A program made the position numbers and the translations under genes. Shown piece by piece: positions 1-36,144 of a stretch of 36,144 bases of DNA (positions within the stretch are counted from its first letter, which is position 1; each line of letters opens with the position of its first letter). The notes beneath the pieces are model-generated. The model was not told where the DNA came from and did not search any database. It saw only the letters and a list, made by a program, of their open reading frames with translations. Origin of the DNA: Bacteroidota bacterium (GTDB lineage: Bacteria > Bacteroidota > Rhodothermia > Rhodothermales > UBA10348); NCBI GenBank assembly GCA_027622005.1, contig JAQBZH010000001.1, forward strand, positions 88,329 through 124,472, given 5' to 3'.

Positions 1-500
1 CTCTGATCTTCAGGAAACACCAAATTGCAACACAACAGCGTTCTTTGACCGCGACGATGCAGTTCAAACCGTGGAAGAACAAATCTCCAGGCCGGAAAAC
101 CAAACCAATCGCGGTCAGTTTTTCGACTCAGGTCAAACCGCATTCCACCATAGAGTCGAAATTCAGCGCCTGGTCGCTCCAAAAAGTCATCGATTTCCTG
201 CGCTAATTCATCGTACTCTGGAGTGGTATCTCCTGATAGTACCTTGGCGACGCCACACATGGCCACGCGATCGTCGGCGTGGCGACCCCGCCAGTACAGC
301 CGCTCAAAATTCTTTTGGGATTTGAGCCATTTTAACGGATCCACATTGGGGATCGGCATTTCGATCCGGACTAAGCCCGATGCGCCCGCTTCCTGCAATT
401 CAACGTGGTGGATAAGCGACGAACGCAGTCGACTTTTGAGGTCGGCGCCGGAATCTCCGATGCTAATATGATCGTCTTGAAGGATTTGGATAGGGTCCAA
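1..500 (-). CDS. menF: Isochorismate synthase MenF, N-terminal part (runs off the window)
   Basis: This minus-strand reading frame stays open to the window edge. It gives about 166 residues of the N-terminal region of a MenF/chorismate-binding enzyme, which converts chorismate to isochorismate at the entry to menaquinone synthesis. The recognisable stretch contains YWRGRHADD, then FRLYGGMRFD, then WRFVLPRFEL, which match the N-terminal sheet of menaquinone-type isochorismate synthases. The catalytic C-terminal half lies outside the window. No ATG is available in frame after the upstream stop. A TTG at 500 is the most plausible start, and rarer starts further upstream cannot be excluded. It follows the unknown membrane protein gene closely and is probably in the same transcript. 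Menaquinone is the expected electron acceptor for the complex I encoded at the other end of the window. The family call is fairly firm; the start is not. Confidence 0.75.
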   Translation of the reverse strand, partial: MDPIQILQDDHISIGDSGADLKSRLRSSLIHHVELQEAGASGLVRIEMPIPNVDPLKWLKSQKNFERLYWRGRHADDRVAMCGVAKVLSGDTTPEYDELAQEIDDFLERPGAEFRLYGGMRFDLSRKTDRDWFGFPAWRFVLPRFELHRRGQRTLLCCNLVFPEDQ

Positions 501-582
501 CCGATTGAAAGGAAGCGTTATAAGTTTATTAATTCGGGCAGGAATATACCCAATCAGTAAGATTGGAATGCCCGGGATTTTC

Positions 583-1209
583 CTACTTTCTGTTTTTATG
601 GTAAGTCATTATTTCGATCATTCGCTTTTCCATACGATCTAGTTCGAATAGAGGTGCGCCATATTTACGGCTCGCACTCACTAACACATTCTTTAAGATC
701 CGGTCGTGAATTGGAATTTGGGTTGGACGGGCTCTCTTGCTCACCAAATCTACCAAAACTGTCAGTATTTGCCATCGAAGTAAAACGAATCCGATCACCC
801 CGCTTCCGACGGCTGCCATTTGACCGGAACTCGCGAAATAACTCATAGCCATCACGAACAAAAGCCCCTGGACAATCGGGTGATTCATAAAACGAATCGG
901 ACCAACCAGGCCATAAACCACCACGTTTGGCGCTAAAAAAGACATCACCAGAAAAAGAAAGAAAGAAACGAGCACAGCCGGAATCGGAGAAAGAATCAAC
1001 AATAAACAAGGAAGAGCCCAAACGGTGAGGGTAACAGGGAGTCGACTCCAATCTCCAGCTTTTTGAAATAACGTCTGCAAGCCCAATTTTTTGATGATAT
1101 CAGGCGAATAGGATTCCAGATCCCGAACCGTAGTGTGATACCAGATGCCATCTGATGTAAAAATACCTCCAGGCATTTCAACAAAGGTGAGCGGCGCGGA
1201 CTTAATCAT
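583..1209 (-). CDS. Membrane protein of unknown function
   Basis: This is a 208-residue protein starting at an ATG (MIKSAPL) that overlaps the stop of the YbbR-like gene by 8 bases, so the two are probably translationally coupled. I do not recognise the family. A polar N-terminal part of about 60 residues is followed by roughly four hydrophobic segments between residues 60 and 150. A basic C-terminal tail of about 55 residues is probably cytoplasmic. A longer frame extends upstream to 1344, but it runs inside the YbbR-like gene, so the 1209 start is preferred. Its position between a YbbR/CdaR-like gene and menF suggests a housekeeping envelope protein, but no function can be assigned. Confidence 0.7.
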   Translation of the reverse strand: MIKSAPLTFVEMPGGIFTSDGIWYHTTVRDLESYSPDIIKKLGLQTLFQKAGDWSRLPVTLTVWALPCLLLILSPIPAVLVSFFLFLVMSFLAPNVVVYGLVGPIRFMNHPIVQGLLFVMAMSYFASSGQMAAVGSGVIGFVLLRWQILTVLVDLVSKRARPTQIPIHDRILKNVLVSASRKYGAPLFELDRMEKRMIEIMTYHKNRK

Positions 1210-2182
1210 TCCGAATATCGTAATACCGGAGTCCGATCGGATTGATTTTGATCTCCCGAATTTCAAGACCGTTGGGCGTGTGGACCATGGGATAGACGAG
1301 TCCTTTTTCATCTCGGCTGGTATCCGAATACGGCACGAAAACATAAAAATCTTCGTCGCTCAGCGAGGCATCATATTGAGAGAGAGGAATTTGATAAGTC
1401 AATTCTACTTTGGAGGGTACAAACGATACGTTCGCGCCTTCCGCCAGTCCAATGGCTCGTACTTCGACCGTGCGGGTAGCCTCGGTAAACTGCTGTATGT
1501 CGCCTCGGACTAGAACTTTGGTGACATCAAAATTAATCAAACCAGCCAGGGAGTCCGAAACGGCAATCATGGCCTCCAAGGAATCGCTCAGCTCACCTAG
1601 ACGGCGCTTTTGGGTTTTCCACTTCGTAATTCCGAAAACGATAGATGCTGCGCCTGAAACGGTGATGGAATCCGGGACAATCGATACGTTTCCGATCAAG
1701 CCAAATCCCGGGGACAAACCAACTGAAACGGCTGATTCAATGGGTATTTTTCGATACACCCGATCTTCGATTGAAATCTGAGCAGTTCGCGGGGTCACCG
1801 TTTGCAAGCTAACATTCTTGATCACTTCAGCGGCAACGACAAGCATGTCCACTTCGCCTTCGATGGGTACGATCGGGATGGTGGGTAGTTTATAGAGTAA
1901 GCGAAGAACCTGAACCCCTTCGCCTTCAACCTGAATACGAATGGAGGTGGGTGGTAAGACGGACAGGGCTTTATCTGGCGCCAAATTCAGTATTTCGGTC
2001 GGAAAATCAATGACTTGGGTGTACGTCTCTTGCAAAGAGAACGCAAACCACAATATGGATGCGGCCAAAATGCACATAGAAATAACGAACCCTTTGTTCT
2101 CCGGCTCTCGAGAATCGAACCGCGCACCCGATCGAATCGGGGAAAACAACGCCCGGAATTTTTGAGTGATGGATCGTCTCAT
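1202..2182 (-). CDS. YbbR-domain (CdaR-like) membrane-anchored protein
   Basis: This 326-residue protein has a basic N-terminus, a single membrane segment at about residues 30-50, and a long extracytoplasmic part made of beta-rich repeats typical of YbbR domains (for example PTSIRIQVEGEG and PDSITVSGAAS). In Firmicutes the YbbR protein CdaR regulates the diadenylate cyclase CdaA that makes c-di-AMP. Members in Bacteroidota usually have one anchor and several YbbR repeats, as here. No cdaA gene is next to it in this window, so a c-di-AMP role is inference from the family. It starts 23 bases after the stop of the tailed BMC-H gene and overlaps the next gene by 8 bases, so it is probably read through from the shell genes. 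Confidence 0.75.
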   Translation of the reverse strand: MRRSITQKFRALFSPIRSGARFDSREPENKGFVISMCILAASILWFAFSLQETYTQVIDFPTEILNLAPDKALSVLPPTSIRIQVEGEGVQVLRLLYKLPTIPIVPIEGEVDMLVVAAEVIKNVSLQTVTPRTAQISIEDRVYRKIPIESAVSVGLSPGFGLIGNVSIVPDSITVSGAASIVFGITKWKTQKRRLGELSDSLEAMIAVSDSLAGLINFDVTKVLVRGDIQQFTEATRTVEVRAIGLAEGANVSFVPSKVELTYQIPLSQYDASLSDEDFYVFVPYSDTSRDEKGLVYPMVHTPNGLEIREIKINPIGLRYYDIRND

Positions 2183-2205
2183 GGGTTTTCCAAGGCGAAA
2201 ATGTT

Positions 2206-2775
2206 CTACCTGAGATTCCTAAGCGCGTCGACTAGCTGCGTTTTACTAGCGCGGGCTATTTCTCTTCCTTGAATGGGTAGGTTGTCAAAAGTTCGGGCCA
2301 GCGATCGAAGCTCTCGAACCGTCATATCTTCCAAAGGACTATTAGCGGGAGCGGCTTTGGGCGTCTTTGCGGCGGCCTTTTTGGGGGCGGCCTTTGCGGG
2401 GACTTTTGCGGGGGCTTGTTTTGCGGGGGCGGCCTTTTTGACGGCAGCCTTGGTCGCGGTCGCTATTTTCACTTTAGGGGTCGGAGACGCCTTTTTGCCT
2501 GACTGCATCGCGCGCACATCGTCCGAAGGGCGTGCTATGACATGCGACGTTACCACTTGGCCAATTTTCTTCGCTGCCGCCGTTCCCGCTTCCACGGCGG
2601 CTTGAACAGCTGCTGTATCACCAGCAATTTGAACGGTGATCATAGCCGCATCCGTACGCTCCATCGCAACCAGCGATACCTGAGCTGTCTTCAGCATGGC
2701 ATCTGCTGCTTCAATTGCAGCTATCAGTCCGCGGGTTTCAACAAAACCCATTGCTTCATGCATGGCTTGAGCCAT
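2206..2775 (-). CDS. BMC-H shell protein with Lys/Ala/Pro linker and C-terminal Rho_N/SAP-like domain
   Basis: Residues 1-90 form a complete BMC-H domain ([20 protein letters not shown], then HVIARPSDDV) of the kind that makes the hexagonal tiles of bacterial microcompartments. The edge lysine in ADAMLK and the arginine in ARP, which pack hexamers side by side, are both kept. The central pore loop reads TDAA in place of the usual glycine-rich KIGGG/KIGSG. Residues 91-147 are a low-complexity linker of Lys, Ala and Pro resembling the tail of histone H1 or of mycobacterial HU. Residues 148-189 (MTVRELRSLA, then REIARASKTQLVDALR) resemble a Rho N-terminal/SAP-type helical domain, a fold often linked to nucleic-acid binding. 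Most BMC-H proteins have about 90-100 residues; this one has 189. It follows the other BMC-H gene after 86 bases. The BMC call is firm; the tail function is inference. Confidence 0.88.
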   Translation of the reverse strand: MAQAMHEAMGFVETRGLIAAIEAADAMLKTAQVSLVAMERTDAAMITVQIAGDTAAVQAAVEAGTAAAKKIGQVVTSHVIARPSDDVRAMQSGKKASPTPKVKIATATKAAVKKAAPAKQAPAKVPAKAAPKKAAAKTPKAAPANSPLEDMTVRELRSLARTFDNLPIQGREIARASKTQLVDALRNLR

Positions 2776-2795
2776 ATCGATTCACGCTGAATAAT

Positions 2796-2822
2796 GGAGG
2801 ACTTCAGTGGCTGAAGTGCTCC
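2796..2822 (-). promoter_or_regulatory. Stem-loop between the two shell genes
   Basis: The 86-base gap between the BMC-H genes holds an inverted repeat. ACTTCAG and CTGAAGT enclose a 3-base loop, and the stem is extended by GGAG/CTCC across one mismatch. No T-run follows on the minus strand, so it does not look like an intrinsic terminator. It could stabilise or process the transcript so that the two shell subunits are made in different amounts, or limit read-through. Confidence 0.45.
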
Positions 2823-2861
2823 CGTCCGATTCAATTAAGTGTCCAGTCCAGTACGGACAGA

Positions 2862-3155
2862 TTAGCCATCCAATCCGGAGGGCAATATGGATTCTACGTC
2901 TGAGTGTGGACGTGGGATAACGTGCACCGAGACTAGCTCCCCAACCCGTTCGGCTGCGGCGGCTCCGGCATCGGTAGCGGCTTTAACGGCACCAACATCT
3001 CCACGCACCATCACCGTTACATACCCGCCACCAATTTTCTCTTTGCCAATCAAATGTACTTTTGCGGCTTTGACCATGGCATCGGCGGCTTCTATTGCAC
3101 CAACCAATCCTTTAGTCTCGATCATTCCAAGAGCGATTCCGTAATCTTCTGCCAT
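2862..3155 (-). CDS. BMC-H shell protein, PduA/CsoS1-like
   Basis: This is a 97-residue single-domain BMC-H protein, the normal family length. It is very close in pattern to PduA-type hexamers: [19 protein letters not shown] near the start, the pore loop [23 protein letters not shown] in the middle, and [15 protein letters not shown] at the end. The edge lysine (AMVK) and the PRP arginine that tile hexamers are present. ATG 3155 is preferred because it gives the standard N-terminus; a TTG at 3197 would add 14 residues not seen in the family. It is the first gene after the promoter at 3268-3297 and precedes the tailed BMC-H gene. No BMC-P (EutN/CcmL) gene, BMC-T gene, aldehyde dehydrogenase or signature enzyme occurs anywhere in the window, so the compartment type cannot be named. 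Confidence 0.93.
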
Positions 3156-3221
3156 TGCGAGTTCGTGTATTATCGAGAAGGGTTTCCGAACCAACAATCT
3201 TCACTCGAAGACCGCTGTTAG

Positions 3222-3248
3222 GGAGCACCCGGCAAGGAGCCGGAGCAC
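3222..3248 (-). promoter_or_regulatory. Hairpin and direct repeat in the shell-gene 5' leader
   Basis: Within the leader of about 100 bases ahead of the first shell gene, CCGGC and GCCGG enclose a 5-base loop. The hairpin is flanked on both sides by direct copies of GGAGCAC (3222-3228 and 3242-3248, plus-strand reading). This could be a leader structure or a protein binding site. The evidence is only the symmetry. Confidence 0.3.
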
Positions 3249-3267
3249 GCCATTCGGTTAAGCACTT

Positions 3268-3297
3268 AATATAGACCTAGTCATACCCGTTTGTCAA
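3268..3297 (-). promoter_or_regulatory. Promoter for the BMC-H operon
   Basis: On the minus strand, TTGACA (plus-strand 3292-3297) is followed after 18 bases by TATATT (3268-3273). The same arrangement, TTGACT-N18-TATATT, lies ahead of the tRNA-Val gene in this window, which supports its use by the main sigma factor. It lies about 110 bases upstream of the ATG at 3155. Confidence 0.6.
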
Positions 3298-3373
3298 AGA
3301 TTCACTCGCCTCATCTGCGATGAATTGAGTATTATGGGCCATTCATTTCAATATTCGCCCGTCATTTTTTCAG

Positions 3374-4477
3374 ATGATTAAAGCTGCCCTCATCGCTGGT
3401 GCCCGACCAAATTTTATTAAAATTGCTGCCTTGGGTCGGGCTTTTACCGATTCGGGTCACTTCTCGAATACGCTTATTCATACTGGCCAGCACTACGACG
3501 CCAAAATGAGCGATATTTTTTTCACGCAGCTGGGTATGCCAGAGCCGGATATGTTTTTGGGAATCGGGTCCGGTTCTCACGCCACACAGACGGCGGCGGT
3601 CATGGTGGAGACGGAAAAAGTGTTCACTGCTAACCGGCCTGATGTCGTTGTGGTCGTAGGCGATGTTAATTCTACAGTGGCAACGGCATTGACGGCCAAA
3701 AAAATGTGTATCCCGGTGGTGCACGTTGAGGCAGGTTTACGGTCTTTTGACCCGGGTATGCCGGAAGAGATCAATCGAATCGTGACCGATGCCATTTCGG
3801 ACTTATTGTATGTGAGCGAACCGTCAGGGCTGACTCATCTAAAAAACGAGGGGGTTCCGGACCATAAGGTGATATTTGCCGGCAACGTCATGATCGATTC
3901 ACTTCGGCGGTTCGAAGAAAAAGCGCGGGCAACTAAATATCACGCTGAGATCGGACTGGATGCTGGCAAATATTTTTTGATTACGGCCCATCGTCCGGCG
4001 ATGGTAGATAATGATGATCAACTGCGCGTTTTTGCCCACGCTTTGTTGGGCCTGGCGGAAATGGGTGATGTCGTATTTCCGATCCATCCGCGAACCTCTA
4101 AGCGCTTGGAGGCCATAGGTTTAGGGCCAAAATTAGCAGCTAATGGTCGTATCCGTATGACCGAGCCCATTGGTTATTTGGAGTTTATGAATTTGATGAT
4201 GCATGCGGGATTGATTGTGACCGACAGCGGCGGCGTTCAGGAAGAATCGACCGCTTTGGCGGTCCCATGTGCCACCGTACGACCCAATACGGAACGCCCC
4301 GTTACTGTCGACGAGGGCACCAATGAATTGATGAGACTGGATGTAGACGAGATCGTGGCAGCAGGTCGGAAGGCGCTTTCTGGTGGCTGGAAAACGGGAC
4401 GAGTTCCTGAGTTGTGGGACGGAAAAGCGGCTAATCGAATCGCCGAACATCTAGCCGAAACGCTTCCAACTCTGTAA
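3374..4477 (+). CDS. wecB: UDP-N-acetylglucosamine 2-epimerase (non-hydrolysing)
   Basis: This 367-residue protein is of full WecB length. WecB interconverts UDP-GlcNAc and UDP-ManNAc for surface polysaccharide synthesis in the cytoplasm. The family motifs are present in order: GARPNFIKIAAL at residues 9-20, HTGQHYD, GDVNST with the catalytic Asp, HVEAGLRSF with Glu, MPEEINRI with the second Glu, TAHRP with the catalytic His, and DSGGVQEE near residue 285. The usual HRxEN box is altered to HRPAMVDN, but the His is kept. The start ATG at 3374 gives the normal N-terminus. The gene stands alone on the plus strand, diverges from the shell genes, and ends 11 bases before the convergent glycosyltransferase gene. 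A second paralogue lies at 5692-6780. The exact substrate is not proven by sequence. Confidence 0.88.
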   Translation: MIKAALIAGARPNFIKIAALGRAFTDSGHFSNTLIHTGQHYDAKMSDIFFTQLGMPEPDMFLGIGSGSHATQTAAVMVETEKVFTANRPDVVVVVGDVNSTVATALTAKKMCIPVVHVEAGLRSFDPGMPEEINRIVTDAISDLLYVSEPSGLTHLKNEGVPDHKVIFAGNVMIDSLRRFEEKARATKYHAEIGLDAGKYFLITAHRPAMVDNDDQLRVFAHALLGLAEMGDVVFPIHPRTSKRLEAIGLGPKLAANGRIRMTEPIGYLEFMNLMMHAGLIVTDSGGVQEESTALAVPCATVRPNTERPVTVDEGTNELMRLDVDEIVAAGRKALSGGWKTGRVPELWDGKAANRIAEHLAETLPTL

Positions 4478-4488
4478 TTAGGCTTTTT

Positions 4489-5679
4489 TTAGCCAATCAA
4501 CGAGCGGTAGACGTTTACCAGTGCGGTCGATGTCCCGTCCCAATTGTAGCGGTCTCGCACGGCTACACTTCCCGCAAGCCCCTGTTTTTTTCTGAGTTCG
4601 GCGCTATTTATCAGTGCGATGGCATGTGCGGCGAGTTCCTCGGGCCGGCCTGACTCGTAAACCAAGCCGCATTTGGTCTCGTTGACGATACGCTTCAAAG
4701 GCTTACAGTTTGAAACGATGCAGGGAAGCTCCATAAACATGTAGTGAAAGAGCTTATGCGGGATGGTATGGTCGGTGTGGATCGTTTTTTTGTGGGGAAT
4801 AATCCCGATATCGCAAGCGGCCATGTAACTTTTGACTTTTTTCTGGTCCTGCCAGCCAGTGAATTGGACGTGCTGATCCATTCCGAGCTCGCTTACGAGG
4901 GCCTCTATCTCGGACTTTACAGATCCGTCCCCCACCAGCACCAACTCGGCACTCGGATGCTGTTTGGTGATGATCGGCATGGCTCGAACCACATCTTCCA
5001 ACCCCCGATGCCGATCCATTCCACCTGTGTAAATTAGTCGAGGCCGGAGTTCTTCGAAACCAGCCAGATGCATGGGCGGCCACGACGCAAAATCGTGTAG
5101 GTTGATGGTATTGGGAACGGTTGAAATCTGGGAAGATGGAAGGCCGTTTTGCGTTAATCGCTCTGCCATCTCCTCAATGACCACGATCAGGTGATCGACT
5201 TCCCGGGTCCATTTATCCTCCAAAACTTGCCATTTTTCGAGGTTTACGACCCATTTTCCGGGTATCGTCGTGCTCCATTTGTAGTGTCGGAGGGCTTCGA
5301 CCCAGTTTTCGTGCATATCGCCGACTACCGGAACACCGATCTTCTTCCCCGCTTTTATGCAGGCCCCGAAGAGGTACAAGTCATGAGCGTGGATGGCCCC
5401 GAACGGGTGGGTGGTGTAAAGTTTGCTGAGTTTAGACCCGAGATACCAGTCCAAAAATGGAAAACTACCTGCCAGTCCGCGCATTTTATTCCGCATTTGA
5501 GCTGGAATGCGGGCCCGAACGATCCGTGAGGAGCCCGACTCTTCAAGCTCGTCGCGACTATCCGGACCGATGGCTAAAACCGTAACCTCATACCCCGCAG
5601 AAACGAGCGTTTTTACCTCGTTTTCAACCCGTAAATCGGGTGGATACGCATGATCTAAGACCATCACAATGTGCTTCAT
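4489..5679 (-). CDS. Glycosyltransferase, GT4-like
   Basis: This 396-residue protein has the two Rossmann-fold halves of a GT-B enzyme. The N-terminal half begins MKHIVMVLDHAYPPDLRV with the usual acceptor-side start and contains AIHAHDLYLF. The C-terminal half holds RLIYTGGMDRHRGLEDVV, AELVLVGDG, VQFTGWQ, the nucleotide-sugar site around GIIPHKKTIHTDHTIPHKLF, and ELPCIVSNC. It would transfer a sugar from a nucleotide donor to a growing surface glycan at the cytoplasmic face of the membrane. It is the last gene of the minus-strand glycan operon, 12 bases after the second epimerase. Donor and acceptor are unknown. Confidence 0.85.
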   Translation of the reverse strand: MKHIVMVLDHAYPPDLRVENEVKTLVSAGYEVTVLAIGPDSRDELEESGSSRIVRARIPAQMRNKMRGLAGSFPFLDWYLGSKLSKLYTTHPFGAIHAHDLYLFGACIKAGKKIGVPVVGDMHENWVEALRHYKWSTTIPGKWVVNLEKWQVLEDKWTREVDHLIVVIEEMAERLTQNGLPSSQISTVPNTINLHDFASWPPMHLAGFEELRPRLIYTGGMDRHRGLEDVVRAMPIITKQHPSAELVLVGDGSVKSEIEALVSELGMDQHVQFTGWQDQKKVKSYMAACDIGIIPHKKTIHTDHTIPHKLFHYMFMELPCIVSNCKPLKRIVNETKCGLVYESGRPEELAAHAIALINSAELRKKQGLAGSVAVRDRYNWDGTSTALVNVYRSLIG

Positions 5680-5691
5680 GCGTGTTCTTGG

Positions 5692-6780
5692 TTACTTGGA
5701 TGGATGATCAGAGGCTGGTGGGTTAAAGGATTCGGCTAATATCCGACAAATGTGACTAGAAGCCGTTCCTCCAGCCACGGAACCGAACAAGGGAGCGGGG
5801 CCTGTGGGCTCAAGGGAGATTGCGCGCACAATGGCGTGGGAATCTGCGCCCACAATTTGATTCCATCCCCCTTCGAGCGTCTCCGTCCACTCGGTCTCAT
5901 CCCGCATAGTGATGCAGGGCTTCCCGAGCCAAACCGCCTCCTTTTGAAGCCCCCCGGAGTCAGTCAGAACTTTGCTGCTTTGGCTGATTAGCGTAAGCAT
6001 GGCGAGGTAAGACACCGGCTCAATGATCCGTATGTTGCCCGAAACCAGGAAGCGGGACAACAAGTTACGCGTGCGCGGATGTACGGGCCATACGATTGTT
6101 TTTTCGATCTGACCAAAAGCCTGTAGAATGGCCTCCAGTCTGCTAGGATCGTCGGTGTTTTCTGCGCGGTGGACGGTGGCAAGGAAATAACTGGACGGGG
6201 CCCCTTTTAGAATGGACTCTAGGGGGCGCGATTCTGCGGCACGGTGTGCGAAAAACCGGGTTGCGTCGAGCATGACGTCGCCAGTGAGGTGGACTCCTTT
6301 GGTCATGCCTTCCCTTGCTAGATGCTCGACGGCCGTTTGGGTTGGGCAAAACAATAGGCCAGACAACCTGTCGGTCACGATTCGGTTGATTTCCTCGGGC
6401 ATCCGCATATTGAACGAACGCAGCCCAGCTTCGACGTGGGCCACAGGAATTCCTAATTTTGCTCCAACTATGGCGCACGCGAGCGTGCTGTTGGTATCGC
6501 CATATACGACGAGCCAGTCGGGTCGCTTTGTCTGTAGATAGCTCTCCAATCCGATCATCATGGCACCGGTCTGGGCCCCATGACTCCCCGATCCTACTTC
6601 CAAGTTGGTGTCCGGCAAGGGGATGCCAAGTTCAGAGAAAAACACATCGCTCATCCCCGGATCATAGTGCTGGCCGGTGTGCACGATTCGCTCTCGAAAG
6701 CCCGCTTGTAGGAATGCGTGGCTCACAACCGCTGCTTTGATAAATTGGGGTCGAGCGCCCACTACCGTTACGATATCCAT
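5692..6780 (-). CDS. UDP-N-acetylglucosamine 2-epimerase family (WecB/WbpI-like)
   Basis: This 362-residue protein carries the full set of non-hydrolysing 2-epimerase motifs: VVGARPQFIKAA, HTGQHYDPGMSD, YGDTNST, HVEAGLRSFNMRMPEEINR, TVHRAEN and DSGGLQKEA. The C-terminal box TMRDETEWTETLEGGWN resembles the subgroup that includes WbpI/WlbD, which act on UDP-2,3-diacetamido sugars. The substrate may therefore differ from that of the wecB gene at 3374-4477. It starts 3 bases after the stop of the upstream glycosyltransferase gene and is followed 12 bases later by another, so it is an integral member of the operon. All catalytic acidic residues and the His are kept. The subgroup assignment is inference from one motif. 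Confidence 0.85.
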   Translation of the reverse strand: MDIVTVVGARPQFIKAAVVSHAFLQAGFRERIVHTGQHYDPGMSDVFFSELGIPLPDTNLEVGSGSHGAQTGAMMIGLESYLQTKRPDWLVVYGDTNSTLACAIVGAKLGIPVAHVEAGLRSFNMRMPEEINRIVTDRLSGLLFCPTQTAVEHLAREGMTKGVHLTGDVMLDATRFFAHRAAESRPLESILKGAPSSYFLATVHRAENTDDPSRLEAILQAFGQIEKTIVWPVHPRTRNLLSRFLVSGNIRIIEPVSYLAMLTLISQSSKVLTDSGGLQKEAVWLGKPCITMRDETEWTETLEGGWNQIVGADSHAIVRAISLEPTGPAPLFGSVAGGTASSHICRILAESFNPPASDHPSK

Positions 6781-6783
6781 GAA

Positions 6784-8088
6784 TCAAAAACCGGCTATAG
6801 TGTCAAGTAGCGTGGCAAACTGTCCAGTTTGCGCGCGGCGGCTGTAAGCCGCCGCGCTCTGCTGGTTCGCCAATTCCATTGGCGAACCAGCCAGCCACGC
6901 GGCATAATGCAAATCGATAAAGGCCCCGATCCCCTTGGCGTCTTCGTACGCAAACATTTTTCCGGCCCCGGTTTCCGTCAAAATCGAAGCAGCTTCGCCC
7001 AGTGGATCACCAAGACCTAAAACGGGCCGTCCCGATGCGATATACTCGTAAATTTTTCCGGTTACAATGCCCGCTGCATCATTCACCCTATTGATTGGCA
7101 GCAGCAACAAAGCCGCGTTCTTGGTATAGGTAATCGCTTCCGAATGCGGAACGTATTTCACCAACTGCAAACGGTCGGTCGCCCCTGCGCGTTCGGCATC
7201 CTTCATAATGGTTGGATCCACGTTCCCGATACACTGAATGCGAAGCTTCGGCCAACGGGACTTCGACCCACTTTCAGCCAGCAGATTCCAAATAGGTTCA
7301 GGGTTTCGTGCCGGAGACATGTTGCCCGTATGCACCAAGGTGAAAATATGTTCGTCAACCTTCCCTTGTCCGTCAAAATCAGACGGGTCGTAACCGTTTC
7401 GAATGAGTTCAAAAGGCCGCTTGACCGCTTTCTGCATGGACAATCGAAGGTCCTCTGTGACAGCAACACAAGCGGCAGCCTGTTGAAGTACTCGATTTCG
7501 CATGTTTAAGTCTCGATTTCGCGCCATCGAGCTAGTCGGCAACATGCTAGCGTACGCCACATCTGGCCACGCATCTCGAATATCTGCCACCCATGGCAAT
7601 CCGGTCGATTGCGATAAATATGATCCGATTAAATGAGTCGAATGTGGTGGTCCCGTTGTAACGATCGCATCAAAACGACCCCTTTTAAGGACCTTCAATC
7701 CCTCTTTTTTTGCGTGCTTCACCCATCCGACTCGCGCGTCGGGTAAAAACAGGTTGGCCCGAATCCATCGCGCAACCTTCTCTTTCGTCGAGGCGTGATC
7801 CGCACCCAAAAATCCGACGCCGACCGCGTCTACTTTTGCTTTACCCGTCCACTTGGCATAAGCCGAATACGGATCCCAAGATCGGGTTCGAATAACCTCG
7901 GTTTCCGGACCCACTTCCCCTGACAGTTGATGGTCCAGATCCGGAAAGGATGCAAATGCAGGATCGACCGTCAATACCGTCACTTTCCAGCCAAATTCCG
8001 GGAGATACTTGACAAACTTCAACGGCCGTTGCACGCCAGACCCGCCAGAGGGAGGGAAATAGTAGGTTATAAATAAAACGTGCTTCAA
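6784..8088 (-). CDS. Glycosyltransferase, GT4-like
   Basis: This 434-residue GT-B-type protein starts MKHVLFITYYFPPSGGSGVQ, the usual donor-acceptor cleft start of glycan GT4 enzymes that open with a YYFPP-SGG motif. The middle part has GPPHSTHLIG and VADIRDAWPD. The C-terminal half shows FTLVHTGNMSPARNP, a weak nucleotide-sugar site around LLLLPINRVNDAAGIVTGKI, and YEYIASGRPVLGLGDP. It would add a sugar to a surface polysaccharide or glycolipid. It lies 47 bases after the methyltransferase gene and 3 bases before the second epimerase gene, in one operon. The linkage formed cannot be read from the sequence. Confidence 0.85.
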   Translation of the reverse strand: MKHVLFITYYFPPSGGSGVQRPLKFVKYLPEFGWKVTVLTVDPAFASFPDLDHQLSGEVGPETEVIRTRSWDPYSAYAKWTGKAKVDAVGVGFLGADHASTKEKVARWIRANLFLPDARVGWVKHAKKEGLKVLKRGRFDAIVTTGPPHSTHLIGSYLSQSTGLPWVADIRDAWPDVAYASMLPTSSMARNRDLNMRNRVLQQAAACVAVTEDLRLSMQKAVKRPFELIRNGYDPSDFDGQGKVDEHIFTLVHTGNMSPARNPEPIWNLLAESGSKSRWPKLRIQCIGNVDPTIMKDAERAGATDRLQLVKYVPHSEAITYTKNAALLLLPINRVNDAAGIVTGKIYEYIASGRPVLGLGDPLGEAASILTETGAGKMFAYEDAKGIGAFIDLHYAAWLAGSPMELANQQSAAAYSRRAQTGQFATLLDTIAGF

Positions 8089-8135
8089 ATCGCTGTCGAG
8101 GTGTGGCAGAAGTTAACGGTTGTGATAGGCTACCA

Positions 8136-8735
8136 TCATGGCGAATTCTCAAGATGACCTGATTCTTCTGAGGATCTGGCATGACTCTCGAGAGGCGAAG
8201 CACGCTCCGCGCAAACGGCGTAGTACCGAGGCGTAAACTGCCGCAGCAAAGGTCTAAATCCTAGCCAACCGGTTGGACTCGTCCATTTTTCCCGATGAGT
8301 TACGCGCCACCCTGCGGATTCCAACAACCAATCAAATTGCCAATCTTCAAATTCGTGATAATGACGATCCCACGGGTCCGTTTTACTTCGATAAGCCGGG
8401 GCAAACCACAGTCGAAGTGGTACCGTCGCAATTAATTTGGGCGCCGTGATCGCTTCAAGTAACGCTAATGGGGCTACCAGGTGCTCCAGTACTTCAAACG
8501 CCGTCACGGCGTCAGCCACCTGGGAGGCTAGCTCTGGATGCCGGTCGAGATCGCCTTCGGTGTTATTAACCGAATAACCAATCGACTGCAAATGTTTACT
8601 CAAAGGGTTGGCCGTGCCAATGTCTAGCAAATGCGCAGGTGCCGGAAGTACGCGAGCCAGGAGATCGCAGGTACGCGCATATCGGTGCCCTAGCACCTTG
8701 TTGCGAGAGGGATCGTACGGAGCCTTCGCACTCAT
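8136..8735 (-). CDS. SAM-dependent methyltransferase, class I
   Basis: This is a 199-residue protein with a compact Rossmann methyltransferase core. Motif I appears as HLLDIGTANPLSKHL, which has fewer glycines than the canonical GxGxG. The acidic strand TEGDLDRHPE follows, then AVTAFEVLEHLVAPLALL, a strong match to the post-II region of methyltransferases of the type 11/23 group. The ATG overlaps the stop of the YfhO-like gene (ATGA at 8732-8735), which indicates translational coupling. In a glycan operon it may methylate a sugar or lipid intermediate, but the acceptor is unknown. The last 20 residues are polar and lie outside the fold. Confidence 0.8.
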   Translation of the reverse strand: MSAKAPYDPSRNKVLGHRYARTCDLLARVLPAPAHLLDIGTANPLSKHLQSIGYSVNNTEGDLDRHPELASQVADAVTAFEVLEHLVAPLALLEAITAPKLIATVPLRLWFAPAYRSKTDPWDRHYHEFEDWQFDWLLESAGWRVTHREKWTSPTGWLGFRPLLRQFTPRYYAVCAERASPLESHARSSEESGHLENSP

Positions 8736-11275
8736 TCAGCGAGCTCCATTTTACGTCTTCTCCAATAGCCGTAGCCATAAAACAACAACAATCCGTAAGC
8801 AATCAAAGTCCCGATGCCTGCAATCCAGCGGCCCCTGCTAAACGCTGGCGGTGAAAAAGACATAGTAATATTACTATCTCCCGCTGGAACAACTATGCCT
8901 CGAAACATCTGATTAACCTGGTAAATGTTTGTCTCTACGCCGTTTACAGTGGCCTTCCAACCGGGTTTATAATACACTTCACTTATGACCAGCATCCTAT
9001 CTCGGTCGGAGGAGGCTTCAAGCGTCAGGTTTTGGGCAGTGTACTGCACCATCTGAACAGAACTAATCCCCGTCGAATCGGCCCCACCCGAGACCTCGAC
9101 TATTTGATCAAACTCCTCACCTACCACAACCGCTTCTTCTTTGGGCAAAAAAGCAGCTGACTGCATGTAACTCCAGCTTTCCTCAGGAGACCCTACTTTT
9201 TTCACCCGATCAACCAAAAAAGCGCGGGGCAAAACGTTGGGATTCATGGATACGACCATTCCGGTTTGTTCATCCGAGTACGCCGGAATAAATCCTGGAA
9301 ACCCCTGGCCCGCCACAACATATTCGATATTGGTCATGTTCAGCGCTGCCGGATTTAGACCCGTTCCAGCCTCCGTAAACAAAACGTGATCCAAATAATC
9401 TTGAAACACGCGGAGTTTTGCAGCCGAGTAGCCGCCAATGGATTCGTAATGAAACGAAGGTCGGGCATTCACAGAAGGATCGCGTCCAAACTCCAAGGAT
9501 AAGACCCGGAAGGAGCCATCTCCCCCAGCTTCAGCACGCTGTCCTTTCAAAAACGTATCAAATCCATATTCTGGCACATTGTCCTCAACCAGTACTTCAT
9601 TTGATAGCACCTCCTCTGTTAAATATCGATGTCCGACCCCGTTCAAATCGATTAACAGAAGGATTGATAAACCAAAAGCGGTCACGGCATAGGGCAGCGT
9701 ACCGCGAACCATTAGAAAAAGGAACCCAAACGCGATCAGCAAAAAGAATGCGACCCGTCTGGCATCAGTGCCAAACGCCTCTAAACGGGCATCTTTCCTG
9801 GTCGAAATCTCCTGGTTGATCACGGAAACCACTTGTGGATCCTCAGCAGTCACCTGAGGATATTGGGACTGAATCTGAGCGAACAACTCCTCTTTTTCAA
9901 GGGGCTTTTCAAACGAAAGCAACGACGAGCCAAAAAAGACAAAAATCAGTGTGAAGCCTAGGACGCCGGCAAATACGCGGGTGGACGATTGATACCAAAA
10001 GCTTGCCCCTTCATCTGCTTCTTGCCGTAATACGGCTACTCCGCGTGCTGCCATCAAAGCCGCAAGCATAGCCACCACACTCAGCCACGTTTCAGGTACT
10101 CTGAAGGCAGAAAACAGCGGGAAATAGTCGAACATCAGGCGGTTTAGCAGCGAAAAATGTTCTCCTAAGGAGAACGCCGTAAACAGGCCTATTCCGATTA
10201 AAAGCGCGAGTGTGATCCGATCTCTCAGTCTAAAACCGGCTAATAATCCTAAAGCGATCACGAGCCCTCCAAAATGGTGCGGTCCACCTGTAAACGATTT
10301 GGGTCCCCAATAAGTCGCTCCACTCCCTCCAAAAGCGTTGGAAATGAGCAAAGTCAATAATTCGCTAAAACCCTGACTCCATGCCATTGCATAGTCCCAC
10401 GTCATACCCCCTTCTGCACCCCCTGTAGCCGAGCCACGGGTAGTGAATGGAGCGAGCTCTGCGTGGGACAAATAGGGCTCAGCAATCATCATCAAACCGA
10501 GCACCGATCCTAAAAGCAGCACCCCGGTTGATCGAACGAACGTCTTTAGCGTTCCGGATCGAAATGCGATCACACCTTCGACCAGCCACCAAATACCTGC
10601 AGCCAGCGTCACGTAATAGGTAATTTGGACGTGCCCAGCTCTCAAATTTGCCGCCAGTGCGATGGCAAAAAGCAGTCCCGATACGATGGTGTGTTTTCGC
10701 ATGGCGTATATAAACGCAAGCATCATCCAGGGCGCCCATGCAAGAGCCACAAATTTTGAATTGTGTCCAGCGACCAATAGGACGGGCATATAAGTGGACA
10801 ATCCGAAGGCAATCGCCCCAAAAATTCCTGCCAGGCTATCTTTTGTGACGTACCAGGCCAAGAAATACATGCCCAAAAGCATGAGCATCAGGTTAGACGT
10901 CGGCCAAAACAACTTCCTCAATTCTCGGACCACCAAATCGACTTGTGGTACTGTTACTTCTGGAGAAATCATATAACCCGGCATTCCAGCAAACGTGCGT
11001 CCGGCCCAAAGAGCGGCCTCCCCAGTTTCCTCCTCATATTCGATCATCGACTGGGCCATACCTCGCCAGTTGATCGTGTCCCCCGCAATGACCTGTTTTC
11101 CGGAGAAAATGATAGGAGCATAAAAAAGAACTGCCGCCAACAGCAGGAAGACAAAGGCTATAACGTGTTGGCGCACAAGCGATTGCCGATACCATGCTTC
11201 GTGCCATGCTGCCGATTCTTTTTGACCGGTTTCGACCGGGTTCGAACGGGAGGTGCGGGATTGTTTCTTGCTCAT
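8732..11275 (-). CDS. YfhO-like multispanning membrane protein
   Basis: This 847-residue protein has about a dozen membrane segments and a large extracytoplasmic C-terminal part before a final membrane helix near residues 810-835. The signature stretches GDTINWRGMAQS near residue 80, WAGRTFAGMPGYMIS near 110, and AGHNSKFVALAWAPWM near 170 match the YfhO family of large Bacteroidota membrane proteins. These are related in build to GT-C glycosyltransferases that use lipid-linked sugars. In Firmicutes YfhO is tied to glycosylation of lipoteichoic acid; in this group the substrate is unknown. Its placement ahead of the methyltransferase, glycosyltransferases and epimerase fits a role in surface glycan or glycolipid assembly. 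It begins 43 bases after the acyltransferase gene. Confidence 0.8.
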   Translation of the reverse strand: MSKKQSRTSRSNPVETGQKESAAWHEAWYRQSLVRQHVIAFVFLLLAAVLFYAPIIFSGKQVIAGDTINWRGMAQSMIEYEEETGEAALWAGRTFAGMPGYMISPEVTVPQVDLVVRELRKLFWPTSNLMLMLLGMYFLAWYVTKDSLAGIFGAIAFGLSTYMPVLLVAGHNSKFVALAWAPWMMLAFIYAMRKHTIVSGLLFAIALAANLRAGHVQITYYVTLAAGIWWLVEGVIAFRSGTLKTFVRSTGVLLLGSVLGLMMIAEPYLSHAELAPFTTRGSATGGAEGGMTWDYAMAWSQGFSELLTLLISNAFGGSGATYWGPKSFTGGPHHFGGLVIALGLLAGFRLRDRITLALLIGIGLFTAFSLGEHFSLLNRLMFDYFPLFSAFRVPETWLSVVAMLAALMAARGVAVLRQEADEGASFWYQSSTRVFAGVLGFTLIFVFFGSSLLSFEKPLEKEELFAQIQSQYPQVTAEDPQVVSVINQEISTRKDARLEAFGTDARRVAFFLLIAFGFLFLMVRGTLPYAVTAFGLSILLLIDLNGVGHRYLTEEVLSNEVLVEDNVPEYGFDTFLKGQRAEAGGDGSFRVLSLEFGRDPSVNARPSFHYESIGGYSAAKLRVFQDYLDHVLFTEAGTGLNPAALNMTNIEYVVAGQGFPGFIPAYSDEQTGMVVSMNPNVLPRAFLVDRVKKVGSPEESWSYMQSAAFLPKEEAVVVGEEFDQIVEVSGGADSTGISSVQMVQYTAQNLTLEASSDRDRMLVISEVYYKPGWKATVNGVETNIYQVNQMFRGIVVPAGDSNITMSFSPPAFSRGRWIAGIGTLIAYGLLLFYGYGYWRRRKMELAE

Positions 11276-11318
11276 TCGTCTGCGTTTGGCAGCTAGCTAG
11301 GGGATAAATAGCGTTACG

Positions 11319-12203
11319 CTACGGTAGGGTATTGGAGCGGTTCCATTGATCAAGCTCTCGTTGCATGACTTCACGAACCAATTCCATCAACTTAGGGATG
11401 TCATTTCGGGTCCATCCGTCGATAGGAATCGGTTCTCCAATGACAATATGCATGGTGCCAGGCCGCGCGAGTTTCGTTTTCTCATTGAACAACTCCAGGG
11501 CATTTAAAATGGTCACGGGGACGACAGGGACTCCGGCCTCGATGGCTAGCAAAAAAGCCCCGCGTTTAAATTCCTGAATCTCCGAACTGTGGGAACGAGA
11601 TCCTTCTGGGAAAATGGCCACGGAAAGCCCTTTTCGTATTCGCTCCCCGGCAATTTTCATCGATTCAATAGACTTTTTAGGATGAGATCGATCAATAAAA
11701 ACGGAGGGCGAATTTTTAATAGATGAGCCTAAAAACGGGACTTTGGCCAGCTCAGCCTTGGCAACCCACCCAAACGGGCACGGGATGCTAATGCCGACAG
11801 CGGGAATATCCAATGCCACTTGGTGATTTATGGCGAAGACATACGCCGTGGAATAATCCAGCAGTACTCTTTGGTAGGTTTTCACCCGAATAGCCATCCC
11901 CAAAGTCATCGAGAGGCCCCAAATCTTTGACCACCACCTAAAAACCCGGATGTCCTTCGATAATAAATTGTGAGAAACAGAACCAATCGTCGAAAAAATG
12001 GTCGATATAACGGCCCATAAGGCTGCCCAATAAAAAAACAACCGACGACCAAAAGTCGGTGTCAGGGGACTCGAAATAGAATGGAGGTCTGAAAGTGCCA
12101 AGAAACTCGTAGAATGATGAAGACGGACTTGGTTGATTAATCTTGAAATTCGATTCCGGCTACCAGAGGGGTAAAATCTAGCTATCAAGTTTGCTTCGGA
12201 CAA
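11319..12203 (-). CDS. 1-acyl-glycerol-3-phosphate acyltransferase (PlsC-like)
   Basis: This protein transfers an acyl chain to lysophosphatidic acid or a similar acceptor at the membrane. The HX4D catalytic box is NHQVALD, followed by PFGWVAKAELAKVPFLG, FIDRS, the glycerophosphate box FPEGSRS, and VPVVPVTI, all in the order of the PlsC family. A membrane-associated hydrophobic segment precedes the domain. There is no ATG before the domain. The given start at 12203 is a TTG, and a later TTG just before FFYWAALWAVI would give a more typical N-terminus of about 240 residues. The start is therefore uncertain. It heads the minus-strand envelope operon and diverges from the PorT-like gene. Confidence 0.85.
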   Translation of the reverse strand: MSEANLIARFYPSGSRNRISRLINQVRLHHSTSFLALSDLHSISSPLTPTFGRRLFFYWAALWAVISTIFSTIGSVSHNLLSKDIRVFRWWSKIWGLSMTLGMAIRVKTYQRVLLDYSTAYVFAINHQVALDIPAVGISIPCPFGWVAKAELAKVPFLGSSIKNSPSVFIDRSHPKKSIESMKIAGERIRKGLSVAIFPEGSRSHSSEIQEFKRGAFLLAIEAGVPVVPVTILNALELFNEKTKLARPGTMHIVIGEPIPIDGWTRNDIPKLMELVREVMQRELDQWNRSNTLP

Positions 12204-12243
12204 CTAGGAATACACGGATTCGGAAGTACCTTTTCAAGAAATC

Positions 12244-12273
12244 ATTGTTCGATTACCTTTCCCGTAGAACAAT
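12244..12273. promoter_or_regulatory. Inverted repeat upstream of the PorT-like gene
   Basis: ATTGTTC (12244-12250) and GAACAAT (12267-12273) form a perfect 7-base inverted repeat with a 16-base spacer in the short divergent region. This could be a dimeric regulator site for the plus-strand barrel gene or for both genes. The evidence is symmetry and position only. Confidence 0.3.
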
Positions 12274-12286
12274 AAACCACCTCATT

Positions 12287-12925
12287 ATGAATCGTACAAA
12301 GTTTTCGAAAGCCATTCTGACTCTTTTTTTCGTTGGAATCGGTTTCTGTTCCTTCATCCAAACAGCTTCGGCGCAGTTCAAAGCAGCCATTCATCTTGGG
12401 ATGACCGGGTCTTCGTTTAGAGGAGGTAACCTTCAAAATGCCTCAGCGATTACTCGCTTCGGAGGCGGCGCCGCTGTTCGATATGAATACCCCAGCGGAT
12501 TTGAATTAGAGAGCGGTGTTTTTTACGTCGTGAAAGGTTCGAAGCTGGAGGGTACGTATAGTGCCATTCCCATTGAAGGAACTTCCGAAATTACTTACGT
12601 CGAAATACCCATCCTTTTCGGGTATCGATTTATGACAAATCGAAGATATAGTCCGAGAATCTACGCAGGCCCTGCCATGGCATTTAAAACGGATGCGATA
12701 ATCAAATTTAATGCAAAGGGAAGCGACATTGTCCAGCAGGAAGATGACTTAACGGTCGCTGACAAAGATCTGGGAATCATGGTTGGCGTGGACGTGAATA
12801 CGCAATTTGGATCAGAAACACTCAGTTTTGGTATCCGGTCGACCTTTGGCTACTCTAACGCTCGCGAAGCAGATCCAGAAATTTACAACACGTCGGTGGC
12901 GCTGCTCGTTGGTATCGTCTTTTAA
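12287..12925 (+). CDS. PorT-family outer-membrane beta-barrel protein
   Basis: The 212-residue product begins MNRTKFSKAILTLFFVGIGF and has a clear signal peptide ending in ASA before QFKAAIHLGMTG. The rest alternates hydrophobic and polar residues with turn motifs, for example VEIPILFGYRFM, YAGPAMAFKT and LSFGIRSTFGYS, and ends in an aromatic residue (GIVF). That is the usual plan of an eight-stranded outer-membrane barrel of the PorT/OMP_b-brl_2 type. ATG 12287 is chosen because it places the signal peptide at the N-terminus; an upstream alternative start adds 32 residues with no such logic. Its stop codon overlaps the stop of the convergent lipoprotein gene. The ligand or role is unknown. 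Confidence 0.8.
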   Translation: MNRTKFSKAILTLFFVGIGFCSFIQTASAQFKAAIHLGMTGSSFRGGNLQNASAITRFGGGAAVRYEYPSGFELESGVFYVVKGSKLEGTYSAIPIEGTSEITYVEIPILFGYRFMTNRRYSPRIYAGPAMAFKTDAIIKFNAKGSDIVQQEDDLTVADKDLGIMVGVDVNTQFGSETLSFGIRSTFGYSNAREADPEIYNTSVALLVGIVF

Positions 12926-13998
12926 TTGTTAAGCGTCGCACCAAAGGCCTGTTCTGACAAAGAAGCGGCGTTTCGGACTAATTTGGCAATTCCGTGCGTG
13001 CGGATCATTCGATCTCGCAAAACAAAAGGGTAGAAAGGCATGGTAACCTCTTCCGGAGTTTCCAAAAGTGGCGCCTTCAATTCGATGAGGCGTGAAGGCA
13101 AACCATTTCTTGATATCATGGAAGGCCAGTCGCAATCAAGCGCATGCGAGTCGATCAGTACGATAACTTTGCTAACGTAGCTTTTTTTCCAGGGTAGATT
13201 GCGAAGTGCGTTTTCTGGGCCTTCACAGCCACCCAGTGAGCCAGAGAGAAAACTGACCATAAGGGTCGGCTTGAAAAATGACCACGACTTCTGTGCGTCG
13301 GCCATGCGTCTAGCAAGTTCTAGCAATGCCGATGCGGCTACGCCCAAATCGGTCCCATCGGTGTATGAATTTGGTCCCTGCAGTCCCAGCCCGTCTAGGG
13401 GAGCCAGAATCAAAATAAGTGAATCCTTCCAAACTGGATGTCGCCCTGGGAGGAAACCAGAAACGTGCTGGGTTGACGTGGTTACCTGTTCTTCGACCTC
13501 AATCTCGGGGTGGACTTTATATCCGTCCACAAATATCATCTCCCGAATTTTCTTAGAAAGCTGAACTTGGTCGCTTTGCCGTAGATCTGCAACCAAAAAG
13601 TCGACACCGTGGATAAGCTGCAGAGTATCTCGACCTATTAAATTCACTGAAGCACGTTCCAAAATGCGAATACGAGAAGCATATTGGTGTCTGAAGCTCT
13701 TTATTTGAATTGGTTGGAGTCCCATCAATTCCAATTCGGCAGAGACGTATGCTGCCGTTCGTAAGAATCCCCGCGTTCCGCTGCCTCTTCCTTCGTTCTC
13801 TGCCAGATTGAAGGATAAAATATGGGCCTCTAGTTGGTCCATATTCCAATTTTCTTCCAAAGACAACTTTTCTTCCAAAGACAGTGCGTTTTTAGTCCGC
13901 GTGGTGTCCGAAGAAGGAATGGACTGCTTTGAAGTAACACACCCGACAAACGCGCTTGCGCTCAACATTAAAATGAAAACGCGGAAGACGAGATTCAT
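12922..13998 (-). CDS. Lipoprotein with M28-peptidase fold, probably catalytically inactive
   Basis: This 358-residue protein has a lipoprotein signal with Cys20 in AFVGC. The body follows the M28 (Zn aminopeptidase) plan: NEGRGSGTRGFLRTAAYVSA at the start, LILILAPLDGLG where M28 enzymes have the zinc-binding HxD strand, then DGTDLGVAASALLELAR where they have DDNxSG, and SFLSGSLGG where they have the EExG pair. The first His is replaced by Pro, and the paired glutamates are replaced by Ser-Gly. The zinc site therefore looks lost, while the fold signature is kept. It lies 47 bases after the secretin gene and is probably the last gene of the pilus operon. It may be a structural or binding lipoprotein. 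ATG 13998 is preferred over a TTG at 14034. Confidence 0.7.
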   Translation of the reverse strand: MNLVFRVFILMLSASAFVGCVTSKQSIPSSDTTRTKNALSLEEKLSLEENWNMDQLEAHILSFNLAENEGRGSGTRGFLRTAAYVSAELELMGLQPIQIKSFRHQYASRIRILERASVNLIGRDTLQLIHGVDFLVADLRQSDQVQLSKKIREMIFVDGYKVHPEIEVEEQVTTSTQHVSGFLPGRHPVWKDSLILILAPLDGLGLQGPNSYTDGTDLGVAASALLELARRMADAQKSWSFFKPTLMVSFLSGSLGGCEGPENALRNLPWKKSYVSKVIVLIDSHALDCDWPSMISRNGLPSRLIELKAPLLETPEEVTMPFYPFVLRDRMIRTHGIAKLVRNAASLSEQAFGATLNN

Positions 13999-14045
13999 CA
14001 GTGAAGGAGAATGGGAAGTGCCTACGATCACCAAAAAAACGGGGA

Positions 14046-15410
14046 TTATTTCTTGCCCGTGCCTTTGAAATTAGTCGGTTTTTGTGTCCTGTCGGCTACG
14101 TCTTTGTTGAATGCTTCAAGCGCACGCTGAACGGCATCCCGCTTTTGCTGTAACATATCGTCCGGCTGTTTGGTCGCGAACCGATCCCGAATTGGGTCCA
14201 CAATTCTAGCCTGAATCGCAATGACCAACTCTTTTTGGGTCGTTTGTTTTTGAGTGCGACCAAACAGGTATCGGAGTCCAAAAAACCACCCTGGGAGATC
14301 CTTTAGTATCGGTATCCCGCTTCTGGATATGGACTCATCAGTGCTATACAATCCCCCAATGACCGTCTGTTCTCCGTTCAGCAGAATCACCTGCGTATTG
14401 GCGGAACTGCGATCAATGGTTGGACCGGTTGCTGATGGACGACTTCCGGACTTTTCAACCTTGACTGTGAGGTGTAAAAACTCCATTTTCGGGGCCCCAA
14501 GGGTATCTGCAACGGCTTCAACGATAAAGGTTGGCGTCACATCAATGATAATCCCCGTTTTGAAAAGCTGGGTTGTTATGTTTCCGAAATTGTCCCGAAT
14601 CTGAACGGGGACGTCGGATCCAATTTGGATATCTCCTTTTTGACCACTTTGGACGGTTACCGATGGGCTTGCGATCGTCTCCCCCACGCCCGACGCTTCT
14701 GCCATTCGGAAAAGTGAATTCAAATTGGCAAAATCGAGTTGTTCAGGGGCTGAAATGATATCCTTAGTCCCCTCAAATAATTTACTGGTCTTCAGAGAAA
14801 ACGAAACTTGGTTTGCTGAACTTTGGCCGCCGCCACCTCCGCCACCTCCGCCACCGGTAGAACCAGTGGAGCCTAAAATGACGCTCCAATCGATGCCGCT
14901 ATCCTTTGCCAGCGTATGATTGAGTTCGAAAAGGACCGCGTTGATCTCTATTTGGCGAGTATCTATAGTCGCCAAGGACACGATTTCTCCAGCTTCAGCT
15001 CCTCTCAAGGTTCCTGTGGCCGCATCCGCGTCCAAGATGAGATTATCAGCTGGTTTTGGTTCAATCAAAAAATACCTTTCCGTTTCCCGGTATCTCAGAT
15101 TGTTGTATTCCAACACCATTTCGAGTGCATCCAAAAAATGGACACCGGCAATTGAAATGCCAATAGGGTGTTTCCGGGACTCTGGGTCGACCAGCGTTTT
15201 ACCCGTTACGCGTTCAAAAATTGGAGATACGAAATTCGTAAACGTCTCAAAGGAAGTACTCGGTTGCATCGAAACGAGTTGGTCCGGGGGTATGTAGGCC
15301 CGAACAGCACGTTGCGCCGCAGCTTCGCGCGACAGCCCGCTAAAAGCGACCATACTCACTAAGAGCGTGAGCGTCATTATCCAGGTTTTGCTTTGCGAAA
15401 AGTACTTCAT
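14046..15410 (-). CDS. Type IV pilus/type II secretion secretin (PilQ/GspD-like), short form
   Basis: This 454-residue protein has a signal peptide and the secretin domain that forms the outer-membrane channel for pili or secreted proteins. After a short N-domain (residues 40-130) comes IDTRQIEINAVLFELNHTLA. A ten-glycine run near residue 190 is next, then IASPSVTVQSGQ, IQIGSDVPVQI, the long GIIIDVTPTF strand, and VILLNGEQTVIGGLYS with SGIPILKDLPGWFFGLRYLFG, which are classic secretin signatures. It lacks the AMIN domains and the multiple N-repeats of typical PilQ, so it is shorter than most. Its position after the PilOP-like gene keeps the pilM-N-O-P-Q order. A role in a type IV pilus is the best reading; a type II-like secretion system is possible. 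Confidence 0.88.
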   Translation of the reverse strand: MKYFSQSKTWIMTLTLLVSMVAFSGLSREAAAQRAVRAYIPPDQLVSMQPSTSFETFTNFVSPIFERVTGKTLVDPESRKHPIGISIAGVHFLDALEMVLEYNNLRYRETERYFLIEPKPADNLILDADAATGTLRGAEAGEIVSLATIDTRQIEINAVLFELNHTLAKDSGIDWSVILGSTGSTGGGGGGGGGGQSSANQVSFSLKTSKLFEGTKDIISAPEQLDFANLNSLFRMAEASGVGETIASPSVTVQSGQKGDIQIGSDVPVQIRDNFGNITTQLFKTGIIIDVTPTFIVEAVADTLGAPKMEFLHLTVKVEKSGSRPSATGPTIDRSSANTQVILLNGEQTVIGGLYSTDESISRSGIPILKDLPGWFFGLRYLFGRTQKQTTQKELVIAIQARIVDPIRDRFATKQPDDMLQQKRDAVQRALEAFNKDVADRTQKPTNFKGTGKK

Positions 15411-15434
15411 TTTATTATCGCCTAAAATCGTTCT

Positions 15435-16433
15435 CTATTGTTGGTTTGGTGATAGTTCGACATTTCCACGGGCTTGTTTGTACAAGGCGTCCGTTTTAAT
15501 ACGAAGCTCCACGTCGTCAAAAATGCCGCCCTTATCAAGTCGAGCTGACATCGTTCCATTCCTAGGATCGACAGAAATCACGTGTCCTAAATAGACAGAG
15601 TCTCCTATTCCGAGTGAATAAGTGTTTTCACCCCATTCCACAATCGCGTTCGTGCCTGCAATCATCACCAAACTAGCGTCGCTCATATCCACCAAATTCT
15701 GTGTGTTAGGAGGCAAACTTTGCATAATGAGCGGTTTAAACGGATTCATCTTAGAATGCCGGGCCGGAAGCAGGTTTACAGGAACGGGTGGCAAGTCTGA
15801 AGCTGGATCAACTGAGACGTAAAACGCACTTTTGGGCGCTCCTTCTAATTCGTCGTCCGCACTGAGTCCCGCTACACCTCCGTAGAAAGCTTCGAGCGTA
15901 AACGAAAAGCTTACCATCACTTCCATTTTTTGACGGAGCGTCAAAGGATCGACCGATACTAAATCAAAATGGTTGAGCTTGAGGTTGTCGACGCGATAGA
16001 GTTCCCGGCTATTCTCCAAGGTCCAAATCAGGTTGTAGACCGAAGGAAAATCGGCGCGGCCGGACGCTTCAAACACAAATTTGTTAAACTGGGGGCTTTC
16101 CACGTGCTCTTTGAATGAGAGATCAAAGGGGTTAAATCCTCGATTTGTCACTTTATTTAGCAGTGCAACGACATCTTCCGAGCTGAGTGTTCTAGGCATC
16201 ATTTTGTAACGAGCGTTCCAACGAATAACAACGTCGGACGTACGCGATTCAGATTCGGTCATTTCTGCCATGAGCGATGACAGTTCTGCCTGTTTCATGG
16301 AGGCTACTTGTTCCGCTTTCGTTAAGCGCTCCATTTCAGCCGGTTGTTGGAAAAAAGTGACATAAATGCCACCTGCTGTTGCGAGAGCCCAGCAGATTCC
16401 TAAAACCATGATATTTTGAAGGATGTTTGACAT
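15435..16433 (-). CDS. PilO-PilP fusion, pilus alignment protein
   Basis: This 332-residue protein joins two parts that are usually separate genes. Residues 7-27 form a membrane anchor, followed by a coiled coil at about 35-65 and a ferredoxin-like PilO domain at about 80-190 (VVALLNKVTNRGFNPFDLSF, then FPSVYNLIWTLENSRELYRV). After a Pro-rich linker at 200-240, the C-terminal part (SLVMIAGTNAIVEWG, then LGIGDSVYLGHVISVDP, then LDKGGIFDDVELRI) has the beta-barrel pattern of PilP/GspC HR domains that bind the secretin. The fused protein would span from the inner membrane to the secretin in the periplasm. It lies between the PilMN fusion and the secretin gene with gaps of 19 and 24 bases. The PilP half is inferred from pattern. 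Confidence 0.75.
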   Translation of the reverse strand: MSNILQNIMVLGICWALATAGGIYVTFFQQPAEMERLTKAEQVASMKQAELSSLMAEMTESESRTSDVVIRWNARYKMMPRTLSSEDVVALLNKVTNRGFNPFDLSFKEHVESPQFNKFVFEASGRADFPSVYNLIWTLENSRELYRVDNLKLNHFDLVSVDPLTLRQKMEVMVSFSFTLEAFYGGVAGLSADDELEGAPKSAFYVSVDPASDLPPVPVNLLPARHSKMNPFKPLIMQSLPPNTQNLVDMSDASLVMIAGTNAIVEWGENTYSLGIGDSVYLGHVISVDPRNGTMSARLDKGGIFDDVELRIKTDALYKQARGNVELSPNQQ

Positions 16434-16452
16434 AGTTCGTTACCCTGCCCAC

Positions 16453-18279
16453 TTAAAGTTTGGTGGTATTGGGGACCTCAGATTGGATGTTACCAATGGC
16501 TTCTTCGAAAGCGTTTGGAAGATCGGCTGCATGTTCGCGCAGATACACCGCTGCTTCAGGCAGGATGTTTTTGAGCGGCATAGTCATTTTAAAATTGAAG
16601 ACCGGCACATTTCGAATGGACGAGAACGAAAGGCTCTCTATATTTGCACCGGATTTCGTAGCAAAAGCGACGATTTGACTGCGCTCGGTTGCCGTGCCCG
16701 TCATAGTCAGCAGTTCGGCTTCCGTTGCTTCCCAGGATTCAACCCACAGTCCCGTAATATTTTCGGTGTTGACCGACGTCCGTTCGAGCGCTCTGCTCCA
16801 CTTGTCGCTCCCTATCAATAGGGAATCCAGCAGATCGAGGGCATCGACGAATCCTTCGGAACGGGCCCTCAAACTGTCTGTTTTCATTTGAAGAACGTCT
16901 GCATCTTCCGAGATCATTTCTTCCGGGAAATTCTTCAGTTCATACCGAGTCATTTCCAAGGCATGATTCTGGCTGAAATACCGAAAAACAAACAACAAAG
17001 TGGAACCAAACAAGAGCAAAATCATGGCCGCAATCGGCCATGAAAACGGCATTTGGAAACCCCGTTTTTTAAGTTTGGGATCCAGGATGTCTACTTCCTG
17101 GAAAACAGTCTCAAACAACTCGTCTCTAACCAATCGCAACGCTACCGCTGTGGCGAGTAGTCCATCTTTTTCGATTGGTGTGGTCCGATCCTCTTGAAAA
17201 TGAGGAATCACATCCCTTAAAAGACTGATGCTGGTTTGTGGGAAAAACTGAGTTAAACTTTGGTACATGCTATTTTCTGCCACATCAGAAAAAAGCAACA
17301 TGTGATCTGCATCGCCGACTCCAAATTCATCGTGCATCAGCAGAATTCGGCTACAAATGGTTTCAGCGGGATCGTAAGCCGTAATTGATCGAAGTCCCTC
17401 GAAATGAACCAATTGATCGCCGGAGAAAAACAATACCAACGTGTCTTCGGCTCCAACCCGAACCAACACGGTCGTTTCCTCACGGTCAAGATTGTCCGAC
17501 TTATTCTCAGTAGATCTACCGAGGATCGCTGCGCGGACCAACCCGACCATCAGTGTAGGTTCCGTGTCCATCAGAATGACATTCGGGAATGTCATTTTTC
17601 GATTCCGAATGTTCTGAAGTGACAGACTGATCGGTTCGTTGGCCAGGGCGAAAACGGCCATGAAGGAACGGGATTCCGAATCGCCTCCGGCTAGAGGGAC
17701 AAAGGTCGTTTTGTGATCGGTAACTTTCCCTGGGTGTGTCGTTTTTAGTAAGGACAGGAGATCTTCGCGTTTGGCCGTTTTTTTAGAAGCTCTCTTCTTA
17801 CCGTCTGATTTTTCCGGAGTGTTCGGAGCAAATTTTACGACCGCGGTGCCTAGGTTTTCCGTCGATAGAGCAAATACGATGTTGAAGTGGTCGTACCCGG
17901 CTTCGACACATTCTGCTACAATTTCAAGTAATTCCAGATGGCAAGGATTGGCATAGAGATTGGAGCCCGGCATTTCCGCCGGGGCGGCCATTTCCTTTTT
18001 AGAGGACTCTACGGGGCCGAATTCGGATGATAAAAACAGGGCTTCCATGTCCGAGGTGGAAGAGGAGCCCATTTCAAATGTTACATCTGAACCAAGCGCG
18101 ACTGGTACCTGGGATGCTGCTGCTGCCGAGCCAAACGATTCAAGTCCCGCTCTTACTCTAGAAAATGACCGAATTACAACGGGACCAGAAGGAGCGTTGT
18201 GAATGAGAACGGCTTCCACGCTTCGCGAAGATGCCGCAATCCCGAGGATGTATTCGCTTTTTGATCGATAATTGAGCAT
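16453..18279 (-). CDS. PilM-PilN fusion (GspL-like), pilus inner-membrane platform
   Basis: This 608-residue protein has an actin-like cytoplasmic part at residues 1-400. It begins YILGIAASSRSVEAVLI like the phosphate-1 loop of PilM, and VLVRVGAEDTLVLFF and GLLATAVALRLV come later. A single membrane segment lies at about 410-432 (PIAAMILLLFGSTLLFVF). A periplasmic PilN-like part of about 175 residues follows, with coiled coil and a ferredoxin-like fold (WSRALERTSVNTENITGLWV, then VPVFNFKMTMP). GspL of type II secretion has this same combined build. It would link the cytoplasmic ATPase to PilO/PilP. It starts 6 bases after the stop of the ATPase gene. The fusion explains why no separate pilM and pilN genes are present. 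Confidence 0.78.
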   Translation of the reverse strand: MLNYRSKSEYILGIAASSRSVEAVLIHNAPSGPVVIRSFSRVRAGLESFGSAAAASQVPVALGSDVTFEMGSSSTSDMEALFLSSEFGPVESSKKEMAAPAEMPGSNLYANPCHLELLEIVAECVEAGYDHFNIVFALSTENLGTAVVKFAPNTPEKSDGKKRASKKTAKREDLLSLLKTTHPGKVTDHKTTFVPLAGGDSESRSFMAVFALANEPISLSLQNIRNRKMTFPNVILMDTEPTLMVGLVRAAILGRSTENKSDNLDREETTVLVRVGAEDTLVLFFSGDQLVHFEGLRSITAYDPAETICSRILLMHDEFGVGDADHMLLFSDVAENSMYQSLTQFFPQTSISLLRDVIPHFQEDRTTPIEKDGLLATAVALRLVRDELFETVFQEVDILDPKLKKRGFQMPFSWPIAAMILLLFGSTLLFVFRYFSQNHALEMTRYELKNFPEEMISEDADVLQMKTDSLRARSEGFVDALDLLDSLLIGSDKWSRALERTSVNTENITGLWVESWEATEAELLTMTGTATERSQIVAFATKSGANIESLSFSSIRNVPVFNFKMTMPLKNILPEAAVYLREHAADLPNAFEEAIGNIQSEVPNTTKL

Positions 18280-18285
18280 GGATTC

Positions 18286-19650
18286 TTACTGAGCCAGTTG
18301 CTGAAATCTGCGTTTATTGTTTGCGTAATTCATCGCCACATCGGGAGCAATGAGGCCTTGCTTCATCAGCCGAAACAGATCCTGTTCCAGTGTGATCTGA
18401 CCCACATTCCATCCCTCGTACATCATCTGATAGATCTCATTGGAATTATTATTCTTGATTGCTGCACTGGCAGATGGCGTCATCCAAAGTACTTCTTTTG
18501 CCAGGATTCTTCCTCCACCAATTTTCGGTACCAATTTCTGAGAGACGATACATCTTAGAACTTCTGCCAGACGAAAACGGACCCTTTCTTGCTCGTTGGG
18601 AGGATACTCCGCAATGATTCGATCTATTGATTCAACAGCCGAAGACGTATGTAGCGTTGAGAAGACTTTGTGTCCGGAGTCGGTAATCTCGAGAGCCGCA
18701 GAAATCGTGTCAGGATCTCTCATTTCGCCTATTACAACGATATCTGGATCTTGTCGGAGAGATTGCACGATGCCGTCTTTAAATGTTGGCACATCGGCAC
18801 CGACTTCACGGTGTCGAACAATGCATTTTTTGGATTCATGCACATATTCAATCGGCTTGCCAATAATGACGATGTGTCCTGCAATGTCGTCGTTGTTCGC
18901 GTCGACAATGGAATCCAAGGTCGAACTTTTTCCAGCACCCGTAACTCCAGTGATTAAGGTCAGGCCATCCCGGACATGCCGGAACATGAGTCCCCTTTCC
19001 ACACTCGGATGAAAGGCTAGTGATTTTAGAGGTCGCACCTCCTCCACAATGGCTCTCATATTCAATGCTAACGCTCCCATATCCATGTAGACCGTAGCCC
19101 TAAATCGTTTGCGGCGAACTCCCGTCAAGACAGAAAGCTCATATGAAAAATCGGATGATCCCTTCTGCCCTATGGACTGCCAGCTAGATTGTGTAATGAG
19201 CCCCAGAATCAGTAGGGTGCATTCATCAACGGAGAACCTAGGAAGGTTAAAATCTGGTCGTTTATCTCCGTCAATTCGATACCACACAAGCCCAGACGTG
19301 GTCGGGCCACCCAAATCGATGTCCGAAGCATTCATTTTGGCCATGCGATGGACGAACTGGTCGAAAAAGCTTCTTAAGGTCATCCGGTCCCGCACGTCTA
19401 TTTGGGCCAATCTGTCGTGTAAGTACTTTATGCGGTCTTCGCCGTATAAAATGGGAGGAGTGCTTTCGGCTATGCTCGTGCAAAACGGCGGTAAACCCGA
19501 CTTTTCTGACGCCAGGGATGCAGATCTCGAAGGGGCTCGTCCCAAGCGGGAAGCACTTCCGAGCCCTCCAGTAGATTGAACACTGGCCCCATTTAGATGG
19601 TCATATGATTCAATTTCGGATTCTGACGGTTTTGTAGGTCCAAGTTCCAT
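18286..19650 (-). CDS. PilT-like type IV pilus ATPase
   Basis: This 454-residue GspE/PilT-family ATPase starts with a Ser-rich, probably disordered extension of about 75 residues. Core motifs follow: an N-domain with FFDQFVHRMAKMNASDIDLG, Walker A GVTGAGKSS near residue 240, the Asp box GKPIEYVHE, Walker B PDIVVIGEMRD, and the His box VFSTLHTSSAVESIDRII. The C-terminal part (LAKEVLWMTPSASAAIKN) resembles PilT, the retraction motor, rather than PilB. The AIRNLIRE box of PilT is present only in degenerate form (AIKNNNSN). It heads the PilMN-PilOP-secretin operon. No pilB, pilC or major pilin gene lies in the window, so the assembly motor is presumably elsewhere. Confidence 0.85.
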   Translation of the reverse strand: MELGPTKPSESEIESYDHLNGASVQSTGGLGSASRLGRAPSRSASLASEKSGLPPFCTSIAESTPPILYGEDRIKYLHDRLAQIDVRDRMTLRSFFDQFVHRMAKMNASDIDLGGPTTSGLVWYRIDGDKRPDFNLPRFSVDECTLLILGLITQSSWQSIGQKGSSDFSYELSVLTGVRRKRFRATVYMDMGALALNMRAIVEEVRPLKSLAFHPSVERGLMFRHVRDGLTLITGVTGAGKSSTLDSIVDANNDDIAGHIVIIGKPIEYVHESKKCIVRHREVGADVPTFKDGIVQSLRQDPDIVVIGEMRDPDTISAALEITDSGHKVFSTLHTSSAVESIDRIIAEYPPNEQERVRFRLAEVLRCIVSQKLVPKIGGGRILAKEVLWMTPSASAAIKNNNSNEIYQMMYEGWNVGQITLEQDLFRLMKQGLIAPDVAMNYANNKRRFQQLAQ

Positions 19651-19771
19651 AGGTCCTCGAATATCAAATGTCGGTTTGTACCGGGAAGAGTTTGCTCTCT
19701 TATCCTCTTCGGTATCGACGAGTAAGAGGCCGACTTAAGCCAAAAACTGGTGACAAAAGCATGAAAATCGA

Positions 19772-19800
19772 GTGGCCGACCCGATAATCGGGTCGGCCAC
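19772..19800. terminator. Strong hairpin terminator
   Basis: A perfect 13-base stem (GTGGCCGACCCGA with TCGGGTCGGCCAC) and a 3-base loop lie 29 bases past the stop of the PilX-like gene. A T-run (CTTTTT) follows on the plus strand, and ATTTT follows at a short distance on the minus strand. It most likely ends minus-strand transcription before the pilT operon and may work in both directions. Confidence 0.7.
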
Positions 19801-19828
19801 CTTTTTCAGCAATTAATGTGGCTAAACG

Positions 19829-21448
19829 TTATAGCACCGTTTTTCTAGCCGAGTTTTGCCTTACGGTCGTCATCTTGATCTCCATGGGAGGAGCTTCAAG
19901 GACGGGGAGCAATCCCTCCAGACGAGCCAGAGCCGAGGTACTGAGGTGAATTTGGACATCCCCGTTTATATAAAACGAAATAGGATCAACTGTGACTGTT
20001 TCGTGATCCTCTCCTATGCAAGATCTGTTGGACGAATGCCTGTAAACGACCACCTCGTGTAGTAAAACGGCGTCCTCGCCTGACTCTTCGGGCAGTATAT
20101 CATACACTTTGACCTTCAATTGCCCTTCCCTGTCGACTACGTCAGACCAGACATCCCCGGGTGAACTCCCAGAAATCCCACATGCCGATGCAAAGTTGAC
20201 GGAAAACCCAACCAGTTGGGTGAGCTCAACCTCTTGACTTAAACCGGTAGATATAGGACCTGAAAATAAACTGCTCGAAGTTTGAAGAGCATACGTTCCA
20301 GCCGTCTCACCTACGTTTTCCAATTCTATGCGAACATTAGCAGCTCCGCTCAATCCAACCTGGCGCTCCCAACAAAGCCCTCCATTCAGTTCGCAAGATT
20401 CGGACATTAGATCAACCCCGCTTACGTCGAAGCGGTCATCGTATTGATGTTGGTGATAGGTTATCTCACCAAGCTGATTAAAAACATCTACATCGAAGTG
20501 TCCATTGGGTAGTCCTGCGTCCTCGTATCCCCCTGTTTCGCCATCGGGTGTAAGCGATCTCATGACCAACGCGCCGTAAATATCCGTGGAGCCTTTAAAT
20601 TCGTGATCGCCTCCTGCGGAAGAAAGGAGGACTAGCCCTTCCCACCGAACTGAACCCGCGTTGGAAAAGGACCCATTGACAACGAGAACTCCGTACCCGG
20701 TCAAATCACCGCGGTTAGTTAAATCGCCATTAACCATCAATAAGACTGGTTCTTCAACGCTTCCAAACGTGTTATTCCCGGTAAAACGTTGGGTGCCTTC
20801 TAGTACCTGAAGATCTTCGTGGTCCCGAATGGCATTTTCCAGGATGGATAAGTCGACCTCTGTTCCTCCGCTTACGACATCCATTTCCCCAGAAAGTCCG
20901 ATGAGCTGAGCACCATCGATTGCGTCTGCAAACGCCTGCCTGGATGAGCCTAAGATGGTCCGTATGGCATGTCCATCGGCTCCATTTCCTCCGGTCAGAT
21001 CTTCTTCGTTAGCCGGTTGATCCAAACCAGAAATCATGAATGAACTACCGTGAGCCGTAACGGAGGACATGGGTCCGTCAATCGTAAACGAATCGAGTAT
21101 CGGCTTTCCGATTCGCTCCAGCGTAGTTTGAATTAGATGAACAGCGGTCCCGACTTCGCCGTAAGCGGTAATCTGAACAGGACCCTGTGCGTCTCCAGAA
21201 GCAGAAAACGCATACATTCCGTCTCCATAAGCTAATTCTGAATCGTCAGCACGATAGTTCGAAAAATCCTGGGAGATCCGGGAAACGACCAAATTGAAGG
21301 CCGAGTGGGCTAGCTCCCTCGCCAAAATATTTTCGACGTACTCAGCCCGAACTGCTTCCGATGCCGAAACAGATTCGGCTTCTGAAAAATTTAATTGGGC
21401 CACGACGTACGACGATGCCATGACCAGAAATAAAATTCCTTTCCCCAT
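19829..21448 (-). CDS. PilX-like pilus-associated protein with extended surface domain
   Basis: This 539-residue protein begins MGKGILFLVMASSYVVAQ, an N-terminal hydrophobic helix like those of PilX-type minor pilins. It is followed by a helical stretch (ILARELAHSAFNLVVSRI) and a beta-rich domain. The region at about residues 230-300 has repeating short strands (VNGDLTNRGDLTGYGVLVVN, then VRWEGLVLLSS, then STDIYGALVM), similar in style to the polymer-like surface domains found in some PilX-type proteins. The first 110 residues align by eye with the protein at 23489-24619, including the GDAQGPVQITAYG/GPADGPVEVTIRG block, so the two are paralogues. Two Cys pairs in the C-terminal half may form disulfides. 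It is likely a pilus tip or adhesion component; the exact role is unknown. Confidence 0.55.
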   Translation of the reverse strand: MGKGILFLVMASSYVVAQLNFSEAESVSASEAVRAEYVENILARELAHSAFNLVVSRISQDFSNYRADDSELAYGDGMYAFSASGDAQGPVQITAYGEVGTAVHLIQTTLERIGKPILDSFTIDGPMSSVTAHGSSFMISGLDQPANEEDLTGGNGADGHAIRTILGSSRQAFADAIDGAQLIGLSGEMDVVSGGTEVDLSILENAIRDHEDLQVLEGTQRFTGNNTFGSVEEPVLLMVNGDLTNRGDLTGYGVLVVNGSFSNAGSVRWEGLVLLSSAGGDHEFKGSTDIYGALVMRSLTPDGETGGYEDAGLPNGHFDVDVFNQLGEITYHQHQYDDRFDVSGVDLMSESCELNGGLCWERQVGLSGAANVRIELENVGETAGTYALQTSSSLFSGPISTGLSQEVELTQLVGFSVNFASACGISGSSPGDVWSDVVDREGQLKVKVYDILPEESGEDAVLLHEVVVYRHSSNRSCIGEDHETVTVDPISFYINGDVQIHLSTSALARLEGLLPVLEAPPMEIKMTTVRQNSARKTVL

Positions 21449-21627
21449 TGGAACAGCCTCTTATTAGATTCTCCTTGAATAGACACGGAATCTCTTTGGA
21501 TTCCGGCGAGGAGGGATGCGAAGTCTGTGCACTTTGATTGAGACTGAGGGGAAACAATGGCGCACATTCCACACTGGTTGTATCGGTTAAAAACATTAAG
21601 TCTTAAGCTGGTACAGGAGCTCGTATT

Positions 21628-21662
21628 AAAAAAAAGGGACTCGCTGCTGGCGAGTCCCCTTT
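21628..21662 (-). terminator. Intrinsic terminator of the subtilase gene
   Basis: On the minus strand GGGACTCGC and its complement form a 9-base stem with a 5-base loop, followed by eight Ts. It lies about 45 bases after the stop codon at 21705 and fits a standard rho-independent terminator. Confidence 0.9.
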
Positions 21663-21704
21663 AACCGAAAAATCAACGACCTTCGGTATTAGAATAGCTA
21701 AGTT

Positions 21705-23066
21705 TTAATTTTTGGAGCGTGCTATTGCAGGCATTCCTACCCAAACAGAAGCTGATCTGGTACCAGATGGCACTTTATGGGCGTCCTTGTTACCGCTCGT
21801 TTGGTTGAGAACAGCTTTTCGGACATCCTCAGGAGATGCTGATGGATTTTTGCCAAGGTACAGCGCTACGGCCCCCGTAACGTGAGATGCTGACATGGAC
21901 GTCCCACTCATAGTGGAATAGGCATATCCTGGTGCTAGTGAAAAGACATCTTCTCCTGGCGCTAAAAGGTCCACAACTGATCCAAAATTAGAGAACCAAG
22001 AAAACTGTCCGTTTCTAGCATATGATCCGACAGTTAGTGCATCAGTAACGTGGGCAGGAGTAAAATTCCCTGCGTCAGCTGAACCGTTTCCAGCTGCGAC
22101 TACGACCGAAATACCTGCATTGATGACCGCCTGAACCGCGTCATCCAAAGCCGTTCCGCCCGCGCCAACCTCGACGCCTAAGCTGAGGTTAACTACCGCA
22201 GGACTTCCTGGATTGATTTGCTTCCACTGGAGAACATCTTCGAGAGCGGCAATCACATACGTGTCGTCTCCTACTCCATCATCGTTAAACACTCGATAAT
22301 TGTGGATTCTGGCTCCTGGAGCGAGACCAACGATTCCGCGATCATCGTCAATTCCTCCAATAATGCCAGCTATGTTCGTTCCATGACCGTCGGCATCATG
22401 AGAAGAGCCCGATCCGGAATAATCTCTCGATTCAACAACATTCACATCTGGACTAGTAACACCTGTATCGATAATGAAAACATCAACATCAACAGCGCCC
22501 TGCCCATCTCCCGAAACGGTCCAGCTTTTCTTGCCACCAACTTCTGAAACGGACCAAGGAATAATTTGACGAGTAGACGTTTTCCTCATTTGTCCGGGAT
22601 TCATCCGAACAGGAAACACGGGCTCTACCCAATCAATGGTCTCGTCATTGGCCATTTCAGCCAGGAATTCCTCTAGGTAGTCAGTAGCAACCCAAACTGA
22701 GTATCCGTAAAACGTATTCGTAAATTCGTAACGATCAACAATTTTATAGCGATCTACAATCTTGTATCGGTCTACAATCTTATAACGGTCTACAATTTTG
22801 TAGCGGTCTACTATTTTGTATCGATCCACAATTTTATATGGATTGATCGCAAAAACAACCGCCGTCTGCTCTCCATCTTTTCCTGCTGCTTTTACGGCAT
22901 CTGCAACGAGGTGAGCATTTCGAATTTTGGAAACAGTAGGTTCTGTTGAGGTGGCGTCGGCCTGCGTGTCGACAACTTGATCCATACATCCGCTGAACAT
23001 GATGAAGCTCAGAACAAGTGCAACTGATCTGAAGACGTGCTTTGTTACGTGATTAAATACCGACAT
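21705..23066 (-). CDS. S8 subtilisin-like lipoprotein protease with KIVDRY repeats
   Basis: This 453-residue protein has a lipoprotein signal (Cys27 in MFSGC), an I9-like propeptide at about residues 68-155, and a full subtilase domain. The catalytic residues are Asp200 in DTGVT, His228 in DGHGTNIAG, Asn327 in AAGNG, and Ser390 in GTSMSASH, so it looks active. Six exact copies of KIVDRY (residues 78-113) are inserted in the first strand region of the propeptide, just before EFTNTFYGYSVWV. The gene has its own terminators before and after, so it is a single-gene unit set between two PilX-like genes. It may process surface or pilus proteins, but that is inferred only from location. ATG 23066 gives the normal lipoprotein N-terminus. 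Confidence 0.92.
   Translation of the reverse strand: MSVFNHVTKHVFRSVALVLSFIMFSGCMDQVVDTQADATSTEPTVSKIRNAHLVADAVKAAGKDGEQTAVVFAINPYKIVDRYKIVDRYKIVDRYKIVDRYKIVDRYKIVDRYEFTNTFYGYSVWVATDYLEEFLAEMANDETIDWVEPVFPVRMNPGQMRKTSTRQIIPWSVSEVGGKKSWTVSGDGQGAVDVDVFIIDTGVTSPDVNVVESRDYSGSGSSHDADGHGTNIAGIIGGIDDDRGIVGLAPGARIHNYRVFNDDGVGDDTYVIAALEDVLQWKQINPGSPAVVNLSLGVEVGAGGTALDDAVQAVINAGISVVVAAGNGSADAGNFTPAHVTDALTVGSYARNGQFSWFSNFGSVVDLLAPGEDVFSLAPGYAYSTMSGTSMSASHVTGAVALYLGKNPSASPEDVRKAVLNQTSGNKDAHKVPSGTRSASVWVGMPAIARSKN
22728..22835 (-). repeat. Six tandem 18-base units encoding KIVDRY
   Basis: Six in-frame copies of an 18-base unit encode the identical hexapeptide KIVDRY, while the codons differ between copies (for example AAA/AAG, GTT/GTA, CGT/CGC, TAC/TAT). 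The DNA has drifted and the protein has not, which suggests selection on the peptide rather than a recent duplication. Confidence 0.95.
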
Positions 23067-23159
23067 AAGTTCAACCGAGGGCTTGTGACTGATTCATTTC
23101 AATCCCGCTGAGGTAGCAGAATGGGGTTCAATCAGGGTATCGGCTGAAGTCTTGCCTCT

Positions 23160-23188
23160 TTTAAGTTATTTATTCACAACAACTTAAA
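23160..23188. promoter_or_regulatory. Inverted repeat upstream of the subtilase gene
   Basis: TTTAAGTT (23160-23167) and AACTTAAA (23181-23188) form a perfect 8-base inverted repeat with a 13-base spacer, about 95 bases ahead of the subtilase ATG and next to the upstream gene's terminator. It could be an operator overlapping the promoter. No clear -10/-35 pair was found. Confidence 0.35.
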
Positions 23189-23194
23189 TAAATC

Positions 23195-23233
23195 AAAAAC
23201 GCCCTTCCGCCTGTTAATAGAGGCGGAAGGGCG
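23195..23233 (-). terminator. Intrinsic terminator
   Basis: CGCCCTTCCGCCT (23200-23212) and AGGCGGAAGGGCG (23221-23233) form a perfect 13-base stem with an 8-base loop. On the minus strand it is followed by TTTTT. It ends transcription coming from the PilX-like gene at 23489-24619 or from a short transcript in the 255-base stretch between them. Confidence 0.9.
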
Positions 23234-23488
23234 TTCACATGTAACGCTTTTGAACGCTCAGAGATTATCGTTTAATAACCGCTGCCTCATCCATTTTGGC
23301 TGCCGTTTCGCCAACAGTCCTCACGTCGCCTGAAGGCTTGGCGCATGGCGTTAGGTCCTAGAATTGCTCGAAATGACACTGGCAAGTTCTATTAGTGAAG
23401 GCATAATCCTCTTATCGGTATTTTGCGCGCGGAATTAATACCGAATTGCCGCTTTCAGAGCCAAGCGCAGCCCGCGCCGGCAGATTCG
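23234..23488 (-). other. Non-coding stretch of 255 bases between a PilX-like gene and its terminator
   Basis: No gene of normal size is present here. On the minus strand there is a 7-base hairpin (CGGTATT with AATACCG, plus-strand 23417-23444). Next is a 17-codon frame at 23351-23404 preceded by AAGAGG and starting MPSLIELASV, which recalls a prepilin N-terminus but is too short to judge. A 30-codon frame without a start codon follows at 23265-23357. The stretch could be a long 3' leader-like tail, a small RNA ending at the terminator at 23195-23233, or the eroded remains of a pilin-type gene. I cannot choose between these. Confidence 0.35.
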
Positions 23489-24619
23489 TTACTCAGAAAC
23501 GATGCGAAATCTGGTTCGAGTAATCGTCGGATTGCCGGAGTCAGCACCCACGGCTTCAAATCCGACGGCTTCAAAATAGGGAAGTGCTGCGGGTCGGTAG
23601 TTCACTTCTACGGGACCTTTTGCCATGATGTCATTCGTGGCCGTCATGCTTCCTGTCAACTTCAGCTCGGCAGAATCCTCGATCGTGATGGAATTTCCAG
23701 AGTACAAAATCCCCGTGATTTCAACATCTGCATTTTTGAGTTTGATATCGTTAATAACATAAAACGAGACTTTCCCGTTGACGCGGAAATCATGGTTGAT
23801 TTCTAACGTATTTCCGATAAAAACGACTGCGTGACCGTTCATGATGACATTGCCTGTCGTCTTCGCGTCGTTGCCCCAAAACCAGACTTCCGGGTCATTG
23901 GCTGAGCCCCCTAGATTGATGACTCCCGACCAGTTTGCGCTACCCGAACTGACGTGGTCGGCGTTTTCCATTGCTTCAGAGCTGGAAGGGTCGGGAGGGT
24001 TCAAATTCGATACTCCCTCACTGGCTACGGGCAGATCATCGGGATTAGAGCTGGGTTCAAAAATATCCTCCAGAGACATTCCCGAATCATTCTGAATGTT
24101 ATTTCCTGCAGACCCGAATCCGCTCACGTGTAGCTCATCTTTGATCTTAAGATCAGTATCCGCATGAACATTGGCATTGGTTCCACCATTCCCATTAACA
24201 GAGGATGGCTTTTCAAACTCCAGCGTATTTCCAGCAACGATGCCTGCAGCCATAAAAGATGGGGGCTCTTCACCAGAAGACTCAATGTCGTACTGGGTCA
24301 CAAGCACGGTCTCGGCTCCATTTGACGTTCCCCGGATAGTAACCTCGACCGGTCCATCAGCAGGTCCTGTCGCTGTAATTGTTAGGTCACCTTCGCTGGT
24401 ATGATGCACCACGCCAGATGGACGGTACTCATTAGGTTCGTTTCTGAGCTGGGACTCGACAAGTTTGACACCCGAATAGGCAATATTCCGAGAGATCACC
24501 TTATTTTCGTATATGCTCGATGTTTCGGTCTGCTCCATTGATGAGTCTAATTGTGACTGATGTAATACCATCGTTGTCATCACAGAACCGAGCACGATTA
24601 ACAATATTAGCTTTCCCAT
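23489..24619 (-). CDS. PilX-like pilus-associated protein
   Basis: This 376-residue protein starts MGKLILLIVLGSVMTTMVL, matching the MGKGILFLV start of the paralogue at 19829-21448. An ATG at 24655 would add 12 polar residues and is less likely. After the hydrophobic helix comes ISRNIAYSGVKLVESQLRN and then GDLTITATGPADGPVEVTIRG, which aligns with the paralogue. The C-terminal half is a series of short beta strands (VIMNGHAVVFIGNTLEINHD, then VSFYVINDIKLKNADVEITG, then SAELKLTGSMTATNDIMAKG) typical of stacked, right-handed surface folds seen in PilX-type proteins with DUF7305-like ends. It is probably anchored in the inner membrane or built into a pilus. It precedes the subtilase gene and is separated from it by a terminator. 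Confidence 0.55.
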   Translation of the reverse strand: MGKLILLIVLGSVMTTMVLHQSQLDSSMEQTETSSIYENKVISRNIAYSGVKLVESQLRNEPNEYRPSGVVHHTSEGDLTITATGPADGPVEVTIRGTSNGAETVLVTQYDIESSGEEPPSFMAAGIVAGNTLEFEKPSSVNGNGGTNANVHADTDLKIKDELHVSGFGSAGNNIQNDSGMSLEDIFEPSSNPDDLPVASEGVSNLNPPDPSSSEAMENADHVSSGSANWSGVINLGGSANDPEVWFWGNDAKTTGNVIMNGHAVVFIGNTLEINHDFRVNGKVSFYVINDIKLKNADVEITGILYSGNSITIEDSAELKLTGSMTATNDIMAKGPVEVNYRPAALPYFEAVGFEAVGADSGNPTITRTRFRIVSE

Positions 24620-24822
24620 TTCTTTCCCATTCGGATTATTGAGGGGATCCCTCATTTACGATATCGGTCAAAATCTGGAATTTTTAAATCAGCAGTCTAG
24701 CCCTGGATACTCAAGACCGCACCTGCCAGAGGGGATACCTTCACCCACTAAATCCTGTTTTACCCCCGCACCGCCTCGCTGGAAGGTTAAATCATGGTAA
24801 TTATTGCACCTGAGTTGTACCC

Positions 24823-24864
24823 AAAAAAGAAAACCCCTTGCAAGCCAACGACTTACAAGGGGTT
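24823..24864 (-). terminator. Intrinsic terminator of the tRNA gene
   Basis: On the minus strand a 13-base stem with one G-T pair (AACCCCTTGTAAG with CTTGCAAGGGGTT) and a 7-base loop is followed by TTCTTTTTT, four bases after the tRNA 3' end. Confidence 0.9.
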
Positions 24865-24868
24865 CAGG

Positions 24869-24942
24869 TGGGTCTAAATGGACTCGAACCATCGACCTCT
24901 ACGATGTCAACGTAGCGCTCTAACCAACTGAGCTATAGACCC
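24869..24942 (-). tRNA. tRNA-Val (anticodon GAC)
   Basis: The minus strand folds into a complete cloverleaf. The acceptor stem is GGGTCTA with TAGACCC, the D arm contains GCTCAGTTGGTTAGAGC, the anticodon stem is CTACG/CGTAG with loop TTGACAT (anticodon GAC), and the T arm contains GGTTCGAGTCC. The discriminator base is A. The CCA end is not encoded (the next bases are CCT), so it must be added after transcription. It has its own promoter and terminator. Confidence 0.96.
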
Positions 24943-25007
24943 GAAACTGAGTTCGGTGTTCGAATAAAACGGAGACTGGGTTCAAAAATTCTATTCGAAG
25001 GGTCGCA

Positions 25008-25037
25008 AATATACCCCTATATGGGTTCCGGAGTCAA
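25008..25037 (-). promoter_or_regulatory. Promoter of the tRNA-Val gene
   Basis: On the minus strand TTGACT (plus-strand 25032-25037) and TATATT (25008-25013) are separated by 18 bases, about 65 bases before the tRNA. TATATTTG also fits the TAnnTTTG -7 box of Bacteroidota. Confidence 0.65.
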
Positions 25038-25045
25038 CTTTACAA

Positions 25046-25732
25046 TTAGAATCCCACGCGAAGAGAGAGGACTGGGTTGGATTCTATTGGCGCTGACAGC
25101 GACGCGGTTACATTAACCCGCCCTGCGCGGCTTGCTTTCCGAGCCGAAATAGCCCCGGAAAGTAGTCGATTAACGACCAAACTGGCTATAATAATCGATT
25201 TTCGTCGCCGAAGAGATTCGGCATCGTTTCGTAGGTCGCGGAATTCGTTGAAAGCTTCTTCAGACTCCCATTCCCACTGAAAGGACGGATCTGATACGTA
25301 ATCAATTTGGTCCCATTGGCGGTTACGCAACATCGTTTCCAGAAAAATCTCAGAGGACTCGAAAGCCGCCAAGTTTAGAAAAAAGGTTCTGTTTTTACCG
25401 TCAACAATGGCCTGTGCCGATCCAGATGCCAGAGTCGTATACGAATCGACTAGACTGTTTCGGTGCCATTCACTTCCAAATAGGGAAATCCAAAGACTGA
25501 CATCCGCCGCAGCATACGTCACAGCCCAACCGCTCCATTTCCCATCATTGACATATTTATGTCCAAGTCCAGGTAGTAGAATCGATAAGGCGAGGGCTTT
25601 CTTAGCAGAGACTGTCGAAACGTTTTCAACCGAAGTTGAATTTGAAAGGTCGGCTCGATTTTGAGCTACAGCCGGCACACCGAGGATCCATACAAACAGA
25701 ACAAAACCAATAAAATAATCCTTGCTAACCAT
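25046..25732 (-). CDS. DUF5683-type membrane/envelope protein
   Basis: This 228-residue protein has a signal peptide ending in AVAQ near residue 24. A hydrophobic block follows, starting ALALSILLPGLGHKYVNDGK and continuing WSGWAVTYAAADVSLWISLF, the signature of the DUF5683 family common in Bacteroidota. A conserved middle segment (YVSDPSFQWEW, then RDLRNDAESLRRRK) and a further hydrophobic segment (IIIASLVVNRLLSGAI) follow. The C-terminus ends LSLRVGF, with a terminal Phe as in proteins that insert in or pass to the outer membrane. The function is unknown in the family. It stands directly upstream of the tRNA promoter on the same strand. Confidence 0.65.
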   Translation of the reverse strand: MVSKDYFIGFVLFVWILGVPAVAQNRADLSNSTSVENVSTVSAKKALALSILLPGLGHKYVNDGKWSGWAVTYAAADVSLWISLFGSEWHRNSLVDSYTTLASGSAQAIVDGKNRTFFLNLAAFESSEIFLETMLRNRQWDQIDYVSDPSFQWEWESEEAFNEFRDLRNDAESLRRRKSIIIASLVVNRLLSGAISARKASRAGRVNVTASLSAPIESNPVLSLRVGF

Positions 25733-25870
25733 AAGTCGGAGTTGATGCTAATCCGTCACAACTGAGAAGAATTATGATCTCGAAAGAAAACATCTCACAA
25801 GGTCATGATCACCGTCGATGTACGAGAACAGAGCCGTCCGGATCCGCAAGGGATTTATTTCTCCGTGCCG

Positions 25871-26671
25871 TTAGTTCGCCATTCTCTTTAGACGACGAAA
25901 CGATATCTCGTCAAAGACCTTTGCGAGTATATTTTTATCTACGTCTTCACCCTCAACATTGACAACAACCACGAAACGGTTCTCTACAATGACCACGCCG
26001 TGTGTTTTAACACTAGAGCCTTCATATTCGGCCGATTCAAATCCAGGATACCCGCCAAACTTGGTAGTGCGCTCGAATCCATCAACATTTTCTGAGTCTA
26101 TTTCTCGATCAAGCCAATCGAAACCCATAGAGGTTATACCTTTCATCGTACCAAGGTCACTGATGGCCAATTCCATGGTAAGATCGTGACGGCTGTTTTC
26201 GTACTGACCTTCAATCACCGAAAAACGTATTCCTAAGGCGTTTTTGTTTGACCCCTTTACATTAATCAGTTTAAATCCTTCAACCTCTTCAGGTAGTAAT
26301 TCTTTGAAATCGCGGTAGTCAATTACCGTGACTTTCGAGTCTTCTTTGAGGCGACCACCGATTCGTTCAAGCGTTGCCCCGATACTCTCAAGGCCCGACT
26401 CCACCGCCGTTTCAATTTCTTGGCTAATTTTTTCTAGCTCCTCATCCGAAAGTTTGCGATCAAGCTTTTCTTCCAGCTCGTCCCGAAGTTCGCTTATTTC
26501 TTCTTCGGCTCGTTCCAATTCGCGATCAACGTCCTTCTCAATACGTCTTACGCGTTCCTCGGCAATTTCTCGGTCCGAACTTCCGCAACCTGAAGTCACC
26601 GCTAAAATGAACGCGGATAAACAAAGAAACAGAGGAAGCCTAATTCTGAGACGGCGAAATGTATAGTTCAT
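25871..26671 (-). CDS. Coiled-coil lipoprotein of unknown function
   Basis: This 266-residue protein has a lipoprotein signal with Cys29 in VTSGC. Residues 33-105 form a strongly charged coiled coil rich in Glu and Arg (RIEKDVDRELERAEEEISEL and onward). The C-terminal domain of about 150 residues begins VTVIDYRDFKELLPEEVEGF and includes ELAISDLGTMKGI and FERTTKFGGYPGFESAEYEG. I do not recognise an experimentally known family, though this C-terminal pattern occurs in Bacteroidota lipoproteins. It would be tethered to a membrane and reach out through the coil. It lies downstream of icmF with a 97-base gap, so it may have its own promoter. Confidence 0.7.
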   Translation of the reverse strand: MNYTFRRLRIRLPLFLCLSAFILAVTSGCGSSDREIAEERVRRIEKDVDRELERAEEEISELRDELEEKLDRKLSDEELEKISQEIETAVESGLESIGATLERIGGRLKEDSKVTVIDYRDFKELLPEEVEGFKLINVKGSNKNALGIRFSVIEGQYENSRHDLTMELAISDLGTMKGITSMGFDWLDREIDSENVDGFERTTKFGGYPGFESAEYEGSSVKTHGVVIVENRFVVVVNVEGEDVDKNILAKVFDEISFRRLKRMAN

Positions 26672-26768
26672 GTTCGACAGTGGTTTGAATCCCGTTTTTT
26701 AGGGATTACGGGGATTGTCGAAAAAGGTGACACCATCATTTTGCTGCGAAGTTCAGCAAAAATATGAC

Positions 26769-29700
26769 TTACATGCTTCTGCGATATTGACCACCCACTT
26801 CAAACAACGCATGGGTAATGTCACCTAAAGAACATACCGTTACCGCGTCCATTAGGGCCTCGAACGTGTTTTCGCTGCTACGCGCCGTTTCGGTGAGCTT
26901 TTCCAGCGCCATCTTCCCGTCGGCGGGATTTCGCTTTTGAAATGACCTCAAGTTGCTGATCTGTCGCTTCTTCTCTTCGTCCGTCGATCTCATGAGAGGT
27001 ACGGGTTCGCCCACCCCCGAAGAACTATTTTTTTCGATGCGGAAAGTATTAACCCCCACAATCGGAAGTTCGCCCGAAAGCTTTTTGCGTTCGTAAAAGA
27101 GGCTTTCCTCCTGGATTTTAGAGCGTTGGTACATTGTTTCCATGGCCCCTAGGACGCCACCACGGTCATTGATTCGCTCGAATTCAACTAGAACTGCTTC
27201 TTCAACCAAGTCCGTTAGTTCATCTATGATGTACGACCCTTGAAGGGGATTTTCATTCATCGCCAATCCCAGTTCACGATTGATAATTAACTGGATGGCT
27301 ATAGCCCGACGAACACTTTCTTCGGTTGGGGTCGTAATGGCCTCGTCGTAGGCGTTGGTGTGTAACGAGTTACAGTTGTCGTAGATGGCCATGAGCGCCT
27401 GAAGCGTGGTCCGAATATCGTTAAACTGAATTTCCTGGGCGTGAAGGCTTCTACCGGATGTCTGAATATGGTACTTCAGCATCTGACTGCGTTCGTTAGC
27501 ACCGTATCGATCCCGCATGGCTACCGACCAAATGCGCCGTGCGACCCTTCCAATAACAGAATACTCAGGGTCCATGCCGTTGGAGAAGAAAAACGAGAGG
27601 TTTGGCGCGAAATCATCGATACTCATTCCCCTAGCCAAATAATACTCTACAAAGGTAAATCCATTGGAAAGGGTAAAAGCTAGCTGACTAATAGGGTTGG
27701 CACCAGCCTCGGCAATGTGATACCCTGAGATGGACACCGAATAGAAATTGCGGATGTTTTGGTTGATGAAATACTGCTGCACATCGCCCATCATTCGGAG
27801 CGCAAATTCGGCAGAAAAAATGCAGGTGTTTTGGGCCTGATCTTCTTTTAAAATATCGGCCTGAACCGTTCCGCGAACTACTTTTAAGGTTCTCGTACGG
27901 ATGGATTGGAAGACACCCTCTTCAAGGAGACCCCACGTTACCAATTGCGCCCCATGAGTGCCTAAAAGACCTAAACCAAGTGCATTGTGTGAGCGCGGAA
28001 GGTCTGCTTCTGGTCCCGTAGGGCCGGTGGGAGAATAAACGGGTTGTCCGCTTCCTAAATGTTCTTTGATTTTCGTAAACACCGTTTCCCACGTTCCAGC
28101 ATCTCTAAAATGTTGCTCAATTTGTTGGTCAACGGCCGTATTCAAAAACATGGCCAGCAGCATAGGCGCGGGACCATTAATGGTCATGGAAACGCTTGTA
28201 GCGGCATCACACAAATCAAAACCCGAATAGAGCTTTTTCATGTCGTCCAGCGTACAAATGGACACTCCGGCGTTGCCGACCTTGCCATAAATATCGGGTC
28301 GTTCATGCGGGTCGAAACCGTAAAGCGTCACAGAATCGAACGCCGTGGACAGGCGTTTAGCCGGCATGTTTTCAGAAACGAGGTGAAAACGCCGATTGGT
28401 TCTTTCGGGGCTTCCTTCACCCGCAAACATGCGAGTTGGATCCTCGCCAACGCGTTTAAACGGAAAAACTCCCGATGTAAAGGGGAAAAATCCTGGGAGA
28501 TTTTCTAACAACGCAAAACGAAGTTGTTCTCCCGGGTCCAGGGTTCTAGGGAGCGCGACTCTCGGAATTTTGGTTCCAGAAAGCGACTCCGTATAGAGTG
28601 GTACCGTAAAATCTTTTCCACGGACGGTGTACGTATAGGCATCTTGGCGATACGCATTGGCCAGACGATCCCACCCTTCAATAATGGCTCGTGATGTGAT
28701 AGAAAGTCGATCCCACCATCGCTCTGCCATTTTAGACAAACGCGCTTCCAAGACCTCTTTATCCTCTGGAGCCCACTCTTGAACTTGAGCCAAAGCGCCT
28801 TTTACCTGCCCCCATTTGCGAGCAATCTCAATTTGGGTTTGCGCTTGCTGTCGATACGTTCGACAAGAATCTGAAATGTCGCCTAAATAGCGCTGACGCT
28901 TAGCCGGAATTAAGGCTTCTGACTGCCGTCCTTTTACTGGCAGTGCCGTCGAAGTGTATTTTGTCGAGGTCCGTTTGAAACGGTAACTATCATTTAGCTT
29001 GTTCAGCAAAGCTAAATATAAATTGGTGACGCCAGCGTCGTTAAAATGAGATGCCATGGTCGGATAAACAGGCATGTCTTCAGCAGAGGAATGAAACTCC
29101 ATCCGGTTGCGCTGCATCTGCTTGCGGACGTCCCTTAGCGCATCTTCGCTCCCTCGCTTTTCGAATTTGTTCAAGGCTACAAAATCGGCGACATCTAGCA
29201 TGCCAATTTTTTCTAGCTGAGTCGGGGCGCCGAATTCCTGCGTCATCACATAGATGGACAGGTCGGTCATATCTGCGATTTCCGTGTCACTCTGTCCGAT
29301 TCCGGCCGTCTCAAGAATAATCAAATCGAATCCGGCAGCCTGGCATACTGAAATAGATTCGCGAAGCGCGGCAGATGTCGCTTTGTTCGCCTGTCGGGTA
29401 GCCAAAGAGCGCATGTATACCCGATTGTCGGCCATATCGTAGATGGAGTTCATACGGATACGATCGCCTAATAATGCGCCACCGGTCGATTTTTTGGTTG
29501 GGTCAACGGACAGGATCGCAATAGTGATCTGATCAAAATCTGTGACAAAACGGCGAACCAATTCATCCGTTAGCGTCGATTTTCCAGCTCCACCGGTTCC
29601 GGTAATCCCAATTGTCGGAGCATTTAGAGTGATTCGGCCCGCACCATCTCCACCTGGCGAAGATGCCTCAACCAAAGAAATCGATCTCGCTACCCCTTTG

Positions 29701-30200
29701 GGGTCCGAATCGTTTTTGTGATAAGAAAGGGGAGTGACCGAAAAATCGCACTGTTCCATCATCCAGTCTATCATTCCGCGAAGGCCCATTTGCAGGCCGT
29801 CTTCTGGCGAAAAGATTCTCGTTATCCCATATGCGTGGAGCTCTTCAATTTCTTCCGGTACGATGACTCCGCCGCCACCACCAAATACCTTGATGTGCCC
29901 GGCTCCTCGCTCGCGAAGTAGGTCAACCATGTACTTAAAGTACTCCATGTGGCCGCCTTGATACGAGGAAATCGCGATTCCTTGAACGTCTTCTTGGATT
30001 GCCGTATTAACGATTTCTAAAACGGATCTGTTGTGTCCTAAATGAATCACTTCTGCACCAGCCGACTGAAGTACCCGTCGCATAATGTTTATGGCAGCAT
30101 CATGTCCGTCGAAAAGACTGGCTGCCGTCACAAACCGAATGGGTTGAGACGACACGAAGCCAGCGGCTTCAGAGTTCAGAACGGAAGGGGTAGATTCCAT
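26769..30200 (-). CDS. icmF: Fused isobutyryl-CoA mutase IcmF (B12-dependent)
   Basis: This 1143-residue enzyme fuses a B12-binding domain, a G-protein chaperone and the mutase catalytic domain, and interconverts isobutyryl-CoA and n-butyryl-CoA using adenosylcobalamin. The N-terminus has the cobalamin box LFDGHDAAI and SSYQGGH. Residues 190-400 hold the GTPase ([18 protein letters not shown], then [20 protein letters not shown], then NKFEKRG). The C-terminal catalytic part includes [20 protein letters not shown] and [14 protein letters not shown]. Two substrate residues point to isobutyryl- rather than methylmalonyl-CoA: Phe in GVFPF where MCM has Tyr, and Gln in DQAQNT near residue 788 where MCM has Arg. 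It is slightly longer than typical IcmF. The gene is a single unit. It has no link to the shell genes in position. Confidence 0.93.
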
Positions 30201-30305
30201 AAGGGACTAAGAAAAAACAAAAGGGAAAAAACGGATTTGGACGGACAAAATTCTTCGACCTTCAGACATCCAAGTACGCTTTTAAAGATAACAGGTTTTC
30301 AAACA

Positions 30306-30348
30306 CGGAAAATGCCCCGAAAACGGAAACAACCGGAAAACGGAAAAC
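30306..30348. repeat. Cluster of CGGAAA-type short repeats ahead of icmF
   Basis: Four copies of CGGAAAA or CGGAAAC (30306, 30324, 30334 and 30341, plus-strand reading) and one CGAAAAC occur within 43 bases, about 110-150 bases upstream of icmF. They could be regulator sites or simple low-complexity drift. Confidence 0.35.
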
Positions 30349-30404
30349 GTCGTAGAACGCTTCTTTGGCGACTCGTTGTTAACCACGTTTGAGCTGAGGT
30401 GGTT

Positions 30405-31082
30405 TTAAAACTCGCTGAACGACAGAGCCGAGACGGATTGCCCGGAAATACAATATCGAGCTTGCCAAATCTGGCCCGTCGGGTCTACGATTTGAGCAGT
30501 GGCAGTTGCCGTGTCGATTTTAAGGTTGACATTTCGCGGAGAGCTTCTAAGACCGACTCCCATGCCTTTCAGGACCGATTCCTTGAGAGTCCAACAAAGG
30601 AATAATTTCATCGACTCGGGTACATCTAATGACGCGATATGATTTCGTTCGCCGTCAGCCAGGATATAGTCTAAAAGCTGGCTAGGTTTGGCTCGAACGT
30701 CTTCCAAATCAATTCCTACAGGACGAGGAGCCGCGACCGCTAAAGCCGTTTCTCCGGAATGAGCCAAAGACACGTGAAAATTCGAATCCGGATTCATGAG
30801 CTGACCAGAAGGGGCAGCCGCCAGTGTCACTTTGTTGGCGGGAATGGAAAGAATATCAGATAAGAGTAAACGAAGCGCAATTCTACCCAATGTAAAGCCA
30901 TTCTTGCGCAATGGATGCTTCATCTCCTCCCGGCGAAGAAGCTCTTCCTCAGTCAAAATGGAGGAAACATTCTGGCCTGAGTAGGCGCCCCACTCCGCTT
31001 GGCGGACAAAAAAGCCTTCGGGTAAATCGCCGAAATCAATTAGATTTCTGGGTGATTTCCCTTCAACCTTGTCCAGCGACAC
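30405..31082 (-). CDS. 4'-phosphopantetheinyl transferase (Sfp-like)
   Basis: The product activates acyl or peptidyl carrier proteins by attaching the phosphopantetheine arm of CoA. The family signatures are present: FHVSLAHSGETALAVA, VGIDLEDVRAKP with the Mg-binding acidic pair, and LCWTLKESVLKGMGVGL with the WxxKE motif. There is no ATG in the N-terminal part. A GTG at 31082 overlaps the stop codon of the superoxide dismutase gene by one base and gives 225 residues, a normal Sfp length. A TTG at 31121 would run 40 bases into that gene. The overlap suggests coupling to the dismutase gene. The carrier protein served is unknown; no polyketide or peptide synthetase is in the window. Confidence 0.87.
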   Translation of the reverse strand: MSLDKVEGKSPRNLIDFGDLPEGFFVRQAEWGAYSGQNVSSILTEEELLRREEMKHPLRKNGFTLGRIALRLLLSDILSIPANKVTLAAAPSGQLMNPDSNFHVSLAHSGETALAVAAPRPVGIDLEDVRAKPSQLLDYILADGERNHIASLDVPESMKLFLCWTLKESVLKGMGVGLRSSPRNVNLKIDTATATAQIVDPTGQIWQARYCISGQSVSALSFSEF

Positions 31083-31693
31083 TACTTTGCAGCCGCAAAA
31101 TTGGCAGCGACGGCTTCCCAATTGACGATCTTCCAGAAGGCTTCGACGTAGTCAGGTCGTCTATTTTGATAGTTGAGGTAATAGGCATGCTCCCATACAT
31201 CCAGCCCCAAAAGGGGGGTGTGTCCTTCCATATAAGGACTATCCTGATTTCCAGTAGAGTACACCTTTAAAGCGCCACTTCCATCGACGACTAGCCAGGC
31301 CCAACCAGAACCAAAACGGTTACCGGCGGCCTCTGAGAAGACGCTTTTGAAAGCGTCAAAAGACCCAAAAGCTGCATTTATGGCAGCGGCCAATGAAGCC
31401 GTAGGCGCCCCTCCACCGTTTGGGGAGAGTGTTTCCCAAAAAAGGCTGTGATTTGCGTGTCCGCCGCCATGGTTCTTAAGCGCCCCTTGGATTGCTGCAG
31501 GAGCACTGCTAATTCCCCTCAATACATCCTCAATACTCTTCGAAGCCAGCTCAGGGTGACCTTCTAGAGCGGCATTCAGCTTTGCAACGTAGGTCGCATG
31601 ATGTTTTCCATGGTGGATCTCCATCGTGCGAGCATCAACGTGCGGCTCAAGGGCGTTAAAAGCGTAGGGTAGGGCAGGAAGAATATGTGACAT
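31082..31693 (-). CDS. sodA: Superoxide dismutase, Fe/Mn family
   Basis: This 203-residue enzyme dismutates superoxide in the cytoplasm. The metal ligands are visible: His27 in [12 protein letters not shown], His82 in [11 protein letters not shown], and the Asp and His of [12 protein letters not shown] near residues 165 and 169. The segment [10 protein letters not shown] fits the Mn-type side of the family, but metal preference cannot be settled from sequence. The length is normal and the ATG at 31693 gives the standard N-terminus ([20 protein letters not shown]). The gene lies 70 bases after nuoN and just before the phosphopantetheinyl transferase gene, so it may be read through from the respiratory operon. 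Confidence 0.95.
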
Positions 31694-31763
31694 GATTAGC
31701 TCGGTCTTTGGATACTTCGAATCAAAAACAATGGTACTTTTGGCTCACTTACGTGATCCCGCC

Positions 31764-33215
31764 TTAAAAGAAGCTGCCAGTAAGTTCGATGGCGTAGGTC
31801 GTTACACCCAACAGGAAAAGCAGCACCACACAAAAAATCAAAACGGCTGCCGACGATTTCGGAATCACAAAATTAGTTGCGGCTGCTCCCGACTGGGCAT
31901 CTTCAGGTTTCATGAAAAAGACGACCAGGACGCGGAGGTAGTAATAAGCTGAAACGGCGCTGGTTAGTACCCCGACGATGGCAAGCCAAACATATCCAGC
32001 TTCAACAGCCGGCGCAAAAACAGCCCATTTGCCTAAAAACCCGCCAAGGGGTGGAAATCCGGCAAGACTGAACATAAATACCGCCATCGTCCATCCGAGA
32101 AGTGGTTTTTTATATCCAATTCCCGCGAGGGAATCAAGAGTCTGCTCTGATCCTTCCTTTTTGTCCCACTCTAATAGCGCAATAACGCCGAATGCTCCAA
32201 TGTTCATAATGGTGTAAACCATCAAATAAAAGAGTGCTCCGGAATAACCGTCTGCAGAACCGGCGGCCAATCCAACCAAAATATAACCGGCATGTGCGAT
32301 GGACGAATAGGCCAACATACGCTTGATATTGCTTTGGGAAAGCGCAATCACATTTCCCAAAACCATCGTGATCACCGCAAATACGGCTAAAACCTCGCTC
32401 CATCGTTCACCAGGAAGCGCCACGTTTAAAATGAGAATGAGCGACGCAAATGCAGCGGTTTTGGACGCTGTGGACATAAATCCGGTTATGGTCGTCGGTG
32501 CGCCTTGGTATACATCGGGGGTCCACATGTGAAATGGAGCCGCGCTTACCTTAAACAAAAAACCCACCAGAAGCATTGCGACTCCGGCCCAAAAAACAAT
32601 GCTTCCGCCGTCAGCTACGGTATCTCTCATAGCAGAGATATCCATGGTCCCCGTAGCCCCATACAACAAAGCTATTCCGTACAAAAAGAAGCCCGTAGAA
32701 AATGCGCCCAATAAAAAGTATTTAAACGCGCTTTCCGTTGATCCGGGGCCAGAGCGAATGAACCCGGTCAGGATATAGAGGCAGATTGACATGGTTTCAA
32801 GCCCAACAAACACGGTCACTAGGTTGTTGGCTGATCCCAAAACAAGCATCCCCACTGTAGCAAATAGGATCATGCTGTAGGCTTCGCCAATATTGTGACC
32901 TATCCGCTTGAGGTAGGGGGCCGTTAGGATCACGGAAAGAACACCGCTTCCCAAAACCAAAGCATTGACAAACGCTGCGGAGCCGCCCGTCCTTAGCATA
33001 TTGTAATATGCCATTCCTTCAGCTGACCCAATTCGAGAAACCTCGAATACAAATCCAGCCGTTAATGCCAGCCCTGCAATCCACGGGGTAGCTGCGTGAC
33101 GATTCTTAAATGCGTCGAATACCACTAACGCGAGGCCAGCGAGCGCTACGATCAACAAGGACATGGTGTTAGCCAGGTCGCCAGTCATCGATGCATATGC
33201 TTGAGAAAGATCCAT
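31764..33215 (-). CDS. nuoN: NADH-quinone oxidoreductase subunit N
   Basis: This 483-residue antiporter-like membrane subunit of complex I is one of three proton-channel subunits (with L and M). About 14 hydrophobic segments run through it. Family motifs include LVTVFVGLETMSICLYILTG, with the conserved Glu and helix break, and VSAAPFHMWTPDVYQGAPT, with the conserved Lys region just before (LLVGFLFKVSAAP). Later, KRMLAYSSIAHAGYILVGLA and LAGFPPLGGFLGKW complete the NuoN pattern. Length and start agree with the family. It follows pcd by 8 bases. It passes protons across the inner membrane, driven by NADH oxidation with menaquinone as the likely acceptor. Confidence 0.95.
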   Translation of the reverse strand: MDLSQAYASMTGDLANTMSLLIVALAGLALVVFDAFKNRHAATPWIAGLALTAGFVFEVSRIGSAEGMAYYNMLRTGGSAAFVNALVLGSGVLSVILTAPYLKRIGHNIGEAYSMILFATVGMLVLGSANNLVTVFVGLETMSICLYILTGFIRSGPGSTESAFKYFLLGAFSTGFFLYGIALLYGATGTMDISAMRDTVADGGSIVFWAGVAMLLVGFLFKVSAAPFHMWTPDVYQGAPTTITGFMSTASKTAAFASLILILNVALPGERWSEVLAVFAVITMVLGNVIALSQSNIKRMLAYSSIAHAGYILVGLAAGSADGYSGALFYLMVYTIMNIGAFGVIALLEWDKKEGSEQTLDSLAGIGYKKPLLGWTMAVFMFSLAGFPPLGGFLGKWAVFAPAVEAGYVWLAIVGVLTSAVSAYYYLRVLVVFFMKPEDAQSGAAATNFVIPKSSAAVLIFCVVLLFLLGVTTYAIELTGSFF

Positions 33216-33223
33216 AATGGTCG

Positions 33224-33526
33224 TTAGATCCAGGAAAGTTGATTAATGCGTCGGGCCAGTTCCAAATCCAGTTCCGTAACCTGGTTTCCAGCGTCGTGAG
33301 TATTAAGGGTAATGTTAACTCGGGAGTAAACGTTGTTTATTTCAGGGTGATGATCCATGGACTCAGCTTCAAAACCCACCCTCACTATAAAGCTCACGGC
33401 CTCTCGAAACGAACCAAATTTATACAATTTGGAGATCGCGTTGCTGTTGAATTCCCATCCCGGAAGATTGGCTAATCCTTCAGCTATGTCCTCTTTTGTC
33501 AATGGTTTTCTCGAAAAGACAGTCAT
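33224..33526 (-). CDS. Pterin-4a-carbinolamine dehydratase
   Basis: This 100-residue protein has the full signature of the PCD/DCoH family: MDHHPEINNVYSRVNITLNT with its two catalytic His residues, then HDAGNQVTELDLELARRIN. It dehydrates 4a-hydroxytetrahydropterin in pterin recycling. In bacteria without phenylalanine hydroxylase next to it, it is also linked to molybdopterin or to unknown roles. It sits between nhaD and nuoN, as described for the Rhodothermus marinus complex I genes. A stem-loop lies in the 133-base gap before it, so its level may differ from that of nhaD. The start ATG at 33526 gives MTVFSRKPLTKEDIAEGLAN, a normal N-terminus. Confidence 0.93.
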   Translation of the reverse strand: MTVFSRKPLTKEDIAEGLANLPGWEFNSNAISKLYKFGSFREAVSFIVRVGFEAESMDHHPEINNVYSRVNITLNTHDAGNQVTELDLELARRINQLSWI

Positions 33527-33610
33527 GCGTTACCCCCATCTGACCATCTACAACCAGTCGACGACAAAAAAACGATAAACGATGGGTGTTGCATATTTAT
33601 TTCAGCGTCC

Positions 33611-33644
33611 GATCCGCTCCGTGAAAACCTTCACGGAGCGGATC
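33611..33644. terminator. Strong stem-loop between nhaD and pcd
   Basis: A perfect 15-base stem (GATCCGCTCCGTGAA with TTCACGGAGCGGATC) with a 4-base loop lies 16 bases after the nhaD stop. No T-run follows on the minus strand. It may be a partial terminator or a stability element that splits the operon into nuoM-nhaD and pcd-nuoN sections. Confidence 0.6.
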
Positions 33645-33659
33645 ATGACTCATTAAGCA

Positions 33660-35054
33660 CTAGAACAAGCTCCTTGTAAACATAAACACCGCGGCACCGG
33701 CCAAATATCCAAGAGCTGCCAACCAAGATATTTTCTTGACATACCAAAAGAAATCAATTTTCTCCATTCCCATGGCAACAACACCCGCAGCAGACCCAAT
33801 GACCAACATGCTCCCGCCCGTACCTGCTGCATAGGCTATAAAATGCCAAACTTCATTGTCCATCGGTTCAGAGAACATTCCTAAGCTCGCTGCCACAAGC
33901 GGCACATTGTCAATTATTGCCGAACCTACCCCTAGCAATAAGATGACTAGATCCGAAACCCCTTCGTGGTGCAGTTCAGTGCCCAACATAGGCATCGTGG
34001 TTTTCAAAGAGGTTGCAAACTCAAACAATATCCCCAATGATTCTAAGGCGGCCACAGCCATAAGGATTCCAAGAAAAAAGAGAATGCTCGGCAATTCTAT
34101 TTTAGAAAGAGAATGATGAACGGGGCTGTGATGCGCATGTGCATCGCTTTCTTTAGCATCAACCGAAGTAAGGCTAAATTTGGATCGGCTAAAAGCTTCC
34201 GCACAAATGGTAACAACACCGAGTGACAACATCATGCCAATGTATGGGGGAAGATGTGTCAACACTTTAAAAACTGGAACAAAGACAATGGCGCTCAAGC
34301 CGATGTAGAGCATCGTAGCACTGTATTTCGATTTACTTTTCTCCTCTACCTGCGCTTCAATGTCCAAGTTGCCCTTGAAAACGGGAAGGAAAGAAGCGAT
34401 AAGCGACGGAACCACCATGCAGATCAAAGAAGGAAGGAACAAATACACAAATAAATGTCCGGTACTTACTTTTTTGCCAATCCAGAGCATGGTCGTAGTT
34501 ACGTCTCCAATCGGTGACCACGCTCCGCCAGCGTTGGCGGCGATGATTATCATCCCGGCCAGGAATAATCGCGTATTTCGATCCTTAACTACTTTTTGAA
34601 GAATTGAAATGAGAACGATGGTTGCCGTGAGATTGTCAATGATTGCTGAAAGGAAGAAAGCCAAAAACGAGAAAATCCACAAAATTTTGACTTTATTCTT
34701 GGTCTTGACGAAATTCTTAATAGTTGAGAAACCGTCGAAATAATCAATGATTTCAACAATGGTCATGGCCCCCAAAAGGAAAATCAAAATTTCAGCTGTT
34801 TTTCCTAAATGATGTAGCAGGGTTTCCTCCATCAAATGCATCTTATCTGCAGACGCAAGAGCCCCAAACCCATCCACTAAGGCGTGTTTGGACGAATCAA
34901 ACCAGTTAGGAAAGCTGTCGATTCCAAGTGCGACGAGTGCCCAACAAATGGCCATCATTACCAGTGCTGGCACTAGCTTATCTATTTTAATCGTGTGCTC
35001 AAGCGTGATGGCTAGGTAGCCCACGATGAACACAAAAATAATTGCTGCTTCCAT
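33660..35054 (-). CDS. nhaD: NhaD-type Na+/H+ antiporter
   Basis: This 464-residue membrane protein has about 12 hydrophobic segments and exchanges cytoplasmic Na+ for H+. Characteristic NhaD stretches are IDNLTATIVLISILQKV near residue 140 and AANAGGAWSPIGDVTTTMLW near 175. A second intramembrane repeat, AIIDNVPLVAASLGMF, lies near 390, with GTGGSMLVIGSAAGVVAMGM after it. It starts 3 bases after the nuoM stop, which is unusual because nuoM and nuoN are usually adjacent. Placement inside the complex I genes suggests that Na+ extrusion is matched to respiratory proton pumping, as expected in a marine or salty habitat. The family call is firm; the coupling is inference. Confidence 0.93.
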   Translation of the reverse strand: MEAAIIFVFIVGYLAITLEHTIKIDKLVPALVMMAICWALVALGIDSFPNWFDSSKHALVDGFGALASADKMHLMEETLLHHLGKTAEILIFLLGAMTIVEIIDYFDGFSTIKNFVKTKNKVKILWIFSFLAFFLSAIIDNLTATIVLISILQKVVKDRNTRLFLAGMIIIAANAGGAWSPIGDVTTTMLWIGKKVSTGHLFVYLFLPSLICMVVPSLIASFLPVFKGNLDIEAQVEEKSKSKYSATMLYIGLSAIVFVPVFKVLTHLPPYIGMMLSLGVVTICAEAFSRSKFSLTSVDAKESDAHAHHSPVHHSLSKIELPSILFFLGILMAVAALESLGILFEFATSLKTTMPMLGTELHHEGVSDLVILLLGVGSAIIDNVPLVAASLGMFSEPMDNEVWHFIAYAAGTGGSMLVIGSAAGVVAMGMEKIDFFWYVKKISWLAALGYLAGAAVFMFTRSLF

Positions 35055-35057
35055 ACT

Positions 35058-36144
35058 CTAATTTGTTGTTAAAGAAGTTGATTTAACGTCAGTTTCAATT
35101 GTCACGACCGATTCGCTTAGCGATGCGGCCCGTTTAGTTTCAATTACCTCAATGAGGTTTTTCACGGCTGGCTCACTCTTTGCGAGAAACGGCGCGGGCA
35201 TTAAGCCCAAAATGATCATAAGCGCCGCCAGAGGAATTAAAAGTCCTAATTCTCTCTTGTTCAGGTCCATCATAGTTTCGTTGGCTTCGTTGTCAATAGT
35301 GCCCCAAAACATCCGGTAAACCATGTACAACAAATAGACAGCCGCTAAAATGACCCCCGTGGTTGCTAAGGCGACCAAAAATGGGCTAGCCAATACGTCG
35401 CTCTTAAAGGCGCCGACTAGGATTAAGAACTCTCCAACGAAGCCATTCAGTCCGGGCAGACCTGCTGAGGCGAGTACACTCAGCACCATAAAAAAGGTCA
35501 AAACCGGTACTGATTTCGCGATTCCGCCATAATCAGCCATTTCGCGAGTGTGACGGCGCTCGTAAAGCATCCCAACAATCAAGAACAGGGCACCCGTCGA
35601 AATCCCATGATTCACCATTTGAATCATAGCGCCCTGTAAGGCTTCGGTGTTGAACGCAAAAATTCCTAACACCACAAACCCCAAGTGGGATACCGACGAA
35701 TAGGCAACCAGTTTTTTGGCGTCTGATTGAGCCCGGGAAACCAGAGCGCCGTAAATAATACCGATGACGGCCAGAATGGCAAAGGTCATCGCATATTCGT
35801 GGGCAGCATTTGGAAAAAACGGTAGACAAAACCGTACGAGACCATACGTGCCCATTTTTAGAAGAACGCCTGCCAGAATAACCGAGCCTCCAGTGGGAGC
35901 CTGTACGTGGGCATCAGGAAGCCAAGTGTGAAACGGAAAGAGCGGTACTTTAATGGAGAACGCCAACGCGAAAAGAAGGAACAACCAACCCTGCATTTCA
36001 AGTGGCATGTTGAAGGATACCAGCTTGAACCAATCGGTGGTGAAGACCCCTGCGTTTACAGCATCGCCGGCGGCATATCCAAGAAATATCAATGCAACCA
36101 GCATTAGAAGGGATCCTACCAACGTATACAGTACGAACTTGAGC
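35058..36144 (-). CDS. nuoM: NADH-quinone oxidoreductase subunit M, C-terminal part (runs off the window)
   Basis: The frame is open to the window edge, with LKFVLYTLVGSLLMLVA before the first internal start-like codon, so the N-terminal 140-150 residues are missing. The visible 361 residues include FALAFSIKVPLFPFHTWLPD with the conserved Lys, HVQAPTGGSVILAGVLLKMG, AKKLVAYSSVSHLGFVVLGI, and LPGLNGFVGEFLIL, all standard NuoM motifs of the proton-channel subunit. The C-terminal tail after the last helix is about 35 residues long and polar. nhaD follows after 3 bases, so the two are in one transcript. It would be preceded by nuoL and other nuo genes beyond the window. Confidence 0.95.
   Translation of the reverse strand, partial: LKFVLYTLVGSLLMLVALIFLGYAAGDAVNAGVFTTDWFKLVSFNMPLEMQGWLFLLFALAFSIKVPLFPFHTWLPDAHVQAPTGGSVILAGVLLKMGTYGLVRFCLPFFPNAAHEYAMTFAILAVIGIIYGALVSRAQSDAKKLVAYSSVSHLGFVVLGIFAFNTEALQGAMIQMVNHGISTGALFLIVGMLYERRHTREMADYGGIAKSVPVLTFFMVLSVLASAGLPGLNGFVGEFLILVGAFKSDVLASPFLVALATTGVILAAVYLLYMVYRMFWGTIDNEANETMMDLNKRELGLLIPLAALMIILGLMPAPFLAKSEPAVKNLIEVIETKRAASLSESVVTIETDVKSTSLTTN

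Follow-up and report, generated by a model that had tools for sequence, protein, structure and literature searches.

The window analysed here is a stretch of 36,144 nucleotides from a member of the Bacteroidota (GenBank assembly GCA_027622005.1, contig JAQBZH010000001.1, positions 88,329 to 124,472 of the forward strand), and it carries, in tandem on the minus strand, two genes for BMC-H shell proteins of a bacterial microcompartment (BMC), one of them plain and the other extended by a long C-terminal tail. The features of the locus are the following.

2206..2775, minus strand: gene for the tail-bearing BMC-H shell protein, 189 aa, ATG start (open reading frame, Pfam, orthologues).
2527..2754, minus strand: BMC domain PF00936, residues 8-83, without the facet motif (P/A)RPH (Pfam E 2.2e-24, motif count).
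2335..2505, minus strand: K/A/P-rich linker, residues 91-147, net charge about +13 (linker lengths and charges).
2371..2437, no strand given: 15-bp tandem repeat, 4.7 copies, within the linker (repeat search of the sequence).
2209..2334, minus strand: C-terminal SAP/Rho_N-like module, residues 148-189, 42 residues (profiles, predicted fold, conservation).
2862..3155, minus strand: plain "basal" BMC-H paralogue, 97 aa from a conserved ATG (open reading frame, Pfam, orthologues, tandem pair in relatives).
3268..3297, minus strand: promoter-like site TTGACA-18-TATATT, 11/12 match, upstream of the BMC-H pair (pattern only).
1202..2182, minus strand: YbbR/CdaR-like gene directly downstream (syntenic in 12/13 loci; the L044 orthologue matches YbbR at 30.5 bits).
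583..1344, minus strand: conserved protein without known family (syntenic in 11/13 loci).

The reading frame at 2206..2775 is intact and its translation agrees with the initial annotation, which had read it as a BMC-H domain followed by a K/A/P-rich linker and a C-terminal module. The protein is built exactly so, with a PF00936 match (E 2e-24) that scores 85.6 bits against a curated cut-off of 24.5, and the interval 2206-2505 singled out in that annotation comprises the linker together with the module. The plain BMC-H, which is close to EutM/CsoS1, lies directly upstream in the same direction, and this tandem arrangement of the plain gene followed by the long one is found in most relatives with BMC genes (38/60 sampled). 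The promoter-like site upstream of the pair is of a kind whose number in the pattern search is not above chance expectation. Beyond the pair and its two downstream genes, 9 of the 13 loci (e.g. L035:8751-16711) continue with menF and menD, and menH, an enoyl-CoA-hydratase-like gene and a UbiA-like gene occur further along in fewer of them.

The module is complete in 36 of the 37 aligned orthologues from the same order, the remaining one (L007) being cut by the end of its contig, and it is present in 40 loci or genomes elsewhere in the phylum, in 39 of which it stands in frame with a BMC domain. In the fortieth (G250), the N-terminal part has diverged and is weakly similar by profile to the BMC domain (E 5e-4, prob 31); here (L136:1058-1693, minus strand) the BMC domain joined to the module is strongly diverged and may be degenerate, and no BMC gene is recognisable in the genome. 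A profile of the module gives a single match in the source genome (E 3e-24) and, over 394 genomes of the phylum, is found in 76, with one copy each; BMC domains occur in 79 of the 394, and the two co-occur in 74. Across the order the 42 C-terminal residues conform to a single consensus, LExMTVRELRALARxxxxLPIQGREIARANKxQLLxAL, behind linkers that differ in every species. V153, R157, R161, G170, R171 and L181 do not vary among the 76 modules; all of these have K or R at position 178 and 91% have one of the two at position 175, and the loop signature GRE-I-(A/S)-R-A-N-K is near-invariant. Mean identity within the order is 59% for the module and 66% for the BMC domain, compared with 48-52% and 59-61%, respectively, beyond the order. 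The net charge of the module averages +2.5 over the 76, some members being neutral or slightly negative (-3). Where the initial annotation had allowed for a random tail in orthologues as the contrary outcome, every intact orthologue examined, phylum-wide, carries the module, which is a real and conserved feature and more than a product of chance. In a plasmid search with the protein, the matches were all to BMC-H without the tail (44 records, covering no more than 49% of the query among the matches listed).

In contrast to the module, the linker is free to vary in both length and charge. That of the source protein is the longest (63 aa by the linker measure) and the most basic (+13) among the 36 measured in the order, and the linker of a congener (L035) is far shorter. 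Other linkers overall range from 14 to 267 aa with charges down to -86, those of the wider phylum spanning 30-267 aa and -86 to +11 and being clearly acidic in 22/39. The H1-like basic linker is a repeat expansion in the source species and is not conserved, so that its description as a general, histone-H1-like feature does not survive comparison with the relatives; the six basic tails that the initial annotation had envisaged on each hexamer are likewise a species trait at most, because the relatives' linkers vary and so many are acidic. These acidic linkers also rule out the basic linker as the working part. Given that linker length and charge vary freely while the module is conserved, the conserved working part is the module, held on a free tether. 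A second motif, TIERLRxEALG, which resembles an encapsulation helix, is present in 12 of the 39 distant linkers (loci L110, L121, L124, L129, L135, L140 and six others), where it precedes the module by 21-70 residues, the pattern having been written after the motif had been seen. A K/A/P-rich, H1-like stretch is also found in a BMC-H of Kineosphaera limosa (L036:7752-8267), there N-terminal to the BMC domain in the open frame as read from a putative start, and is possibly a convergent basic tail.

The hexamer that bears the tail is of a distinct kind. The facet motif (P/A)RPH is present in 3 of 76 tail-bearing proteins and in 37 of 38 "plain" paralogues, one of these 38 (L046) being itself tail-bearing, and the source tail-bearing protein has ARPS at this site. 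Hence the loss of RPH marks a specialised hexamer and, by the terminology of Sutter et al. (PMC8217296) and as judged from these sequences, the basal facet hexamer is the plain protein, whereas the protein with the tail is the specialised form. The same loss could be taken to mean that the tail acts in assembly or regulation with no nucleic acid involved, limiting the packing of hexamers or linking neighbouring shells, with its fold as a convenient helical knob. We regard this as very improbable, since it leaves unexplained the conservation of charged arginines throughout the phylum while the linker drifts freely.

By profile and by predicted fold, the module belongs with the SAP/Rho_N-type domains. 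In hhalign comparisons with profiles made from sequences of the same phylum, it matches SAP with a probability of 95 (E 2.9e-8, score 35.5) and Rho_N with a probability of 90 (E 1.8e-6, score 29.3), and chance resemblance is ruled out by column-shuffled null profiles, which score at most 14.7 against the true 29-35. With matches counted at E up to 5, Pfam finds Rho_N in 31 and SAP in 27 of 36 same-order modules (best E 1.2e-5); in the wider set Rho_N is found in 17 of 38. In the source protein both stay below their gathering scores, SAP (PF02037) with 10.6 bits for the whole protein and 17.5 for the module alone against a cut-off of 23.9, and Rho_N (PF07498) with 15.4 bits for the module against 24.9. 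AlphaFold predicts a SAP topology for the module alone (pLDDT 88.6) and, for the full protein, helices at 153-162, 171-175 and 178-186 (pLDDT 80-88 there), in a run from a two-sequence alignment in which the BMC domain is poorly predicted. The structural neighbours of the predicted module are E. coli Rho 2-42 (Z 5.0), the SAP domains of Tho1 (Z 4.1) and FAN1 (Z 3.6) and TAF1 992-1034, with Foldseek E-values that are not significant by themselves (best 1.3); structural scores as modest as these are to be expected of a module of ~40 residues. A search of the PDB by sequence profile gave nothing meaningful. The module shares with SAP and Rho_N domains the order helix, loop, short helix, helix, and differs from them in a loop ~5-7 residues longer, which bears the conserved signature. 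The helical SAP/Rho_N-type end that the initial annotation had proposed, against the contrary case of no helical domain, is therefore borne out by AlphaFold, Pfam and profile comparison.

The A/P/K linker and a LARE...GR pattern also prompted a comparison with the peripheral-subunit-binding domain (PSBD, PF02817), a binder of enzyme subunits that is carried on linkers of this kind. This candidate is ruled out, as hhalign gives a probability of 0.3 against a set of E2-type sequences from the same order.

The genome contains only two BMC-domain genes, both BMC-H (C83); its three BMC-P genes lie at two separate sites (C93 and C40), and the same counts are found in most BMC-bearing relatives. In gene content this compartment, with two BMC-H and three BMC-P in three loci without neighbouring BMC enzymes, fits the FRAG type. 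This type is widespread among lineages related to the Bacteroidota and, to our knowledge, has been assigned neither a function nor a positioning mechanism. It has been described as enigmatic and reported from Ignavibacteriae and relatives (PMC8217296). Like the source, FRAG BMCs have shell genes scattered over three loci, a BMC-P triplet and no enzyme in the BMC-H locus; their catalogue (PMC8217296) notes extended BMC-H in general, and no SAP/Rho_N shell-protein domain was found in the text searched. A Planctomycete-type (PVM) compartment, considered from the count of 2 BMC-H and 3 BMC-P, was dropped because the shell genes are scattered over several loci and have no PVM enzyme cluster next to them.

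The BMC-P tandem pair (L037:5234-7041, G000:C93) lies directly downstream of the phosphopentomutase gene deoB, with PCMT and cdaA (diadenylate cyclase) alongside; since cdaA adjoins this pair and the YbbR/CdaR-like gene adjoins the BMC-H pair, c-di-AMP-related genes flank both shell loci. Of 29 loci from relatives, 23 retain the link between deoB and BMC-P; all of these belong to the source's own family, and loci outside it lack the link. The genome also encodes two extended enzymes: a true DeoC (L216:1240-2178), whose added N-terminal part bears the helix-like EEKRKIIERLQNRYQ, and an acetylating acetaldehyde dehydrogenase (AldDh; L214:640-2310, minus strand), which is prolonged at the C-terminus by ~110 aa with the helix-like end DPIDVEQLVAKYRKP. 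From these extensions both enzymes are likely to be cargo with encapsulation helices. Taken together, the deoB link and the extended DeoC and AldDh make plausible a deoxyribose-phosphate pathway of the kind proposed for SPU-type compartments, which are thought to use DNA breakdown products (PMC8217296), and they provide a first testable substrate hypothesis for the FRAG BMC of the source. SPU compartments are characterized by DeoC and RpiB clustered with the shell genes, and the DeoC gene is here at C18, unlinked.

If the compartment degrades deoxynucleosides, the tail might serve to keep DNA or RNA for degradation, or nucleases, near the shell. The position of deoB, the two extended enzymes and the SPU precedent would all suit such a role, but the enzymes lie outside the BMC-H locus, the deoB link is missing beyond the source's own family, cytosolic catabolism begins with nucleosides and not with polymers, and the module is also present in distant families that have no known cargo. 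We consider substrate capture of this sort improbable.

For the role of the tail, we compared the protein with known C-terminally extended shell proteins. In Salmonella, loss of EutK leaves Eut BMCs polar and static, the authors suggesting nucleic-acid binding and a ParB-like role (PMC12487888), and loss of PduK leaves Pdu BMCs polar, the authors placing its C-terminal extension on the concave, outward-facing side (PMC9132943). Both EutK and the source protein have a single BMC domain and a C-terminal extension that ends in a small, proposed nucleic-acid-binding domain, but the end domain of EutK is PF16365 (PMC12058022), whereas that of the source is SAP/Rho_N-like. Because Pfam gives no match to PF16365 at E up to 5 in the 36 same-order and 38 wider-set modules (0/74), the end domain is a different one from EutK's, as the initial annotation had held. 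The source protein also falls short of the NCBIfam EutK equivalog cut-off (79.5 bits against 218, with a match that stops at residue 112), and it differs from EutK in that its relatives' linkers reach 267 aa and its BMC loci hold no Eut enzymes. PduK, too, is a BMC-H with a C-terminal extension, and its role is in distribution within the cell (PMC9132943), but it ends in a Cys-rich, probable Fe-S motif (PMC12058022) in place of a SAP/Rho_N-like fold. A further parallel comes from the one-protein tethers of PHB and polyphosphate granules, which have DNA-binding tails: PhaF, PhaM and AlgP attach to the organelle through one end and to DNA through the other, and PhaF and PhaM bind the nucleoid through histone-like domains (PMC13052382). 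The K/A/P linker of the source resembles the tails of PhaF, PhaM and AlgP, a resemblance for which we claim no homology; these proteins have no BMC domain, and in the BMC-H group the basic linker is confined to a few species. The text searched yielded no literature on SAP or Rho termination-factor domains with microcompartments, and within the literature searched the SAP/Rho_N-like domain is a new end domain for a known kind of shell protein, the C-terminally extended BMC-H exemplified by EutK and PduK.

A conserved module on a free linker looks like a tether, and we propose that the source protein forms a specialised, minor BMC-H hexamer whose nucleic-acid-binding module is exposed to the cytosol, and that it positions the compartment in the manner of EutK and PduK, a proposal that we judge to be evenly poised. 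The BMC domain would insert the protein as a minor subunit into the facets of a FRAG-type compartment (one plain BMC-H, the tail-bearing BMC-H and three BMC-P), with the C-terminus leaving the hexamer on the concave face, here taken as cytosolic. From there a probably disordered linker of free length and composition would present the 42-residue SAP/Rho_N-fold module to nucleic acid, most likely the DNA of the nucleoid, which it would bind without sequence specificity through a candidate patch of R157, R161, R171, R175 and K178. Through numerous weak contacts on each shell, the compartments would then be spread over the nucleoid and divided between daughter cells, in a tethering analogous to that suggested by EutK and PduK for Eut and Pdu compartments and by PhaF and PhaM for PHB granules. 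It is the deletion phenotypes of EutK and PduK in Salmonella (PMC12487888, PMC9132943) that make nucleic-acid binding and partitioning plausible here.

Several features weigh against a tether to nucleic acid. The net charge of the module is modest, reaching neutral or -3 in some members, and many linkers are strongly acidic, which is unfavourable to an approach to DNA. The GRE-I-(A/S)-R-A-N-K loop, moreover, is conserved beyond the needs of non-specific DNA tethering, and a specific protein partner would fit it equally well. Domains of the SAP/Rho_N fold can also bind proteins. This excess of conservation in the loop makes a protein partner the main rival explanation: the module would bind a conserved partner, whether a positioning protein of the ParA kind, a cargo enzyme or the encapsulation helix of such an enzyme, much as EutQ or the N-terminus of PduB bridges shell and cargo. 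In addition to the EutQ precedent from Eut BMCs (PMC12487888) and the almost invariant GREI(A/S)RANK sequence, such an adaptor would account for a module that is dedicated to BMCs and present once per genome, for cargo candidates with long helix-bearing extensions (the C-terminus of the acetylating AldDh and the N-terminus of DeoC) and for the TIERLRxEALG motif, like the helix of an encapsulation peptide, in 12/39 linkers of the wider set. Against it, the profile and fold relatives of the module are nucleic-acid-binding families, the PSBD gives no match, the C-terminus lies on the concave face, which the PduK authors take to point outward (PMC9132943), and linkers of up to 267 aa with a charge of -86 would crowd the lumen. 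On balance we think an adaptor for a protein partner unlikely, though a serious contender.

Should the module act as a nucleoid tether, its distribution would point to a phylum-wide class of microcompartments with a one-component tether built into the shell, whose positioning is not McdAB-based and whose domain is distinct from those of EutK and PduK, a view that we put forward tentatively and with slightly less than even confidence. A conserved module from a nucleic-acid-binding fold provides a testable handle on the placement and inheritance of such protein organelles. Seen alongside EutK and PduK, the module suggests that BMC-H proteins with C-terminal extensions are a general class of positioning adaptors that have evolved with different end domains.
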